Positions 1 to 64,000 are shown, counted from the stretch's first letter. The stretch: 64,000 nt of DNA from Planctomycetaceae bacterium (GCA_011525745.1 WYBU01000137.1:1-64000), one strand, 5' to 3'. The notes: generated by a model from the sequence alone, not told the origin. Made by a program: numbers and translations.

Positions 1-113
1 CGCCGGATGAAATCGCCGAGCGCTGCACCTATTACCAGGCACGGAATCGGACGTCCTACGAGAGCCGCAAGCGAATGGCCCACCTCCGCGCAAAACGACG
101 CAGCAACGAGTAG
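1..113 (+). CDS. C-terminal end of an unidentified protein (partial)
   Basis: An open frame entering from outside the window ends at the TAG at 111-113 and gives about 36 residues, very basic, ending in RAKRRSNE. The composition (Tyr, Arg, Lys and Glu in an alternating pattern) looks like a real protein tail and not an antisense shadow, but it is too short to assign to a family. No gene follows on the same strand until 942. Confidence 0.35.
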   Translation, partial: PDEIAERCTYYQARNRTSYESRKRMAHLRAKRRSNE

Positions 114-272
114 ATAGCGCTGTCATAGTAGAGTCGCCTTCAGCGTTCCCGCCAATATAGGCACAACGTTTGGTGTGCATAACTTATTATGCCAGCAGCA
201 GTTACCGATGGAGTGCACGGCGCTTCTCGTGATGAAATCCGCCGCGTGTATTCGTCTTGGCTGCCTTCAATC

Positions 273-440
273 CTACGTCTCGGCGTCGCTTGTGTCGAGC
301 TTGCTCGGGTCGAACAGTACGTAAGCGCGCGGGCCGTCGGTCATGGTGCTGATACAACCGGCGACTGCTTCCAGACCGGCGTTCCGAAAGTCTGCCCGTA
401 GGCGTGCAACCGCCCGCCAATCGCACAACCCATCACGCAT
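273..440 (-). CDS. very small hypothetical protein, 55 aa
   Basis: A short minus-strand frame starts at the ATG at 440 and stops at 273. It encodes about 55 residues, including WRAVARLRADFRNAG and MTDGPRAYVLFDPSKLD, with the mixed composition expected of a folded protein and unlike the Arg/Pro-rich shadow frames around it. A purine-rich GGGGGAGG abuts the start codon, closer than a normal ribosome site, so the true start could be elsewhere. I recognise no family. It lies outside the integrated element that begins at 2267 and could be a remnant of an older one. Confidence 0.4.
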   Translation of the reverse strand: MRDGLCDWRAVARLRADFRNAGLEAVAGCISTMTDGPRAYVLFDPSKLDTSDAET

Positions 441-941
441 CCTCCCCCGTGCTACCCCCCCACCCCATCCGCGCCCGGCCGCGGAAGCCTCTCGGAGCTT
501 GCGCTGGTCTTTCTGCGGCTCGGGGCCACCGCCTTCGGCAGGCCGGCAGTGCGCGTGGCGATGCTACTACGATTTACGGCAACACGCGGTCGGCCTCGGG
601 GCGCGTGCCCGATCGGGAGCGTCGCTGGCATTGCAGCCGGGCGAACGGGAGTTCGTCGCCGCGCCAGGAGTGATCGCGGCTTTACCTTTACGAGCAAGCT
701 CCGCGCCGCCAAGAGAGCGATCCAACCGGAGTCGTTTACAAACCCCGGAACGAGCGCCGCTTGAAGCGCGATCACAGGGTCCGAGGGCGGATGTTGACGT
801 CGGCGAGACCGAAGGCGAGACTGCTTCTGGCACTTCGGATGGGCTGCGTCGGATCGGACCGGTCGGCTCGTCAAGGTGCCTGCGTCCCTTGTGTCGCTCC
901 TGTTAGTTGAACCGTAGCGGAGCTGCTGGCCGGATCACGCC
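441..941. other. about 500 bp with no supportable gene
   Basis: Open frames exist on both strands (for example 452-874 minus), but they are rich in Arg, Pro and Ser without hydrophobic cores and look like GC-driven shadows. I see no tRNA, terminator or repeat here. The sequence may be decayed DNA next to the integration hot spot. Confidence 0.4.
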
Positions 942-2114
942 ATGAAACCGCAAGGCAAGTCAACGCCGAAGAAAGTGCTTGTCAGACCCGCGGTTGTCGA
1001 TCCGCCGAGCGTTCCCTTTGACCGGATCGAGGCCTCGTACCCTGTACCCGTTTATCTGGGTGATGACGATTGTGCGACGCTCGAATCTTGGCTGCGCACG
1101 CACCGGCAGCGAAAACGCATGTCGGATCAATACTGTGCCTCTTGGGGGGACTCGGCAGTCAAAGCGAAACTCGACGCCGAAGAAGCCTGGTGGAACCACG
1201 TTCGATTCGTTGCAGAGTACAATCAGCAGCTCCGGCAAACGCCGGGCCGGCGGCCGTCCACTCGATCGACGCCGTTTGCTGATTTGCGCGACCGCGTCAT
1301 GCGCCTGACGCGCGACGCAGCCATTTCAGACAAGCGTGCGATGCACGTACTTCGGTCCCTGAAGGCCTTGGCGGCCCACCTGTACCGCCAACATGCCGAC
1401 GCGCGTACACCTGGGTTCAAGAAGGCACTCTGTCAGTTTCGGCCGTCCGAAGATTCAAAAACCCTCGTCTCGGGACCCGTATCCGCGTGCAACTGCGAAA
1501 TAACTTCTCAAGTGCCGCTCCCACAGGGTTCATTCGATCGCGATCGTCTCTTTTTCGGTCTGTGGGATGCAATCCACCTTGAGTTGTCGGTGCGGTTTGC
1601 CCAACGGATTCGAAATCCACTTACCGCCGGCGTGACCGACAAACTGACAAGTGACAGGGCAGCCGTCAGTGCTCGCACTGTCACACACCCGAACTCCGAG
1701 TGGCGCCAATGGGCGGAGGACTTTGCTGCGTGCCTCACGGTTCTGGACGAGCTTGCGAGCGAAAAAGGGTCCGCGCCGCAGGGTCGCCGCGGCAAGCGCG
1801 GCGCGTCAACAAGAAGTCGCATGACAAAAGGCCAACGGAAGCATGGGCCAATGACAAACGTTGAATGGAACGTACTGAGCGCCCTCGCCAAGGCCCCTGA
1901 GCTGTCTATGTTTGTCGTTGATATTGCGGGTAAAGCAGGTCACAACAAAAAGCCGACGCGTTACGCATTGGCGCTTCTTGAGAAACGCGGTTACGCAGCC
2001 AAACCGAAGGGAACCACGCGCAAGGGCTACGCGATAACACCCAAGGGCATTGCTTTCTTCAGTAAGCACATAAACACGAAATCGGCGGCCAAGCCCGCAC
2101 AAAAGGCCCGTTGA
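942..2114 (+). CDS. hypothetical protein with C-terminal winged-helix-like domain
   Basis: This 390-residue protein is not assigned to a family. The N-terminal two thirds is mixed and charged, with Cys-rich SACNCEITS near the middle. A basic linker (about residues 265-300, rich in Arg, Lys and Ser) leads to a C-terminal segment (about 305-375) that reads like a MarR/PadR-type winged helix: VEWNVLSALAKAPELS, then a putative recognition helix RYALALLEKRGYA, then a wing containing TRKGYAITPKGIAFF. That layout suggests DNA binding, which is an inference from pattern only. The ATG at 942 follows a weak purine stretch (CGGAGC). A dyad-symmetric hairpin lies just downstream at 2141-2166. Confidence 0.7.
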   Translation: MKPQGKSTPKKVLVRPAVVDPPSVPFDRIEASYPVPVYLGDDDCATLESWLRTHRQRKRMSDQYCASWGDSAVKAKLDAEEAWWNHVRFVAEYNQQLRQTPGRRPSTRSTPFADLRDRVMRLTRDAAISDKRAMHVLRSLKALAAHLYRQHADARTPGFKKALCQFRPSEDSKTLVSGPVSACNCEITSQVPLPQGSFDRDRLFFGLWDAIHLELSVRFAQRIRNPLTAGVTDKLTSDRAAVSARTVTHPNSEWRQWAEDFAACLTVLDELASEKGSAPQGRRGKRGASTRSRMTKGQRKHGPMTNVEWNVLSALAKAPELSMFVVDIAGKAGHNKKPTRYALALLEKRGYAAKPKGTTRKGYAITPKGIAFFSKHINTKSAAKPAQKAR

Positions 2115-2140
2115 ACATCAGCCGCTGATTCACCCCTGGA

Positions 2141-2166
2141 CCGTTCGTGTACACTACACGAAACGG
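2141..2166. terminator. hairpin between hypothetical gene and attachment site
   Basis: The sequence CCGTT-CGTGTA, CAC loop, TACACG-A-AACGG forms a near-perfect stem with a one-base bulge. It lies 27 bases after the stop codon at 2114. There is no T-run, so it may be a factor-dependent terminator or an operator. Confidence 0.4.
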
Positions 2167-2237
2167 CGTGAAATCGGCCAAATCGGGACAAGAGACTTGC
2201 AATGGCGGCCCTCTTGAGGTATTGATTTGTCAAAGGG

Positions 2238-3842
2238 TTACGGTTTCGTCGATGCGGGCGGCCGGTCCTTCCAAGCTAGACGTTGAGGGTTCGAGTCCCT
2301 TCGCCCGCTTTTCTTTCTAACGCCGTCAGATTGCGACAGGTTGCGTCCGTTTGCATCTTTTCCCGATGATTTCAGGGGTATCGGACAGTCCGGGGCGTTT
2401 ATTGCCGCGCCGTCCGTTGCGTCAGGTTGCGACGGGTTGCGTTCGGTTCCGTCAGCAAAACCGGTAAACTTTCCGGTAAATACAAGACAGCTTTTGTCGC
2501 CTGTCGGAACCGCGTCCGCCGTCCCCGTCGCCCGTTGCCGGTTCGTCGCCGGTTGCTCGGCGTCCAGCGGGGGCAAGGCGTCGAGGGCCGGGCGCAGGTC
2601 CAATAGCCGTGGGTCCGTGTAGGTCTGCATCGTCAGGTCCAGCTTGGAATGTCGCAGGAATTGCTGCGCCGTCCGGGGGGCCACGCCCGCCCGTGCAAGG
2701 TGCGTCGCGGTCGTATGCCGCATGGCGTGAACGTCCAGCCGCCGGCCGCTTTCATCGACGAACGGAATGCCCGCCGCCGCCAGGTCGCGTTTGAGCACGT
2801 TCACCAGCGCACGCGGCACGTGGAACACTGGGGCCGTCGCCGCCGGGTTGCCGCATTCGGTCCGCCACGCCCGCAACGCCGCCGCCAGGTCATCGCGCAA
2901 CGGCACGCTTTCGGTCCGCCGTCCCTTCGCGTCGCGTGCTTCGACCGTCACGCTCGGCGCGTCCCCGTCCAGGTCCAGCCGCGCCCAGGTCATCGCCGCA
3001 AGCTCGCCGCGGCGCAGGCCGGTATGAACCAGCGTCGTGTACACCAACGCCCGCTCACGCCCGCGACGCTCCAGCTTCGCTATCAGCGTCGGCCGCCGCC
3101 GCAGCGCCCAGCGGCCGCGCTCCGCCGCCGCGTCGATGCCGTCCAGCGTCAGCGGGGCCTTGCGCCACGTATCGCGTCGCTTCGTTCGCTCGGCGTCATC
3201 CTTCGCCACCGATTCGCGCCCGTAGTCGGCCAAGGGGCGCAGCCGGGCGACGTACAGCAGCCGTTGCACTTCGTCATCCGTCATCGACCGCCGCCGCCGC
3301 CGGATGTCCGTCGCTTCGTCGGCCGCGGCCAGCGTCGCCAGCGGGTCGAGGGGCAGCCGCTCGGTTTTGACGCACCAGCGGACGAACGCGCGCATGCTGG
3401 ACAGGTACAGGTTGTACGTCCGGGGGCCGCGCTTCAGTTCCCGCAAGGTTGCCAGGTAGCGCTCGGCTCGCGTCGCGGTAATGTCCGTCAGGCGAATGAC
3501 GCCGGCGTGGTCGAGGAATGCTTGCAATCGCCGCAGGGTTTCGCGTAGATGCTCCGCCGTTACGTCCTTGGCCACAAGGTGCGTTTCGTATTCGCGCACG
3601 TGCTCGCCGACGGGCCGGAGCATTTCATCATCAGCCTTGGTCATCAGGCCGCGTCGCCGTTGCTCCAGCTTGCGGGCAAGCTCGCCCGCCATGAATTGCG
3701 ACGTTGCTTTGTCAACCGACAGCGGCACGCGCTTCGTCCGCCCGTCCGCGTCGGTTGCTTCGCAGTACCACTTGCGGCTCAGCTTCCGCGTTTTCGTTCC
3801 GTCGCCGCGCTTGATGGTGATATGTTGCTTGAAAAGTCGCAC
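2238..3842 (-). CDS. int: tyrosine-family site-specific integrase
   Basis: This 534-residue recombinase would cut and rejoin the 43-bp core to insert or excise the element. An N-terminal core-binding/SAM-like domain (roughly residues 60-180) precedes the catalytic domain (roughly 200-410). Visible motifs are HTGLRRGELAAMTW (box I Arg), DVHAMRHTTATHLA (H-x-x-R), FLRHSKLDLTMQTYTDP (His, then the Tyr nucleophile). The GTG start at 3842 has an AGGTGA ribosome site. The last 22 residues are encoded by the tRNA core (GRRDSNPQRLAWK) and by host DNA beyond it (DRPPASTKP). Residues about 430-510 are low-complexity, and their DNA contains repeats that may be arm-type binding sites. The gene lies 3 nt after the Cro-like gene, so the two are probably co-transcribed. 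Confidence 0.93.
   Translation of the reverse strand: MRLFKQHITIKRGDGTKTRKLSRKWYCEATDADGRTKRVPLSVDKATSQFMAGELARKLEQRRRGLMTKADDEMLRPVGEHVREYETHLVAKDVTAEHLRETLRRLQAFLDHAGVIRLTDITATRAERYLATLRELKRGPRTYNLYLSSMRAFVRWCVKTERLPLDPLATLAAADEATDIRRRRRSMTDDEVQRLLYVARLRPLADYGRESVAKDDAERTKRRDTWRKAPLTLDGIDAAAERGRWALRRRPTLIAKLERRGRERALVYTTLVHTGLRRGELAAMTWARLDLDGDAPSVTVEARDAKGRRTESVPLRDDLAAALRAWRTECGNPAATAPVFHVPRALVNVLKRDLAAAGIPFVDESGRRLDVHAMRHTTATHLARAGVAPRTAQQFLRHSKLDLTMQTYTDPRLLDLRPALDALPPLDAEQPATNRQRATGTADAVPTGDKSCLVFTGKFTGFADGTERNPSQPDATDGAAINAPDCPIPLKSSGKDANGRNLSQSDGVRKKSGRRDSNPQRLAWKDRPPASTKP
2254..2309 (+). pseudogene. tRNA-Gly(TCC) remnant lacking the D arm
   Basis: The 3' part of a tRNA-Gly is clear: anticodon loop CTTCCAA, T arm GAGGGTTCGAGTCCCTT and acceptor strand CGCCCGC followed by T. 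A perfectly matching 5' acceptor strand GCGGGCG lies at 2254-2260, but only six bases separate it from the core, so the D arm is missing. The 5' side of the anticodon stem (CGGTC) no longer pairs with GCTAG. At this length (56 nt) it should not be a working bacterial tRNA. The acceptor match could be chance, but a 7/7 match at the expected end favours a deletion remnant. Confidence 0.5.
2267..2309 (+). repeat. left attachment core (attL), 43-bp direct repeat
   Basis: Identical over 43 bases to 9659-9701, with flanks that differ immediately on both sides. It spans the anticodon loop to the 3' end of the tRNA-Gly sequence, the usual crossover target of tyrosine integrases. The integrase gene reads straight through it on the minus strand. 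Confidence 0.85.
2324..2480. repeat. candidate left-arm integrase binding repeats
   Basis: Two repeat types lie 15-170 bp inside attL. A roughly 30-bp imperfect direct repeat occurs at 2324-2353 and 2420-2449, each starting CGTCAG(A/G)TTGCGAC(A/G)GG. CCGGTAAA occurs twice, at 2461-2468 and 2473-2480, 12 bp apart. The CCGGTAAA pair recurs beside the right core at 9574-9594, which suggests arm-type sites for the integrase. Confidence 0.5.
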
Positions 3843-3845
3843 GGG

Positions 3846-4061
3846 TCACCTGCCTTTTGATTTCGCCCGCTTCGTCGGCCGCAACTCCAGCCCGACCGCG
3901 CGCGCGATTCGCTCGGCGTTGTCCAGCTTGACGCCGCGGCCATAGATGATGAATTCATAGACGCGCCCGTAACCGACGCCGCTTTCGCGCGAAACGTCCA
4001 GCAGCGTTCGGCCGCTGCACTTTACGCGGTCGCGGATGATGTTGCCCCAGGTAGTTTCCAT
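3846..4061 (-). CDS. Cro/C1-type helix-turn-helix regulator
   Basis: A 71-residue DNA-binding protein of the HTH_XRE/Cro type. Helices read IIRDRVKCSG, TLLDVSRESGV as helix 2, then GYGRVYEFIIYGRGVKLDNAERIARAVGLEL as the recognition helix and cap. Its position immediately upstream of int (3-nt gap) on the same strand fits a repressor or an excision regulator of the element. The basic tail (KRAKSKGR) may add DNA contact. The start ATG at 4061 is the only good one. Its exact role, lysogeny repressor or recombination directionality factor, cannot be read from sequence. Confidence 0.8.
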   Translation of the reverse strand: METTWGNIIRDRVKCSGRTLLDVSRESGVGYGRVYEFIIYGRGVKLDNAERIARAVGLELRPTKRAKSKGR

Positions 4062-4092
4062 GCCGACAGTGTATACGCCTACGGATTAGGTG

Positions 4093-5208
4093 TCAAGCGC
4101 CGCCGGCGCCATCGGCGCGGAAACGGTATCGGGTCGCCCGGCACGTTGTGCCGGGTTCCACGATTGCAAGCACGCCGTCGGCAACCAGCATCCGCAACAT
4201 TTTCGCCGCCCGCACGTGGTCGGTGTTCAACTCCGCGGCCGCGAGTCGGCAGGCAATGTAAAACGGTTTGTCCCCCGCCGCCCGTTGCAGGGCCGCGCAG
4301 AGCGCCACCAGTCGCCGGGCCGGTTCGCTTTCATATTGCTCGGCAACGGCGGGCAACGGATGGGAATCGGCATTCATCCGCGCCGTTGCCAGTGCGTCAG
4401 CGCCGACGGGATACTGCACACGACGCCAGGCGTCACAGAAGTCGCCCCAGGTTGTATCCCAGTCCTTTGTACCGATGGTGGGTAACGCCGCGGCGTGCCA
4501 GGCTCTGACGTGTGGGCGCACCGTGTTGGTGTCGGCGTCGGGGAAAAGCCCTTTCAGGTGACGGGCCAGCGCGAACAGCTTCAGGTGACGCTCGCCGGCG
4601 TTGCGGGGCAACGTTGCTTCAATCGCCCGCACGGCATCACCATTTACAGAGCGTACAGAGCGAACAGAGCGAACAGAGCGAACAGAAGAGGTTCTCTGTA
4701 GGCTCTGTACGCTCTGTAAATGGGGGGGATTGAACGCCGAAGCGGGGGCGTTCGGGATGTTGCCGTTAGGATGAATCACCCACTCATAGCGGGGGCCGGA
4801 TGGATGCGCCGATGGGGGAGCTAGAACATACGCGCCGTTACCCCGAATCTCGCCGTCCGCGAAGTTCTTCGATTTCGCGCCTGGGATGATGGCGTACACG
4901 TGAAAGCCGCGCCCGGTTTTGACAGTCGGCAGGCTGCCGGCTAGGTCGGGATGTTCCGACGCCCAGCTTTCGTACGCGCCGGGGGCGTCGAAGTCGCGGA
5001 CGGCCAGGCCGCCGCTCACCCCGCCGAGAATGACTGCAAGGCCGGTTACGCCGGGGCGGGGATTCTCGAACCACGCGCGCACCTGTTCTGCGTTCGCCCG
5101 TTCGGCTTGCCATCGTTTCCACGGCACGGCCGGCCGCTTGTCTCCGCGCGCGGGGATGATGCTCCATCCCCGCGCGGCGTATTCACGAGCCGCGTCCAGC
5201 AACGTCAT
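4093..5208 (-). CDS. bifunctional primase/polymerase (prim-pol) of the element
   Basis: A 371-residue replication protein. The N-terminal half (about residues 1-165) is an archaeo-eukaryotic prim-pol domain: LLDAAREYAARGWSIIPARG at the start, the metal-binding pair DFD in GLAVRDFDAPGAY, then TGRGFHVYA, the usual T-G-x-G-x-H-x-Y motif. A repetitive linker of four SVR units (about residues 175-190) joins it to a helical C-terminal half, which may end in a winged helix (AAKMLRMLVADGVL). There is no P-loop helicase domain, so unwinding must come from elsewhere. The ATG at 5208 is preferred over the one at 5250 because GAAGGAAGAAACCGGA precedes it. The linker DNA is a 9-bp repeat array inside a 21-bp inverted repeat (4641-4722). 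Confidence 0.88.
   Translation of the reverse strand: MTLLDAAREYAARGWSIIPARGDKRPAVPWKRWQAERANAEQVRAWFENPRPGVTGLAVILGGVSGGLAVRDFDAPGAYESWASEHPDLAGSLPTVKTGRGFHVYAIIPGAKSKNFADGEIRGNGAYVLAPPSAHPSGPRYEWVIHPNGNIPNAPASAFNPPHLQSVQSLQRTSSVRSVRSVRSVRSVNGDAVRAIEATLPRNAGERHLKLFALARHLKGLFPDADTNTVRPHVRAWHAAALPTIGTKDWDTTWGDFCDAWRRVQYPVGADALATARMNADSHPLPAVAEQYESEPARRLVALCAALQRAAGDKPFYIACRLAAAELNTDHVRAAKMLRMLVADGVLAIVEPGTTCRATRYRFRADGAGGA
4641..4722. repeat. 9-bp iteron-like array flanked by 21-bp inverted repeats, inside prim-pol
   Basis: Four tandem 9-bp units (T/A)ACAGAGCG at 4645-4680, plus a degenerate fifth, are followed by inverted units. The 21-bp arms at 4641-4661 and 4702-4722 are perfect reverse complements with 40 bases between them. 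The array stays in frame and encodes (SVR)n. It could be an origin-type binding array or a slipped microsatellite. Confidence 0.75.
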
Positions 5209-5293
5209 TCCGGTTTCTTCCTTCGCGTTTCCGCATCGCCCGCCAGGCACGAACCAGCTTCACGCCGTCAGCCGTGCGCGGCGCGATGGTGCA

Positions 5294-5653
5294 CTATTCC
5301 CGCGCAACGGCGCGAAGTTCATCAACGTTTTTGATGCGGCCGAGTTCCGCCAACAGCGTTCGCTTCATGCCGCACCGGCCGGCGTCGATGGTGGTTTCAT
5401 TCAGCAGCCAGACCACGCCAGGCACGCCGAGCAGCGCGGAGATTGCGCGATGCTTATACAAGACGTTTCGTTTCCCACTTAACGAATCGTTCCTATCGAA
5501 AAGGTGCGATTTTTTGCACACTTCGCGCAGCTCCGGCATTAGCACCGGCCGGCCGCGTCGGCGGGGGGGATGCTTCACCGAAACATCGTGCGAACGATTA
5601 AACGCAAACTTTGCGTTTATTGTGTTTGGTCTTGTTCGGGGGGCGGCGCTCAT
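5294..5653 (-). CDS. hypothetical element protein, 119 aa
   Basis: The protein starts with a Pro/Arg-rich region containing PPRRRGRPVLMPELREV and continues into a helical C-terminal half containing KHRAISALLGVPGVVWLLNE and GRIKNVDELRAVARE. I do not recognise a family; the C-terminal part could be a small helix-turn-helix, which is a guess. Its start overlaps the stop of the nuclease-like gene by 4 nt (5650-5653), which points to translational coupling. A gap of 85 bases separates it from prim-pol. Confidence 0.6.
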   Translation of the reverse strand: MSAAPRTRPNTINAKFAFNRSHDVSVKHPPRRRGRPVLMPELREVCKKSHLFDRNDSLSGKRNVLYKHRAISALLGVPGVVWLLNETTIDAGRCGMKRTLLAELGRIKNVDELRAVARE

Positions 5654-6153
5654 GCTTCACCCCCCAGCGGAATAACGCGCGCGATGGCGCGCAACTCGTT
5701 TTCTGGAATAAGAACAACGCTTGCCCGCTTGCCGTCGCCGGCGGGAACCGCGCGAAAACGCCCGGATTCAGCCAGCCGCCGCAGGTCGGCTATGGAAATA
5801 AGTAGCGCATCGGTTTGTAAAACAAACGCCCAGCTTGTTGCCGATGTTCTATAGATGCCGGATGGCCGGCCGCGGTACGATACTTCGACCGCGACGCGGC
5901 CGGTTTCTGCGCAGCGGCCATCGTTCTTTACTTCAATTCGTGCAACCGCCAGCAGGTCCACGTCCGCGCGGCCGTCGGCGCGCCAGCATTCCCAGCCGCG
6001 CGCGCGAAGCCATTGCGCAATCGCTCGCTCGGCGTCATCGCCTGCGCGTTTTGCGGTACGCCAGCTATCGGTGTATGATGGGGATGGAAACGATTTGGAA
6101 TTGCCCGCGCCGTCGTTCGCCGCGACGGCCGGGCGTTTTTTTTCACCGTTCAC
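5650..6153 (-). CDS. PD-(D/E)xK nuclease-like protein (possible Holliday-junction resolvase type)
   Basis: From the GTG at 6153 the product is 167 residues. The pattern fits a PD-(D/E)xK fold: GDDAERAIAQWLRARGW helix with Glu42, then GRADVDLLAV (Asp64 or Asp66), then the strand ARIEVKND with Glu74-x-Lys76. Proteins of this build cut branched or foreign DNA in phages and islands, but the substrate here is unknown. AAAGGGGGC precedes the chosen GTG. The longer frame to 6348 overlaps the next gene fully and is rejected. It overlaps the AlpA-like gene by 11 nt and the following hypothetical by 4 nt, so all three are probably one transcript. Confidence 0.65.
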   Translation of the reverse strand: MNGEKKRPAVAANDGAGNSKSFPSPSYTDSWRTAKRAGDDAERAIAQWLRARGWECWRADGRADVDLLAVARIEVKNDGRCAETGRVAVEVSYRGRPSGIYRTSATSWAFVLQTDALLISIADLRRLAESGRFRAVPAGDGKRASVVLIPENELRAIARVIPLGGEA

Positions 6154-6400
6154 GGCTGCCCCCTTTCTGGAGCGCCCGCCACCGGTCCGCCGGGGGGCAG
6201 CCCGCATGAATCCAGTTCTCAACTTCCTGAGCGCGAAACCGCACGCACCGCGCGCCGAAATTGATGGCCGCCGGGCCGAGTCGCCCGGCGGCGCGCAGCC
6301 GCTCAATGCCGCGCCGAGACAAGCCGAGCATTCCGGCAAGTTCAGCAATCGAAATCAGCGCGGGCGCGGGGGCGTCGAGGGCGGGGGGGTTACTTTGCAT
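6143..6400 (-). CDS. AlpA/excisionase-like helix-turn-helix protein
   Basis: An 85-residue protein with a MerR-like HTH_17 domain at about residues 18-68: ISIAELAGMLGLSRRGIERLRAAGRL followed by the wing segment RFRAQEVENWIHA. In satellites and integrative elements such proteins usually act as AlpA-type activators or as excisionases. The start at 6400 is preferred over the upstream frame because the domain begins right after it and the AGCAATGC context suits the overlap. It overlaps the next upstream gene (stop at 6390) by 11 nt. A second protein of the same class is encoded directly upstream, which is unusual for such a small element. Confidence 0.8.
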   Translation of the reverse strand: MQSNPPALDAPAPALISIAELAGMLGLSRRGIERLRAAGRLGPAAINFGARCVRFRAQEVENWIHAGCPPADRWRALQKGGSRER

Positions 6401-6596
6401 TGCTTCCCCCCCGCGATTCACCAGCAGCGGCGCGCTCGGCGAGCACGCGGCGCACCGCGTCAGGGTTGAAGCGCAACCTACGCCCCACCTTGAGAAATGG
6501 AATCCGGCCGCCGCGCGCTTCCGCGGCCAGCCAGGTGCGCGGCAACTTGAGTTCACGCGCAAGTCCGGGCAATGTTGTAAGCGTTGGAGTTTCCAT
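6390..6596 (-). CDS. excisionase-family helix-turn-helix protein
   Basis: A 68-residue HTH_17 protein: TTLPGLARELKLPRTWLAAE as helix-turn-helix, RIPFLKVGRRLRFNPDAVRRVL as the wing and last helix, the canonical layout of DNA-binding excisionases. METPTL at 6596 is chosen as the start; an upstream ATG at 6614 is possible. It heads a cluster of overlapping genes, and its upstream DNA carries five phased CGTTGTA repeats (6618-6668) that could be its own operator. The pair of tandem HTH_17 proteins may divide the work of activation and excision. Confidence 0.78.
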   Translation of the reverse strand: METPTLTTLPGLARELKLPRTWLAAEARGGRIPFLKVGRRLRFNPDAVRRVLAERAAAGESRGGSNAK

Positions 6597-6617
6597 GCTT
6601 ACAACATACAACACGCG

Positions 6618-6668
6618 CGTTGTACCACCGTTGTAGCAGCGTTGTATTTCCGTTGTATTTCCGTCGTA
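6618..6668. promoter_or_regulatory. five CGTTGTA repeats phased at exactly 11 bp
   Basis: CGTTGTA starts at 6618, 6629, 6640 and 6651, and CGTCGTA at 6662, a constant 11-bp step, so all copies face one side of the helix. Inverted ACAAC units lie next to them at 6601-6613. The array sits directly upstream of the excisionase-like gene at 6596. It could be an operator array or a set of replication iterons. Confidence 0.7.
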
Positions 6669-6679
6669 ATTATGAGAAT

Positions 6680-7348
6680 TCAGGCGGGCTTCAGGCGGGT
6701 TGTACCCTTGCTGTCGCCGGGCACAATCATCGTCCCCCAGGCCGCGCAGCCGCGGAAGATGTCGGGCAGTCTGCTTTCGTCAGTACCAGCTTCAGCCAGA
6801 ATCGTACCGTTCCCTACGTCGGGCGTGCCGTTTTCCCATGCTTCCCACAAAACTTTGACGCAAGGGGCCTGCAACGCCGTGAACGAATAAGCAGTGCCGT
6901 ACCAGTGAACCGAGCGAAAATCCGGGGAATGCCGTGCCGAGGGCATCGCCGCCATCGCGCTCGCCTGCCCCGCCTGCCCGCCGCCGTCAGCGGCGTAGGG
7001 CCGCAATCTCACAATCGCTTCATTCAGTTCGCGCCACTCATCCGAGCCAAACGCCCCCACGTCGCCGGGCCAGTCGCGCCGCACGCGCTCCGCCAGCGCG
7101 TCCAGCGCCGCGCATGCAGCGCGAACGCACGCCGTCGCGTCGCCGCCAAGCCGGGCCGCGTGCAATATCGCCGCGTCGCAAAGCGTGGCGGGAATTTGCG
7201 CCGCCGCGCAAAGCTCGTTGTATTTCGCTATCGCCTGCTCGCGCACCGCATCATCGGCCGCCAGGCCGCCGCGAAGCTCGGACGCATCAATCAGCCGGTC
7301 CCGTGAATCAATCAACTTAATTACTACAGAATGTATCGCTTGTGACAT
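6680..7348 (-). CDS. hypothetical element protein with planctomycete-type C-terminal domain
   Basis: This 222-residue protein starts with helices (IHSVVIKLIDSRDRLIDASELRGG) and has an Ala-rich central region. Its C-terminal 70 residues begin SPDFRSVHWYGTAYSFT, continue with VKVLWEAWENGTPDVG and close with FRGCAAWGTMIVPG. I remember this tail as recurring in hypothetical proteins of planctomycete mobile DNA, where it looks like a small winged-helix module; no function is established to my knowledge. It lies upstream of the phased CGTTGTA repeats and downstream of a strong terminator, so it may begin its own transcript. Confidence 0.65.
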   Translation of the reverse strand: MSQAIHSVVIKLIDSRDRLIDASELRGGLAADDAVREQAIAKYNELCAAAQIPATLCDAAILHAARLGGDATACVRAACAALDALAERVRRDWPGDVGAFGSDEWRELNEAIVRLRPYAADGGGQAGQASAMAAMPSARHSPDFRSVHWYGTAYSFTALQAPCVKVLWEAWENGTPDVGNGTILAEAGTDESRLPDIFRGCAAWGTMIVPGDSKGTTRLKPA

Positions 7349-7480
7349 GCTACACCTGTGCGGGCCGGGCCGACGCGACAGTCGGCCAGGTGTTGAACCG
7401 CCTGCCGCGTCAACCTTCCGGCGGGTTGCAAATCCGCCGTTCCCGCTGAAAGTCTACCGCCCCGCCGCCCCGCCGCCAAC

Positions 7481-7523
7481 AAAAAACCCGCGACATGGAG
7501 CAACACGCTCCGCGCCGCGGGTT
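7481..7523 (-). terminator. rho-independent terminator after the small terminase gene
   Basis: Reading the minus strand, AACCCGCG (7523-7516) pairs with CGCGGGTT (7492-7485), an inner stem GGAGC/GCTCC extends it, and a run of six T follows (7486-7481). It lies 12 bases after the stop of the gene at 7535 and separates the terminase part of the element from the regulatory and replication part. Confidence 0.85.
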
Positions 7524-7534
7524 GCTCTACGTCA

Positions 7535-7954
7535 TTACCGCACAAAAAACGGCGGCGCCTCATCCGCCGGGGCCGCGTTGCCGAGCCGCAACCGCCCCGC
7601 GGGCGTCAAACCTATTGCGAGTGAAAATATCCGCAATTGCCGCGTAAGGTCCGACACAATCTTCGCTTCGGGCACGCGCTCGCCGTGCTCGCGCACGTGA
7701 CGTACCGCGCGAATCAGCCGCGCCCACGTAAGCGCGTACACACTCAAAACAGCACGGTCGGCAAGCGTTAGGTCGCCGCGTTGCTCAAGTTCATCCGCCG
7801 CATCCCCCCACGCCGCCAGCGCGTCGGCGTCGTCCGTAACTTCCGCCGGCGGGTCCGGTCGGCCACGCGGAAAATGAAAAGCCGGCCGTGGTCGCCTGCC
7901 GCTGCGGTCGGCCTTGAGCCACGTGGGCAGCGGCGGAGGTCCTCTTAATCCCAT
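7535..7954 (-). CDS. terS: P27-family phage terminase small subunit
   Basis: A 139-residue protein with the layout of P27-type small terminases: MGLRGPPPLPTWLKA at the N-terminus, then a Pro-rich segment, AAWGDAADELEQRGDLTLAD, the helix AVLSVYALTWARLIRAVRHV, a short variable region, and a final helix with the family-typical GLTPAGRLRLG. Small terminases recognise the packaging site and hand the DNA to the large subunit. The large subunit, portal and capsid genes are absent, as in satellites that redirect a helper phage's packaging. It ends just before a strong terminator. Identity of the family is fairly sure; the hijacking role is inference from context. Confidence 0.82.
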   Translation of the reverse strand: MGLRGPPPLPTWLKADRSGRRPRPAFHFPRGRPDPPAEVTDDADALAAWGDAADELEQRGDLTLADRAVLSVYALTWARLIRAVRHVREHGERVPEAKIVSDLTRQLRIFSLAIGLTPAGRLRLGNAAPADEAPPFFVR

Positions 7955-8051
7955 GTTTCACCCTTTCTGTTCAAAACCACCGAGTTTATTTGCGCGGGGT
8001 GGGTGCGGTCCCCCGCCCCGCCGTTTTATAGAAATTCGACCCCCCTCCCCC

Positions 8052-8414
8052 CTAGGGCCGTCCTTCCAATTCCCGAATCCTGCGCTCCCGCCATGCCGGG
8101 TCCGCCGCTTTCAACGTGCAGCGCGTCAGAACCGGCACGCGGCCGGTGCGAACCTGCGCACCGCTCACGCCGCCGGCGTCGAACGCCGCACGCTGAATCC
8201 GCCGCACTTCATCCCATTGCAACGCCGTGTATCCTTCACGCGTCACGTCCGCAAGGAATCGAACGATGGCGCGCTCATTCGTGCCGCATCGCCGCGCGAC
8301 ATCAGCAACGGGAATCTTTTTGTCGAGAATCAGCGCGGCAGTCATTCGCGCCGCGTCCCGCAGCATCGCCGCCCGATGCGACGATGAAGCAAAAACCGCT
8401 CGCTCAACTTGCAT
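8052..8414 (-). CDS. small HTH-like hypothetical protein of the element
   Basis: From the ATG at 8414, preceded by AGGCGGTG, the product is 120 residues. The middle segment LDKKIPVADVARRCGTNERA resembles a helix-turn-helix, and VRFLADVTREGYTALQW follows it. The C-terminus is basic and charged. I cannot name a family. It lies between the coiled-coil gene and the terminase gene, so a role in packaging or in late regulation of the element is possible but unproven. About 100 bases of GC-rich dyad sequence separate it from terS. Confidence 0.6.
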   Translation of the reverse strand: MQVERAVFASSSHRAAMLRDAARMTAALILDKKIPVADVARRCGTNERAIVRFLADVTREGYTALQWDEVRRIQRAAFDAGGVSGAQVRTGRVPVLTRCTLKAADPAWRERRIRELEGRP

Positions 8415-8458
8415 GGTTTCACCGCCTTTCATCCCGATTATACCCACCAATTCGGATA

Positions 8459-9190
8459 TCAAACGTCGAAACCCTGCCGCCGCACATGCTCAAGAAACAG
8501 CGCTGAAACCGTCGGGTTCACAACATCGCCCGTCGCCGTGCGTTCCACCTGCGTGCCGCGAAGCTCGTACGGAACCAAAACATTGCCCAGCGTGTCGTCC
8601 GCAACCCGGTAGCCGCTCAACTCGAAAGCCGAGCGCAAGCGCGACAGCAAAGGGTCAATCCGCTGGCAAACTTTGATGGCCATGCACAACACTTCAACCG
8701 CCGCCGCAAACGTCGGCCGCACCGCCGCCGCCGCGTCGCCGCTTTCCGCCAGCACAGCGCGGCGCAGCGTTTCCCGTTCCCGCGTAATTGCCCGGTCCAG
8801 CACCTTGCAAGCGTGCTCCACATCGGCGAGTTCATCCCGCTTCGCGCGCAAGCTCTTCATCGCTTGCGCCGGGTCGGCGCCGTCGGCCACGGCGTCCGCC
8901 TGTGCGTCGAGGTCGCGCGCCCGGGCTTCGGCGTCCGTGATTTCCCCCCGCAGCGTATCCGCCTTCCGGCGTGCGTCGGACAGTTTCTCGCCGAGCGCCG
9001 CCAGCCGTTCGCGTGCCGCCAGCGTCGCCGGGCTTTGGGGTTCCGGCACGCGGCATCCCCAGTCGATGCGCGCCGCCGCATCCGTCAGCCGCGTCAGCAG
9101 CGTGGCCAGTTCGGCCGCCGGGTCGTCCGTCGCCGCCGCCTCGTCCGTCGCCGGGGTCATGCGTTGCGTCTTCGTCTTCGTCGCCATCAT
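8459..9190 (-). CDS. coiled-coil hypothetical protein of the element
   Basis: A 243-residue protein. An acidic Ala/Asp/Thr-rich N-terminus (residues 10-35) leads into a long heptad-like helix from about 60 to 150 (LAARERLAALGEKLSDARRK, then further Arg/Glu/Leu/Ala repeats), and a compact C-terminal domain containing AAAVEVLCMAIKVCQRIDPLL and a final GFDV. The build recalls scaffold or structural accessory proteins of phages but no motif proves it. AAAGGCAGG precedes the ATG at 9190. It is the first gene of the element's transcript as read from the right end. Confidence 0.62.
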   Translation of the reverse strand: MMATKTKTQRMTPATDEAAATDDPAAELATLLTRLTDAAARIDWGCRVPEPQSPATLAARERLAALGEKLSDARRKADTLRGEITDAEARARDLDAQADAVADGADPAQAMKSLRAKRDELADVEHACKVLDRAITRERETLRRAVLAESGDAAAAVRPTFAAAVEVLCMAIKVCQRIDPLLSRLRSAFELSGYRVADDTLGNVLVPYELRGTQVERTATGDVVNPTVSALFLEHVRRQGFDV

Positions 9191-9382
9191 TCATCCTGCC
9201 TTTCATCGTTCGCCGGCCGCCAATTCAGCCGGGTTGTTAGCGTTAACAAAGTCCCCGCCGCCGTGCAGCGCCGCCGGCGGCGGGGCAACCGCCCGCACGG
9301 TGCGGGCCGGGTTGTTCTCAATCCCCCCGCCGAGCCGGGGCCAGGCACGGCCGCCGGCCGGCGGGTCGGTGCACCCCCTGCT

Positions 9383-9658
9383 TTATCCCTTTCCCGCCGC
9401 CCGCGCCATCGCCAGGGCCGCCGCGCGAATCGCCGCCGGCAGGCTCGGCCAGCGTTCAGCAAGCTCCGCAAGCTCCCCGTCAAGCTCGCGCAAGGCCGCC
9501 ACGATGCCCGCCATGTCGGGGCCGGACGTGGCGTCGCCGGAATCGCCGCTTGCGGCATCGGCCGATGGGCCATCCGGTAAAGCGTTCCGGTAAACAGGGT
9601 CGGCGGGTTGCTTGTAAGTCTTTGCAGCTTCGTTACTTGCAATCGGGGGTTCACTAGC
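9383..9658 (-). other. alternative integrase C-terminal tail when the element is circular
   Basis: Reading out of the right core on the minus strand in the same frame as int, 91 codons stay open: ASEPPIASNEAAKTYKQPAD follows the shared GRRDSNPQRLAWK, and the frame stops at 9383. When the ends join in the excised circle, int would continue into this segment in place of its nine host-derived residues. A shorter independent frame from an ATG at 9514 (43 residues, starting MAGIVAALRELDGELAEL) is also possible. No other gene is visible between 9191 and 9658. Confidence 0.6.
9574..9594. repeat. candidate right-arm integrase binding repeats
   Basis: CCGGTAAA occurs at 9574-9581 and 9587-9594, 13 bp apart and 65 bp inside the right core. 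The same octamer is paired near the left core at 2461-2480. Matched pairs at both ends fit arm-type sites. Confidence 0.5.
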
Positions 9659-9701
9659 CTTCCAAGCTAGACGTTGAGGGTTCGAGTCCCTTCGCCCGCT
9701 G
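9659..9701 (+). repeat. right attachment core (attR), 43-bp direct repeat
   Basis: A perfect copy of 2267-2309. Here the anticodon stem CTAGC/GCTAG is complete, but no D arm or matching 5' acceptor strand precedes it, so this is not a functional tRNA. The remaining stretch to 9835 holds no gene. Confidence 0.85.
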
Positions 9702-9835
9702 TCACTTCGCACAAGGCCATGCGCCGATGCTTGCCGCCAAGACTTGGGAGCATCCCCGTGCGCCGCGTCATCTACACGGTCGGCATGAGCCTCGACGGCT
9801 GAATCGCCGGGCGGGGGGAAAGGCAACGCTTCGTA

Positions 9836-11209
9836 CTACGACCGCAATCCGTATTTCTTGATCTTGTTGTAGACCGTCACTCGGTCGACCTTCAGGATTT
9901 CGGCGGTTTCCGTCACGTTCCCGCCGGTGCGCTCCAGGACCGCGGCGATGTGGCGCCGTTCGAGTTCTTCCAGCGAGTCGCCGCCGCCGGCCGTGCCCTT
10001 GACCTGCGTGCGCACGGGGAGGTCGGCCGGGCGAATCATCGGCGGCGTGCCCACGACCATGGCGCGTTCGATGGCATTGGCCAGTTCGCGCACGTTTCCG
10101 GGCCAGTCGTAGTCGACCAGGATGCGGACGGCTTCCGGACTGATGTCGGTGATTCGCTTGCCCATCTGGGCCGCGAATCGCCGCACGAAATGCCTCGCCA
10201 GGAGCGGGATGTCGCCGCGGCGGGCGCGAAGCGGCGGCGCCTCGATCGTGAAGACGTTGATTCGGTAGAAGAAGTCTTCGCGAAACCGCCCTTCACGGAC
10301 GGCCTTTTCCAGGTCTTCGTTCGTCGCGCAGATCACGCGGAAGTTCACCTTGATCGAGCGCGAGCCGCCGATGCGCGTGAACTCCTTGGAGTCGAGCACG
10401 CGCAGCAGGTCAATCTGCATCTGCGCGGATATCGCGCCGACCTCGTCGAGAAAAAGCGTGCCGCCGTCGGCCATTTCGAGCCGGCCCGTGCGGCGCTCGT
10501 GCGCGCTGGTGAACGCGCCTTTTTCGTGGCCGAACAGTTCGCTTTCCAGCAGGTTTTCCGGAAAGGCCCCGCAATTGACCGGAACGATGGGGCAGTATCG
10601 CCGGTGGCTGTTGGCGTGGATGGCGCGGGCGATCAGCTCTTTGCCGGTGCCGCTCTCCCCGAGGATCAGCACGGTGGCGTCGGTCTGGGCCACGTGCTGA
10701 ATGAGGGTGAGGACGCGGCGCATGGCGTCGCTCTCTCCGACGATGGTGTCGATGTCCACGAGCTTGTTGATGGTCTCGCGGAGCTGCGTGTTTTCGCGGC
10801 TCAGGCGGCGCTGTTCGAGCGCGCGGCGGACTAAGTGGCTCAGCTCGTCCGGGTCGATCGGTTTCGTGACGTAGTCGAAGGCGCCCTGTTTGAGCGCCTG
10901 CACGGCGGTTTCGACGGTGGCGAACGCGGTGATGATGATTACGGTGATCGTCGGGTCGATGGCGTTGACGCGGGCCTGCAGCTCGATGCCGTCCATGCCC
11001 GGCATCTTGATGTCAACCAGGGCCACGTCGATGTGCTTTTCCTGGGCCACGCGCAGCGCATCGGCGGCGGACTCGACGGCGATGACGTCGAACCCGTCCT
11101 TGCGGAACCAGTTGTACAACGAGTCGCGCACGGAGAACTCGTCGTCGACCACGAGAATGCTCGACTGGCTCTGCTCCATGTCGCCTGAACTCCCCGACGT
11201 TGCGGTCAT
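9836..11209 (-). CDS. NtrC-family sigma-54-dependent response regulator
   Basis: A 457-residue three-domain activator. The receiver (about 15-130) carries the phospho-acceptor Asp66 in ALVDIKMPGMDG. The AAA+ domain (about 155-385) has Walker A GESGTGKE at 184-191, the sigma-54 contact loop at 231-236 and Walker B TLFLDEV at 251-257. A Fis-type HTH (ERTGGNVTETAEILKVDR) closes it. The contact loop reads GAFTSA, not the usual GAFTGA; the key Thr is kept. Its start overlaps the stop of the kinase gene by 4 nt, so the two are co-translated. The divergent redox operon with sigma-54 promoter sequences is its probable target. Confidence 0.93.
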   Translation of the reverse strand: MTATSGSSGDMEQSQSSILVVDDEFSVRDSLYNWFRKDGFDVIAVESAADALRVAQEKHIDVALVDIKMPGMDGIELQARVNAIDPTITVIIITAFATVETAVQALKQGAFDYVTKPIDPDELSHLVRRALEQRRLSRENTQLRETINKLVDIDTIVGESDAMRRVLTLIQHVAQTDATVLILGESGTGKELIARAIHANSHRRYCPIVPVNCGAFPENLLESELFGHEKGAFTSAHERRTGRLEMADGGTLFLDEVGAISAQMQIDLLRVLDSKEFTRIGGSRSIKVNFRVICATNEDLEKAVREGRFREDFFYRINVFTIEAPPLRARRGDIPLLARHFVRRFAAQMGKRITDISPEAVRILVDYDWPGNVRELANAIERAMVVGTPPMIRPADLPVRTQVKGTAGGGDSLEELERRHIAAVLERTGGNVTETAEILKVDRVTVYNKIKKYGLRS

Positions 11210-12873
11210 GATGCGTCGCCCCGACTCGGATTGCCCGCGGCGGCGGAAACGGCCGGCGCCGACGCCTCCGCGAGGCGGCCGCCGCGCGGCAGGCCGATTC
11301 TAAACGTCGTGCCGCGGCCCGGCTCGGACTCCACATCAATGGCGCCGCCATGACGATGAACAATGCCATAGACGACGGCCAGGCCCAGGCCCACGCCACT
11401 CTCCTTCTGCTTGGTTGAAAAGAAAGGCTCGAAAATGCGCGGCAGCGCGTCCCGGCTGATGCCCACGCCGGTATCGGTCACTTCAATGCAGACCTGCTCG
11501 GCGTGGACGCGTAATTCCACGGTCAGCTCGCGCGTGCCTTCCGGGCGCGCGTCCATGGCTTCGACCGCGTTGATGAAGAGGGCCAGCAGCGCCTGTTCGA
11601 GCTGGTCGCGGTCGGCCACGACCTCGGGCGCATCGCGCAGGAGTTCCACCCGCAGTCGGACACCCCGAATCTCGAGATGGTGTCTCACGACCATCAGGCT
11701 GTGCTCCACGATCTCATTGAGATTGGCCGGGGCCATGTTCGTACCGGTGCGCCGCGCGAAGATGAGCAGGTTCTTGACAATCTCCCCGCAGCGCCGGCAT
11801 TCGCTTTCCATCACGCTCAGGTAACGATCAAGCTCCTCGCGCACCTCGGGGGTGAGCGGCTGCCGGCCGATCTCGCGTTTCACCAGGCGCGCATAGGTGA
11901 ACACGCCGGCGAGCGGATTGTTCAGTTCATGCGCGACGCTGGCGGAGAGTTTGCCCAGCGACGCCATCTTCTCCATGTGCAGCACATGGTGCTGGGCGCG
12001 GCGCAATTCCTCGGTCTTTTCGGCGACCTTTTCCTCCAGCCGGCGGGACCAGTCGGTGAGGTTTCGGCGAGCCCTGCCGAGGTCCGCGGCCATCGCGTTG
12101 AAGGCCTGGGCGAGTTGTGCCAGCTCGTGCCGGCCGCGCGCGTCGATGCGCGTGTCGAGGTCGCCGCGCGCGATCCTCTGCGTGCCTGCGCGAAGCTGCG
12201 CGACCGGACGGTAGACGATCCGCTGGATGAACAACGCCGCGACGACGCCGATGACCGCCAGGAGCACGACGGTCGTCCAGACAAGCTGTCCCTGGGCGCC
12301 CTGAAGGGTGGCATCCAGCGGCGCCATCGACATGGCGACGTCGAGCACGCCGAGGACCTTCCGGTCGGCGGGGTGGTAGTGGCAGGCCGCGGTCGCGCAG
12401 CGCGATTCGTTCGGAATCACCTTCAATTGGTGCAGGACGTTCGAGCCGCCCGCCGGAATCAAGCTGCTTCGTTCCAGAACAGACGGGGCGTTGAGCTTGT
12501 CGTCGACGTGGCAGGTGCGGCAGGTGTCGGACTTCAGGTCGACCTTGCGGCCGATCTCGTCGCGGTTCGCCGACAGTACGATCACGCCCTCCTTGTTATA
12601 GCAACGGACCGCGGCGATATCGGAACCGTCGACGAGCCGTTCGAACGTCGATTGCACCTGGTCGAGGCGGTTCAGCAGCATGCCATCATGAGTGGCGCGT
12701 TCGATCAGGTCGCCGCAGCGGCGCGCATCGGCACGGACGAATCGCAGAAAATGGTCCTGCGTGGATCGAAAACTCAACACGGCGTGGATGCCCAGGACGA
12801 TGGCAACCGTCAGGCACAGCGGCGCCAACAGCCGGAAACCAATGGACTGAACGAATGCACCGAGTTTTCGCAC
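11206..12873 (-). CDS. membrane histidine kinase with c-haem motif in its sensor
   Basis: From the GTG at 12873 the product is 555 residues. A first membrane helix (about 16-36) precedes a periplasmic sensor (about 37-195) with the c-haem motif CRTCH at 118-122 and a second Cys/His cluster CATAACHYHP at about 159-168. A second membrane helix (about 199-216), HAMP and coiled coil lead to the phospho-acceptor His315 in SVAHELNNPLAG and an ATPase domain with DTGVGIS. Haem or metal sensing of redox state or gas is inferred from the motifs. The longer frame to 13017 would start upstream of the sigma-54 promoter at 12887-12901, so the shorter start is preferred, though the leader would then be almost absent. 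Confidence 0.88.
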   Translation of the reverse strand: MRKLGAFVQSIGFRLLAPLCLTVAIVLGIHAVLSFRSTQDHFLRFVRADARRCGDLIERATHDGMLLNRLDQVQSTFERLVDGSDIAAVRCYNKEGVIVLSANRDEIGRKVDLKSDTCRTCHVDDKLNAPSVLERSSLIPAGGSNVLHQLKVIPNESRCATAACHYHPADRKVLGVLDVAMSMAPLDATLQGAQGQLVWTTVVLLAVIGVVAALFIQRIVYRPVAQLRAGTQRIARGDLDTRIDARGRHELAQLAQAFNAMAADLGRARRNLTDWSRRLEEKVAEKTEELRRAQHHVLHMEKMASLGKLSASVAHELNNPLAGVFTYARLVKREIGRQPLTPEVREELDRYLSVMESECRRCGEIVKNLLIFARRTGTNMAPANLNEIVEHSLMVVRHHLEIRGVRLRVELLRDAPEVVADRDQLEQALLALFINAVEAMDARPEGTRELTVELRVHAEQVCIEVTDTGVGISRDALPRIFEPFFSTKQKESGVGLGLAVVYGIVHRHGGAIDVESEPGRGTTFRIGLPRGGRLAEASAPAVSAAAGNPSRGDAS

Positions 12874-12886
12874 GTTCTGATGTGTC

Positions 12887-12901
12887 GCAAGTCGCGTGCC
12901 A
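12887..12901 (-). promoter_or_regulatory. consensus sigma-54 promoter facing the kinase-regulator pair
   Basis: The minus strand reads TGGCACG-CGAC-TTGC, a full match to the -24/-12 consensus. The predicted transcript start is near 12875, next to the GTG at 12873. This suggests the regulator activates its own operon, but the very short leader is a concern. Confidence 0.6.
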
Positions 12902-13006
12902 TTGATGTTGAAAACCTCAATGGCGCGTTGAAAAAGCCTGCGCCGGCCGGGGCGACCGCCTGGCGAAAGCACGGTCGGCACGCCAGCAGATACTGAGCAC
13001 GGCCGC

Positions 13007-13021
13007 TGGAGCCCCAATTGC
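13007..13021 (+). promoter_or_regulatory. likely sigma-54 promoter facing the redox operon
   Basis: TGGAGCC-CCAA-TTGC keeps the GG and GC elements at the correct 10-base spacing and the full TTGC. The predicted start near 13033 leaves a leader of about 90 nt before the ATG at 13125. It is divergent from the promoter at 12887-12901. Confidence 0.55.
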
Positions 13022-13124
13022 CGTGGTGGATCAGCGGACGGACCCCGGCATTTCCCCCCGGGTCAATCAAGAGCCATGCGGGCGTAAACGCCGAATGGGG
13101 TCGCGAAGCCGGTCGGAGGCAGCC

Positions 13125-13862
13125 ATGACCGTTCACGTCGATACGGGGCCGGCTGAAACGTGCGTGTGGATGGACGCGGGCGTCCTGACGTACAAGCTGT
13201 GCGATCGGGACTTCGACTGCGAGCATTGCCCATTTGACGCCGTGATGCGCGGCGATCGAACGGCGGGCTGCAATCTGACACCGGACCGGTGTACGCGCAG
13301 CGAGGCAGGGATCGAGTTTCCGGCCGATCGCCTTTATGGAGAAGGCCACACGTGGTGTCAAGCGGTGGAGGAGAATTCGGATCATGTCCGTGTGGGGCTT
13401 GACAGTCTCGCCGCGTCGCTCATCGCGGGCGCGGCGCACATTTTCTGGACGCCTGCGCCGGTGATCAACCGGGGAGAAATGGTCTGTGCCATTGAATGGG
13501 AAAGCCGCCTGCTGAATATCGGAAGTCCCGTCGCGGGCAGAATGGTCGCGCGCAATCGGACGCTCGATGACGATCCCACCATCATCCCGGCAGACCCCTA
13601 TGGCCGGGGTTGGATCGCGGAGCTGGCCATTGCGGATGAAGCAGAACTCGCCCGCCTTCTCACGCAACGAGCCGGACAGCAACAGGCGCGGCTCGATCTG
13701 CGGCGACTGCGCCGAATCATCGCCTTCCACATGCTGGCTGACGAATCGGACGACACGCTGACCGGCGCCAACGGCAACATCCCGCTTCTGGAGGCCCGCC
13801 GCATCCTCGACCGGACGGCTTACTTGAATCTCGTTGCCGAAATCCTCCATCTGAGCTGTTGA
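13125..13862 (+). CDS. GcvH-like protein without the lipoyl lysine, redox-operon associated
   Basis: A 245-residue protein. It opens with a cysteine cluster (MDAGVLTYKLCDRDFDCEHC, then further Cys), followed by a glycine-cleavage-H-like barrel: LYGEGHTWCQAVEENSDHVR, VGLDSLAASLIAG, then INRGEMVCAIEWES and GSPVAGRMVARN, and DPYGRGWIAEL. In true GcvH the lipoyl Lys sits two to three residues after a conserved Glu-Ser; here the segment is EWESRLLNIGSP with no Lys. Lipoylation is therefore unlikely. Such proteins are found beside Hmc-type complexes in other anaerobes, where the Cys cluster may bind metal. The start at 13125 follows GGAGGCAGCC. A C-terminal helical tail (about 185-245) is not part of GcvH. 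Confidence 0.8.
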   Translation: MTVHVDTGPAETCVWMDAGVLTYKLCDRDFDCEHCPFDAVMRGDRTAGCNLTPDRCTRSEAGIEFPADRLYGEGHTWCQAVEENSDHVRVGLDSLAASLIAGAAHIFWTPAPVINRGEMVCAIEWESRLLNIGSPVAGRMVARNRTLDDDPTIIPADPYGRGWIAELAIADEAELARLLTQRAGQQQARLDLRRLRRIIAFHMLADESDDTLTGANGNIPLLEARRILDRTAYLNLVAEILHLSC

Positions 13863-14148
13863 TCGATTGCGATGCTTGGCCGCTCGGGCACTCGATTGCT
13901 CGACGTGGGGCAGTACGTCCTATCACGGCGGCGGCGGCGGACGCGCCAAGGAATTCAGCGCGTGCGCCGAATTTCTCATCGGCGAAACCGGCCGCCATGT
14001 TCGTTTTATATTTGTAACATTTTCACAGGTCGTGTATTCACAAGCCGTTACATGAGCGCCGCGCGCCGACTTTCGGTTGGTGCGCCCATTGCTGAACAGG
14101 AACGGCGGACGAGTGGAACCGCGACGCGGAAGCGTAAGGGGGTTTCCC
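13863..14148. promoter_or_regulatory. intergenic region with a weaker sigma-54 motif and AT-rich dyad
   Basis: GG at 13886-13887 and GC at 13898-13899 are spaced by 10 bases and end in TTGC, a partial -24/-12 match on the plus strand. Further on, an AT-rich stretch (14003-14020) holds TGTAAC at 14013-14018, with the inverse GTTACA at 14047-14052. This could be an internal start for the membrane-complex genes. Confidence 0.35.
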
Positions 14149-14385
14149 ATGATCGCTGAGAACTTCAAGACGTGGTGGCATCTGAAGGGGCCTGGCGCCG
14201 TCAAAGAGACGCTGCTGACCTGTGCGGTGGTGCTGCTGGTCCTGGCGAGCCTGCCGCTCCTGGCATTTGCGCTGTTTCTGGCGCGCGGGGTAATCCTGCT
14301 CCTGCTTCCGCTCGCGCTGGCGGCCGGCGCGCTCGCATACGGCGTCAGCCCAAGATTCAGGTTGTGGCTGCGATCCACTCACTGA
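14149..14385 (+). CDS. small two-helix membrane protein of the redox operon
   Basis: A 78-residue protein with a short cytosolic start (MIAENFKTWWHLKGPGAV) and two adjacent membrane helices (about residues 23-43 and 48-66, rich in Leu, Val and Ala), ending in a basic tail. AAGGGGG lies upstream of the ATG at 14149. It has no cofactor motif. It lies 20 nt before the ferredoxin subunit, in the position of the small membrane subunits of Hmc/Qrc-type complexes, and may help anchor the complex. Confidence 0.75.
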   Translation: MIAENFKTWWHLKGPGAVKETLLTCAVVLLVLASLPLLAFALFLARGVILLLLPLALAAGALAYGVSPRFRLWLRSTH

Positions 14386-14405
14386 ACGATTGCGAGGGGT
14401 TACCC

Positions 14406-15500
14406 ATGAGCGTCAGCCGACGGGACTTCCTCAGACTGGCCGGCGCCGCAGGCGTGGCGAACCTTGCCGCAGCGCAAGCCGCGCGCGCCTCGGCGGCCGG
14501 TCCGGCCAATCCCGAATGGATGGGAATGCTGACGGACCTGACGCTGTGCGTGGGCTGTCGCAAGTGCGAGTGGGCCTGCCGACAGGCCAACGGGCTGGCC
14601 GGTGAGGAGCCAATCGACGCATACGACGATCCGTCGGTCTTCGCGAACAAGCGACGGACGAGCGGTTTAAGCCTGACGGTGGTTAATCGATACGGTTCGG
14701 ACGCGGCGGGGGAAAAGCCGGTTCACGTCAAGACGCAATGCATGCACTGCATCGAACCGGCGTGCGCCTCGGCGTGCCTGGTGGGCGCCTATCGCAAGTC
14801 GCCCCAGGGGCCGGTGATCTATGACGACTCTGCGTGCATCGGGTGCCGCTACTGCCTGATTGCGTGTCCGTTCGAGATGCCGGCGTACACCTATGACGAT
14901 CCGCTCACGCCGGTGGTGCGGAAATGCATGATGTGCGTTGAGCGCATTCGGGACGGCGCGAGCCGCCCGGCGTGCGCCGAGATGTGTCCGGTCGAGGCGA
15001 TCACGTTCGGCAAGCGCAACGCGCTGCTGACGCTGGCCCGAAAGAAGATCGCCGAGCATCCGGACAAGTACGTGGACCATATCTACGGCGAAACCGAAGC
15101 CGGCGGAACCTGCTGGCTTTACATCGCGGGCAAGCCGTTCGAGGAACTCGGTTTCCGGACCGACGTGGGAACGACTCCCTATCCGGAGTTGACTCGCGGA
15201 TTCCTGTCCAGCGTGCCGTTGATCCAGACGATCTGGCCAGCCCTGCTGATGGGCGCTTACGCCTTTACACAGCGGCGCGAGACGCTGGCACGCGATTCGG
15301 GCGCTTCGGTCGCGCCGCCGACTGAGAACGGGTCTGAAAAGCCCGAATCAGGGCGGGCAGTCGCGGTCAACCGCGTCGCCCCCAGCGACGACAACCCATC
15401 GCTCCCTTCACGCTCCCGCCCTGGTCGCGTTCAGGGTCGCGGTTCGGATCAGGCTTCTCAAACACGTTCCGAGTCCACGCCTCCGGAGGCCGAGTCATGA
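14406..15500 (+). CDS. Tat-exported four-cluster [4Fe-4S] ferredoxin subunit, HmcB/HybA-like
   Basis: A 364-residue iron-sulfur protein that would pass electrons between the multihaem cytochrome and the membrane subunit. SRRDFLRLAG at the N-terminus is a Tat export signal. Four Cys groups follow: CVGCRKCEWAC, CMHCIEPACASAC, CIGCRYCLIAC and CMMCVERIR...CAEMC, the standard set for four [4Fe-4S] clusters. A hydrophobic segment near residue 280 (VPLIQTIWPALLMGAY) may anchor the C-terminus. The last 55 residues are low complexity, and the DNA there (about 15403-15455) resembles the dispersed CACGGTCGCGGTTCGG repeats. GAGGGG precedes the ATG at 14406. Its stop overlaps the next gene by 4 nt. Confidence 0.88.
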   Translation: MSVSRRDFLRLAGAAGVANLAAAQAARASAAGPANPEWMGMLTDLTLCVGCRKCEWACRQANGLAGEEPIDAYDDPSVFANKRRTSGLSLTVVNRYGSDAAGEKPVHVKTQCMHCIEPACASACLVGAYRKSPQGPVIYDDSACIGCRYCLIACPFEMPAYTYDDPLTPVVRKCMMCVERIRDGASRPACAEMCPVEAITFGKRNALLTLARKKIAEHPDKYVDHIYGETEAGGTCWLYIAGKPFEELGFRTDVGTTPYPELTRGFLSSVPLIQTIWPALLMGAYAFTQRRETLARDSGASVAPPTENGSEKPESGRAVAVNRVAPSDDNPSLPSRSRPGRVQGRGSDQASQTRSESTPPEAES

Positions 15501-16798
15501 TCGACCAGGTCGCCCGGACCGCCGTTCTCGAATCTCCGCCGCCGGTCGCCGACGAACCGGCGCCGTCGCGACAGGCGGTTCCACCGCGCGGTCGCTCGCG
15601 CTCGGCATCGTTGGCGTGGCTGCGGCGCGAGATTCTGCTCGGCCAGACGCCGCGCGATTACCTGAAGAGCCTCGTAACGCCGTTCAACATTGTTGCCGCC
15701 CTGATCCTGTGCGTGGGCATTCCGGTGACGATCGTTCGCTTCACGCAGGGATTGGCGGCGACCACGAACCTGACCGACGCCACACCGTGGGGCTTGTGGA
15801 TCGGCTTCGACGTGCTGTGCGGCGTGGCGCTGGCAGCCGGCGGCTTCGTGATGGCTTCGGCGGTGCATCTGTTCGGGCTTCACGACTACAAGCCGCTGGT
15901 GCGGCCGGCGATTCTGACCGGATTTCTCGGGTATTTCTTCGTCGTCATCGGACTGCTGTTCGACCTGGGGCGTCCGTGGCGGCTGCCATATCCGCTGTTC
16001 ATTTCGCCGGGCGTGACCTCGGTCATGTTCGAGGTTGCCTGGTGCGTCGCCCTGTACCTGACGGTGCAACTGCTGGAGTTCTGTCCCGCGGCGTTCGAGT
16101 GGCTTGGCTGGCGGTCGTGCCGCCAGTGGGCCGTGTGGATGACCGTCGGGTTGACGGTCTTCGGCGTGCTGCTATCGACGTTGCACCAATCCGCTCTGGG
16201 TGGGCTGTTCCTGATGGCGCCCGGAAAGATCCACCCGCTGTGGTATTCGCCCTACATCCCGGTGCTGTTCTTCGCGTCGGCGGTGGCGGCCGGAATCTCG
16301 ATGGTAGTGTTTGAGAGCATGCTCTCGCACCGCGTGTTCCAGGAGGCGCGGCACAGCCGCGCGCGGATGGACCGGCTGACGCTGGGGCTGGGCAAGGCCG
16401 CGGCCGTGGTGCTGATGGTCTATTTCGGCCTCAAGTGGCTCGCGCTGGCGCACGGGCAGCAATGGCGCCTGTTGCTCACGCCGTACGGCTACTGGTGGCT
16501 GCTGGAGGTTCTCGGGTTCATTCTGCTGCCGTGCCTGCTCAACGCCTACGCCGTGCGAAACCGCCGCGCCGGTCTGGTGCGGTTCGCATGCGTCATCACG
16601 GTGCTGGGGATCGTTCTGAACCGGCTCAACATTTCGATCATCACGTATCACTGGAACGCGGCGGAGCGTTACATCCCGGATTGGAAGGAGTTCGCCATCA
16701 CGATCATGATCGTGACGCTCGGATTGCTGAGCTTCCGGTCTATCGTCAACCGCATGCCCGTGCTGAACGACCATCCCGACTTTGAACCGGCGCATTAG
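15497..16798 (+). CDS. NrfD/HybB-type polytopic membrane subunit
   Basis: A 433-residue protein of the polysulfide-reductase NrfD family with about 9-10 membrane helices from residue 55 to 420. It would carry the quinone site of the complex. Family features include PWGLWIGFDVLCGVALAAGG, then FYxP-like LYSPYIPVLFFASAVAAG equivalents, and a long run of amphipathic loops. The first 50 residues are cytosolic and Pro/Arg-rich. Its ATG overlaps the preceding stop (ATGA), and it is followed after 12 nt by the HmcD-like gene, so stoichiometric translation with the ferredoxin subunit is likely. Confidence 0.9.
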   Translation: MIDQVARTAVLESPPPVADEPAPSRQAVPPRGRSRSASLAWLRREILLGQTPRDYLKSLVTPFNIVAALILCVGIPVTIVRFTQGLAATTNLTDATPWGLWIGFDVLCGVALAAGGFVMASAVHLFGLHDYKPLVRPAILTGFLGYFFVVIGLLFDLGRPWRLPYPLFISPGVTSVMFEVAWCVALYLTVQLLEFCPAAFEWLGWRSCRQWAVWMTVGLTVFGVLLSTLHQSALGGLFLMAPGKIHPLWYSPYIPVLFFASAVAAGISMVVFESMLSHRVFQEARHSRARMDRLTLGLGKAAAVVLMVYFGLKWLALAHGQQWRLLLTPYGYWWLLEVLGFILLPCLLNAYAVRNRRAGLVRFACVITVLGIVLNRLNISIITYHWNAAERYIPDWKEFAITIMIVTLGLLSFRSIVNRMPVLNDHPDFEPAH

Positions 16799-16810
16799 CG
16801 GAGAGACCCC

Positions 16811-16951
16811 ATGCACACGCTGCACGACCACATGATCGCAACGAAGGCCGCCGAGTACATCATGGCGGCCGGTTTCCTTGTGCTGTTCCTGCTTTTCTGG
16901 CGGTTCCTTTGTGGACATCCGAAACGGTCCGACGCGCACAGGAGGCCATGA
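16811..16951 (+). CDS. HmcD-like single-helix membrane protein, 46 aa
   Basis: A short gene that is easily missed. The product begins MHTLHDHMIATKAAEYIMAA, continues into one membrane helix (AGFLVLFLLFWRFL) and ends in a basic tail. The His-rich start followed by one helix matches the small HmcD subunit of the Hmc redox complex in sulfate reducers. GAGAGACCCC precedes the ATG at 16811, and the stop lies 3 nt before the cytochrome gene, whose ribosome site (GGAGG at 16941-16945) is inside this frame. Confidence 0.8.
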   Translation: MHTLHDHMIATKAAEYIMAAGFLVLFLLFWRFLCGHPKRSDAHRRP

Positions 16952-16954
16952 CCC

Positions 16955-18661
16955 ATGACTCGCGTCCGTGCGACACGACGCATCGCGACACTCCTGGGGC
17001 TTACGCTGCTGCTGGCCGGATTCGCGGCCTTCGCGGGCACCGTGGATGTGCCGCGGCGTCCAGCGACGCGCAGCTCGCTCTCCGCCGTGCGCCCGAAGAC
17101 GACCGTCGCAAGCCGGCCGACCGCCCCGGCGCCGGCGTCCCCGGCATCGGTTCCGCCCGACGTGGTCATGCTCGCGGATCTGGAGGACCTGTACGAGCCT
17201 GTGCCGTTCGACCATCAGGGGCACGTCCGCATGGCCGACATGTCGTCCGGCTGCACTTATTGCCATCATCACACGCCCGAAGGGATGTCGCCCGCCGCCT
17301 GTCGAAGCTGTCACGCGACGTCGCCTGCGAATGAAACGACGGCCATGCCCAGCCTCAAGGGGGCCTATCACCGGCAGTGCCTGAGCTGTCACGTCGAATG
17401 GAGCCACGACACGGCGTGCAGCGCATGCCACGTGCCGAAGACTCGGCGCGGCGTGGCCCGCGACCGGGATGCGCTGCCCAGCGTGATTCAGCTCGTGTCG
17501 CGCATGAGCAAGCCGGTGAAGCAGAAGGACGTCTTCGTCTACCAGACAAGGCATTCCTCGCTGCCCGTGGTCTCATTCCATCATCGCGATCATGCCCAGA
17601 CCTTCGGCCTGCGATGCGCCGACTGTCACCAGGGGGGTTCGTGCGCGAGTTGCCATGGCAACGACGCGGCGCGTTCGGAATCGGCGGCGGCACGGCATGG
17701 CGTCAAGGATCAGTGCCTGAGCTGCCACAACGAGACCAACTGCGCTTCGTGCCATGACCGGGCCGAGCGACCGCCGTTCGACCATGCGGTGAGCACCGGC
17801 TGGCCGCTGGGACCAAATCATGCCAAGCTGTCGTGCGGCGAATGCCACGGTTCGCCAAAGGAATTCACGGTGCCGTCGCAGAACTGCCACGGCTGCCACG
17901 CGCGGACGCGAAGCCGGATGTTGACCGGCGGCTCGGCGGAGCAAAGCACCCTTGCGCGCTCACGCGAGGGCTTGCCACCCGGACACGAGCAGCCGGACCG
18001 GATGGATTGCCAGGCATGCCATTCCGACATAGCCGGGCGATTTGAGCACGCGACGACCGTTCACGGTCCCGCGGCGGAGGCTTCCGGGTGCAAGACGTGC
18101 CACGACGTGAACGCCGCGAATCCGCGGCCCGCGGCGGATCGGCAGCAAGCGCTGTGTTTGAAGTGCCACGACCGGACGCTCGATGCCGGCCAGGGCCGGT
18201 CGGTTGTCAACGTGTCGGCGCTGCTTGCGGAGAACAAGAATCGCCACGGGCCGGTGCGCGACGGCAACTGCTCGGCGTGCCACAACCCGCACGCCAGCGG
18301 CAACGCGCATTTGCTGGTGCGGGCGTACACGCCCGACTTCTACGCGCCATTCGATCTTGATCAGTACGCGCTGTGCTACGGCTGTCACAACAAGGACCAG
18401 GTGCTGAGCCAGTCGGCCTCCGGGCTGACGGGCTTTCGCGACAAGGACCGGAACCTGCACTGGCTTCACGTGAACCGCGAGAAGGGCCGCACGTGCCGGG
18501 TGTGCCACGAGGTGCACGCGTCCAATCGGCCGTTCCACATTCGGGAAAGCGTTCCGTTCAGCGGGTCCGGATGGCAGTTGCCGATCAATTACGAAAAGAC
18601 CGATGCGGGCGGCCGGTGCGCGCCGGGCTGCCATGCGCCGATGATCTATGATCGGACGTAG
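16955..18661 (+). CDS. multihaem cytochrome c, HmcA-like, 16 CxxCH plus one CxxxCH
   Basis: A 568-residue exported cytochrome. A signal peptide (ATLLGLTLLLAGFAAFAG) precedes a Pro/Ser-rich linker to about residue 70. I count 16 CxxCH motifs, from CTYCH to CRVCH, and a final CAPGCH with three spacer residues, which gives 16 or 17 haems. HmcA of the Hmc complex also has 16, with a similar mass. The many His residues between motifs are suited to bis-His ligation. It is the last gene of the operon and would act in the periplasm as the electron acceptor or donor for the membrane complex. No terminator with a T-run is visible downstream; a palindromic repeat follows. Confidence 0.92.
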   Translation: MTRVRATRRIATLLGLTLLLAGFAAFAGTVDVPRRPATRSSLSAVRPKTTVASRPTAPAPASPASVPPDVVMLADLEDLYEPVPFDHQGHVRMADMSSGCTYCHHHTPEGMSPAACRSCHATSPANETTAMPSLKGAYHRQCLSCHVEWSHDTACSACHVPKTRRGVARDRDALPSVIQLVSRMSKPVKQKDVFVYQTRHSSLPVVSFHHRDHAQTFGLRCADCHQGGSCASCHGNDAARSESAAARHGVKDQCLSCHNETNCASCHDRAERPPFDHAVSTGWPLGPNHAKLSCGECHGSPKEFTVPSQNCHGCHARTRSRMLTGGSAEQSTLARSREGLPPGHEQPDRMDCQACHSDIAGRFEHATTVHGPAAEASGCKTCHDVNAANPRPAADRQQALCLKCHDRTLDAGQGRSVVNVSALLAENKNRHGPVRDGNCSACHNPHASGNAHLLVRAYTPDFYAPFDLDQYALCYGCHNKDQVLSQSASGLTGFRDKDRNLHWLHVNREKGRTCRVCHEVHASNRPFHIRESVPFSGSGWQLPINYEKTDAGGRCAPGCHAPMIYDRT

Positions 18662-18847
18662 GCGACAATGACAGGCGGCAGGACCAAAGGGTGCGGCGCC
18701 GTTCGGCCCGTCACACCGAAACACGGCCTTCGTCCGACAACCTCGATTTCCTGCTTCGTCACATCCCCGGCGGCGAGTCCATCGCAACGGCCGCTGACTG
18801 CCGTTTCAAGGAGGCCGCTGCGCAGCATGGCATCGACACCTTCCATA

Positions 18848-18948
18848 GGGCATCGCGCGGAAATAACGTGAACGAATTGCAGAGGGGTGGTACGGGCGTC
18901 CCGCCCGTCCGGAACGGGCAAGATGCCCGTACCACCCAGGATAATCGC
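18848..18948 (+). repeat. dispersed palindromic repeat, family A, copy 1
   Basis: A core palindrome at 18886-18936 starts GGTGGTACGGGCGTCCCGCC and ends with its imperfect complement. It is flanked by GCATCGCGCGGAAATAA on the left and GGATAATCG on the right. Copies occur at 40920-41045, 46243-46323 (inverted, partial) and 53931-54056 (inverted). The rest of 18662-19087 holds a family-B repeat and no gene. Confidence 0.85.
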
Positions 18949-19044
18949 TGTTTCGCTGGTTTGACTCCGCACTGATGGGGCGGAAGTCGTATGAGGCGAC
19001 CCGCGCGCAGCGAACACGAAAGGCAGAGCGGTAGTTTGCTCGGC

Positions 19045-19069
19045 GCTCCCTCACGGTCGCGGTTCGGTT
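19045..19069 (+). repeat. dispersed repeat, family B, copy 1
   Basis: GCTCCCTCACGGTCGCGG followed by TTCGGTT. The same 25-mer or a near copy is found at 25077-25101, 25116-25140, 43100-43124 (inverted), 43269-43291 and 58613-58637. Confidence 0.85.
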
Positions 19070-19087
19070 GATCGTGGGCGTCGTCTT

Positions 19088-20143
19088 CTATATCCCGATC
19101 CGCCCGAAGTGGTTCAGCACCATAATCGCGCGTAACGTGATCCACTTCGAAGGCCGGCCTTTCTTTTCGATGTCGGCCAGCATCTTGCCGTTAAGGGAGG
19201 CGTCGAGCTTCCAGCGGCCGTCGGGGCCGCGTTTTTTCTCGATGTGGGCGAGCGATTCGTCGAAAACGGGATCGTGCGGCACGTTCAGCTCGGCCAGCGC
19301 CAGCATGGCCTCGAGCAGATCGGGGTTGTAGCTGCGCGGGAAGCCGAAGCGCAGCCAGCCGGGCTTGGGCACGAGCCGATCGTCGGGCACGGGATGGTCG
19401 TTGAGCCAGTTCAGGCGGACGGTTCGCTCGGCGACGCCTTTGCGGCGGCGGCGGACGGCCTCGCGGTATGGTGCGACATCGGGCCGCACGTAGCGAAAGA
19501 CGCGCACGGCGCGAAGTTGATCGACCAGCAGCGTCCGCAGGCGTGCGAGTTCGCCGCGCGGCACGCCCGGCGGCGCGGCGGCCAGGCAACGCAGCGTTTG
19601 CGGGAGGGTCATCTTGCAGGACGTGTGCAGGCAGGTCTCGAGGATAATGCAGGGCACGCCGCCGTGCGGCAGGATGCGCTCGGCCAGCCGGCGGTAGCCG
19701 CGGATGACGCGCGGATCGTCGCCGTAGCCGAAGTGCACGAGCGCCCGCAGGATGTTGGCGGTGAGGCAGACGATTTCGAAGCGCGGCGTCTCGGACGGGG
19801 AGAAGGCGCCGTTTTCGAGCTGCGTGGCGAGCACATGTTCGGCGAGGCGTTTGATGCGTGGGTCGCGGCCGTCGGCGTGGAGGTCGGCCAGGAAGATGAG
19901 CGTCCAGTACGCGCCGCGGTATTTGTCGTAGTTGCCGGTTGTGTTCCAGACCTGTCTGCGTTGTGCGAGGCGGAAGCTGCGGTCGATTCGATGGAGCATC
20001 GTCGCGACGGGCGGGTAATCGTTGCAGCGGCGGCGCAGGGATGTCATGGTTCGCGAATCGGGCGATTCGCCGAGGAGGCGCAACCGGGCCAGGTACTGCA
20101 CGCCGGGGGCGTCGTCTTCGAGCAGCCAGTCAAGGGCGGACAA
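19088..20143 (-). CDS. alpha/alpha-toroid (squalene-cyclase-like fold) protein
   Basis: A 351-residue protein from the TTG at 20143, preceded by AAGGAG; the longer frame to 20290 runs into an intergenic palindrome and is rejected. Repeated helical pairs (YWTLIFLADLHADGRDPRIK, FEIVCLTANILRALVHFGYG, then WLRFGFPRSYNPDLLEAMLA) match the prenyltransferase/squalene-oxidase repeat fold. The catalytic DxDD of squalene-hopene cyclases is absent, and two Cys/His-containing loops (ILETCLHTSCKM) are present instead. Relatives are often annotated only by fold. Function unknown; enzymatic terpene cyclisation is unlikely. Confidence 0.7.
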   Translation of the reverse strand: MSALDWLLEDDAPGVQYLARLRLLGESPDSRTMTSLRRRCNDYPPVATMLHRIDRSFRLAQRRQVWNTTGNYDKYRGAYWTLIFLADLHADGRDPRIKRLAEHVLATQLENGAFSPSETPRFEIVCLTANILRALVHFGYGDDPRVIRGYRRLAERILPHGGVPCIILETCLHTSCKMTLPQTLRCLAAAPPGVPRGELARLRTLLVDQLRAVRVFRYVRPDVAPYREAVRRRRKGVAERTVRLNWLNDHPVPDDRLVPKPGWLRFGFPRSYNPDLLEAMLALAELNVPHDPVFDESLAHIEKKRGPDGRWKLDASLNGKMLADIEKKGRPSKWITLRAIMVLNHFGRIGI

Positions 20144-20245
20144 GGCGTTGCTCCTTGCGGCGCGCCGGGAGGGGCGGGGCGTTGCGGCGCCGCGCGGGTT
20201 CGCTGGTGGTTTTACCGCTTGGCTGCCGCCGGCGGCAAGCAGGGG

Positions 20246-20354
20246 GTAGGGTCCGCTGTGCGGACAGAACATTGTTCGCACGGGCTGCAAGCCCGTGCCA
20301 CGCGATCAGAACCCGCCGCGCAAGCGGCGGGACGGTCCGCACAGCGGACCCTAC
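20246..20354. repeat. nested palindromes upstream of the aldolase gene
   Basis: Outer 20-bp arms at 20246-20265 and 20335-20354 are perfect reverse complements (GTAGGGTCCGCTGTGCGGAC). They enclose two smaller palindromes, CACGGGCTGCAAGCCCGTG and CCCGCCGCGCAAGCGGCGGG. A further GCCG/CGGC dyad lies at about 20381-20403. This fills the gap between the divergent genes. Confidence 0.85.
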
Positions 20355-20447
20355 GGACACTGTAAGCACATGGTACGCGACACAGCCGGGGGCGGCTGTG
20401 CTCCACAGCGCCACGCGGGGGGCGTCCGTGTGATATAGTGACCGGCG

Positions 20448-21488
20448 ATGGACTCGCGTGTGATCGATCTGCGATCGGACACCGTCACACGGCCTTCCGC
20501 CGCGATGCGGGCGGCGATGGTTGGCGCCGAGGTAGGCGACGATCAGTTCGGCGAGGATCCGACGATCAACGCGCTTCAGGAGCGCGTCGCTTCGCTGCTG
20601 GGAAAGGAAGCCGCGCTGTGGCTGCCGACGGGAACGATGGCGAATCAGGTCGCGCTGCGCGTGCTGACGCGGCCAGGCGACGACGTGATCGTCACCCGGC
20701 AGAGCCATGCCGTCTGGCACGAGACGGGCGCCTCGGGCGCCAACGCCGGCGTGCAATTCACCGAGATCGGCGCCGGCGGCACGTTCACGGCCGACGAGTT
20801 CGTCGCGGCGTGCAAGCCGCGCGGGCACATCGTTTATCCACCGACGACGCTGGTTGAAATCGAGAATACGCACAACCGCGCAGGTGGCGTGGTGTTTCCA
20901 CAATCCGAGGCGCTGCGCATCTGCGCGGAGGCCCGACGCCGCGAGATCGCCACGTATCTCGACGGGGCGCGGCTGTGGAACGCGGCCGTCGCGGCGCGGA
21001 CAGCGGCAGCGGACCTGGCGGCGCCGTTTGATCTGGTGTCGGCGGCGTTCTCGAAGGGATTGGGGGCGCCGGGCGGTTCGGCGCTGGCAGGCTCGCGCGA
21101 GATCATCGCGCGGGCCGTGCGTTTCCGCCGGATGCTGGGCGGGGCGATGCGACAGGTCGGCATCTTCGCGGCGGCGGCGCTGCACGCCATCGACCACAAC
21201 ATGAGCCGGCTGGCCGACGACCACGCCCACGCGCGGCGCATCGCGGAGATACTGGCGGAAAGCCCGCGCATCATTGTCGAGCCGTCCTCGGTCCACACGA
21301 ACATCGTGATCTTCGAGCTTGCACCGGATGCACCGGATGCGGCGGCGGTCGTCGCGGCGGCGCGCGAGCACGGCGTGTTGATCTTCGCATTCGGTCCGCG
21401 GACCATCCGCGCCGTGACGCACCTGGATGTCTCGCGCGAGCAGTGCGAGCGGGCGGCCGGCACGCTTCGGCGAATCGTGGACGCATAG
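20448..21488 (+). CDS. ltaE: low-specificity L-threonine aldolase
   Basis: A 346-residue PLP enzyme that splits L-threonine or L-allo-threonine into glycine and acetaldehyde in the cytosol. The N-terminus [18 protein letters not shown] is diagnostic, [10 protein letters not shown] follows, and the PLP lysine lies in [12 protein letters not shown]. The Asp that pairs with the pyridine N is in [10 protein letters not shown], and ENTHNRAGG is the substrate-side loop. Length equals the family norm. The next gene begins 13 nt after its stop, suggesting a two-gene transcript. Confidence 0.92.
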
Positions 21489-21501
21489 ACGCCGACCCAT
21501 C

Positions 21502-22332
21502 ATGAATACGGCCTGCGCCATTCATCTGAATTCATCCAGCGACCCGAGCGCGATCGCGCGGTACACGGCCGCGGCGCAGCGGCAGGGCTTTCGACGGATG
21601 GCCTGGATCGTCGGCGATCGGATGGAGCGGCCGGCGGTCGACTGGGCGACGTTGCTGGATGACTTGAGCCGCACGGCGCGACAATCGCACGGGTTTCATG
21701 TGATCGGCGCGAGCGTGCGTGGCGCCGCGCCGGGCGTCGCCGCGATGGGCGCTGACGCAAGTCGTTCTGTCGCGCCGCTCGTGGATTGGCTGCGGGTCGC
21801 CGCGGTTGCAAGACTCGCGTGGCTGGGCGTCGGTTCTTGCGCTCCGTGCGAACCGTCGCCGCGGGGGGAACGGGATCGACCGGACGAGCGCCTGCACGCG
21901 TTGCGCGAGGCGCTGCTGACGCTGCGATTCGACGCCGAGGATGCGGGCGTGACGCTCGCGCTGTGCGTACCGGATTCGCGTCTGCGGCTCGATCCGACGG
22001 GCGCGCGCGACTTCCTCGATGCGCTGGCAACGCCGTGGATTCGGTTTGTGCTCGATTTCGATGCGATCGCGAAGGATGACGAGCCATGCGAATGGGTCGA
22101 AACCCTGGGCGCGCGGATCGAAGCGATGATCGTGCGCGTGCCGGCGCGGGGCGGGGCGGCGGATGCGTCGGGCGGTGAAAACAGTGATCGGCTTCGCCGC
22201 GCGCGAGACGCTGTCGCGGCGATGCGCCGATCAGCGCCGCGGGAGTGCGTCGTGCTCGATGGCGGAGAGGCGGCGGATTACGCAATTATGGCGCGCGTTG
22301 CGCAGGAGATTGCGGTACTGGAGCAGACGTAG
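21502..22332 (+). CDS. hypothetical TIM-barrel-like protein
   Basis: A 276-residue protein from the ATG at 21502; the frame upstream of it is inside the aldolase gene. Alternating strands and helices (GFRRMAWIVGDRMERP, HGFHVIGASVRGAAPG, LAWLGVGSCAPC, then ALCVPDSRLRLDPTGARDFL and IRFVLDFDAIAKDDE) resemble a xylose-isomerase-like (AP endonuclease 2) barrel, with VVLDGGEAADYAI near the end. Conserved metal ligands of that family are not obvious, so the barrel may be non-catalytic or divergent. It is probably co-transcribed with ltaE. Confidence 0.55.
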   Translation: MNTACAIHLNSSSDPSAIARYTAAAQRQGFRRMAWIVGDRMERPAVDWATLLDDLSRTARQSHGFHVIGASVRGAAPGVAAMGADASRSVAPLVDWLRVAAVARLAWLGVGSCAPCEPSPRGERDRPDERLHALREALLTLRFDAEDAGVTLALCVPDSRLRLDPTGARDFLDALATPWIRFVLDFDAIAKDDEPCEWVETLGARIEAMIVRVPARGGAADASGGENSDRLRRARDAVAAMRRSAPRECVVLDGGEAADYAIMARVAQEIAVLEQT

Positions 22333-22601
22333 AGCGACCCGCGGCGCCCTGCGGAAGTGTGCGATGGCTTCGCTTGTCCGACAGTTCGACACGGCCAAGC
22401 CCCTCACGGGCGGCATTCACACAGGAATCGAGCAAAGTCAGCGCGAGGAGTTGATCGTGCCACCCGCCACGATGAGGCAAAGCCGATTTCAGCAGTTGAT
22501 TCGCTTTCACGCGCTTCGTCACGCAATCGCTGGACGCATCCTGATGCGGCTCTATAATCGGCGCAACGCCGTGGATTGCGGCAAAACGGAACCCGCCCAA
22601 C

Positions 22602-23627
22602 ATGCCTTTCGCCCTTGTTTGCGCCATTGCGTTCTGCATGAATCAAAACGAGCCGACGACATCGGCCCCGGCGACTGCGCCGACGCTGACGTTCGAGTTG
22701 CAGCAGCCGCCGGATGCGGCGTTTCCTGAGAACTGGGCGTGGGAGGCGGAACTGGAGCGACTCGCCCGCCGCTGCGTCGAGGAGGTTCAGACCGCGCCCA
22801 ACGACGCCGCGCGATCGGATGCGGCGCTTCGCGCCGCCGCGCTGCTGCTGTCGCGACGGTGCGAGCCAGCGCTTTCACGCATGTTGCAGGGCATCGCGTC
22901 CCCGGAGGATGGCCGCACGCTGACAGCCAACGCCGAGGAGGCGCGGCGACTGCTGGCGGCCCGGCCCGTGTCGCAACCCGCCTCGGCGCCGGCCAATACA
23001 ACCGACAACACCGAGCCTTCGATCGCCGACGACGCCGAATACCTCGCGGCACTGGCCGACGCGCTGGCGGCGGTGGGCGAGTCGCCATCGATCGACGCCT
23101 CGGCCGACGAAGCCGTGCGCGGCCGGCTGACGGCGGCGGCGACAATCATCGCTCCGTATCTGGACGATGCGCGGCCGGCGGCGGCCGGGCTGGCGCGGCT
23201 GTTGCAGGCGACGTGTTATCGCCGCGCGGGCCGGGCGGACCGGGCGACGGAAGTGCTGGGCACGGGCGGCGGGCCGGATGCGATTCTGCCGTACGAAGTC
23301 TTCGCGCGGCTGGAGTATTGTCGTGCGCTGGCGGATCAGGGGTATCACGTGGCGGCGCTGGCCCTGGCCGCGCGGCTGGAAACGGGCGCGAGCGTGCGAA
23401 TTCCGCTGGAGCATCGGACGGCGGCGGTGCAGTCGTTTCGCAAGCTGCGGATGGAGTTGTGGCGGGCGTGGAGCGAACAGCTTCGTGCGGGCGATGACGC
23501 GGAACTGGTGAATCGCGCCAAGGCCCAGCGCGACCGGCTGGCGAAGTCGTTCAACACGCGCGGCCCGGTGCTGCTGTATCGTTTCGGACAGTTATTACCG
23601 CAGGATGACGAGACGGCGCGCGAATGA
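22602..23627 (+). CDS. exported helical-repeat hypothetical protein
   Basis: A 341-residue protein with a short hydrophobic start (MPFALVCAIAFCMNQ) that may be a lipoprotein-type or atypical signal, a Thr/Ala/Pro linker, then long Ala/Arg/Leu helices with TPR-like spacing (AAAGLARLLQATCYRRAGRA, EVFARLEYCRALADQGYHVA). No catalytic motif is visible. Proteins of this kind are common in planctomycetes as periplasmic assembly or scaffolding factors, but that is only suggestive. The 269 bases upstream hold no gene. Confidence 0.55.
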   Translation: MPFALVCAIAFCMNQNEPTTSAPATAPTLTFELQQPPDAAFPENWAWEAELERLARRCVEEVQTAPNDAARSDAALRAAALLLSRRCEPALSRMLQGIASPEDGRTLTANAEEARRLLAARPVSQPASAPANTTDNTEPSIADDAEYLAALADALAAVGESPSIDASADEAVRGRLTAAATIIAPYLDDARPAAAGLARLLQATCYRRAGRADRATEVLGTGGGPDAILPYEVFARLEYCRALADQGYHVAALALAARLETGASVRIPLEHRTAAVQSFRKLRMELWRAWSEQLRAGDDAELVNRAKAQRDRLAKSFNTRGPVLLYRFGQLLPQDDETARE

Positions 23628-23877
23628 TCCAAGCCCGCAGCGCACGCGCCGGGGTTCGCCCTTCGATCCGGGATTACGCCATGTGTCAATGTTGCGGAAT
23701 ATTCTCCGTAGGCGGCGTTCGGATTCCGCTTGCTTACGCTGCGCGGCTCTGATTCGCACTGGCTGAAGGCCCGTGGCACGCGAAGGACCGACATGGCCAG
23801 GCCCTCGCGAAAAGCGTTGCCTTAAATGGCTTGGATGATGTCGCGCGAGGGCTTGACCATGCCACCCATCAACCACG

Positions 23878-25032
23878 TCACCTCGACAACTTCGCGCTCT
23901 GGCGCACAAGCCGCAGCAGCGGATCGTACGTGCTGAACTCGTGCTCGAATGCGCGGTCGGCGTCGCGGACCAACGCCCGCGCGGTGATCACGGCGTTGTT
24001 GAACAGCCCCCATTTCAGTTGCACGATGCGCGATGATCGCGACGGCGTGTAGCGCAGCACGACGGCCAGCCGCGCGGTCCAGGCGCTGAGACGTTGCGGC
24101 TCGGCCCGCGCGTCCAGTCGCGCCGCCTGCGGCGGAATGAAGGCGGCGTACGATACGGCGGCGGTCGCCGCAACGGCGTCGTCGACGTGCACATACAGGG
24201 CCGACTTGATGAAATCGGTAAGTGCCGCGCACGCGGCGGATTGTTCGGCGGGTTCGAGAAAGTCGGCATCGGCGCGGGCGACCGGCCGCCAGGTTTCCAG
24301 CAGCGGCAGCGGTACGTGGACTTCGACGATCAGCCCCTCATCGGTGCGGTCGATGATGGCAAACACCGTCGTAAATCGCTGCGGCGCCGGCAGCATCGCG
24401 ATCGCGGCGGCCGGCTGCGAGGCGGCCGAGTCGCGCGACGAAGCGGGCGAGAACTCCAGCGTTTCGGCGTTGCCGCGGCTGGTCAGGCAGATCTCGCGCC
24501 CGGACCGATCGCCCGCGCGGCGCACGTCCAGGACCAGTTGCGATTGAATGCGCAGCGGCAACTCGGCGGCGCAGAGGCGAAACGTCAGGAACTGCCGCGG
24601 CGATTCGACGGCGTACTCCATCGTGTATCGCACGCGCAAGCGGCGCAGTCGATTCCACTCGAAGCGTTCCTCAAGCGCATCAGCCACGGCGGACGAAACC
24701 ACGCGGCCGGTCAACCGCCGCCCGCGCGTATCGTGAATCGCGAGCGCCTTCAGGACGCACGGCTCGTAGCGCGCCCGTGCGTCGTTGAGCCACGCGGCGG
24801 AACAAGCGTCGCTGCGCCGCCGGGCGGCCGGATCGAGATGCAACAAGTCCTCGGCGGGAACTTCCAGCGTTACGGCCAGCCGATCGTCGGCGACGGTTAC
24901 GGTTCCGCGGCTAACGGACAGATCGTGTCCGAAGGCGGACGCCGCGTGAAGCGCGATCGCAATCGCCGCGGCGGTTCGCGAAGCGGCAAAGCGAAGCGTA
25001 AGGGCATGTTTGACATGCCCGATTCGAGGCAA
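23878..25032 (-). CDS. exported hypothetical protein, start uncertain
   Basis: The clear part begins with a signal-like segment (AAAIAIALHAASAFGHD), then LSVSRGTVTVADDRLAVTLE and a series of beta-rich segments. Later parts (DRTDEGLIVEVHVPLPLLET) and a helical C-terminus give about 350 mature residues. The open frame continues upstream to 25203 but there runs through two copies of the family-B repeat, so a TTG at 25032 is a plausible start; no strong ribosome site was found. I recognise no family. The GHD after the signal cleavage site could bind metal. Confidence 0.55.
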   Translation of the reverse strand: MPRIGHVKHALTLRFAASRTAAAIAIALHAASAFGHDLSVSRGTVTVADDRLAVTLEVPAEDLLHLDPAARRRSDACSAAWLNDARARYEPCVLKALAIHDTRGRRLTGRVVSSAVADALEERFEWNRLRRLRVRYTMEYAVESPRQFLTFRLCAAELPLRIQSQLVLDVRRAGDRSGREICLTSRGNAETLEFSPASSRDSAASQPAAAIAMLPAPQRFTTVFAIIDRTDEGLIVEVHVPLPLLETWRPVARADADFLEPAEQSAACAALTDFIKSALYVHVDDAVAATAAVSYAAFIPPQAARLDARAEPQRLSAWTARLAVVLRYTPSRSSRIVQLKWGLFNNAVITARALVRDADRAFEHEFSTYDPLLRLVRQSAKLSR

Positions 25033-25076
25033 ACCGTTGCAGCCGAGTCGTTCGCTCGTCGCAACAGCCGATCGCC

Positions 25077-25140
25077 GCTCTCTCACGGTCGCGGTGCGGT
25101 GCAGGCGGCGCAGCCGCTCCCTCACGGTCGCGGTTCGGTT
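25077..25140 (+). repeat. dispersed repeat, family B, copies 2 and 3
   Basis: Two copies, 25077-25101 (GCTCTCTCACGGTCGCGG with GTGCGGTG) and 25116-25140 (GCTCCCTCACGGTCGCGG with TTCGGTT), lie head to tail. They sit at the end of the space between the exported protein and the mannosidase-like gene. Confidence 0.85.
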
Positions 25141-25189
25141 CATCCATTTTGAACACGTGCGGCGCGGCTCTGCCCGGTCCCATTCATAC

Positions 25190-28100
25190 TCATTCGGCCG
25201 CATGGATGTCGATCTCCGTGAAGAAGGTGCCCTGCCCCACGTCTTCGGTAATCCACAGCAACCAGCGATACGGGCCCAGCGCGCCTTCCTTCGCGCGGAT
25301 CGACGAAGCGTGCGCGCCGCCGCTGCCCAGCTCGGCCGTATTGACGACCGCCAGTAGCGTCCAGCCGCTGTCGGTGGCCGACTTGAATCCCGGATCGGGC
25401 ATCTTTTCGGCGTTCGACGCCCATACCGAGAAATACTGCGGCGCTCGGTTCGTGCGGTGACGCGAGAACGTGTTGATCCGGCCGATCTTCACGCTGCCGC
25501 GCAAATCGGCATAGAAGCGCCCCGCCTGGTCATACCACACACAGCGCTGCGTGTCGTCGTCGTTGCGGGCCGTCTCGCCGTCGTTCATTCGCGGAAGCGA
25601 CCCGTTGACCAGACCCGAGCCGCGATGCGGCGAATATTCGCCATCACCGTCGAACACGGCGAAAACGACGCCGTGGCCGGCGCTGCTGTCGGCGTAGTCG
25701 GTCGAGACCGGCTCGCCCAGCTTGAACTGGAAGTCCTCGCGGCGTTCGATCGCCGCGTCGGCCACCGGTGTGACGCCCTCGAAAACCGGCGGAGGCGGCG
25801 GCGGATAGACGTGTCGCAACTGCACCGGCCCGCGGTCGCTGAAATCGTCGTAAAGCGGCGCGGCCGGCCGCACGTCGTCGTTGTCGCCGCGGCCCACGCT
25901 GACTGCCAGCAGGCGGATCAGTTCGTTGTCGGGCAGCGTCATCTCGGTCGCGTCGGGCGGCAGGTCGAGCCGGTACTTGAACAGGTAGCTGAAGCGATAG
26001 GACTCGTTGCCGTGCGACGGATGGTGCCGGTGCGTGCAGAACCAGGCGATCGGATCGCGCTTGATGAAACCCGCCGTGATGCCGACGACGTTCCCGTCGC
26101 AGACGAAGTCCAGCTCGTCGAACGGCCGGTCCCAGACGCGATCGTCGAACTGGCCGATGAAGCCGGTCCAGCTCTGCACGCTGACGCTCGTGGTGCGGTC
26201 GCCGACGCGAAACGCCCCAGCGGTGTCCCGCGTCGCGGCCGCCAACAGATACACCGCGTCGTGGGGGCCGGGCGGCAGCGGCACGGTCTGCCCCTTGCAG
26301 ACGACCGCGTTTTTCCGGCCCGGCGCGGTCGGTCCCAGCTCGAAGGCGATGCCTTCGGAAACGATGCGGCGCGGGAGCATCTCGGCCGGAATCGTGCGAC
26401 CCTCGGCATCGAACGCACCATCGTCGAAGTCGCGATCGGCGCTGACGACGTCGGCGTCGTACGGCAGCGCGACGGGCGTGCTGCGCGGCCGCTCCAGTTT
26501 CACTGGCGCGGCCGCCAGTCGCAGCGAGAAGCTGCGCGGGCTGTAAGGAGTTATTTTGAGCGTGAGCTTGCCGCCATCGACCTTTGCTTCGCTGATGCGG
26601 CGCTCCTGGCCGTCGACTTCGTAGACATCCGCGATCGGCGCGGCGAACGACACTTCGACCGCGTCGGCCGACCGGCCCCACAACTCCTGAAGCCGCACGA
26701 TGATGCGGTCTTCGTCCTCGGCCAGCTTGACGGCGCGGACATCGACCTGCTCGGTGTTGACGTTCAGCAGCGACCACTCGCGGCCGAGCGGACCGGCATG
26801 CGCCGGCGCTTCGAAGGCGCGCAGCGGCTGATTGAGCCGCCGGCCCTGCCATTCGGTGCGCCCCTGCCGCCAGTCGCCGGCGTGGCCGTACACGGCGTAA
26901 ATCATTTCGTGCCGGCCCCAGTCCTGACTGTGCTGGTCGAGATAGCCCTTGCGCACGCCAGGCGTATACAGCAGCGTCAGCCGCACGGTGTTGTCGGATG
27001 GCTTGTCGGAGCCGTACTTGCTGTCTTCGAGGATCGACACGCCGTATTCGCTCCCGGCGTCGGTCAGGTCGAGCCACTCGTGCGACGGCACTTCGTACTT
27101 CGTCGGCTCGTTGTTGCCGCGGTCGATCGTGCCCATGCCCCAGTTGTACGTCGCCATCGGGTTCGACACGCTCAGCGGAAACGACGCCTTCAGGGCGCAC
27201 TCGGTCGATTGCCAGTCGATGTCGGTCTTGAACTCGACGCGCCGGCCGGCGTCGCCGCGGGTCAGCCGAATCTGCTGCGTGACGAACGAGTTGCGTCCGC
27301 CGCGGTGTATTTCGAGCGAAACGCGCACCGGTCCGCGCTCGACGATGCGCACCTTGACCGGACCGCGCAGCACGTCGATCGGCGGCTTTTGGCGGTCCTT
27401 CCAGTCCATGTTCCAAGCCGGCCAGTTCGCCGGCCGCTCGTAGGTGAAGACAAGCTGATGCGGCGCGGCCAGCAGCTCACGGCCGCCGGCCTTCTTGTCG
27501 ACGATCGACGCCACGTCGCCGGCCTCGTTGATCGTCACGCGGTAGTGTTCGTTCTCGATCGAGCCGGGCGAGATGTTCAGGCCGCCGGCGTCGGAAAACG
27601 CCGATTCGGCCGGGCGTACGTCGAACACGCCGAAACCGACCGGCGGGACATCGGCGATAAACAGTATCGTTAACGCCGCCCCGTCGCGCTTCAGGATCTG
27701 CGACGGCGTCTCGCGGCCACGCGCGTCGAAGACACGCACGGTTGCCGGGGCATTGCCGTCGAATCGCACCGTCGCTTCGACCGGGTCTTCACGTCGCCGG
27801 GCCAGCGGATTGAAGACGATCAGGGGTCGGTCCTCGGCACGCGTGTCCATCGCGCGGACCACGCCGCCGACGCCGTCGGTCAGCACCTCGGCGAAGCCGT
27901 TCATTCCGACCAACTCGTCGTTCCACGAGAACGTGTAGGCCCGCGGGATGCTCGTGCCCGGAAGGATGTCGTGCATCTGATTCGCCAGCGCCCGCACCCA
28001 GCTTCGGTACAGCTTCTCGCGCGGGTACTCGACGCCGCCCAGCCAATGCGCCGCCGTGGCCGCCCGCTCCGCCGCGTCGGCCAACTGTTCGTTCTTGCGG

Positions 28101-29086
28101 TTCCAGCGCTTCATGTAGGACTGCGACGTGAGCGTGCCGGCGGAGTGCTCGGTCAAAAGCAGGTCGCCCTTGTAGCGCGGCAGGCGCGCCTTCATCTCGG
28201 GAGTGATGTCCTTGAACATCTGATCCGACGACACCAGCGCCACGCGAATCGGAGCGTCTTCGAGCTTCGCGCTGGCCAGGTAGTTTGCCACGTCTTCTTC
28301 GTGCGGCGCGCCGCCCGTGTCGCCGACGCCGTAGTAGTGGTAGTCGGCCCAGACGCCGTACTTCTCACCATTCTCGTCGATGCGCTTCGTCCAGGTCGGA
28401 TTCGTGTGGACCGGGCCTTTGATCGCCCCGACGTACGGGCCGGGGTCCAGCGCGGCGAGCACCGAGCGGCCGTCCGGTCCTTCCCACACGCCGATCTTGA
28501 ACGGAATGCCGACGGCCGATCCCCACGTCAGCTTCTGCGTCGAGAAACCCAGCAGGCCGCAGTGCGCCCAGATCGACGGCATCGAGGCGGGGAAACCGAA
28601 ACAGTCGGGCAGCATGAAATCGACGCTCTCCTTGCCGAATTCTCGGCGGAAGAACTGGTTGCCGTAGAGCACGTGGCGGATGATCGACTCGGGCGACGGG
28701 ACATTAACGTCGCCTTCATCCACCGACGAGCCGGAGACGTACCAGCGGCCTTCGCGAATGTGCCGCTTGAGCTGCTCGTACAGATCGGGGTAGTACTCGC
28801 TCATCATCTCGTAGCGGACGGTGCCGGTGAAGTTGAATACGTAGCCGGGGTACTTCTCGAACCGCTCGAAGTTCTGTTCGAGGGTGTCGCGTACGAAGCG
28901 GTCGATGGTCGTGCAGAAGTCCCAGCGCCATTGCGTGTCGAGATGGGCGTAGCCGACGCAGTAGAGCACCTTGTCCTTCGTCAGATCGAACCGCGGAGCG
29001 TCGGCCGTCGGAGCGGCCAAAAGCAGCGGCGACACAGTCGCGACGAGCGTGACGGTGAGCATTCGCGAGATTGTCCGGGTGAGCAT
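25190..29086 (-). CDS. exported GH38 alpha-mannosidase-like glycoside hydrolase
   Basis: A 1298-residue protein. A signal peptide (MLTVTLVATVSPLLLAAPTA) precedes the GH38 catalytic domain. The zinc motif is AHLDTQWRWD (His48, Asp50), followed by VSGSSVDEGDVNVPSPESII and FMLPDCFGFPASMP, whose Asp is the expected nucleophile. The mid-helical domain and a large beta-sandwich region follow, to about residue 860. The last 400 residues form further beta domains that include VAWFCTHRHHP-like His-rich segments and a Ser/Tyr-rich end, longer than classical GH38 enzymes. It would act on mannose-containing glycans outside the cytoplasm. AGCGTCACATGC precedes the start without a strong ribosome site. Confidence 0.85.
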   Translation of the reverse strand: MLTRTISRMLTVTLVATVSPLLLAAPTADAPRFDLTKDKVLYCVGYAHLDTQWRWDFCTTIDRFVRDTLEQNFERFEKYPGYVFNFTGTVRYEMMSEYYPDLYEQLKRHIREGRWYVSGSSVDEGDVNVPSPESIIRHVLYGNQFFRREFGKESVDFMLPDCFGFPASMPSIWAHCGLLGFSTQKLTWGSAVGIPFKIGVWEGPDGRSVLAALDPGPYVGAIKGPVHTNPTWTKRIDENGEKYGVWADYHYYGVGDTGGAPHEEDVANYLASAKLEDAPIRVALVSSDQMFKDITPEMKARLPRYKGDLLLTEHSAGTLTSQSYMKRWNRKNEQLADAAERAATAAHWLGGVEYPREKLYRSWVRALANQMHDILPGTSIPRAYTFSWNDELVGMNGFAEVLTDGVGGVVRAMDTRAEDRPLIVFNPLARRREDPVEATVRFDGNAPATVRVFDARGRETPSQILKRDGAALTILFIADVPPVGFGVFDVRPAESAFSDAGGLNISPGSIENEHYRVTINEAGDVASIVDKKAGGRELLAAPHQLVFTYERPANWPAWNMDWKDRQKPPIDVLRGPVKVRIVERGPVRVSLEIHRGGRNSFVTQQIRLTRGDAGRRVEFKTDIDWQSTECALKASFPLSVSNPMATYNWGMGTIDRGNNEPTKYEVPSHEWLDLTDAGSEYGVSILEDSKYGSDKPSDNTVRLTLLYTPGVRKGYLDQHSQDWGRHEMIYAVYGHAGDWRQGRTEWQGRRLNQPLRAFEAPAHAGPLGREWSLLNVNTEQVDVRAVKLAEDEDRIIVRLQELWGRSADAVEVSFAAPIADVYEVDGQERRISEAKVDGGKLTLKITPYSPRSFSLRLAAAPVKLERPRSTPVALPYDADVVSADRDFDDGAFDAEGRTIPAEMLPRRIVSEGIAFELGPTAPGRKNAVVCKGQTVPLPPGPHDAVYLLAAATRDTAGAFRVGDRTTSVSVQSWTGFIGQFDDRVWDRPFDELDFVCDGNVVGITAGFIKRDPIAWFCTHRHHPSHGNESYRFSYLFKYRLDLPPDATEMTLPDNELIRLLAVSVGRGDNDDVRPAAPLYDDFSDRGPVQLRHVYPPPPPPVFEGVTPVADAAIERREDFQFKLGEPVSTDYADSSAGHGVVFAVFDGDGEYSPHRGSGLVNGSLPRMNDGETARNDDDTQRCVWYDQAGRFYADLRGSVKIGRINTFSRHRTNRAPQYFSVWASNAEKMPDPGFKSATDSGWTLLAVVNTAELGSGGAHASSIRAKEGALGPYRWLLWITEDVGQGTFFTEIDIHAAE

Positions 29087-29274
29087 GTGACGCTCCCTCC
29101 CTCGGAACAGTCCGAGATCGTGGAAACGGTGTGCAATTTCAGGGAACCAGTCGTGAGTGTATCGACGATGAAAGCTCCGCTCAATGCGGGAAGCCGGGGC
29201 GGTCGCGCGCGACGACGTTCAACGTGGCCAAGCCCTCGCGAACACGCTTCTTTTGGCAATTGTGCCGGGAAGCA

Positions 29275-30477
29275 CTACGTTGTATCCCGCGCCTGTATCG
29301 ATCCCCCGTGGACGCGGTACGCGTCGCCGCGCCACGACACGCGCGCGGGCGTCAATCGCGCCCACAAGGCGGCCGCGACGATGACCATCACGCCGAGGAC
29401 CGAGAGTGGATAGAGCAACAGGTATCGCCGATCGCACTTCGGCATTCCGAAGAACCGAACGCTGACGCTGAACAGCGCGAACAGGTGCGCCGCCGCGCCG
29501 ATCATCCAGGCCGGCGTCCACGCGTCGCGCGCGCCGCCGTTCAGGCGCGCGGCACAAATCGCCGCCACGACCATCGGCGCCAGCGATCCGATCAGCAGCC
29601 ACAACAGGCAGCCGGCCAGTTCCGCCGGCCTCAACACGCCCACGTAGATGCGCCGCCAGCCGCGCACCACTTCCCGCAGGCCGCCGTACATGCGCACGCG
29701 AACGAGTTCGACGCCCAGTGAGGACCCGACTTCAAAACCGTCGGCCGCCGCGGCGGTCGCCAGCGCGACGTCTTCGATCAGCGCGGTGCGCACGCGAGCG
29801 TGTCCGCCGAAGGCGTCGTAGATCGTGCGTTGCAGAAGCAGAAACTGCCCGTTGGCGAACGCCCGACGGCCCCGCGACCGCAGCGCCGCACGGCCGTAGC
29901 ACAGCACGATCATCGCGCCGCACAGCGGCACGAGCAGCTTCTCCCAGAACCCGACGCTGCCATCGCGCGGCCAGAGGCTGAAAGCGTCCAGCCGTTCGCG
30001 CTGTGCGTAACTCACGGCGGAGGCGACGGCGGTCTCGGACAACCGCACGTCGGCGTCCAGGAACAGCAGCCATTCGCCGCGCGCCTGGCGCGCTCCCAGG
30101 GAGCACGCATGTGACTTGCCCATCCAGCCGTGGGGCAGCATTTGGTTGTGAATCACGCGGCATCGCGCGTCGCGCGCGGCCGCCCGCTCGGCGATAGCGC
30201 CGGTGTCGTCGGTCGAGCGGTCGTTGACGATGATGACTTCGAGCGCCACGCCCCGCTGGGCCAGGGCGGTTTCGACACAGTCGGCGATGTTGCGGGCCTC
30301 GTTTCGGGACGGGATGACGATGCTGACAAACGGTTCGCTCGGCGCGCTGATCGCGGCGTTCCCGTAGATGGGCAGGCAGGCGCGGCGCTGCGCGTCGCTG
30401 ATTCGCGGATGGAACACGAGCCACGCGACAATCAGCGTCCACTGGACGGCGTACGCGGCGCACAACATGGCCGTCAC
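29275..30477 (-). CDS. membrane GT2 glycosyltransferase (CrtQ/HpnB-like)
   Basis: A 400-residue protein with an N-terminal membrane helix, a GT-A domain (about 50-280) and C-terminal helices. GT2 motifs are VSIVIPSRNEARNI, VNDRSTDDT, LLFLDADVRL (DxD) and GGHARVRTALIEDV. The C-terminal membrane helices (from about 285) fit HpnB- or CrtQ-type enzymes that glycosylate lipids; the acceptor is unknown, and no hopanoid gene set is nearby. It overlaps the response-regulator gene by 4 nt, so the enzyme may be co-regulated with that pair. Confidence 0.85.
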   Translation of the reverse strand: MTAMLCAAYAVQWTLIVAWLVFHPRISDAQRRACLPIYGNAAISAPSEPFVSIVIPSRNEARNIADCVETALAQRGVALEVIIVNDRSTDDTGAIAERAAARDARCRVIHNQMLPHGWMGKSHACSLGARQARGEWLLFLDADVRLSETAVASAVSYAQRERLDAFSLWPRDGSVGFWEKLLVPLCGAMIVLCYGRAALRSRGRRAFANGQFLLLQRTIYDAFGGHARVRTALIEDVALATAAAADGFEVGSSLGVELVRVRMYGGLREVVRGWRRIYVGVLRPAELAGCLLWLLIGSLAPMVVAAICAARLNGGARDAWTPAWMIGAAAHLFALFSVSVRFFGMPKCDRRYLLLYPLSVLGVMVIVAAALWARLTPARVSWRGDAYRVHGGSIQARDTT

Positions 30478-31106
30478 GGGACGTAGCCCTGCACGCGATA
30501 GGTATGAAGCTTGTTGTAGAGCGTTCGCAGGCTGATGCCGAGCTGTCGCGCGGCGGCGGGCTTGTTGCCCTGATGGCGGTGCAACGCCGCGAGGATTTCT
30601 TCTCGCTCAATCTCCTCCAGGCTGCGGCCTACGCCGGGCGTTGACGCGGCGACCGGCTCGCGACCCTCGGCGGGATCCGCGACGGCGCGCATCGGCGGCG
30701 GCGGCGCCACCTCGGCCGCGCCGCGACGTTTGACCAGTATCCGCGCCAGGACCGCCTCGATTTCCGCCAGGCTGCACGGCTTCGTCAGGTAGTCGTCGGC
30801 GTCCCAGCGCAGCGCCTGCACGGCCGTTTCCAACGTGCTGAAGCCCGTCAGAATGACAACCGCCAGATCCAATTCGTTCTCATGAAGTCGTTCGAACAGC
30901 GACATCCCGTTCTGGCCCGGCAGATTCAGATCGAGGATGATCGTGTCGAAAGTCGCAGCGGCCAGTTCCGGCCAGGCGTCCTCCGCGGAGCGAAAGCCGC
31001 GCGCGGCATGGCCCATCGCCTTGATCTCGCGCACCAGCAGATCGCGCAATCGCGATTCATCCTCAACGACGCAGACGCGCAACCCCTCGATGGACTCGGC
31101 ACTCAT
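30474..31106 (-). CDS. two-domain response regulator with Fis-type HTH
   Basis: A 210-residue regulator. The receiver (about 8-125) has Asp59 in IILDLNLPGQNG, and LTGFSTLE and the Lys of YLTKPCS complete the active site. A short Pro/Ala linker leads to a Fis-type HTH (EEILAALHRHQGNKPAAARQ, then LGISLRTLYNKLH). The AAA+ domain of NtrC proteins is absent, so this is an ActR/RegA-type regulator that should act with sigma-70 promoters. It overlaps the kinase gene upstream by 4 nt and the glycosyltransferase by 4 nt. Confidence 0.9.
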   Translation of the reverse strand: MSAESIEGLRVCVVEDESRLRDLLVREIKAMGHAARGFRSAEDAWPELAAATFDTIILDLNLPGQNGMSLFERLHENELDLAVVILTGFSTLETAVQALRWDADDYLTKPCSLAEIEAVLARILVKRRGAAEVAPPPPMRAVADPAEGREPVAASTPGVGRSLEEIEREEILAALHRHQGNKPAAARQLGISLRTLYNKLHTYRVQGYVP

Positions 31107-32680
31107 GAATGTGGCTCCTCCGCGGCCGGAAGGCGCAACGTGAAAACGCTTCCCTTGCCCGGCCCGTCGCTGGCCGCCAGCAACACGCCCTGATGCCTCC
31201 GCACGATGGCGTGACTGATGGCCAGACCCAGCCCGACGCCCGGCGGATTGCGACGCGTCGTGAAAAACGGCTCAAAAACGTGCTCGGCCGTCTCCGGCGT
31301 CATCCCGCAACCGTTGTCGTAAACGCACAGCTCGACCCATCCGTTATCGCGCCGAGCGCGCAACTCCACCCGGCCATTGATCTGCGAGACCGCCGCGAGG
31401 GCGTTCATGGCCAGATTGAGCAACACGCGCTTCAGCTCCGGCTCCGAACCAGCCACCAGCAGTTGATCGTCGGCGTCGCCGCTGGTTTCGATGAGGACGT
31501 GCCGGCTGTCGGGCGCCAGCCGCAGCACGTCCGTGACGCCGTGAATGATCTGCCACATCGAAACGGCGCCTCGCGACTGATCGCCGGGTCGCGCCAGGTC
31601 GAGCAGGTCCTGGGTAATCTTCTTACAGCGAAAGGCCTCTTCGCGAATGATCTCCAGATCGTGCGTCAGCGCGGCGGGGTCGATCGCGCCGCCGCCGCCT
31701 GAGCGCAGCCGCCTCAGCAGCGACTCCGCGTGACCGGACATGATGGCCAGGGGATTGTTGATTTCATGCGCCACGCCCGCGGCCAGGAATCCCACGCCGG
31801 CCAGTCGCTCGGAAACCGCCAACTGTTTGCTCTGTTCGGCGACGCGCCGCTCCAGGTCACGGTACAGCGATTCGAGTTCGGCCGCCATCCGGTTGAAATC
31901 GCCCTGTAGATCGGTGAACTCCGCGTCGCCGCGCGGCGACAGCCGCACCGACAGATCGCCGCCCGTCAAGCGGCGCACGCCGTCGCGCACGTACGTGAGC
32001 GGCCCGATGACGCTCCGGTAATGACTCGTGCAGATGATCACCGCCGAGCCGAGCGTCGCCGCGAACAGCCCCGCCAGCAGCGCCAGCATCAGGCCGAAGC
32101 GAGATCGCGTCTGATCGTTCGTGATCTTGGCGGCGCGTTCCAGTTCGTCCATCAGATTCGACAGAGCACGGCGTGCGGCGGCCAGGCGTTCGGTATCGAT
32201 GGGTCCCTCACGTGCTTCCGCCAGGTGAGCGCGCATGGCGCGGATGGCATCCCGGGCGCGCAATGCGAGGTCGCGCTCGGCCGAGGCGTGCTTGGCGTCG
32301 AACTGGCTCTCCAGCGATGTTTGCAGGGCGTCGAACTCGTCCAGTTGGGCGATGGCGCGATCCAGGTCGACCGCGGCACTGTCGCGCAGTCCCTGTTCGA
32401 GGTGCGTGGTGGCGGCCCAGACATTCCGCTCGACGTCGCGCATCTCGACGAACTCGGTGAATTCCTCGTGCGCGGACTCGGCCATGCGCTGAAGGATGAG
32501 CAGCGCCCAGATTGCGGCGCCGCCGGCCGCGACCAGCGTCACCGTCAGCGCCGCCAGCGTGCCGATGGTCTTTCGCGCAAGTGTCCGATTGGATCCCAAG
32601 ACCGCGGACTCTGAGAATGCGACACGAAGCACAGCGTGACCCCGCCGTTCGATACAGGCGGCTTCGTGCAATGTTTGCAA
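31103..32680 (-). CDS. membrane histidine kinase with HAMP domain
   Basis: A 525-residue kinase that forms a pair with the regulator at 30474. The first membrane helix lies at about 38-63 (IGTLAALTVTLVAAGGAAIW), a helical periplasmic domain rich in Glu/Arg/Leu follows, then a second membrane helix and HAMP. The phospho-acceptor His is in AAGVAHEINNPLAIM and the ATPase has LNLAMNALAAV and DNGCGMTPE. The sensor has no CxxC, PAS or Cache signature. A GTG start near residue 20 would fit the helix position better than the first ATG. Confidence 0.88.
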   Translation of the reverse strand: MQTLHEAACIERRGHAVLRVAFSESAVLGSNRTLARKTIGTLAALTVTLVAAGGAAIWALLILQRMAESAHEEFTEFVEMRDVERNVWAATTHLEQGLRDSAAVDLDRAIAQLDEFDALQTSLESQFDAKHASAERDLALRARDAIRAMRAHLAEAREGPIDTERLAAARRALSNLMDELERAAKITNDQTRSRFGLMLALLAGLFAATLGSAVIICTSHYRSVIGPLTYVRDGVRRLTGGDLSVRLSPRGDAEFTDLQGDFNRMAAELESLYRDLERRVAEQSKQLAVSERLAGVGFLAAGVAHEINNPLAIMSGHAESLLRRLRSGGGGAIDPAALTHDLEIIREEAFRCKKITQDLLDLARPGDQSRGAVSMWQIIHGVTDVLRLAPDSRHVLIETSGDADDQLLVAGSEPELKRVLLNLAMNALAAVSQINGRVELRARRDNGWVELCVYDNGCGMTPETAEHVFEPFFTTRRNPPGVGLGLAISHAIVRRHQGVLLAASDGPGKGSVFTLRLPAAEEPHS

Positions 32681-32686
32681 TCGCCT

Positions 32687-32702
32687 GAGTCGCTCGCGAC
32701 TC
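32687..32702. promoter_or_regulatory. 16-bp dyad between divergent genes
   Basis: GAGTCGC-TC-GCGACTC is a perfect inverted repeat with a two-base centre. It sits in the 41-bp gap between the kinase gene (minus) and the cytochrome operon (plus), where a shared operator is expected. Confidence 0.5.
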
Positions 32703-32721
32703 CCTTACTATTGTACGTTCG

Positions 32722-33363
32722 ATGGCTGGCCTGCGTCGATTCCCCGGTGCGAGCTACGTCGCGACTCGGCGTCGGCGCGGGGAGACGCAGCGCGCATTGA
32801 TACTGATTATGTTAGTATCGGGCTGCGCCGGGCCGCCCGCATTGGATCGCGCGATCATCCGCGGGCACACGGCCGAGTATGAGGAGGCGATGCGGGCGGA
32901 CTCGACGAACCCCGGCCGCGCCTATCTGTTGTGGCGCGCCCGCCGGGACGGCATTTCGGCCGACGAAGCCGCAAAGCGAGATGCAGCGATTGACGCCGCG
33001 CGAAACCCGTTTGACGCCCGACGCGATCGCCAGGCGGTCAGCCGCGGCGCCGTCATCTATGCCGCGCACTGTGCCCGCTGTCATGGTGTGAACGCCGACG
33101 GTCGCGGACCGGATGTCTTGCCGGAGTTTCCGTGCAAGGACTTTCACTCGCTGGGGCAGCGCCTGGCCGTGACGTTGCACGGCGGTGCGCCGCGCGCGTG
33201 GTTTCAAAGAATCAGCGATGGCAGCGGCGCCGTTGTCAATTATCCGGATGGGCCGTCCACCGCCATGCCGGCCTTTGGGAGCACGCTTTCACGCGAACAA
33301 ATCTGGCTGGCCGTCACTTACCTCCAGAGTCTCGATTGCTGCGTGAAGCCGCAAACGGAATGA
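32722..33363 (+). CDS. class I c-type cytochrome lipoprotein, first gene of the packed operon
   Basis: A 213-residue exported protein. The lipobox LVSGCAG follows a hydrophobic stretch (ALILIM), and the first 25 residues are basic. One haem motif, CARCHG, is present in the Cyt-c domain, with the family features VIYAAHCARCHGVNADGRG, HGGAPRAWF and a Met axial-ligand candidate in PSTAMPAFGS. The role would be electron transfer at the membrane surface; a partner is not evident. Its stop codon overlaps the next start (ATGA), so translation is coupled. The ATG at 32722 has no clear ribosome site. Confidence 0.8.
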   Translation: MAGLRRFPGASYVATRRRRGETQRALILIMLVSGCAGPPALDRAIIRGHTAEYEEAMRADSTNPGRAYLLWRARRDGISADEAAKRDAAIDAARNPFDARRDRQAVSRGAVIYAAHCARCHGVNADGRGPDVLPEFPCKDFHSLGQRLAVTLHGGAPRAWFQRISDGSGAVVNYPDGPSTAMPAFGSTLSREQIWLAVTYLQSLDCCVKPQTE

Positions 33364-35009
33364 GCGACTCCGACATCACGTTTGTCACCGGCGCGACCGG
33401 ATTCATCGGGCACTACGTCTTGGCCGCGCTTCTGCGGCGCGGCGCGTCTTGCACGGCAATCGTGAGATCCGGCGCAAGCGGGCGCGTCCGGTTGCACCGC
33501 TTGTTGCGTGAAATCGACGAGCAGCGGCGCGACACGTCGACAATCGACCGGCCGCATGCACGGACTCTGCATGAAGCCGAGCTGGTCACGGTCGAGGGTT
33601 CGCTGCCCGATGATCTGCCCGACCTGCGGGACCGCCGCGTCGGCCGAATCGTTCACCTGGCGGCCGACACGCGCTTCGCCGAACGCGACGGCGAGCCGTT
33701 TCGCACGAACGTCGAGGGCACGCGGCGTTTGCTCGGCTGGGCCGATGCGCACGACGTCCGCGATCTGACGCTCGTGAGCACCGCGTTCGTCTGCGGACGG
33801 CGTCGCGGAACGGTTCTTGAAGAGGAGCCATGCACCGTCATTGGGGCGGCGGCCGCGCCGGCGAAGCGCCATTGCGACATCGGCGTGCACAATGCCTACG
33901 AGGCCAGCAAGCAACAGGCCGAAGAACTGTGCCGCGCGTGGGCCAGGCAACCGGGGAGGCGGCTGACGATCGCCCGGCCGGGCGTCGTCGCGGGCGATTC
34001 CGCAACCGGGCGGGCCACGGCGTTTCGCGGGTTCTACGTCGTAGCGCGCGCCGTCGAGTTGCTGTCACGCGCGCTGCACGATGCGCCGCGGTCGGCGCGG
34101 CACGCCGTCACGCTCCGCATGCCCGGACGTTCGGACAATCCCAATTATCTTGTGCCCGTCGACTTCGCCGCCGAAGCTGTGGCTCATCTGGCGATGGATC
34201 ATCAGCAGCCCGGCGGCGTGTATCACCTGACGCCTCCGCGCCCCGCGACGCAGGGCGACATTCAGCGTTGGCTCGAATTCTACTTCGATCTGGGCGGCGG
34301 GCGGTTCGTCGGTCGTCGCACGCCTCATCCGTCGCAGTACACGCCGCACGAGGCCATGTTCCATGACGGCGCGCGAAGCGTCGTCGGCTATTTCAAAGAC
34401 GCGCCGCGCTTTGACACGCGCCGCGCCAACGCCGTGCTCGGCGCGGCGGGCATTGCCTGTCCGATCATCGACGGCGACTACGTGCACCGGCTGCTGCGTT
34501 TCGCTCAGCGCGTCCATTGGGGCCGGCGCGTGCATCCTGCCGCGGCTGCCACCGCAAGCGATCCAGAATCGGCGCGCGGCGCGGTCGCAGCGCGCCGCGC
34601 CGCGGACGAGTTGTTCGCGGCGTACTTTGAGCGATTTTTGCCCGAGCACCTGCCACGATCGACCATCGCGCGCATGACGCCAGTCCGCGCCACGATGCGG
34701 TTCGTGATCGACGGGACGCCGGACGGCGAATGGGTCTGCCGCTTCGACGCGGGGCGGCTCACGTGTCTGTCGCGCGGGCCGAATGGCCTGAGTGAGGAAT
34801 TCGGTTACCGCGCCACGCCCCAGGCGTTCTGGGAGGCCGTCGGCGGCCAGGTCGAGGGCGAGGCGCTGTTCATGTCGCAGCAAGCCGACGTGTTCGGCGA
34901 CGTCGAGAAGGCGCTGAAGATGTCCGCGATTCTGCGCGAGTTCACCCGGGAGTTTCCGTGCGACCCGCCACGGCTGATGAAGTACATGAGCCATTTGCCG
35001 CCGGCGTGA
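33360..35009 (+). CDS. extended SDR oxidoreductase fused to an SCP2-like domain
   Basis: A 549-residue protein. The N-terminal NAD(P)-binding domain has TFVTGATGFIGHYVLAALLR, Asp/Val pockets, then VSTAFVCGRR and the YxxxK pair in AYEASKQQAEEL. The C-terminal 130 residues (from about 430) resemble a sterol-carrier-2 fold: TMRFVIDGTPDGEWVCRFDA, AFWEAVGGQVEGEALFM, then ADVFGDVEKALKMSAILR. Extended SDRs of this kind reduce or epimerise hydrophobic carbonyl substrates, and an SCP2-like domain could present a lipid to the active site. Substrate unknown. The ATG at 33360 overlaps the cytochrome stop; the longer upstream frame is a shadow of that gene. Confidence 0.78.
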   Translation: MSDSDITFVTGATGFIGHYVLAALLRRGASCTAIVRSGASGRVRLHRLLREIDEQRRDTSTIDRPHARTLHEAELVTVEGSLPDDLPDLRDRRVGRIVHLAADTRFAERDGEPFRTNVEGTRRLLGWADAHDVRDLTLVSTAFVCGRRRGTVLEEEPCTVIGAAAAPAKRHCDIGVHNAYEASKQQAEELCRAWARQPGRRLTIARPGVVAGDSATGRATAFRGFYVVARAVELLSRALHDAPRSARHAVTLRMPGRSDNPNYLVPVDFAAEAVAHLAMDHQQPGGVYHLTPPRPATQGDIQRWLEFYFDLGGGRFVGRRTPHPSQYTPHEAMFHDGARSVVGYFKDAPRFDTRRANAVLGAAGIACPIIDGDYVHRLLRFAQRVHWGRRVHPAAAATASDPESARGAVAARRAADELFAAYFERFLPEHLPRSTIARMTPVRATMRFVIDGTPDGEWVCRFDAGRLTCLSRGPNGLSEEFGYRATPQAFWEAVGGQVEGEALFMSQQADVFGDVEKALKMSAILREFTREFPCDPPRLMKYMSHLPPA

Positions 35010-35794
35010 TTCGCGAGCGCGTCGCCATCGCGACGCCGCGCGGCGAATTCGCGGGCGAGCTGGCCTATCCCGCGCGCGGCGCGCCGCGCTTCGCCGCCCT
35101 GCTGGCCGGTCCGCATCCCTACATGGGCGGCACGATGCGTCACGCGCTGATCGGCGCAATCGGCGACGAACTGGCAACTCGCGGCGGCGTGTCGCTGCGG
35201 TTCGATTACGGCGACTTGAGTGGCATCGACGTCGCCGCGTCGATGGCGCGGTTCTGGGAAACCGGCCACGCTCCGGAGGATGCACAGCGTCTGGATGCCG
35301 CGGCGGATGCCGCGAGTTTTCTAATCCATTGCGCGCCGCCGGCGGCACGGCGGTTGGTCATGGTCGGGTACAGCTTCGGCTGCCACGTCGCATGGCGACT
35401 GTGGCTCGATCGTCGCGTTCCGCGACACGCCGTCACCGAGGTTGTTCTCATTTCGCCCACGATGACCCGCCACGAATTCGTGTGGCCCGATGCGACAACG
35501 GGTGAAGTTCCGCGGATGCTTGTGATTCACAGCGCCGACGACTTCGCCACGCCGCTGACCGCCGTCAAAAACTGGGTCGATTCGGCCAACCGCGCGCACG
35601 CCGATCGACAATCGCCGAATGGCCGGGCGGCCGAAGTCGATTTCAGCGCGAGCACGAGCGTCGCCGTTTCGCTTGCCGAAATGCCGGCGGGCAATCACTT
35701 CTTCCGCGGCAGCGAAACGGATATCGCCGCGATTGCCGGTGATTTCGCCGCTCGCGCATGCACGGCAGGCGGCGGCCCGGAGGCGGCGACATGA
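35006..35794 (+). CDS. alpha/beta hydrolase
   Basis: A 262-residue protein from the GTG at 35006, whose TGA overlap with the previous stop (GTGA) makes it the favoured start; an ATG at 34958 is possible. Hydrolase-fold features are GPHPYMGGTMRH (oxyanion loop), LRFDYGDLSG, the nucleophile elbow GYSFGCH (Ser), VLISPTMT, Asp in VIHSADDFATPLT and the catalytic His in GNHFFRG. Esterase, lipase or thioesterase activity is likely. It sits between an SDR and an adenylating-enzyme homologue, which would fit a role in releasing or editing a thioester or ester intermediate. Confidence 0.82.
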   Translation: MIRERVAIATPRGEFAGELAYPARGAPRFAALLAGPHPYMGGTMRHALIGAIGDELATRGGVSLRFDYGDLSGIDVAASMARFWETGHAPEDAQRLDAAADAASFLIHCAPPAARRLVMVGYSFGCHVAWRLWLDRRVPRHAVTEVVLISPTMTRHEFVWPDATTGEVPRMLVIHSADDFATPLTAVKNWVDSANRAHADRQSPNGRAAEVDFSASTSVAVSLAEMPAGNHFFRGSETDIAAIAGDFAARACTAGGGPEAAT

Positions 35795-36909
35795 TCTCCG
35801 ACGGCGCCGCGTCACAGAACGCCGAGTTGCCTCCATCGACGGCCATGCGAGAGCGGTTGAACGAGCGGATGCGCCGCGTGCTGGAGCTGCCTCTCGATCC
35901 GCACGGCGGGTCGGAATATTGGCTCGAACGGCAACGCGCCGCCGGATTCGATTTTCGCAGGGAGATTCGCGATGTGAGTGACTTGTCGCGCCTCGGCACG
36001 ATGACGCCCGACGCGCTTGCCGCGCGTCCGCTGTCGTACTTTGTTCCCCGCTCGCTGCACGCCACGCGGCGAGACTGGATTCTCGCGCAGACCGGCGGAA
36101 CGACCGGCCGGCCGGCGTGGTCCGCTTACCTTCGCGATGAGTTTGAAGAAGCGTTCGTCGTTCCGTTTCTCACCGCGGCAGCGCACGTCGGCTTCCCGCG
36201 CGGCGAGCCGTGGCTGTACGTCGGACCGAGCGGACCGCACATCATCGGCCGGGCGGCGGTCGCGCTGGCGCGCGGCATGGACAGCGGCGATCCGTTCATG
36301 GTCGATTTCGATCCGCGCTGGGCGAAGAAGCTGCCGCCCGACAGCTTCGCGGCGCAACGATACCTCGAACACGTCGTCGCTCAGTCGCTCGATGTGCTGA
36401 CGCGGGAGCCTGTCGGCGTGCTGTTCACGACGCCGCCTTTGCTGGCGGCGCTGGCGGCGCGCATGAACGACGCGGCGCGCGGGCAAATCCGCGGCGTTCA
36501 CTACGGCGGGATGCGCGTGGCGCCGGCCCTGTTGCGTCAGGCACAGGTCGAGTGGTTTCCCGGCGCCGTTCACCTGTCCGGCTACGGCAACACGCTGTTC
36601 GGCTGCTGCCTCGAATTGATTACGTCGCCCGGGCGCACGCCCACTTATTTTCCCTGGGGCGAACGGCTGTGGTTCACGGTTCAGCCGGGCAGCCAGGACG
36701 GCGAGATTGCGCCGAACATGCTCCCGCCGCGCGGCCGCGTCGCGTTTACGCGGCTGGATGAAACAATGCTGATCATCAACATGCTCGAACGCGACGAAGC
36801 ATCGCTGGTGAATTGTCCGGCGGAAGCGCCGGCCGGGTTCGGGCTGCCCGGCTTGCACGATCCCGGCCCCCTCGCCGATGCGGCGCTGGTCGCAGCCGGA
36901 CTGTATTGA
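35791..36909 (+). CDS. adenylating-enzyme (PaaK/LuxE-like) homologue, short
   Basis: A 372-residue protein. The ANL core is visible: AQTGGTTGRPAW (P-loop), VGPSGPHIIG, HYGGMRVAPALLRQA, then the A5-like SGYGNTLFGCCLE, and LPPRGRVAFTRLDET. The C-terminal lid domain with the catalytic Lys, present in phenylacetate-CoA ligases (about 430 aa), is missing. It may therefore activate an acid without thioesterification, act as LuxE-type acyl transfer protein, or need a partner. Its ATG overlaps the previous stop (ATGA). An upstream ATG at 35758 is rejected. Confidence 0.7.
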   Translation: MISDGAASQNAELPPSTAMRERLNERMRRVLELPLDPHGGSEYWLERQRAAGFDFRREIRDVSDLSRLGTMTPDALAARPLSYFVPRSLHATRRDWILAQTGGTTGRPAWSAYLRDEFEEAFVVPFLTAAAHVGFPRGEPWLYVGPSGPHIIGRAAVALARGMDSGDPFMVDFDPRWAKKLPPDSFAAQRYLEHVVAQSLDVLTREPVGVLFTTPPLLAALAARMNDAARGQIRGVHYGGMRVAPALLRQAQVEWFPGAVHLSGYGNTLFGCCLELITSPGRTPTYFPWGERLWFTVQPGSQDGEIAPNMLPPRGRVAFTRLDETMLIINMLERDEASLVNCPAEAPAGFGLPGLHDPGPLADAALVAAGLY

Positions 36910-36919
36910 AGGCCGCCGC

Positions 36920-37807
36920 ATGACAACGGAGCGAAACAACGTGCCATCGAATTCGACTTTGCCGCGTGAAGCGACGCCCGCCGAACGCCCGACGCTGCGC
37001 ATTGCGTACACGCCCGACAGCGATGACGCATTCAATTACTACGCCTGGCAGCGCGGCCGCGTCACGCTGGATAGTCACGCCGCTCGATTCGAGAACGGGC
37101 ACATCATCGCGCTCAACCGGCTGGCCGCGGCGGAAGAGGCGGACGTCGTCGGTATTTCATCGGCCTTCTTCCCGAGCGTCGCGCATCGTTACTGGATTCT
37201 GGCGGTCGGCAACAGCATCGGCCGCGGCTACGGACCGGTGCTGGCGTCGAAGCGATTCGATATCCCCGATCAACTCCGCGGCCGACGCATCGCCGTCGGA
37301 GGAATGCCGACGACCGGCGGCGCGCTGGCGATGATGTACTGTCCGGGCGCTCAACTCGTCGAGATGCGCTATGACCGCATCGCCGATGCCGTCGTGGCCG
37401 ACGAGGTCGACGCCGGCGTCATGATCCACGAAGAGTTGCTTCACTTCCCGCAAAAGGGGTTGAAGCGCGTGCTCGACCTCGGCGCGGCCTGGTGCGACGA
37501 CACGAAGCTGCCGCTGCCGGTCGGCCTGAACGTGGTTCACCAGCGACTTGGCCGCGATCTGGCGCGCCGCGTCGCCGCGATGTGTCTGGCCTCGCTGCGA
37601 TGGGCGCGCGAGAACTATGACGAAGCGTTCGCTTTCGCCAGTCGATTCGGCCGCGGCTGCGCCGCCCAGCATATCGGCATGTTCAGCAACGACGACACCG
37701 CCTGCATGCCGCCGGACGCGCGGCGGGCGCTTGATGTCATGTTCGACCGCATCGCGCGGCTGGGAATCGGGCCGCGGACCGAATCGTACGAGATCATCGA
37801 TGTCTGA
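36920..37807 (+). CDS. MqnD-like (substrate-binding fold) protein
   Basis: A 295-residue protein of the MqnA/MqnD family, which has a periplasmic-binding-protein fold. Signatures are IAYTPDSDDAFNYYAW, DVVGISSAFFPSVAHRYW, GRRIAVGGMPTTGGALAM and VDAGVMIHEELLHF. MqnD converts cyclic dehypoxanthinyl futalosine to 1,4-dihydroxy-6-naphthoate in menaquinone synthesis. No other mqn gene is in the window, and the operon context differs from futalosine loci, so a related but distinct reaction is possible. The ATG at 36920 lies 10 nt after the previous stop, and its stop overlaps the aminotransferase start by 8 nt. Confidence 0.75.
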   Translation: MTTERNNVPSNSTLPREATPAERPTLRIAYTPDSDDAFNYYAWQRGRVTLDSHAARFENGHIIALNRLAAAEEADVVGISSAFFPSVAHRYWILAVGNSIGRGYGPVLASKRFDIPDQLRGRRIAVGGMPTTGGALAMMYCPGAQLVEMRYDRIADAVVADEVDAGVMIHEELLHFPQKGLKRVLDLGAAWCDDTKLPLPVGLNVVHQRLGRDLARRVAAMCLASLRWARENYDEAFAFASRFGRGCAAQHIGMFSNDDTACMPPDARRALDVMFDRIARLGIGPRTESYEIIDV

Positions 37808-39086
37808 CGAACCCGATCGCCGCCCCGACGTAAGCGAGGCCCTGCGCCTGAAGCGCGACTACGTCTGGCCGTGCGTCTACCACTTCTACCGCCGACCACC
37901 GCTGATCGTCGCCGCGGAAGATTGCGACCTGATCGACGCCGACGGCCGGCGGTATCTCGATCTCTACAGCGGCGTGACGGTCGTCAACGCGGGCCACTGC
38001 AACGCGGCCATCAACGCGGCGGCAGCGGCCCAGATGGCCCGCCTGGATCACACGACCACCATCTATCTCAGCGAGCCGATGCTGCGCCTGGCCGAGCGGC
38101 TCGCGCGCATCACGCCCGGCGAATTGAAACGCAGCTTCTTTTGCGCCAGCGGATCGGAGGCGAATGAAGCGGCGATGCTGCTGGCCTCGCTCTACACGGG
38201 CCGCGGCGAGTTCGTCGCACTGAGCCACAGCCTGCACGGACGCACGAAAGCGGCGATGAGCGTCACCGGGCTGGAGATGTGGCGGACCGATCCGTCGCTG
38301 CCGGCGACCGTTCACTTCGCCCCGCGCCCCGACGCGGCCGAAGACGAACGGAATGCCGGCGAACGCCTGGCCGGCGAGCTTGACGCCGTGATCCACCGCG
38401 CCGGTCCCGATCGCGTCGCCGCGCTTGTTGCCGAGCCGATTCAGGGCAACGGCGGCATCGTCGTTCCGCCGCCGGACTACTGGCCGCGCGTCCGCGACAT
38501 CTGCGACCGCCACGGCATTCTGCTGATCTTCGACGAAGTGCAGACCGGCATGAACCGCACGGGCCGCTGGTGGGCGTGCGAACACTGGGGCGTGACGCCG
38601 GACATTCTGACGAGCGCCAAGGCGCTGGCCAACGGGTATCCCATTGCGGCGGTCGTGACCGCGGATCGCATTGCCGCCGCATACGCGCGGCCGGGCGCGT
38701 CGACGTTTGGCGGAAACCCGGTCGGCGCGGCGGCGGCGATGGCGACGATCGACTATCACCAGCGACACGGGCTGGGGCAGCGCAGCCAAGCGCTCGGAGC
38801 GCGCCTGCTTGATCGACTGCGCTCACTGAGCGCCGACCGGTCCGCGCTACGCCGCCCACGCGGGATGGGGCTGATGGTCGCGGTCGATGTCGTTGCCGGC
38901 TCGGACCAGCCGTCGCCCGAGCGGCTCGACGCGCTGCTGGAGGAGTTGAAAGACCGCGGCTATCTGTGCGGAAAGACCGGCCCGCAGCGAAACGTGTTGA
39001 CGCTTATGCCGCCGCTGACAATCACGCGCGAGCGACTGGATGCGTTCATTGATGAGCTGCCGGCTGCGATGGAGGCCATTGGATGA
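37800..39086 (+). CDS. class III PLP aminotransferase
   Basis: A 428-residue enzyme of the omega-aminotransferase/AGXT2-like class. FCASGSEANEAAMLLASLYT, LFDEVQTGMNRTGRWWACEH (Asp that holds the PLP nitrogen), and the PLP Lys in LTSAKALANGYP are seen, along with TFGGNPVGAAAA. Substrates are usually an amino acid or amine and a 2-oxo acid; the pair is not readable from sequence. It overlaps the MqnD-like gene by 8 nt and the next gene by 4 nt, which argues for a metabolic link. The upstream frame to 37548 is a shadow of the MqnD-like gene. Confidence 0.88.
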   Translation: MSDEPDRRPDVSEALRLKRDYVWPCVYHFYRRPPLIVAAEDCDLIDADGRRYLDLYSGVTVVNAGHCNAAINAAAAAQMARLDHTTTIYLSEPMLRLAERLARITPGELKRSFFCASGSEANEAAMLLASLYTGRGEFVALSHSLHGRTKAAMSVTGLEMWRTDPSLPATVHFAPRPDAAEDERNAGERLAGELDAVIHRAGPDRVAALVAEPIQGNGGIVVPPPDYWPRVRDICDRHGILLIFDEVQTGMNRTGRWWACEHWGVTPDILTSAKALANGYPIAAVVTADRIAAAYARPGASTFGGNPVGAAAAMATIDYHQRHGLGQRSQALGARLLDRLRSLSADRSALRRPRGMGLMVAVDVVAGSDQPSPERLDALLEELKDRGYLCGKTGPQRNVLTLMPPLTITRERLDAFIDELPAAMEAIG

Positions 39087-40783
39087 TGACGCAGCATGTG
39101 AAAGCGCCGCCACGGAGAATTTGTGGAAAGCGCCCAATTCAATGGGAACAATTGCCGGAGTGCGTCTCGCCGTTCCCGAAGGCAACGCGCCGCTCCCTTC
39201 AGGCTCGCACGTTGGTCGCGTTCAGGATCGCGGGTCGGTCCTTCCACTTCACACACGTTCTAACAGCGGCCATCGTCGCCGCAGCCGCCGGCTGCGTGCC
39301 GCAACGCGACGATGCGGCCCTGTTGTTTTGCGCCGATCGCGAACACGTTCGCGACGCCGGCCTGCGTCGGACGTCGGCGGCGTGGTATCTACGGTTCGAC
39401 GCCTTGCGCGTCAGCGATCTGGACGATGCGCTGGCGACCAGCGACGAAGCCGAGCTGCGCCACCGCGCCGCGGCGCTGTGTCGCGAGGCCGGCGCGCTGG
39501 CACGCCCGTCCATCGAAGGCGAGATCGACCGACTGTCGGACGACGCGCGTCGCGATTTGGCGTCCCGGACGCACACCGCGCCGGATGCGGCGACGCTGAA
39601 GGCGCATTTTGCACGCAGAGCCGACGCCGAAGTGAATCGCGAACTGGCCGAGGCCGCCGCGTTGCCGACCGCCGAGCTGCGGCATCGCTTGCGCGACTGG
39701 CGCGCGGGGCTTGAGCCGTTGCCCGACGATCGCGGCCGGACGGCTCGCAGGCTGCTGCTCGGCGGGTTGGCCCTTCCGGCGCTGATCGGACTGGAACAAC
39801 AGGAAAAACGGATTCTCGAAGGTACGGAATCGCCGGCGTCGATCGAAATGCCCGTCATGCTCTGGTGTCCGGCGTCAAACGACTCAGCGGTCGGCGCGAC
39901 GCCAACGAACGAGGACGATCTGCTGAAACGCTGGGCGCCGTTCATCGCCGTTGAATGGCCGACGCGCCGTGACTATCCGGAGGAATGCGATCGCATCGGC
40001 GGCGTGCGGCTCGAAGGCTCAAAGACAGATTTCCGCGTGTGCGTCGACGGCGCCGCACCGGCGATTTACACCTACGCCTCAACCGCCAAGCTGCACGGCG
40101 GCCGGTTCGCGCAGGCCAACTATGTCTGGTGGTTTCCGCGGCGACCCGCGTTGACGGCCAACGATCCCGTCGCCGGCACAATCGACGGCGGGACGCTGCG
40201 CCTCACGTTCGACGCCGCCGGCCGACCGGCCGTGGCCGAGGTCATTCTCAGTTGCGGATGCGGTCACGAGGCGTGGGTGGCGAGATCACTGGAACAGGCC
40301 GCCCTCCGCGAACATGGCCCTCCGCAGCCCGGCGCTGACTATGCCATCGAAAAGCGCGGCCAGGCCGGGCGCCCTGTTTTGGTCTCGGGACTGTTCGACG
40401 CCGCGCCCGGCACGCGGCTCCTGCTGACTCTGGCCGCCGGCTCGCACGGTCCGCGTTCCGTATCGTTCACCGCGTCGCCGCGAGCGCCGCAACGCGTCAT
40501 TGGCGAAAAACGATATGACATTCTCGGTTACGACGCGCTCGATCGACTGCCGCTCGAGAACGGCGTGGCGAGCATGTTTGGCGCGGATGGGCTGGTTCAC
40601 AACGCCGGCCGCGCGGAAGGTTACCTGCTCGCGCCGACGGGCATGCTCAGCGCCGGCCAGCCGCGCAAGCGCGGCACGCAGCGCATTCGCTGGGATGCAT
40701 ACCTGTTCGATGAGCCGGACCTGCTGGAGCGCACGATGCGATTGCCGGCGACGTTCGAGGCGGCGGCGACTCGTGCGGACTAA
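39083..40783 (+). CDS. hypothetical lipoprotein, last gene of the packed operon
   Basis: The 566-residue frame overlaps the aminotransferase stop by 4 nt. A lipobox AAAAGC (Cys71) with a preceding hydrophobic run (TAAIVAAAAGC) implies export, so the true start may lie later; a TTG at 39212 would give a normal signal length. The first 45 codons overlap sequence similar to the family-B repeats, which favours the later start. The body is helical to about residue 230 (LAEAAALPTAELRHRLRDW), then beta-rich with GGRFAQANYVWWFPRRPALT and CGCGHEAWV. No family recognised. It may be a binding or processing partner of the operon's product. Confidence 0.6.
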   Translation: MMTQHVKAPPRRICGKRPIQWEQLPECVSPFPKATRRSLQARTLVAFRIAGRSFHFTHVLTAAIVAAAAGCVPQRDDAALLFCADREHVRDAGLRRTSAAWYLRFDALRVSDLDDALATSDEAELRHRAAALCREAGALARPSIEGEIDRLSDDARRDLASRTHTAPDAATLKAHFARRADAEVNRELAEAAALPTAELRHRLRDWRAGLEPLPDDRGRTARRLLLGGLALPALIGLEQQEKRILEGTESPASIEMPVMLWCPASNDSAVGATPTNEDDLLKRWAPFIAVEWPTRRDYPEECDRIGGVRLEGSKTDFRVCVDGAAPAIYTYASTAKLHGGRFAQANYVWWFPRRPALTANDPVAGTIDGGTLRLTFDAAGRPAVAEVILSCGCGHEAWVARSLEQAALREHGPPQPGADYAIEKRGQAGRPVLVSGLFDAAPGTRLLLTLAAGSHGPRSVSFTASPRAPQRVIGEKRYDILGYDALDRLPLENGVASMFGADGLVHNAGRAEGYLLAPTGMLSAGQPRKRGTQRIRWDAYLFDEPDLLERTMRLPATFEAAATRAD

Positions 40784-40919
40784 ATCCGAATTGACCTAGC
40801 ATGGGAAAACGTACGTGCCCGCAAAATTGTGACTCAAAAAGGCACGAATTGAAGAAGTTCTCGATGTGGCGGCATTCGATTTACTTCCCATGAAGCATCA
40901 GCATGAAACATGTCCATTA

Positions 40920-41045
40920 GGCGTCGCGCGGAAATAAGGTGAACGAATTGCAGAGGGGTGGTACGGGCGTCCCGCCCGTCCGGAACGGGCAAGATGCCCG
41001 TACCACCCAGGATAATCGTTCAGGTTATTTGTGCGCGACTCCTTA
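40920..41045 (+). repeat. dispersed palindromic repeat, family A, copy 2 (full length, about 125 bp)
   Basis: The core palindrome is at 40957-41007. Left flank GGCGTCGCGCGGAAATAAGG and right flank GGTTATTTGTGCGCGACTCC match copy 3 at 53931-54056 in reverse. The end of this copy supplies the stop codon of the gene at 41043. Confidence 0.9.
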
Positions 41046-42551
41046 ATGCTCTGACTCCGACCGCGGCGACTCCCCCACCGCCTCGCGCAGCGCTTCTTCA
41101 TAGGCCCGGCTCGCGCCGCCGGCCGTCCCCGCGCCGCTCGATGCCCCGCGGTCCGCGCTGACCGTCAGCGACGTCAGCCCGGCCGAACCGGTCGTCGAGG
41201 CAGCCGAGGCGTCGGTCGCGCGCATCCAGGCCTGCTCGGCCTCCTCGGTCCACACTTCCTCATGGTCGATGCCGTCGACCTCGCGCCGCAGCATCAGGTA
41301 AATCATCGAGGATGATGCGCAGAACAGGCTGAAGCCGAACGCCGCCAGCATCAGCACGAACAGCCCGACCCACAGCCAGATGAGGTTCGACGTGGCGGTT
41401 TCCAGCCAGCCCAGATCGCCGCTCGGGAACGCTCCCCAGATCGACGTGTCCGCGGCCGGCGCCTTCCACAGCGTGTGCAGCTTGCCGATCGGCGGCTGCC
41501 CCTCCGCCGGCGCCGCGGCGAACCGGTTCATGCCCAGCCCCACGGCCCAATGCACGAACCAGAACGCCATCGCGAGCACAAACTTGACCACGCGCAGGCA
41601 GATCAGACCGTAAATCAGCGAGACAAGGTAATAAAACGGCGTCCGCCATCGCCGCTCGAATACGTATCCGATCGGACGGGCGAAGGCGTCGAACGCATCG
41701 GTGCCTTCGACCGCGATCGTCGGATGCATCATCGGCAGCGCCGCGACCGCCAGCACCAGCACGACGCACACGCCCAGGGCGACGATCAGCGGAATGAACC
41801 AGATCAGTCCCGCCAGCACATCCAGAACAGGCCATCGCGCCAGAAATCCGCCAATCGTCAGGGCCACGACACCGATCACCGCCAACACCAGCGGCAGCAG
41901 AGGCGACAGGAAGAACTGCCAGGCCCGCTCGCGCGCGAATTTCATCGCGTCGGTCAGACCCAGCATCTCGCCACGCGTCGCGTACAGCGCCGCGACGCGA
42001 TAAGTGGCGCCGCCGAAGACCGACAGCATCGCCAGCGTCCATAGCGAAAACAGCAGCGCGTACCATAAATGCGACAACAGCAGCCACGCAAACGCCGCGG
42101 GAACTTTGACGATGCAGTGGATCAGCCCCGGCCGTCCGGCGTCGTCGTCGAGCAGCCGAAACGCAAACACCGCCGACGTAGCTTCGTTGACCACGTCGCG
42201 CGCGAAGCGCTGCAACACGCTGAACGGCCCATGCCGCGCCACGCTGCCCTGGGCCTCTCGCGAGCGCTGCTGGAACAGCGCGTCGCCCACCTCGGCGTTG
42301 TACCCCGCGTCGACGTACGCGTTCAGCTCCGTGTACACCGCACGGCCGCGCTCTTCGATCACCTGAATGCCGCTGTCGGTCGGCCACACGGTGTCCAGCA
42401 GCCAGCCGCCCACGAGGACGCAGAACACGGTGACGAATGCCAGGAACAACTGACCCGGCTGCACAGCGACCTCGAACGCGCGGAACAGCCGCGTCCAGCC
42501 CAGGCATTCCGACCAGTTGATCCGTCGAACTTCCGGCGCTTCATCCGCCAT
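41043..42551 (-). CDS. polytopic membrane protein, unassigned
   Basis: A 502-residue protein with about six to seven membrane helices (for example LFLAFVTVFCVLVGGWLLDT, FAWLLLSHLWYALLFSLWTL, LLPLVLAVIGVVALTIGGFL, LIVALGVCVVLVLAVAALPM) and two charged loops. The last 90 residues are hydrophilic, Ser/Ala/Glu-rich and cytosolic. No transporter or enzyme motif is seen. Similar large membrane proteins are common and unnamed in planctomycetes. Its stop codon TAA lies at the edge of a family-A repeat, so the repeat may have replaced the original end. The start ATG at 42551 follows GGGAGGTAGAG. Confidence 0.7.
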   Translation of the reverse strand: MADEAPEVRRINWSECLGWTRLFRAFEVAVQPGQLFLAFVTVFCVLVGGWLLDTVWPTDSGIQVIEERGRAVYTELNAYVDAGYNAEVGDALFQQRSREAQGSVARHGPFSVLQRFARDVVNEATSAVFAFRLLDDDAGRPGLIHCIVKVPAAFAWLLLSHLWYALLFSLWTLAMLSVFGGATYRVAALYATRGEMLGLTDAMKFARERAWQFFLSPLLPLVLAVIGVVALTIGGFLARWPVLDVLAGLIWFIPLIVALGVCVVLVLAVAALPMMHPTIAVEGTDAFDAFARPIGYVFERRWRTPFYYLVSLIYGLICLRVVKFVLAMAFWFVHWAVGLGMNRFAAAPAEGQPPIGKLHTLWKAPAADTSIWGAFPSGDLGWLETATSNLIWLWVGLFVLMLAAFGFSLFCASSSMIYLMLRREVDGIDHEEVWTEEAEQAWMRATDASAASTTGSAGLTSLTVSADRGASSGAGTAGGASRAYEEALREAVGESPRSESEH

Positions 42552-42701
42552 GCGCTCTACCTCCCTGAAACGGCGCGCCCTTCATCGGCCGCGACGTCGC
42601 GTCACGGCGCGCCGGTCGGCACACACGCCGCCGCGACCGCTGTAACGGCGACGATGCAAGTGCGCGACATGATGGGTAAAAACGCGATCGTCCCATGCGT
42701 A

Positions 42702-43049
42702 CTATACCCGTCGCGCGGAAGGCGGCAAGTCCTCGACGGAATAGAGCCACCAGCGCTTTCGAGGGTTTTCGCCGGGTTTAGTGTGGCGAAGCGCGTAAAG
42801 CGTCATGATCCGCCCGGCGTCGGTGCGGACGCGGTAGAAACGCTTGCGGTAGTAGCGCTGACCGCCGGCGGTGTGGTCCCAGACCTCGGATTGTTTCCAG
42901 GTCTCGAGCAGTTCGACGATGGCGTAATGCCGCCCGCGCCAAGTGAAACCGGCCGGCAAACCAGGCTCGCCGCGCGCCATTGCCGCCGCATCAAACGTAC
43001 CGGCGTCGGGCGTGACGGGCTCGGAAATGAGTTCATCGGAAGGGGACAT
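42702..43049 (-). CDS. DUF6504 protein
   Basis: A 115-residue protein from the ATG at 43049, which has AGAAGGCGATGG upstream. The central part (FTWRGRHYAIVELLETWKQ, then YYRKRFYRVRTDAGRIMTL and RWWLYSVEDLP) matches DUF6504, a small domain found alone or at the end of DNA-polymerase Y-family-like proteins. A DNA-repair link is known only by association. The preceding residues ELISEPVTPDAGTFDAAAMA are typical of the stand-alone form. The upstream frame to 43211 passes through repeat DNA. Confidence 0.75.
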   Translation of the reverse strand: MSPSDELISEPVTPDAGTFDAAAMARGEPGLPAGFTWRGRHYAIVELLETWKQSEVWDHTAGGQRYYRKRFYRVRTDAGRIMTLYALRHTKPGENPRKRWWLYSVEDLPPSARRV

Positions 43050-43099
43050 GACCATCGCCTTCTGGCCGGTCGTCCCGCGCGATCGGATCGGCCGATCGC

Positions 43100-43291
43100 A
43101 ACCGAACCGCGACCGTGAGGGAGCGGCGAAATACCTCGCGATTCCCTCTGCCGCTGCGGATTCGGAACCGCGTCCCATGCCATGCAGGAATGCAGTCGCC
43201 GCGCTCCGCACGACGCGACGACAACGCCTATTGTCGCCGCTGCGTACGACTTCGATGCGTTCCCTGTCGCTCCCTCACGGTCGCGGTACGG
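43100..43291. repeat. dispersed repeat, family B, copies 4 (inverted) and 5
   Basis: 43100-43124 is the reverse complement of GCTCCCTCACGGTCGCGG plus TTCGGTT, and 43269-43291 is a direct copy with TACGG. The two face each other across about 145 bp without a gene. The full gap 43050-43362 holds only these repeats. Confidence 0.8.
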
Positions 43292-43362
43292 CGCCGCGAC
43301 GACCGCGTGCAATGGCGTTCGCAGTGCGGATTCGCGGACGCGACATCACGCATCCACCGACG

Positions 43363-44403
43363 CTACAGGTCCCCCAACCCCAGATTCAACACCACGCGCG
43401 CCCCATCCACCAGATCGACCTTCACGTTCTTGTCGAACACGCGCACCTGCTCGCTGCGGCCGTTCTGAAACGTCAGCGAATAGGAGCCGGCCGGCACCAT
43501 GAACGAATACCCGCCGCCGGCCGACGTAAGCTGCGATTGCTGGTCGAGCCGCACCTGCTCGTTGGCCGCGCCTTCGCCGAAGTCGTACTGGCCGTTGCCG
43601 TTGGCGTCGTTATAGACGACGCCCAGGATGAAGAATTCCGTCGAGGCTCGTCGAACGGCGTAGTCCTGCACGGCCATCATCGAATCAAAGGTCGTTCCCT
43701 GGTGCGAGAACGTGCCGCGCCGGATTCCCACGCCGACTTCGCGGAAATGCTCGGTCAGAATCACGACGCGATGACCGCGGTCGGGTATGCCCTCGTCAAC
43801 GAACAGATCGTCGTGCATTTGCTCCACCGTGCGAACATCGTCCACCGTGCCGGTCGTCCCGCGCCAGGCCAGATTCTCGCCGGCGCCGCCGAAGCTGTAG
43901 CCGGCCGCGACAATCCGATCGAAGGGAGTCTGTCCCTTGAGGTTGTCGTGCGCGAAGAAGTTGTTCGTCAGCATGTCCAGCGCGTGATCACGGGCCGCCG
44001 CGCCGAGCTGACCGTTGTAGGCGACCGCAGGTCTGGGCAAGGCATTCAACTGCCCGGGTATGCCTTCGTCGACGGTGATGCCGTGCCGCGCCGCCTCGGC
44101 GCCCGGCCGCAGCCGCGCCCGGTTGATGCGCTCGAGCATGAGCTGCTCCAGCGCCGAGATGTTGCCGTTGGCCAGGTCCGAACCCCCGTCGGTCGTCGAG
44201 CCGGTGTCGCCGGCCGTCGAGTCGTCGGGCACCGGCGAACCCGCGACGCCCGGATCAACCGGCAGCGGCGGCTGGAGCGTGTTGCAGCCCAACAACGATG
44301 CGCCGACGACGAGAATGGCCGCCGCGGCGCGCACCGTCATTGTCGGCGCCGCCGCCCACCATGCACGCCGCACGTCAACGTGAGAACGTATCCCGCTGGC
44401 CAT
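43363..44403 (-). CDS. CAP-domain (SCP/PR-1-like) lipoprotein
   Basis: A 346-residue exported protein. A signal with lipobox (AAAILVVGASLLGCN) is followed by a Pro/Asp/Ser-rich linker (about residues 45-85), then a CAP domain (about 85-240): MLERINRARLRPGAEAARHG, AARDHALDMLTNNFFAHDNL, FDRIVAAGYSFGGAGENLAW and VVILTEHFREVGVGI. A C-terminal domain (VVYNDANGNGQYDFGEG, with Ca-binding type Asp/Asn spacing) resembles a carboxypeptidase-regulatory-like or SdrD-B-like module. Typical CAP proteins are extracellular; the function in bacteria is poorly known. The ATG at 44403 is chosen because it gives a normal signal length. Confidence 0.82.
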   Translation of the reverse strand: MASGIRSHVDVRRAWWAAAPTMTVRAAAAILVVGASLLGCNTLQPPLPVDPGVAGSPVPDDSTAGDTGSTTDGGSDLANGNISALEQLMLERINRARLRPGAEAARHGITVDEGIPGQLNALPRPAVAYNGQLGAAARDHALDMLTNNFFAHDNLKGQTPFDRIVAAGYSFGGAGENLAWRGTTGTVDDVRTVEQMHDDLFVDEGIPDRGHRVVILTEHFREVGVGIRRGTFSHQGTTFDSMMAVQDYAVRRASTEFFILGVVYNDANGNGQYDFGEGAANEQVRLDQQSQLTSAGGGYSFMVPAGSYSLTFQNGRSEQVRVFDKNVKVDLVDGARVVLNLGLGDL

Positions 44404-44661
44404 GCCTTCTCGTTTGCTGATGCACTGACTTTCGCGGAGCGTCGCCCTCGCTCCGGACCGCTGGACGTCCGTTTTCCGGTGCACTGTCGTCGCCCCCCCA
44501 AAGGTACCTTATTCTATCAAGCGGAACAACGGTTTCTCGATGCAACCACAAATGTGTGCCGGCGTTACGCGGACCTGTCCGGGCCGTTCCCGGCCTTATG
44601 CCGAGAACAGGGCATACCGTTTCGACGATTTGACGTATCGGCGTCTTGGTGTTTTCTTCCC

Positions 44662-45618
44662 ATGTTTCACAGCCGACCGCCACTGCACGACGAATCGCCG
44701 GTTTGGCTACTGATCGGCTGTACCGCCGTCGGCAAGACCGACGTCGCGGTCGAACTGGCGCAACGGACCGACGCCGAAATCGTCAGCGTCGATTCACGGC
44801 TGGTCTATCGCCGCATGGACATCGGCACCGCCAAGCCCGGACCCGACGTGCTGGCCTGCGCGCCGCATCACCTCGTCGACCGGGTCGAGCCGTGGGAGAC
44901 GTTCTCCGTCGCGGGCTTTGTCGAACTGGCCGATGCCGCCATTGCCGACGTCCGCGCTCGCGGTCGAATGCCGCTGCTGGTCGCCGGAACGCCGTTTTAC
45001 CTTGTCGGTACGCTCTTCGGCCTGTTCGAGGGACCATCGGCCGATCCCGCCTTCCGCCGCGCCCTGCGACAGCGCGCCGCGGCCGAAGGCACAGCCGCGC
45101 TGCACGCCGAGCTGGCCGCCCTCGATCCGGCCGCCGCGGCCCGCATCCATCGCAACGACCTGGCCCGCATCGAGCGGGCGCTGGAGGTACACCGGCTGAC
45201 CGGTCGGCCGATCAGCGAGTTGCAGCGCGAATGGTCCGGCCCATCGCGCTACGCCTACCGGTGCGTCGGTTTGCGGCGGACGGCGGCCGATCTGTCGCGT
45301 CGCATCAACGCGCGCGTGAGGGCGATGGCCGAGGCGGGACTAGTGGACGAGGTGCGGGCGTTGTGGAGCGATCTGCGCGGGCTGTCGGATCAGGCGCGGC
45401 AGGCGCTGGGGTACGCCGAGATCATCGAGCACCTCGAAGGCCGCGCCACGCTCGACGGCGCGCTGGAGCAGATCAAGATCGACACGCGCCGCTTCGCCAA
45501 GTCGCAGCGCACCTGGTTTCGCCGCATCCGCGATGCAAACTGGCTGGACCTGGGTGAATCGGAGTCGCCGGAGCAGATCGCGCGGCGCGCCATTGAGGCG
45601 TTCTCAAGTACGCGATGA
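44662..45618 (+). CDS. miaA: tRNA dimethylallyltransferase
   Basis: A 318-residue enzyme that adds the isopentenyl group of DMAPP to A37 of tRNAs reading U-starting codons. Motifs are GCTAVGKTDVAVELAQR (P-loop; the usual Pro is Cys), IVSVDSRLVYRRMDIGTAKP, HHLVDRVEPWETFS, and LVAGTPFYLVGTLF, then DLARIERALEVHRLTGRP. The C-terminal half has the RTWFRRIRD loop. Length is normal. The ATG at 44662 is the only one at the N-terminal strand; the longer frame is a shadow of the CAP gene. The next enzyme of the pathway, miaB, is at 54205. Confidence 0.93.
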   Translation: MFHSRPPLHDESPVWLLIGCTAVGKTDVAVELAQRTDAEIVSVDSRLVYRRMDIGTAKPGPDVLACAPHHLVDRVEPWETFSVAGFVELADAAIADVRARGRMPLLVAGTPFYLVGTLFGLFEGPSADPAFRRALRQRAAAEGTAALHAELAALDPAAAARIHRNDLARIERALEVHRLTGRPISELQREWSGPSRYAYRCVGLRRTAADLSRRINARVRAMAEAGLVDEVRALWSDLRGLSDQARQALGYAEIIEHLEGRATLDGALEQIKIDTRRFAKSQRTWFRRIRDANWLDLGESESPEQIARRAIEAFSSTR

Positions 45619-45875
45619 TCGGCGCGAAGGTAGAAAACGTCGAAACGACAAAACGAGGAAACGCGACTGCTTGAACCGAGCCGCAAGCGCAATCGCCGCG
45701 GCTTTGGAACCCGCCGCGCAAGCAGCGGGCGAAACGAGACGCGCACGTCGGTAAGCGTTGCCCGATCGTTTGATTCGCGGAAGCGCCAGCGTTGCGGACA
45801 TCCGAGCCCGCCGCGCACAAGCCGCCCCACGCTTACTGACGTGCGCGTCTCGTTGCGCGGTTGTGCCGCGTTCGT

Positions 45876-46031
45876 CACAGCCGGGGGCGGCCGTGCCCCA
45901 TCAGAGCCGGGGAGCGGCGGCGCTCCATCACAGCCGGGGGCGGCCGTGCCCCATCACAGCCGGGGGGCGGCGGCGCTCCATCACAGCCGGGGGCGGCCGT
46001 GCCCCATCACAGCCGGGGGCGGCCGTGCCCC
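45876..46031. repeat. tandem array of six 26/27-bp GC-rich palindromic units
   Basis: Six units start at 45876, 45902, 45929, 45955, 45982 and 46008. Type a is CACAGCCGGGGGCGGCCGTG plus CCCCAT (26 bp); type b is similar but ends GGCGGCGCTCCAT (27 bp). The order is a-b-a-b-a-a. Each unit has a GCCG/CGGC dyad. There are no spacers, so this is not a CRISPR array. The surrounding 45619-46213 holds no gene. Confidence 0.9.
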
Positions 46032-46213
46032 GTGGTTGGATCGTCCGAGCCGCGAAGCGTAAGCGAGCGGGATCGGGCGGCCCGACTCCGCGAAGCCGGT
46101 GTGATGCAGCGGGTGGCAGGAGGCGCGCCGCCGGGCATTCGGCGCATGCGAGCGAATGAACGGTGCATGCTCGTTCGAGGCGTGCGGATCCCGCTTGCTA
46201 CGGAGTACCACAT

Positions 46214-46323
46214 GGTGGGTTGAGTACAACCCACCCTACGGCGGCATCTTGCCCGTTCCCAACGGGCGGGACTCCCGTACCACGCCTCTTCAATCCGTTC
46301 AACTCATTTCCGCGCGATGCCTA
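46214..46323. repeat. inverted repeat and partial family-A copy
   Basis: GGTGGGTT at 46214-46221 pairs with AACCCACC at 46228-46235. Positions 46243-46323 are an inverted family-A copy, whose left part is replaced by the previous palindrome and which ends TTTCCGCGCGATGCC. It stops 13 bases before the stop codon of the gene at 46336. Confidence 0.8.
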
Positions 46324-46335
46324 ACCACTGTTCCG

Positions 46336-47505
46336 CTATTTTTTCTTCTTCCCCGCCGCCTCGGCAGCGGCGCGCTGGGCGCCGGTCGCCAGCGTCTCGA
46401 CGCGCTCGATCAGCTCCTGCTCCATTGCGACGAGCGGCGCGTCGAGCTTGCTTTGTTCCGCGGAGCGCTGGGCCGCGTCCTTGATCGACGCCAGCCGCTC
46501 GTATTCGGGCGCCTTGACCGCCCGGTACGCCTCGGCGCGGCGCTCGCAATCCTTGAGAATGCCGCCGGCCGTCGCCCGCTGGGCATCGGTGAAGCCGTAC
46601 TTGGCGGCCAGGTCCTGCACGATCTTGTCCCATGCGCCCAGCTTCGCCGGCTTGCTCCCGCGGGCCGGCGGCTCGGGCCTGGTCTTTTCCGGCGGCGGCT
46701 GCTTGCCGCCCTTGGTCGCGTCGGCCTTGGATGCGTCGCGCTTGCCGGCTTCGGTTGTGACCTGCGGCGCGACCTTGGCACCCGGCTCGCGAGAGGACTG
46801 CGCTGCCGGCTTCGCATCCACGGCTTCGCCGCCCGCTGCGTGCTTTGCAGCACGAACCTCCTTCGAGGCTTCACCGGTCTTCACGGGCAACACCCCCGGC
46901 TGAGCGCCGGTATCAATCGCTCCGGCCTTGCCATGAAGCTCCGGCTTCATCGCGACAGGTTCCAGCGGTCGTTGCGGCTCCTTGGCGTCGGCGACGCCGG
47001 CGGCCATTTCGCGGGCCTTGACGCCCTCCTTGGTGCCTTCCTTGATGCGCGCCATACCCTGCTCGCGCACGCGCCGTCGCAGCACCTGCACTCGGGCACG
47101 TCCCTCTTCGCGCTGCGGATCGGGCAATCGCGATTCGAGTTCGGCCATGATGTTGTCGAGATTCATGGGATCATTCGACTGCATTTCGCGAATCTCGCGC
47201 TCGATCTCCTGCGTGGGCCTGCCCATCCGCATCGCATCTCCACGATCCCGGAACAACTTCGTGCGGCGCTCATTGAACGCGGGGGCCTCCGAAACGCGGC
47301 GATCCATTTCGCTCTGCAACCAGTTAACCTGATCCGGCGTGAGTTGATAGGCTTCACTCAGGGTTTTGATCTGTCCCTCGGCGATCTTGTGGAATCGCTC
47401 CTGAACGGGGTCTCTCTCCTCTTCAGCGACCTTGCTTGCCGGAGGCGAAGACTGGGCCGCAATGGCGCAACTCAATAGCAGTCCGGAGAGTGCGACGCGA
47501 AGCAT
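46336..47505 (-). CDS. exported Ala/Lys-rich hypothetical protein
   Basis: A 389-residue protein with signal peptide LSGLLLSCAIAAQS and two helical parts. The first (about residues 30-165) carries PDQVNWLQSEMDRRV and repeated Arg/Glu helices. A long low-complexity Lys/Ala/Pro/Glu linker (about 165-285) follows, then a second helical part (KIVQDLAAKYGFTDAQRATA) that resembles the first in its heptad-like spacing, ending in KKKK. GGAGGAG precedes the ATG at 47505. The build resembles a periplasmic Spy/CpxP-like or zinc-resistance-associated protein but is not diagnostic. Confidence 0.65.
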   Translation of the reverse strand: MLRVALSGLLLSCAIAAQSSPPASKVAEEERDPVQERFHKIAEGQIKTLSEAYQLTPDQVNWLQSEMDRRVSEAPAFNERRTKLFRDRGDAMRMGRPTQEIEREIREMQSNDPMNLDNIMAELESRLPDPQREEGRARVQVLRRRVREQGMARIKEGTKEGVKAREMAAGVADAKEPQRPLEPVAMKPELHGKAGAIDTGAQPGVLPVKTGEASKEVRAAKHAAGGEAVDAKPAAQSSREPGAKVAPQVTTEAGKRDASKADATKGGKQPPPEKTRPEPPARGSKPAKLGAWDKIVQDLAAKYGFTDAQRATAGGILKDCERRAEAYRAVKAPEYERLASIKDAAQRSAEQSKLDAPLVAMEQELIERVETLATGAQRAAAEAAGKKKK

Positions 47506-47591
47506 GGAACTCCTCCGTTCGATTCGCCGCAGCAACGAAAAAGGGTAGCGAGATCGCATCCCGCTTTCGATGCGACGGTGCCGTAAGCAAA

Positions 47592-47625
47592 GGGGCGGAT
47601 GGACCGCGTTCGGCCCATCCGCCCC
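47592..47625 (-). terminator. hairpin after the PEP-CTERM gene
   Basis: GGGGCGGATGG at 47592-47602 pairs fully with CCATCCGCCCC at 47615-47625. On the minus strand it is followed by TTTGCTT. It lies 66 bases after the stop of the gene at 47691, the expected distance for its terminator. Confidence 0.75.
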
Positions 47626-47690
47626 GTATCAATCAAGCATTCATTCGGCGAAAGCTATACACCTTCATCCGTTTTCGCTGCTCGACATCC

Positions 47691-48506
47691 TTACGCCCGG
47701 CGGCGTCGAATGCCCAGCAGGCCCAGGGCCAGCAGACTAAGCGTCGCCGGCTCGGGAATGATGTTGATCACAGCGTCAGGCGTAGCCGTAATCTGATTGG
47801 CGAGCGTGCCAATCGGATTGCCGCTCGGAACGCCGTTCAAAATACGCGTGTCATCCGGCAGACCCGTCGTCGGATCGTAGCCGAACGCCACGTTGTTGTG
47901 GCTTCCTGTACCGCTGTTTGACGTAAAGCGCGGCGTGTTTAGGTTGGTCTGCATGTACAGATCAATCCGATCTCCGACAGCACCGTTGACTTGGAAGCTC
48001 ACCCAACCCATCAGGTAGGTTGGAAGACCCCACTGGTCAAGACCCGATGGCTGAACGCCCGAACCATTACTTGTGAAGCCGACCGAGCCGGGAGGCGCCG
48101 TCGCGGTCATCAGCGACAGCAACGTTGCTCCATTGTGCGGATTGGTACCCGCGATCGGCCCAGCACCCAGCGTATCATACGGCAACGGCGTCATGTTGGC
48201 AGTTGCCGAAAGGGCCGCACCGCCTGTGCCTGTTGCAAGGTACGCCGTGTTGATTCCGTAGCCAAACAGGTTAACGAACGGCTGAGTTGAATCGCCCCGT
48301 TGAATCGACATGTAGATCGGGAACGACACGATGTCGCCCGCTTCGGCATCGACCAACGGGTTGACGTTGTTAACACCTGGCGTGAAATCAACCGGCGCAT
48401 TAACCGACGCTGGCCCAAAGTACACATGGTACTCATACGCAGCGTTGGCAGCACTGCCGATCGCCAGCACCGCAGCCACCGCCAAAACTCCACTGATTCG
48501 CCTCAT
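47691..48506 (-). CDS. PEP-CTERM anchored exported protein
   Basis: A 271-residue protein. A signal peptide (ISGVLAVAAVLAIGSAANA) is followed by a beta-rich, Gly/Asn/Thr-rich body, and it ends with IIPEPATLSLLALGLLGI and a basic tail RRRRA, the classical PEP-CTERM sorting signal (PEP, membrane helix, Arg tail) processed by an exosortase. An AGGAGAG ribosome site precedes the ATG at 48506. The next gene (48665, same strand) is another exported protein of similar style; the terminator at 48637 separates the two. Confidence 0.85.
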   Translation of the reverse strand: MRRISGVLAVAAVLAIGSAANAAYEYHVYFGPASVNAPVDFTPGVNNVNPLVDAEAGDIVSFPIYMSIQRGDSTQPFVNLFGYGINTAYLATGTGGAALSATANMTPLPYDTLGAGPIAGTNPHNGATLLSLMTATAPPGSVGFTSNGSGVQPSGLDQWGLPTYLMGWVSFQVNGAVGDRIDLYMQTNLNTPRFTSNSGTGSHNNVAFGYDPTTGLPDDTRILNGVPSGNPIGTLANQITATPDAVINIIPEPATLSLLALGLLGIRRRRA

Positions 48507-48636
48507 GAAGCTCTCCTTTCCGTGTTCTTTCCCGACTTGGTTTTCCCACAAACCGCAGCCGAGGATGAATTCTTGCTTGTTTTACTCACAGGTCTTGTCT
48601 CACAGGAAAAAGACCCACCAAAGTATTCTCTTCTCA

Positions 48637-48656
48637 CCCCTCCGTAAACGGAGAGG
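48637..48656 (-). terminator. short hairpin after the dockerin-like protein gene
   Basis: CCTCTCCG-TTTA-CGGAGGGG (minus strand) forms an 8-bp stem with one G-T pair, 8 bases after the stop codon at 48665. No T-run follows, so it is a weak or factor-assisted terminator. Confidence 0.45.
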
Positions 48657-48664
48657 ACGAACCA

Positions 48665-49705
48665 TTACGTTCCCTGGGCAAAGTTGTATCCGAAGATGAT
48701 GTCGTCAAAGTCAACGACACAATCCGGAATCTGGTCAAAGTCACCTGTGGACTGGTTAATCGTGCCAAAGTCCCAAGTGTAATCATAAACCGCCTGCTCG
48801 GCCCCCGTAGGAACATAAGCTCCGGAGAAAATGTTGTAGGCGTTGATTACATCGTCGAAGTCCACAACGCTGTCAAACGCACCGATCACAAAATCGCCAG
48901 TGCTCTGATCGATCGAACCGAGATCGCCCTTCTTGACAAGATTCACGGTTGCGTCGGCATTCGCGCTGCTAGAACCCGGGCTGCTGCCGCTGACCGAAGC
49001 ATCAAGCGAGCCGCCAGCGTCATAACCGAAGGACACGTTCTCTACGCCAGGCGCCGGACCCGCAGTCGGATCAACAACGCGCGTGATCTTCAGGTCGCCA
49101 ACCACAAGCGAAACGGCGTAAGACGTGTACGAACCAACTCCGCCATCCCAGTTGCCTGCAGCGAGGTCCAGTGCCGCAACCGAGTAACCACTGCCCGGAG
49201 CATATCCATCGGACCACAGCGCATGACCAGAGGACGGAGGGACGGCAACCATGCGGGCGTCATCCACAAGCGACCCACCGACGTTGAGCGTTCCGGTAAC
49301 GTAGCCGCTCCATGCGGGGTTGCCGGAACCATTATCGTCAGTCACAGTAAGCCCGGTGGCTGAGAGTGGCGTCGTACCACCCGAGGCAGCCGCATCAATG
49401 TTCAGGCCGATTGACGAAATGATCTCATCGCCAGTGGCCGGATTATTCTTCGCAGCCACGTCCATGCGCAGCGTCAACGCGCCAACGTCATATGCTCCGG
49501 GAACCGGAACGCCTGCATTGGCGTTAATCGCTGCCGTCTGATCCGCCGGAGCGAGGTAAAGCAGGGCATTGCTGTTCGCCGCTGTCGCGGGGAAGCATGC
49601 GCCCGGGCCGCCTTGACCGCTCACGACCACGTACATATCCGTGTCCGCCGCCATCGCGATCGGGGCGATCGCAAGCAGCATTACACACACCACACACTTC
49701 TTCAT
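48665..49705 (-). CDS. exported protein with dockerin-like calcium-loop tail
   Basis: A 346-residue protein: signal peptide (CVVCVMLLAIAPIAMA), a Gly/Ala/Ser/Thr-rich beta body, and two C-terminal Asp-rich repeats: GSIDQSTGDFVIGAFDSVVD with FDDVINAYN, then GTINQSTGDFDQIPDCVVD with FDDIIFGYN. Each has the Asp/Asn pattern of an EF-hand-like loop, as in dockerin type I modules used for assembly or surface display in planctomycetes. No PEP-CTERM is seen. It resembles its neighbour in size and signal, so they may be coexpressed surface proteins. Confidence 0.75.
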   Translation of the reverse strand: MKKCVVCVMLLAIAPIAMAADTDMYVVVSGQGGPGACFPATAANSNALLYLAPADQTAAINANAGVPVPGAYDVGALTLRMDVAAKNNPATGDEIISSIGLNIDAAASGGTTPLSATGLTVTDDNGSGNPAWSGYVTGTLNVGGSLVDDARMVAVPPSSGHALWSDGYAPGSGYSVAALDLAAGNWDGGVGSYTSYAVSLVVGDLKITRVVDPTAGPAPGVENVSFGYDAGGSLDASVSGSSPGSSSANADATVNLVKKGDLGSIDQSTGDFVIGAFDSVVDFDDVINAYNIFSGAYVPTGAEQAVYDYTWDFGTINQSTGDFDQIPDCVVDFDDIIFGYNFAQGT

Positions 49706-50348
49706 TTGCTGGCTCCTTGGCCTGCCGCCAGATTTCTGAACCGCGCCGTTACCGGCAGCGCCAGCTCATCATCCGTGCGAATTCCTCGTGATCGAACGTG
49801 CGTGCTTACCGGGCACGCCATCGATCGGACGTTCGCTCATCGCGGCCATTCCGCGACGATCATGCGAACCATTCACACAGACACCAGTGCAAAAACGAGA
49901 GTTTAAGAACCCCTCACTCTTGCGGACACAGTCCTCATTGGATAAGGACCTGTCCCTACCTCCTGCACGCCAATTGTACCCCATCGTCACGGGCGGGTCA
50001 ACGCCGTCGGCTTTACGATTGCCGCCGCATCAACCGCTCGCGTTATCCGGCACTCTACAAGGCCCCGATAACGCCTGATCCGAAATCCCGTTACCGGCGG
50101 AACCTCGGACGTTACCCCTCCTGCGCCTGTCGCCCAGCGCCTCTTGCATGCACAAGGCGGATGGCGCGTGCCCCCGCGACCGGGTACACATCAACGTCCC
50201 TTCATGATACCAGCAACGCCCCATCCATTTCAATGGTTTTCCGCAAAAAAATACGCATCAATCGCAAAAGCGTAACGTCTTAATACACATAAAGTTACAC
50301 GCGATTCACGGCCGATAAGCGCCGCCGTGCAACAACTTCACGGTTCCT
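49706..50348. other. 643 bp without a recognisable gene
   Basis: The region is less GC-rich than its surroundings near 50229-50300 (AAAAAAATACGC and AATCGCAAAAGCG), which may hold promoters. I looked for RNase P, tmRNA and 6S-like cores on both strands and saw none. A small hairpin GTCCTCATTGGATAAGGAC lies at 49929-49947. Confidence 0.4.
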
Positions 50349-52289
50349 TCATTCGCGGACCATCTCACGAACCCGCCCGCAAATCTCCTCCGGCGACAGC
50401 CCGACGATCCGAAGCAGTTCCAACGCCGTCCGAGCGCTTTTCGGCACCCGCCGGCAGGTCATGGTCTCGACCCGTCCCCCCTGCCGCTGCGCCACAATCT
50501 CCGCCACCGCCGAGCCAAGCCCGCCCGTGTAGTTGTCCTCGACGCACAAGTAGCGCCCGCCGCACGCACGACCCGCCGCCAGCAGCGGCGCCGGGTTCAT
50601 CGGGAACGAGTAGGCGTCGAGCAGCGTGCAGCGGATGCCCTGGCCGCGCAGCAGCTCGACCACCTCGCGGCACACATGCAGCATGAACCCGCTCGACACG
50701 ATCGCCACCGCGTCGCCCTCGGCCAGGCGATGCGCGCCGCCGATCGAAAACTCCTGATCCGGCCCGTAAACCAGCGGCACATCCGGCCGGTGCGTCCGCA
50801 TGTAGCACATGCCGCGATGCTCGGCCATCAGCCGCGCCATCTTGTAGGCGGCAACCGCGTCGGCCGGGTGGAAGCTGACGCACGCCGGACCATGCTCGGC
50901 CTCGACCGTCGAGTAACCGCGGAAGTAGGCGACGTCGGGCAGGCTCATCTGGCTCGGGCCGTCGGCGGCCAGCGACACGCCCGCGTGCGAACCGACGAGC
51001 TTGATGTTCGACCGCGTGATCGACGCCAGCTCGACCTGGTCGTACGCCCGCGCGAGAAACTTCGCGAAACTGTTGGCGAACGGGATGTATCCCGACGCCG
51101 CCAGGCCGACGGCCGTCGAGATCATGTTCTGCTCGGCGATCTTGCACTCGAAGAAGCGCTGCGGGAAGTGATGCGCGAACATCTCGGAGAACGTGCTGTT
51201 CGATACGTCGCCGTCCAGCGCCACGATGCGCTCGTCGGCCCGGCCCAGCGCCAATAGCGCGGCGCCGTAGGCGCGCCGCGTGGCCATCATCTTCTTGTTC
51301 CACGCCGCCGACAGCCCGGCGTATTCCATGCCCTGCTCGATCGGCATCATGCGAATCGGCGCATCGTGGGGCAGTTCGATCGAACCCGCCGGCTGTGCCG
51401 GCCGGTCTTTCAGGGGCGCGGCGCCGCCCGTGACGCGGGCCGCCACGCCGTCGAGACTCTCGAGCGCCACGGGCAGGTCCGTCCGCGCGATCGGCTTGCC
51501 GTGATTGCTCTTGGCCTTCAGGCCCGAAACGCCCCAGCCCTTTTCGGTCGTCGCCACCAGGGCCACCGGCCGCGCCGACTTGACCGCGCGGGCCAGCGCC
51601 GCCAGCAGCATGTCCGGATCGTGACCATCGACCTGCACCGCCTCCCAGCCGAAGGCGGTCAGCTTGGCGCCTAGGATTTCCGGCGATTGTTGCGGCGAGA
51701 CGTAATCGGCCTGGCCCTGGCCGTTGCAGTTGAAGATGGCGGTGACGTTGTTGAGCCGATGATCGGCGATGAAATCGGCGGCTTCCCAGATTTGCCCCTC
51801 GCGCGACTCGCCGTCGCCGATCAGCACATATATCCGCCGGTCGCTTTTGCGCAGCCGAGCGCCCAGCCCCAGGCCGGCGGCGACGGACAGACCCATGCCG
51901 AGCGAACCGGTGGCGGCGTCGAAGAATGGAAAACCCTCGGCGGGGCTGGGATGGCCGTCGAGAACGCTTGCCGCCTCGCGCAGCGTGTCCAGTTCTTCGA
52001 CCGCGAGCTTGCGCCAACTCGACGGATCGTTGCCAACGACGCCGCCCAGATCGGCGTACGCGGCATAGATGGCGGGCACGGCGTGGCCTTCGGAGAGCAC
52101 GAGCCGATCGGCGGCCAGGTTCCAGGGATCGTCCGGCGCCCATCGCATGTGCTTGTACATGAGCGCGACGACGACGTGCAGCAGCGACAGCGCGCTGGAG
52201 GGATGGCCCGATCCGGCCTCGGTCGTCATGCGCAGGACGTGCCTGGCGAGTTCGATGGCTTTGGAGTGTAGCGGACCGGCGATCGACAT
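50349..52289 (-). CDS. tkt: transketolase
   Basis: A 646-residue TPP enzyme that moves two-carbon units in the pentose phosphate pathway. MTTEAGSGHPSSALSLLH is the N-terminal phosphate loop; the TPP-binding motif is GDGESREGQIWEAADFIADH with FNCNGQGQ. The pyrimidine domain (from about 325) has ERFFECKIAEQNMISTAVGL with the catalytic Glu. The C-terminal domain follows. The length is slightly short of the usual 660. No partner gene lies next to it. The minus-strand 5' side carries REP-rich DNA. Confidence 0.92.
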   Translation of the reverse strand: MSIAGPLHSKAIELARHVLRMTTEAGSGHPSSALSLLHVVVALMYKHMRWAPDDPWNLAADRLVLSEGHAVPAIYAAYADLGGVVGNDPSSWRKLAVEELDTLREAASVLDGHPSPAEGFPFFDAATGSLGMGLSVAAGLGLGARLRKSDRRIYVLIGDGESREGQIWEAADFIADHRLNNVTAIFNCNGQGQADYVSPQQSPEILGAKLTAFGWEAVQVDGHDPDMLLAALARAVKSARPVALVATTEKGWGVSGLKAKSNHGKPIARTDLPVALESLDGVAARVTGGAAPLKDRPAQPAGSIELPHDAPIRMMPIEQGMEYAGLSAAWNKKMMATRRAYGAALLALGRADERIVALDGDVSNSTFSEMFAHHFPQRFFECKIAEQNMISTAVGLAASGYIPFANSFAKFLARAYDQVELASITRSNIKLVGSHAGVSLAADGPSQMSLPDVAYFRGYSTVEAEHGPACVSFHPADAVAAYKMARLMAEHRGMCYMRTHRPDVPLVYGPDQEFSIGGAHRLAEGDAVAIVSSGFMLHVCREVVELLRGQGIRCTLLDAYSFPMNPAPLLAAGRACGGRYLCVEDNYTGGLGSAVAEIVAQRQGGRVETMTCRRVPKSARTALELLRIVGLSPEEICGRVREMVRE

Positions 52290-52763
52290 CGAAATGGCTC
52301 CACCAACTGCGTGGCACGGGCTAGCGGCCCGTGCGGGCCTGATGCATCAGTGCCGCGCAGCCCCCGCCTTCGCGAGGGCAGGCGTCCGCAAGCGGCATCC
52401 GCACGCCTCGAACGAGAGAGTGCCGTTGACTCGCTCACATGCGCCGCAAGGCTGTCGACGCGCCGGACGCCGCCCGCTCCATCGCACATTTTTCAGCGCG
52501 CCTGGCCGCCCTGTCACGCTCGCTTACGCTTCGCGGCTCGGACGATCCGTAGCACCGGCGCTTGCGGCTCGGATCAAGCCGTGTGGCACAGCCGCCCTCG
52601 GCTGTGGCTCGCCGCATTTCTGCGGCGGCTCGGATCATACGAGCGGGCAACGCTTACTTACGTGCGCGTCTCGTTGTCGCGGGCCACGGATCAATCGTCG
52701 CGCGTGCGGCAGCGGGCGCCGCGCGACGCAACATCGCCGCAACACGGTACACTATCATCCGCC
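52290..52763. other. repeat-rich intergenic DNA
   Basis: Several short GC-rich palindromes occur here, such as GCACGGGCTAGCGGCCCGTGC at 52315-52335 and GCACAGCCGCCCTCGGCTGTGG at 52578-52599 (family C). No gene is supported, although an open frame continues upstream from the gene at 52764. Confidence 0.55.
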
Positions 52764-53903
52764 ATGCTGCCAAGCCGACCGCCGAATCCACGAATGAACC
52801 GTTCGCCGCGAGGTTTGTCGCTCGCCGGGGTGCACGTCGCCACCGTCCTGGTCGCCATCGTCGCGCCGCGTCCGGCCGCCGCCTTCGACCGCGTCATCGA
52901 AGAACGCGGCACCTTCGCCGGCGTCGACGTCATCGGCCTCGACGACGGCAGGCTGCGCTTCCGCTTCTCCGACGGCCGCACGCTTGAGCGCCCCGTGCTC
53001 GACATCCAGCAACTCGAACTGGCCGCCGGCGCCGACCGCGCCGCCAGCGAGCTGAGCCGCGCCGAATCGCTGCGCTTGCGCAAGCAGCCCGAGGAGGCCG
53101 TGCCGCTCTACGAGCGCGTTCGCGACAACGCCGAGCACGAGTGGGCGCGCACCTACGCCGTCATCCGACTGGTGCAACTCTATGACGAGCAAGGGCGCTT
53201 CGACGAAGCCGCCGCCGCCTATCTCGGCCTGACCGAGAAGCACGCCTCGCTGGTCGTTCCGCTGATGCCGCGCCGATTGCCGCCGCGCGATTCCGATGTC
53301 GCTCGTCGCGTTCTCGAACGACTGGCCAAACAGTCGAAAAAGGCCGGCTCCGATGCGACGCTGCGGGCCATCGCGCGGCTGCGGACCGCGATCGAGACCG
53401 GCAAGCTGCCGGACGATGATCCCTCGGTCGCCAGGGGCCGCGAACGAACGCCGCGCCGCACGCGTGATGCCGCGGCCAAGCGCCCGCCTCCCGCACTGCC
53501 GGCGGCCAGCCGCCCGACCGCGGCGGTTTACGATTTGTTGAAGGCCGGCAAACTCGATGAAGTCCGCCCGCTGATCGAGGCCGGTCTGCGAAAGTCGAGC
53601 GAGGCCGAGCGCGATGTATGGCTCCTGGCCGAAGCCGAGTATCACCTGGTCCGCGGTGAAGCGCTGCGAGCCGGACAGTCGGCGATGAAGGTGATCGCGC
53701 TGTATGAGAACAGCGCCTATCATGCCGAGGCGTTGTATCTGGCCGGCCGGGCCTATGAGTCGATCCGCGTTACCAAGGCGGTGTTGCTGTATCAGTCGTG
53801 CATGAAGCACGAGACGGCCACCGACGAGTTGAAGCGGCTGGCACAGCAGCGGCTTGAGGAGCTTGAAAGGTCCGCCGCGACACGGCCGAACGCGACACCG
53901 TAG
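52764..53903 (+). CDS. exported TPR-like protein
   Basis: A 379-residue protein from the ATG at 52764; the ATG at 52794 (MNRSPRGLSLAGVH) is also possible. A signal peptide (VATVLVAIVAPRPAAAF) is followed by FDRVIEERGTFAGVDVIG, a beta hairpin, and then tetratricopeptide-like helical repeats (LYERVRDNAEHEWARTYAVI and VYDLLKAGKLDEVRPLIEAG) with a Pro/Arg-rich linker between the two blocks. Such proteins scaffold other exported proteins. No neighbour suggests a partner. A family-A repeat lies 28 bases beyond the stop. Confidence 0.7.
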   Translation: MLPSRPPNPRMNRSPRGLSLAGVHVATVLVAIVAPRPAAAFDRVIEERGTFAGVDVIGLDDGRLRFRFSDGRTLERPVLDIQQLELAAGADRAASELSRAESLRLRKQPEEAVPLYERVRDNAEHEWARTYAVIRLVQLYDEQGRFDEAAAAYLGLTEKHASLVVPLMPRRLPPRDSDVARRVLERLAKQSKKAGSDATLRAIARLRTAIETGKLPDDDPSVARGRERTPRRTRDAAAKRPPPALPAASRPTAAVYDLLKAGKLDEVRPLIEAGLRKSSEAERDVWLLAEAEYHLVRGEALRAGQSAMKVIALYENSAYHAEALYLAGRAYESIRVTKAVLLYQSCMKHETATDELKRLAQQRLEELERSAATRPNATP

Positions 53904-53930
53904 GGTTCGGTACGAGGACCGGCGGTGGGC

Positions 53931-54056
53931 TAAGGAGTCGCGCACAAATGACCAGAACGATTGTGCCGGGTGGTACGGGCATCTTGCCCGTTCCGGACGG
54001 GCGGGACGCCCGTACCACCCCTCTTCCTTTCGTTCACTTTGTTTCCGCGCGATGCC
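53931..54056 (-). repeat. dispersed palindromic repeat, family A, copy 3 (inverted, full length)
   Basis: Reading the plus strand it starts TAAGGAGTCGCGCACAAATG, has the core palindrome TGGTACGGGCATCTTGCCCG and ends GTTTCCGCGCGATGCC. It is the reverse complement of copy 2 (40920-41045) with about 10 differences, mostly outside the core. Confidence 0.9.
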
Positions 54057-54114
54057 TGACGCCCGCGTTACGGAACTTGTGCGACTGAAAGCTCGTGCCA
54101 CGAGATTGCACCAC

Positions 54115-54196
54115 GTCGCGCAAGCGGCGGGAATCTTCACGGGCTACAAGCCCGTGCCACGCGGAGGAACACGGCCGAGGGCGGCTGTGCCACACG
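54115..54196. repeat. composite family-C palindromes (inverted relative to 58462-58543)
   Basis: CACGTCGCGCAAGCGGCGGG precedes CACGGGCTACAAGCCCGTGCC and GGGCGGCTGTGCC. The same three units in the reverse orientation and order occur at 58462-58543. Each is a hairpin of 8-10 bp. Confidence 0.75.
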
Positions 54197-54204
54197 GCCA
54201 CGCC

Positions 54205-55851
54205 ATGAAGTCGGACAGCACTCACATGTCGTCACCGCGCACGCTTTACGTCGAAACGATGGGCTGCCAGATGAACATGCTCGACAGCGAGCTGGTCATC
54301 GGGCAGGTGCTCGCGCGCGGCTATCAGCCCTGCGCCGACCTGCACGCTGCCGACCTGGTCATCATCAACACGTGCTCGGTCCGGCAGCACGCCGAGGACA
54401 AGGTCTGGTCGCGCCTGGGCGAGCTGAAGCGAACGCGCAGAAAGCGCCCCGATCAGATCGTGGCGGTGATCGGCTGCATGGCCGAGCGCGACGGCGATGC
54501 GCTGCTGCGACGCGTGCCGCACGTCGACGTCTTGTGCGGGCCGTCAGAGCTGAACCGCCTGCCGGCGCTGATCGACGACGTGCTCGACGCCCGCCGCGCA
54601 TCGCACGCCGACGCGCCCGGAGGCAACGGCGCGCCGCGCCGCGCGGTCGCTCTGTCCGGCCGGCTGCGCGAGCACAGCACGCCGGCGCGGCACGTTCCCG
54701 AGCACGACGATCTCGAAGCGCTCGACTCGTCCCGCGCCCATCCCGCCGCGGGCGGCGCGGGGCATTACGGCGCCGCGGGTCCGGCGCAGGCCTACGTCCG
54801 CATCACGCGCGGCTGCAACAAGTTCTGCTCGTTCTGCGTCGTGCCGATGACGCGCGGCATGGAACAGCATCGCCCGCCGGACCAGATCGTCGCCGAAGCG
54901 CGCCGGCTGGCGGCGCGCGGAGTGCGCGAAGTGACGCTGCTGGGCCAGACGGTCAATCACTACACGTGGAGCGACGATCGCGGCCGCGTGACGACGTTCG
55001 CCGATCTGCTGCGGCGCGTGCATGACGAAGTGCCGGAATTGCCGCGGCTGCGCTTTGTCACGAGCTTTCCGCGCGATTTCACCGATGACGCGCTGCGCGC
55101 CATGGCCGGGTCGCCGCGCATCTGTCGCTATCTGCACATCCCCGCGCAGAGCGGCAGCAACCGGCTGCTGAAGGCGATGAATCGCGGCTACACCGTCGAG
55201 GATTACCGCGATCTGCTCGATCGGGCGCGCTCGTTGATGCCCGATATCTGCCTGTCGGGCGACATGATCGTCGGATTCCCCGGCGAGACCGAGGCCGACT
55301 TCACCACCAGCGTCGATCTGCTGCGTTACGCCCGATACAAGAACTGTTTCATCTTCAAGTACTCGCCGCGGCCGGGCACCGCCGCGTACGACCGCTTCGA
55401 CGACGACGTTCCGGACGAAATAAAGCGTCGCCGCAACAACGATCTGCTGGCGGTTCAGGCCGAGATCAACCTGGCGAATCATCGCGAGCTGATCGGGCGC
55501 AGCGTGGAGGTGCTGGTCGAGGGTCTGAGCAAGGCGCAGCTTCGCAGGCAGGAATCGGAGCAGGATCGCGGCTGCGAGGTCGAAGCATGTCCGCCGCTGC
55601 CGCGCGACGCGAGCGACGATCGAATCGTGCAACTGACGGGGCGCACGTCGGGCGATCAGATCGTCGTCTTCGACGGTCCGCGATCGCTCATCGGCGGCAT
55701 ATTGCCCGTCGAAGTCTTCGCCGCCACGCCCTACACACTGCACGGGCGGCTGACACACGCCGGCGCGGTCGAGCCGGCGCCCCGCGCGCTGCAAGTCGAG
55801 ACCGCAGGCTCGGGCGCGTTTCGGTTACGAGTGCTCAACGCCGCGTCGTGA
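54205..55851 (+). CDS. miaB: tRNA-2-methylthio-N6-dimethylallyladenosine synthase
   Basis: A 548-residue radical-SAM enzyme that methylthiolates i6A37 of tRNA. The N-terminal domain has three Cys (MGCQMN, NTCSVR, IGCMAE) for the auxiliary cluster, and the radical-SAM motif is CNKFCSFCV. SGDMIVGFPGETEADF and FIFKYSPRPGT follow, then a TRAM-type C-terminus (QLTGRTSGDQIVVFDG). A Gly/Ala/Arg insert (about residues 128-190) separates the first two domains, longer than usual. The ATG at 54205 is favoured; 54226 (MSSPRT) is close. miaA lies 8.5 kb upstream, so the i6A to ms2i6A pathway is present. Confidence 0.92.
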   Translation: MKSDSTHMSSPRTLYVETMGCQMNMLDSELVIGQVLARGYQPCADLHAADLVIINTCSVRQHAEDKVWSRLGELKRTRRKRPDQIVAVIGCMAERDGDALLRRVPHVDVLCGPSELNRLPALIDDVLDARRASHADAPGGNGAPRRAVALSGRLREHSTPARHVPEHDDLEALDSSRAHPAAGGAGHYGAAGPAQAYVRITRGCNKFCSFCVVPMTRGMEQHRPPDQIVAEARRLAARGVREVTLLGQTVNHYTWSDDRGRVTTFADLLRRVHDEVPELPRLRFVTSFPRDFTDDALRAMAGSPRICRYLHIPAQSGSNRLLKAMNRGYTVEDYRDLLDRARSLMPDICLSGDMIVGFPGETEADFTTSVDLLRYARYKNCFIFKYSPRPGTAAYDRFDDDVPDEIKRRRNNDLLAVQAEINLANHRELIGRSVEVLVEGLSKAQLRRQESEQDRGCEVEACPPLPRDASDDRIVQLTGRTSGDQIVVFDGPRSLIGGILPVEVFAATPYTLHGRLTHAGAVEPAPRALQVETAGSGAFRLRVLNAAS

Positions 55852-56422
55852 TTCGCCGGCACCGCTGTTTGCGCCAGCACTTCCGATGCGCCGCGCATGT
55901 CGCGCGTTTTGGGCCACGCGTCAAGTCCGCCACGCCATGGGCCGTTGATTCACACAGCAGTCGCCCCGGGCGGCGCCGGCATACGCACTTCATAGACCGA
56001 AAACTGGCGACGGCACATCCCCAGGGCGATTCGTACAGTCAACGCAAAGCAACCGCTGCCTTTCGCATTGCCGTAGCGCACGTCCTCATTTGCATTATTT
56101 GCAATGGGCCATCAATAAGGGGCTGTTTCAGAACTCGTCGCACGAGCGGCGCGACAACCCTTCACCGCTTCCTTCACGCTGATTTGAAACGGGTCCCCCG
56201 GCACACACCAACGTCAATCCCCGACATATTGCGGAGCGGCGACACCTTGCCTGGAAGGGGTCGTCAGGCGCGCTCGACAGCCGGGCGTCTGCGATGATGA
56301 CAAACATACACAAAATATTCATATCCGATAACTCGGCCGGAACGGACAGAACTGGAACCGGGCTTGTTCGATGCGTTAAAATGTTCGCACGGGCCTGGTA
56401 CTGAATCACACGGGGAATCCAA
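55852..56422. other. 571 bp without a recognisable gene
   Basis: The open frame continuing from the MiaB region has no protein-like features. No hairpin with a T-run, tRNA or known repeat family is obvious. It likely contains the promoter of the dehydrogenase-like gene. Confidence 0.4.
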
Positions 56423-58417
56423 GTGCAAGTCCATAAGCGTGGGGCTTCGAGCGCATCGACTCGGCCGGTTCGCGCGTACCGAACCAGTCCCAATCTTTGT
56501 TTCGCACGCCTCGCATTCATCGCTCTTGTTCTTGTAGTCCTGGCGCGCGCCGCACGTGTGTCGGCGCTGCCGCCCGGCTTCATCGAGGAAAACGTCGTCA
56601 CCGGACTGACGCGCCCCGTTGGCGTTGCATTCGCCGCGCAGGACCTGATGTTCATCTGGGAGAAGGACGGCTACCTCTGGCGCGTCAGCCAGGGCGTCGT
56701 CGACCCGGCGCCGCTGCTTGACATCACGGACGAAGTCTACACCTACCGCGACAACGGCCTGATGGGCGTGGCGCTCGATCCGCAGTTTCTTACAAACGGC
56801 CGCATCTACCTCATCTATACAGTCGACTGGGCGCACTACTCCCAAAGCGGCACGCTCGACGATCCCGCCAACGACACCTTCGGCCGCATCACGCGCTATA
56901 CGTGCGACGCCGCAACCGGCTTCGGCCAGATCGTGCCCGGCTCGCGGCTGGTGCTGCTCGGCCAGACGCACACGCAGGGCATCCCCAACACCGCCGGCAC
57001 GCACTGCCCCGACGCGCTGGTCTTCGCGCGCGACGGCACGCTGCTGGCCAGTTGCGGCGACGGAGCGTCGGCGTTCATCACCGACACCGGCGGCACGCGG
57101 CCGTCGTTCCAGAGCAACAACACGGCCGAGTCGCGCGGGATTCTGTCGGCGGCCGAGCGCGTCGGGGCGTTTCGCGCCCAGCTTGTCAATTCTCACAACG
57201 GAAAAATCCTGCGAATGGATCCCGCCACCGGCCACGGCGTTCCGAGCAATCCGTTTTACGACGCCGCCGCGCCGGATGCGCCCCGCTCGCGCGTGTGGGC
57301 GGAGGGATTGCGCAATCCGTTTCGCTTTGCGATTCGTCCCGGCACGGGCAGCACCGATCCGGCCGACGGCGACCCCGGCGAGCTGATCATCGGCGACGTC
57401 GGCTGGAACGAACGGGAGGAGCTGGACGTCGCGCGGCAGCCGGGCCGCAATTTCGGATGGCCCATCTACGAAGGACTGACGCCGACGCCGAGCACGTATC
57501 CGACTGTCAATATCGCGAATCTGGATGCGCCCAATCCGCATTTCGACGGCGCGACCTGCGCGCAGCCGTTTTACTTTTTCCGCGAGCTGCTCGCCAACGA
57601 CACGCAGAACACGCCGGTGTATCCGACGCCCTGCGGCTTTCCGATTCCCGTTGAGTATCGCTTCGTCCACGCACGGCCTATCGTCGACTGGCCGCACAGT
57701 TCCGCCGCGCACGCGCGCGTGCCGATTTACGACGGCAACGGCGATGCCGCCGAGATCGACATCGACGATCCGGCCTCGCCCGTGACCGGCGACACGTTTC
57801 AGGGCGCCTCGGCGCTGGGCGGCGTGTGGTACGACGGCCAGCGCTTTCCGCCGGCGTGGCGCGATTCCTGTTTCTTCGCCGACACGGTGTTTCGCTGGAT
57901 TCGCCGGGCCGTCTTCGACGACGACGGCGATCTGATCGCCATCGACGTGTTCGAACCGGCGCTGCCGAGCGGCGTGCCCGTGATGATGACGGTCGATCCG
58001 GAGAAATACGGGTTATATTACGTCCATTTTTCCCAGACGCCGGGGCAGGGGCAGGTGCGTCGGATCACCTGGGATTGCAACGGCAGCGGCGCCGGCGACG
58101 ATCTGGATATCGCCAACGGAATCAGCGCCGACTGCAACACCAACGGCGCGCCCGACGAATGCGACATCGCCGACGGCGCGGCCGATGACGACGAAAACGG
58201 CGTTCCGGACGAGTGCGAAACCGGCGCCTGCGACGTGCCGGGCGACACGAATAACGATGGAACCGTCGATGGCGACGACATCGCCGCGTTCGTTTCCTGC
58301 CTCGCCGATCCCGGCGGCCCGAACGCCCCCGGCTGCCGCTGCGCCGATGTCAACGAGGACGACGTGATCGACGACGCCGACGTGACGCTGCTGGTCGGCC
58401 TGCTGCTCGGCGATTGA
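56423..58417 (+). CDS. exported glucose/sorbosone dehydrogenase-like beta-propeller with dockerin-like tail
   Basis: A 664-residue protein. A signal peptide (LAFIALVLVVLARAARVSALP) precedes a propeller of the PQQ-dependent sugar-dehydrogenase family (about 50-540): VVTGLTRPVGVAFAAQD, DNGLMGVALDPQFLTNGRIY, GIPNTAGTHCPDALVFARDG, NSHNGKILRMDPATG, AEGLRNPFRFAIRPGTG and VGWNEREELDVARQ. The C-terminal 120 residues contain DCNTNGAPDECDIAD and GDTNNDGTVDGDDIAAFVSC plus a second EF-hand-like repeat, the planctomycete calcium-loop style. It probably oxidises a sugar or polyol outside the cell; PQQ use is inferred from family. Confidence 0.82.
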   Translation: MQVHKRGASSASTRPVRAYRTSPNLCFARLAFIALVLVVLARAARVSALPPGFIEENVVTGLTRPVGVAFAAQDLMFIWEKDGYLWRVSQGVVDPAPLLDITDEVYTYRDNGLMGVALDPQFLTNGRIYLIYTVDWAHYSQSGTLDDPANDTFGRITRYTCDAATGFGQIVPGSRLVLLGQTHTQGIPNTAGTHCPDALVFARDGTLLASCGDGASAFITDTGGTRPSFQSNNTAESRGILSAAERVGAFRAQLVNSHNGKILRMDPATGHGVPSNPFYDAAAPDAPRSRVWAEGLRNPFRFAIRPGTGSTDPADGDPGELIIGDVGWNEREELDVARQPGRNFGWPIYEGLTPTPSTYPTVNIANLDAPNPHFDGATCAQPFYFFRELLANDTQNTPVYPTPCGFPIPVEYRFVHARPIVDWPHSSAAHARVPIYDGNGDAAEIDIDDPASPVTGDTFQGASALGGVWYDGQRFPPAWRDSCFFADTVFRWIRRAVFDDDGDLIAIDVFEPALPSGVPVMMTVDPEKYGLYYVHFSQTPGQGQVRRITWDCNGSGAGDDLDIANGISADCNTNGAPDECDIADGAADDDENGVPDECETGACDVPGDTNNDGTVDGDDIAAFVSCLADPGGPNAPGCRCADVNEDDVIDDADVTLLVGLLLGD

Positions 58418-58439
58418 CGGTGGGGACCGCCTTGCGGAC

Positions 58440-58710
58440 CGAGCCACCGCGTGGCACGGGCATGTGGCACAGCCGCCCTCGGCCGTGTTCCTCCGCGTGG
58501 CACGGGCTTGTAGCCCGTGAAGATTCCCGCCGCTTGCGCGGCGGATTCGGATGACTGGGCAATGATGCTCACTCATCGAACCGTCCATGGCGCTGCCCAT
58601 GCGCTTCCCGACGCTCCCTCACGGTCGCGGTTCGGTTCACAGCCAATGCGTGGCACGGGCATGTGGCACAGCCGCCCTCGGCTGTGTCCCGCCGCTTGCG
58701 CGGCGGGTTC
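58440..58710. repeat. cluster of family-C and family-B repeats
   Basis: Family-C hairpins (GTGGCACGGGCTTGTAGCCCGTG, the inverse of 54115-54196) lie at 58462-58543, family-B copy 6 at 58613-58637 and another family-C pair at about 58651-58712. The rest of 58418-58808 holds no gene. Confidence 0.75.
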
Positions 58711-58808
58711 TGATACCCGCAGCGATGGCGCTCGCGGCTCGGAGCAAATCGCCTCAGCGTATTGTTTCGACGTTTGGACGTTTCGACGTTTCGACTTTCG
58801 ACTTTCTT

Positions 58809-61478
58809 TCACGCCGCTCCCAGCAGGCCGGCCAGCGACCGCGCTAGATTGTCCAGCGCCGCTGCATCGGGAAGCGTGACCGTCAGCTTCAACTGCCCCT
58901 GCTCGTCGCGCTCCACGCATTCGCTGAGCCGTTGCTTCAACTGTTCGGCCGCCGCGCCGTTGCCCGCATCGCCGCGCGGCGGGACCAGCGCGCCGAGAAA
59001 CTCGAACGCCGCGCCGAGCAACTGCCCCCCCGCCGCCGCCACGCGCTGCTTGCGCGCCAGCCGCTCCGCCTCGGCCGCCTGACGCACGCGCTCGCTCTCG
59101 TCGACCGGCGCGATCGGCCGCGCGCCCAGCAGGATTTCCAGCCGCTGTTTCAGTTCCGCCATGCCGCTGATCAGGTCGACTCGATCGACGGTCGACTCGA
59201 CGTCCAGTGCCGCGAGCGCCAATTCCTGCTTGGACGAAAGCGTACCCAGCAGCCGCTCTTCGATGGTCTCTTCCGTCACCAGCACATAGACCTGCACCGG
59301 GTTCTTCTGCCCCATGCGGTGCGCCCGGGCCACGCGCTGTTCGAGCACCGCCGGGTTCCACGGCAGGTCGACGTTGATGACCGTGTTGGCCGCCTGAAGG
59401 TTCAGCCCCGTCGAGCCGGCGTTGGTCGTGATGAACAGCTTGCACGACGCGTCGGTCTGGAAGCGCCGCACCAGCGGTTGGCGCTTCGGCTGCGGCACCG
59501 AGCCGTCGAGCCTCACGTAATCGACGCCGCGCCGCTTCAGCAGCCCCTCGATCAGATCGAGCATCGTCGTCCATTCGGAAAACAGCACGATCTTGCGGTC
59601 CGCTTCGCCCAGCAGCCGCTCGAACAGGCCGTCCAAATTGTCGAGCTTGCTGGAATAGCCGGGCGTCTTTTTGTCCACCAGCGTCGTGCTGTCCGCGGCC
59701 ATGCGGCACATCAGCAGCGCCTTTTGCAGGCGAAGCAGGTCCATCTCCGAAATGAACTTCTTGCGCAGGATCGAGCTGGCCACGCGCATGTGCGCGGCGT
59801 GCAGCTCCGCCTGCTCCTGCGTCGGCGCGATGCGCACCATCTCGGTCGTACGCGGCGGAAGCTGCTGCATCACGCTGTCGCGCGTGCGCCGCAGCAGCAC
59901 CGGCCGCAGCCGCGCGCGCAGCTCGTCGAGCTTCTGATAGCCCAGCACCTTGCCCCGCTCGTCGACGACGCGATGGCGGTTGAAAAACCGGAACGCCGGC
60001 CCCAGCCGGCGATCGTCGATAAACTCGACCACCGAGAACAAATCGTCCAGCCGGTTCTCGAGCGGCGTGCCCGACAGCACCAGCGCAAACGGCGAGCGCA
60101 ACGCCTTGATGACCTGGCTCGTTTTCGTTTCCCAGTTCTTGATCCGTTGGCCCTCGTCCAGAATGATGTAATCCCAGCGGGTCCGCTCGATCGCCAGCAG
60201 ATCGCGCAACACCTGCTCGTAGTTGCAGATCGTAAAGAAGCAGTCGTTGGAATAGACGTTCGGCCGCTCTTTTGCGCCGCCGATGACGAGCTGACAGCTT
60301 CGATCGCAGAACCGCTCGATTTCGTTGCGCCATTGCGATTTCAGCGACGCCGGGCAGATGATCAGCACCTTGCGGATGTCCGCCTCGCGCGCCAGCAGCT
60401 CCGCCGCACCGATCGCCTGAATCGTCTTGCCCAGTCCCATGTCATCCGCCAGCACCGCCCGGCCGGCTCCGACCGCGAACGCGATGCCGTCGAGCTGATA
60501 GGGCAACAGTTCGACCTTGAGCAGCTCCTTGCGCAGCGGATGCCGCGCCGGATTGCGACGGATTTCCGCCATTTTCGACTCGATCCGCGTCTGAAACAGA
60601 CGCTGATTGATGTATTCCTCGGCGTCGGGATAGACCGTCACCGGACAGCCCAGCGCTTCCAGCCGCCGCAGCCGCGCCATCAGGTCCGCGACGTCCTCGA
60701 TCGGCCCGCCGGCGATCGGGCGCAGCACGCGGCCCGCCTCGCCGTTCAGACCGGGCGGCGCGAGCAGCCGCAACTCCAGCTCGGCGCCGTAGCGCAGATG
60801 CACCGCCGGTTCGGCGGGCATGTAGGGCCGTCGTTGCACCGCGGGCGGAAACCGCTTTCGCGCGAAGCGCTGCACGCGAACGACGTGCTTGCAGATGCCC
60901 AGCGTGTTCTTGCGAAAATCCGGACACGAACAATACGAATCGCCCGCCTCCCAGCCGCGCAGGGCCACGCGGTACGACCGGCCCGACAACTCGTTGGTCA
61001 CCAGATAGTCGGTCCACAGCGTGTCCCGTTCGGTCGGCCGGATGTGCATCCGCTCGGTGTGCGCCCGCTGCTCGCGTTCCGCCAGCGCCCGGCGGGCCGC
61101 TTCTTCATCGCTGAGACTGGCGACCGGCTCGCGTTCCGGCGGCGGCGCGGCCAGGCCCAGCGCGATTTTCTCCTCGAGAATCAGCGAGAACGCCGCGCCC
61201 ACGTGCTCGCAGACGCCGTCACAGCTTGTGCAGTTCCAGCACAAGCGCTCCGGCGTGTCGGCTATCAGCGTGATCGTGACGACGGCGTTCGGCAGCGTCA
61301 GGCGGAAGAGATCGTCGCCGAGAAAGACCTGTTCCTCGACGTTCACTTCATACACGCCGCCCAATCGAATCAGCCGCGCGCCATCCGGACCGAGCAGCTT
61401 CACGGCTCGAGTGAAATTCAGATGCGAGAGTCGATCCTTCAGCGTCAGGTTCCGGCGAGTCCTTGTTGCAACAGCCAT
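58809..61478 (-). CDS. SNF2-family helicase with SWIM zinc finger
   Basis: An 889-residue ATPase. A Cys cluster (CWNCTSCDGVCEHV) near residue 75 and a SWIM-like motif (SYCSCPDFRKNTLGICKHV) near 170 precede the Swi2/Snf2 motor. Motor motifs are ADDMGLGKTIQAIGAAELL (Walker A), IICPASLKSQW, ILDEGQRIKNW (DEGQ variant), VLSGTPLENRLDDLFS and, in the second RecA domain, IVLFSEWTTMLDLIEGLLK, NVDLPWNPAVLEQRVARAHR. It would move along or remodel DNA. The ATG at 61478 follows GGAGGTG. A small zinc-finger protein is encoded 31 nt upstream on the same strand, a pairing seen in other bacteria. Confidence 0.9.
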   Translation of the reverse strand: MAVATRTRRNLTLKDRLSHLNFTRAVKLLGPDGARLIRLGGVYEVNVEEQVFLGDDLFRLTLPNAVVTITLIADTPERLCWNCTSCDGVCEHVGAAFSLILEEKIALGLAAPPPEREPVASLSDEEAARRALAEREQRAHTERMHIRPTERDTLWTDYLVTNELSGRSYRVALRGWEAGDSYCSCPDFRKNTLGICKHVVRVQRFARKRFPPAVQRRPYMPAEPAVHLRYGAELELRLLAPPGLNGEAGRVLRPIAGGPIEDVADLMARLRRLEALGCPVTVYPDAEEYINQRLFQTRIESKMAEIRRNPARHPLRKELLKVELLPYQLDGIAFAVGAGRAVLADDMGLGKTIQAIGAAELLAREADIRKVLIICPASLKSQWRNEIERFCDRSCQLVIGGAKERPNVYSNDCFFTICNYEQVLRDLLAIERTRWDYIILDEGQRIKNWETKTSQVIKALRSPFALVLSGTPLENRLDDLFSVVEFIDDRRLGPAFRFFNRHRVVDERGKVLGYQKLDELRARLRPVLLRRTRDSVMQQLPPRTTEMVRIAPTQEQAELHAAHMRVASSILRKKFISEMDLLRLQKALLMCRMAADSTTLVDKKTPGYSSKLDNLDGLFERLLGEADRKIVLFSEWTTMLDLIEGLLKRRGVDYVRLDGSVPQPKRQPLVRRFQTDASCKLFITTNAGSTGLNLQAANTVINVDLPWNPAVLEQRVARAHRMGQKNPVQVYVLVTEETIEERLLGTLSSKQELALAALDVESTVDRVDLISGMAELKQRLEILLGARPIAPVDESERVRQAAEAERLARKQRVAAAGGQLLGAAFEFLGALVPPRGDAGNGAAAEQLKQRLSECVERDEQGQLKLTVTLPDAAALDNLARSLAGLLGAA

Positions 61479-61508
61479 TACGCGCGCACCTCCATGCACA
61501 TGTCCGGT

Positions 61509-61802
61509 TCAAAACGGAATCTCGTCCCAATCCTCGTTGGACCTCTGCACGAGCGGCGGAGCGTCATCGTCAACGCTGTCGTGGCGTGACTTGAGAGCAT
61601 TCTTCTCGGCCTGAATCAGGTTGCGTTGCGCCTGCGGCAGCTTCGCGCAGACCTTGCAGATGTGACGGCGATGTCCCTTGCCGCTGAATTGCTCGTTCGC
61701 GCGAACGCGATCGCACACCCAGCAGTACCTGCCGCCCCTGCGATTGCCGCCCCTGCCCGCGCCCATCGCGCCCAAGCTACGCCCTCGCGCCGCGCGCGCC
61801 AA
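61509..61802 (-). CDS. small zinc-finger protein next to the SNF2 helicase
   Basis: A 97-residue protein, or 85 from an internal ATG at 61766. The N-terminus is Gly/Arg-rich; then RYCWVCDRVRANEQFSGKG and HICKVCAK form a four-Cys zinc site (CxxC and CxxC). The acidic tail ends NEDWDEIPF. It is 30 nt upstream of the helicase gene on the same strand and is probably co-transcribed. Homologues with the same zinc motif are known but uncharacterised, so a DNA- or RNA-binding cofactor role is only plausible. Confidence 0.7.
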   Translation of the reverse strand: MARAARGRSLGAMGAGRGGNRRGGRYCWVCDRVRANEQFSGKGHRRHICKVCAKLPQAQRNLIQAEKNALKSRHDSVDDDAPPLVQRSNEDWDEIPF

Positions 61803-61915
61803 GAGCCAAACAGGTACAGGCTAACGGCCGACCCACCGACAATGGAGAGCTGCACTGCGCTTATGGCGTACGGCTATCGGCTCCCCGCTATTGGCTGATG
61901 GCTGATGGCTGGCGG

Positions 61916-62665
61916 CTACTTGCCGCCCCTCACCTCCATCGCCATCACTGTCACGTCGTCGTGCGCCAGGCTGCCGCCGGTGTAGGCTCGCAGCGCATCG
62001 AGGACGCCCTGCTTGAGGCACGACAATTCGCCGTTTCCGGCCGCGTCGAGCGCCGCTCGCAGCCGCTCCTCGCCGAACTGCGCGCCATCCGGGGCCGGCG
62101 CTTCGAGCACGCCGTCGGTGTAGAGGAACAGGCGATCCCCCGGCCGCAACGGCAGTGTTTCCTGGTCGAACGCCGTGTCATCCAGCACGCCCAGCGGCAG
62201 ATTGCCCGGCACCGTCGGCGACGCCAACTGGATCGGCTGCCAATCCGCGGCGCCCCTGCGCCGCACGAAAACCGGCGGATGACCCGCGTACGAAAAATAG
62301 AGCTGCCCGTCGCCAAGGTAAAAGCCGATCACGGCCGCGGTCGTCATGGACATGAAGCCCTGTTGCGCCACGACGGCGTTGAGGTCCGTCAACACGCCGT
62401 TGCCCTCCAGCGTGTTCATCCGCGCCGCCAACGAATCGAATATGCCGCGGCTCAGCGCGCTGATCGCCGCGCCGTGACCCGCCACGTCGGCGATGGCGAT
62501 GCGCGTCAACCGGTCGCTGCCGCACACGCTGAAGAAATAGATGTCGCCGCCGCGCCCGCCGTCGCAAGCCTGCGAATAGAGGCTGGCCGTGACGCCCGAC
62601 GTACAGACGTCGAGGTCGGCGTTCTGAATCCCGCCCCAGATTTCGGAGCATCGTATGCGGTGCAT
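61916..62665 (-). CDS. SpoIIE-type PP2C phosphatase
   Basis: A 249-residue phosphatase from the ATG at 62665. The domain covers most of the length: CDGGRGGDIYFFSVCGSDRL (first metal Asp), RIAIADVAGHGAAISALSRG (DVxGHG), TTAAVIGFYLGDGQLYFSYA, GHPPVFV, PLGVLDDTAFDQETLPLRPG, FLYTDGVLEAPAPDG (second Asp) and AHDDVTVMAMEV. It has no sensor or PAS domain. Such stand-alone PP2Cs usually act on anti-anti-sigma or partner-switching proteins; no partner is in the window. Confidence 0.87.
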   Translation of the reverse strand: MHRIRCSEIWGGIQNADLDVCTSGVTASLYSQACDGGRGGDIYFFSVCGSDRLTRIAIADVAGHGAAISALSRGIFDSLAARMNTLEGNGVLTDLNAVVAQQGFMSMTTAAVIGFYLGDGQLYFSYAGHPPVFVRRRGAADWQPIQLASPTVPGNLPLGVLDDTAFDQETLPLRPGDRLFLYTDGVLEAPAPDGAQFGEERLRAALDAAGNGELSCLKQGVLDALRAYTGGSLAHDDVTVMAMEVRGGK

Positions 62666-62756
62666 CTTCTCTCCGATGCCGCGGTCGTGAACGTCGTTAC
62701 GGCTGCGCCAAGCGTCGCGTACCGCGGGCTTGCGGCCCATGTTCCGCCGTCACTCA

Positions 62757-62819
62757 CGCGCAGGCGGGGGTCCAGCGATGGCCCGTGCGCGGCTGGATTC
62801 CCGCCTGCGCGGGAATGAC
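62757..62819. repeat. CGCGCAGGCGGG...CCCGCCTGCGCGGGAATGAC-type palindrome
   Basis: The arms CGCGCAGGCGGG and CCCGCCTGCGCG enclose a variable loop, and GGAATGACG follows. This hairpin family is very widely spread in bacterial intergenic DNA. It fills the gap between the PP2C gene and the nuclease-subunit gene. Confidence 0.7.
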
Positions 62820-62931
62820 GTGAAAGCGCCGCCCTCGTCTGTGTCGTGTGGAACCGGCATTCAACCCGTACAACCCGGGGCCGCGCGCTTCACCCCTTGG
62901 ACTTCGTCCCCGTTCCCCGTTCAATACACGT

Positions 62932-64000
62932 ATGGGCGTCCGATTCATCGCAGGTCGCGCCGGCAGCGGCAAGACGGCACATTGTCTGTCCGCCGTCGCA
63001 CGCCACCTGCGCGAATCGCACGTGGCCGGTCCGCGCCTGGTCCTGCTCGTACCGGAACAGGCGGCACTGCAAATCGAGCGCGCCCTCATCGAGCGCGAGT
63101 CCTTCCGCACCCTCGGCCGCTGCGAAGTGCTCAGCTTCCGCCGCCTCGCTCGGCGCGTCCTCGACGACGCCGCCGGACCCGCCCTGCGCGTACTCTCGCC
63201 GCTCGGCCGGCAGATGGTGCTGCGGCGGCAGATCGGCCGGCTGCGCGGACGGCTGCGCTGCTTCGGCGCGTCGGCCGATCGACCGGGCTTCATCGCGGCG
63301 CTGTCCGAAACGGTGTCGGAACTGATTCAGCACGGCGCGACGCCGGCCGACCTGGAACGCAGCGCCGAAGGCCGCGACGCGAACGATCCGTCCGGCCTGT
63401 TGCTGCGTGAGACGGCTGCAATCTACGAAGCCTATCTGGAATTCCTGGGTGAAGCCGAAATGGACGCCGAAGGTCTGCTCGAAGCCGCGCGAAAAAGGCT
63501 CGACTCGGCTACATGGCTGCACGGCGCACTGTTCTGGCTCGACGGTTTCGCCGGCTACTCGCCGCTGCAAGTGCGTTTCCTTGCATCGCTCGCCCGCCTC
63601 GCCGCGTCGATGGATATCGCGCTGCTCGTCGATCCCGACGCCGAATGTGTGACGCGCCCCGACGTGCCGCCCGACGCGTTCTCGCTGTTCGCACGCACCG
63701 AGCGCACCTGGGTCGAGCTGACCCGCGCGCTGCACGCCGCCGGCGTCGCGATCCAACCGCCGTTGCGACTCAAGCCCGATCCGCTGCCGCGCTTCGCCGC
63801 GAGTCCCGCGCTGGGGACGCTCGAAAAAACGTTCTTCCACGTCGCGCCGCGCCAGGCCGAGTTCTCGCCGTTCACCGCGCACGACGTTACGGCCGATCCC
63901 AAGGCCGCGCAACCCGCCATCCGCCTGGTCGAAGCGCCCGACCTGCGCGCCGAAGTTCGCGCCGCCGTCCGTGAGGTCCATCGGCTGACCGTCGGCGGCG
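62932..64000 (+). CDS. addB: AddB-like subunit of an ATP-dependent helicase/nuclease (partial, 3' end outside the window)
   Basis: The open frame runs from the ATG at 62932 to the window edge, giving 356 residues. FIAGRAGSGKTAHCLSAV is a P-loop, and LVLLVPEQAALQIERAL, GRCEVLSFRRLARRVLD and IPHGATPADLE-like segments match the N-terminal RecB-like region of AddB (exodeoxyribonuclease subunit B), which with AddA resects double-strand breaks at Chi-like sites. The C-terminal Fe-S nuclease is beyond the window. The alternative frames here are shadows. Confidence 0.8.
   Translation, partial: MGVRFIAGRAGSGKTAHCLSAVARHLRESHVAGPRLVLLVPEQAALQIERALIERESFRTLGRCEVLSFRRLARRVLDDAAGPALRVLSPLGRQMVLRRQIGRLRGRLRCFGASADRPGFIAALSETVSELIQHGATPADLERSAEGRDANDPSGLLLRETAAIYEAYLEFLGEAEMDAEGLLEAARKRLDSATWLHGALFWLDGFAGYSPLQVRFLASLARLAASMDIALLVDPDAECVTRPDVPPDAFSLFARTERTWVELTRALHAAGVAIQPPLRLKPDPLPRFAASPALGTLEKTFFHVAPRQAEFSPFTAHDVTADPKAAQPAIRLVEAPDLRAEVRAAVREVHRLTVGG

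Follow-up and report, generated by a model that had tools for sequence, protein, structure and literature searches.

A tRNA-integrated island of a planctomycete as a probable cos-type phage satellite with its own small terminase and a candidate packaging site

The window, that is, the whole stretch of 64,000 nucleotides which was analysed, contains a 7.4-kb island which, judged on its sequence, is likely to be a cos-type phage satellite, equipped with its own small terminase (TerS) and packaging site and borrowing the large terminase (TerL), the HNH nuclease and the capsids of a helper phage. On entry of such a helper, the HTH proteins together with the integrase would excise the island and the PrimPol protein would help its replication. 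The island's own TerS would then bind its own site and recruit helper TerL and HNH nuclease to the satellite DNA, for packaging in helper particles and integration at the tRNA-Gly(TCC) of the next cell. A satellite had already been proposed in the original prediction, and the proposal is now supported by sister islands without TerL and by a candidate for the packaging site; the length of the island, small even for a satellite, was counted against it. The occurrence of sister islands in the same and in other genomes suggests a group of hitchhikers so far undescribed for these bacteria.

The limits of the island are set, as previously claimed, by direct repeats of 43 bp (2267-2309 and 9658-9700, plus strand), which a repeat comparison within the window found to be exact and which represent the 3' part of tRNA-Gly(TCC). 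In the 5.4-Mb host genome this 43-bp sequence has three occurrences, namely the two window copies and one within the intact tRNA-Gly(TCC) gene of contig C18. Directly behind the intact tRNA lies another element, element A (L004), which encodes an integrase, a DUF1580 protein consistent with an assignment to the Planctomycetota, and a RepB-primase/DUF3987 helicase, shares the tRNA target of the island and is devoid of TerS in the 5.5 kb visible. The layout is likely to be a tandem one, running from tRNA-Gly through element A, att, island and att to the chromosome. Contig sequence overlap at the C18-C128 junction was sought and none was found, and the empty-site comparison did not recover the site in relatives, where the tRNA-Gly flanks are non-syntenic. 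Alternatively, the window repeats might enclose two elements joined into a composite, or a mis-assembled stretch, and not a single unit: the tRNA 5' half is absent from both copies, the contig extends no more than 2.3 kb to the left of the repeat and the real tRNA-Gly on C18 adjoins another integrase. Nevertheless, the tandem array is the simpler account, and a second element of the same size and with the same module exists in the genome, so that a composite can hardly be credited.

Every called gene of the island lies on the minus strand, in agreement with the single-strand layout first described. Profile searches recovered the expected tyrosine integrase (2238-3842, 534 aa; PF00589, E 1.4e-17; phrog_1, 6.5e-43) and the prim-pol, a PrimPol replication protein of 385 aa (4093-5250; Prim-Pol PF09250, 5.9e-23). 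The two HTH_17 proteins of the original prediction were also found, as an AlpA-like regulator with the domain in its C-terminal half (6143-6562, ORF limits; PF12728, 2.3e-08; phrog_66, 3e-08) and as a second, excisionase-like protein of 74 aa (6390-6614; phrog_1840, 5.4e-06), the PF12728 match of the latter (1.2e-05) falling slightly below the cut-off. Two other assignments stood in part. The supposed Cro-like regulator, a small Cro/repressor-like HTH protein of 71 aa (3846-4061), did match phrog_4268, but weakly (E 0.04). For the PD-(D/E)xK-like protein (5650-6348, ORF limits; phrog_13596, 1e-11), whose true start is probably near 6150, the motif VDLL..IEVK was read by eye, with a weak profile match to UPF0102. 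Family profile searches gave no match for the hypothetical 119-aa product of 5294-5653, called as an ORF only. Downstream of TerS, p222 (6680-7348) has homologues in two of the related loci treated below, L115 and L186 (35-38% identity, tblastn 3.7e-23), and is not confined to satellites, a related stretch being present in one 54-kb viral contig. A relationship between p222 and p233, the protein after TerS in element 2, could not be demonstrated.

The packaging module is an operon-like run of a coiled-coil gene, an HTH gene, the cos-like site and TerS, ending in a terminator. In what follows the window island is designated E1, element 2 of the same genome E2, and two islands of genome G052 E3 and E4. 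TerS (7535-7954, 139 aa) is of the P27 type, as had been claimed: it exceeds the gathering score of Terminase_4/P27 PF05119 (44.3 bits against a cut-off of 24.7; E 2.4e-11), matches phrog_83 (3.3e-19) and is 86% identical to the TerS of E2, although its 35.1 bits with NCBIfam TIGR01558 lie under the cut-off of 45.6. Directly past TerS, a hairpin followed by a U run (7481-7523, minus strand; -31 kcal/mol, folding z = -4) bears out the strong intrinsic terminator. The remaining parts of the module, like the passage of the integrase frame through the repeat, were absent from the original prediction. The HTH_23-like protein of 136 aa (8052-8462; PF13384, 3.7e-04, below the cut-off) is 53% identical to its counterpart in E2, and its gene occupies the position where prophages often have an HNH gene. 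The coiled-coil protein of 243 aa (8459-9190; 79% identical to that of E2) is known solely from the two islands of the host genome; no credible relatives were found in 392 genomes of the phylum, in phages or in plasmids, and its structure model (pLDDT 49) was too poor for a fold search. Purifying selection acts on all three genes, with dN/dS values between E1 and E2 of 0.24 for TerS, 0.36 for the coiled-coil gene and 0.39 for the HTH gene.

The 96 bp located 5' of TerS (7955-8050, minus strand, core 7971-8014) are non-coding, and E1 and E2 are identical there at 82 of the 98 aligned positions; the host genome holds only two copies of the site sequence. In prophages of relatives, the gap upstream of TerS carries ...CGCAC...TTCGAGGGTTTTGNNATAGGGGGG, a PF03354-type TerL adjoins TerS on its 3' side, and an HNH-like ORF precedes the site in seven of the 11 loci tested, this ORF being found in none of the islands. 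In the linear record of Gordonia phage Kita, TerS begins at base 56, and 52 bp separate the end of the HNH gene from the right-hand terminus, which places the ends of the Kita genome between HNH and TerS. A position weight matrix (PWM) was built from ten prophage-type sites, two of them (L050 and L054) from loci that gave no TerL. Among about 14,800 positions, this matrix ranked a site 30-31 bp upstream of TerS first in both E1 and E2, and in E3 and E4 the first rank fell on a site at the TerS start. With L050 and L054 omitted, the site stayed first in E1 and E2 under the eight-site matrix and came second in E3 and E4. For each element, between 2 and 11 of 300 column-permuted matrices had their top match in the 70 bp preceding TerS. 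The island sites score 6-12 bits against 22-44 for prophage sites, and a full-length nhmmer model misses the island site. Moreover, the independent observations of the site amount to about two, since E1 and E2 share ancestry there and likewise E3 and E4. The candidate adjoins TerS and resembles the prophage site of relatives, and because that prophage site lies where the Kita record has its ends, the sequence 5' of TerS is probably a diverged cos-like site, which is not the same as a proven cos.

No match to TerL, portal, capsid or tail was obtained in profile searches of the main ORFs of the island, in line with the absence of these genes reported earlier; structural or lytic genes, own capsid genes included, were likewise not found among the ORFs searched. 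PF03354 TerL was not found in the host genome G000 either and was present in all seven comparison genomes, so that the island would have to rely on a helper from outside, G000 being a 92% complete MAG in which such an absence is no proof. The search for the portal PF04860 was uninformative, as it gave no match in those comparison genomes that possess a prophage TerL either. The sole phrog_2 TerL of G000 (C62:57239-58642, L052), with similar-scoring matches in many relatives, was rejected as a prophage TerL since it sits among chromosomal genes; this lone TerL-like gene is perhaps a domesticated terminase.

The original prediction expected homologous elements of similar gene order, and the closest relatives found are indeed islands without TerL, namely E2, E3, E4, L115 and L186. 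E2 (C127 42866-50316, 7.4 kb) lies at tRNA-Ser(GCT) between 67-bp repeats that are 90% identical. It shares with E1 the coil, HTH and TerS module, at 75% DNA identity over 2 kb, and beyond it carries HTH_17, a DUF3987 helicase and an integrase 30% identical to that of E1. G052, from another family within the same order as the host, contains E3 (L055 7353-15626, 8.2 kb; tRNA-Gly-type 45-bp repeats, 98% identical) and E4 (L113 1015-8977, 7.9 kb; intact tRNA-Asp and perfect 45-bp repeats). Both have an integrase and a primase/helicase, with TerS lying towards the far end, and neither has a TerL. The TerS proteins of these two are 87% identical, and their gene order is unlike that of E1. In the complete genome G012, L115 shows TerS, p222 and an integrase at tRNA-Arg, and no TerL. 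L186, a viral contig of 10.7 kb from IMG/VR, was recovered by a scan with a wider TerS alignment and reads ParB, a 259-aa protein, PAPS reductase, TerS, TerS, p222, HTH_17, a 373-aa protein, DUF3987 and integrase. It has the E1 order of TerS, p222, HTH_17, replication and integrase genes, and contains no TerL when its genes are read one by one, the TerL model being narrow and its null result in IMG/VR loci uninformative. Pattern scans for TerS, PrimPol and the coiled-coil protein in viral and genome contigs gave no matches.

These relatives bear on the idea of a decayed prophage which kept integrase, primase and TerS and lost TerL and all virion genes. TerS is indeed of phage origin, with distant relatives in prophages, and TerS copies of G012 and G068 that lack both TerL and a clear integrase may be remnants. 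However, TerL was found beside TerS only in those distant prophages and not in the close relatives, where a deleted prophage would have led one to expect it. Two genomes each hold two islands of the same pattern, with att repeats and open genes; terS is under purifying selection and the integrase and replication modules differ between islands; the prophage loci contain nothing equivalent to the coil and HTH genes; and the viral contig repeats the gene order. Decay of a prophage is, in view of this, considered unlikely. A second possibility is an integrative element of the ordinary kind, mobilised by conjugation or circulating by itself, in which the TerS-like protein would be a DNA-binding regulator with no part in packaging. 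Its HTH_17, PrimPol, DUF3987 and integrase modules are common in many such elements, and element A has such genes at the same tRNA. Nevertheless, no relaxase or mobilisation gene was matched in the island, TerS is common to all the islands described and a prophage-like site precedes it, which makes this possibility rather improbable.

Several other loci were recorded in the course of the survey. Contig C1 of G012 bears four TerS copies (near 36779, 682135, 2568118 and 3378745); of these, the loci at 682135 and 3378745 were read, and both have ParB-like, cytosine methylase and methyltransferase genes ahead of TerS and no TerL behind it. At L050/L111 (G002:C1:1877309), an HNH-like ORF, a prophage-type site and TerS are followed by chromosomal genes without TerL; an integrase was not found there, and about 17 kb upstream there is a resolvase-like gene. 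L042 (G088:C101) has TerS beside QueE/FolE-like genes on a 9-kb contig in which Cas3-like and CRISPR-repeat-like sequence was read by eye. TerL proteins of about 910 aa, each with an inserted stretch, are encoded at L048 1720-4449 (G005) and L051 7008-9731 (G014); the stretch in the G005 protein matches LAGLIDADG_3, an intein-like insertion in a prophage terminase.

The integrase gene has its stop codon outside the repeat, its C-terminus being encoded across att in a frame that exits the island. A displaced integrase tail with a WPSLP motif (9383-9657, minus strand) is in frame with the integrase across the circle junction, and the joined frame of 616 aa runs into it, attP thus lying inside the integrase frame (2238-2309, 9383-9657; L081-L110). 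In E2 the frame likewise crosses att, with a different integrase and tRNA. The free circle would encode the integrase with its predicted WPSLP tail, and insertion at the tRNA would remove the tail. Within the order, 77 of 114 genomes contain matches to the tail family, often just past antisense tRNA 3' ends; an antisense tRNA T-arm motif was found upstream of 8/17 tail ORFs examined, against 63/850 control windows. In G012, two of the four TerS copies are likewise preceded, at a distance of about 4 kb, by a WPSLP tail. A broader proposal, of widespread tiny cos-type satellites whose private TerS and cos have co-diverged to out-compete those of the helper, and whose integration, in the branch to which this island belongs, switches the integrase by cutting its tail off, is put forward tentatively, as possible and somewhat doubtful. 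In mycobacteriophage BPs the protein altered by integration is the repressor, whereas in the island the integrase C-terminal tail would be exchanged. As outlined in PMC4557955, the integration-dependent immunity of BPs has the attachment site in the switch, and integration alters a protein.

Among the papers searched, none joins phage satellite and planctomycete, and a 2024 review names satellite families of other groups only (PMC11389934). PICMI, VEIMEs and tycheposons, recently named and in some cases small and minimal (PMC11389934), belong to other hosts. The island agrees in part with the description of PICIs in PMC6092414. Like PICIs, it showed no structural or lytic genes in the ORFs searched. 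PICIs keep an integrase, a replication module and a master regulator in a conserved order; genes of all three kinds are present in the island, all on one strand, and the PICI master regulator was not recognised; PICI att sites are those unused by prophages, and tRNA-Gly(TCC) is also occupied by element A; PICIs typically measure 12-15 kb (PMC6092414), above the 7.4 kb found here. As in pac-type SaPIs and PICIs with TerS, a private TerS would recruit helper TerL (PMC5052747); in contrast to them, the TerS of the island is of the P27 family, found beside HNH genes and cos-like sites, and headful packaging is without support in the island. The anatomy described (tRNA att, integrase, primase/helicase, TerS, no TerL, 7-8 kb) is in itself a search recipe for more such elements. 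cfPICIs produce their own capsids. The island resembles them as a satellite with phage-like packaging genes (PMC11389934), and differs from them in having no capsid genes of its own.

The closest likeness is to satellites of the cos sort. The cos-type SaPIs (SaPIbov4/5) and EcCICFT073 are packaged by cos helpers via a helper-like cos (PMC5052747, PMC6092414), and the island has, like them, an integrase and replication genes and no self-sufficient particle set. Cos-type SaPIs share their cos with a helper phage; the candidate site of the island resembles the prophage sites of relatives. It is, however, smaller (7.4 kb against 12-15 kb) and without recognised capsid-resizing or interference genes. 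Furthermore, all that SaPIbov5 retains of terS is the 3' part (PMC5052747), and TerS is missing from EcCICFT073, whereas the island has an intact P27 TerS adjoining the candidate cos site. The island, which is not classed as a PICI, resembles a cos-sort satellite and probably functions as one, and with a TerS and a cos-like site of its own side by side it offers a compact and testable model of how cos packaging may be redirected by a hitchhiker.
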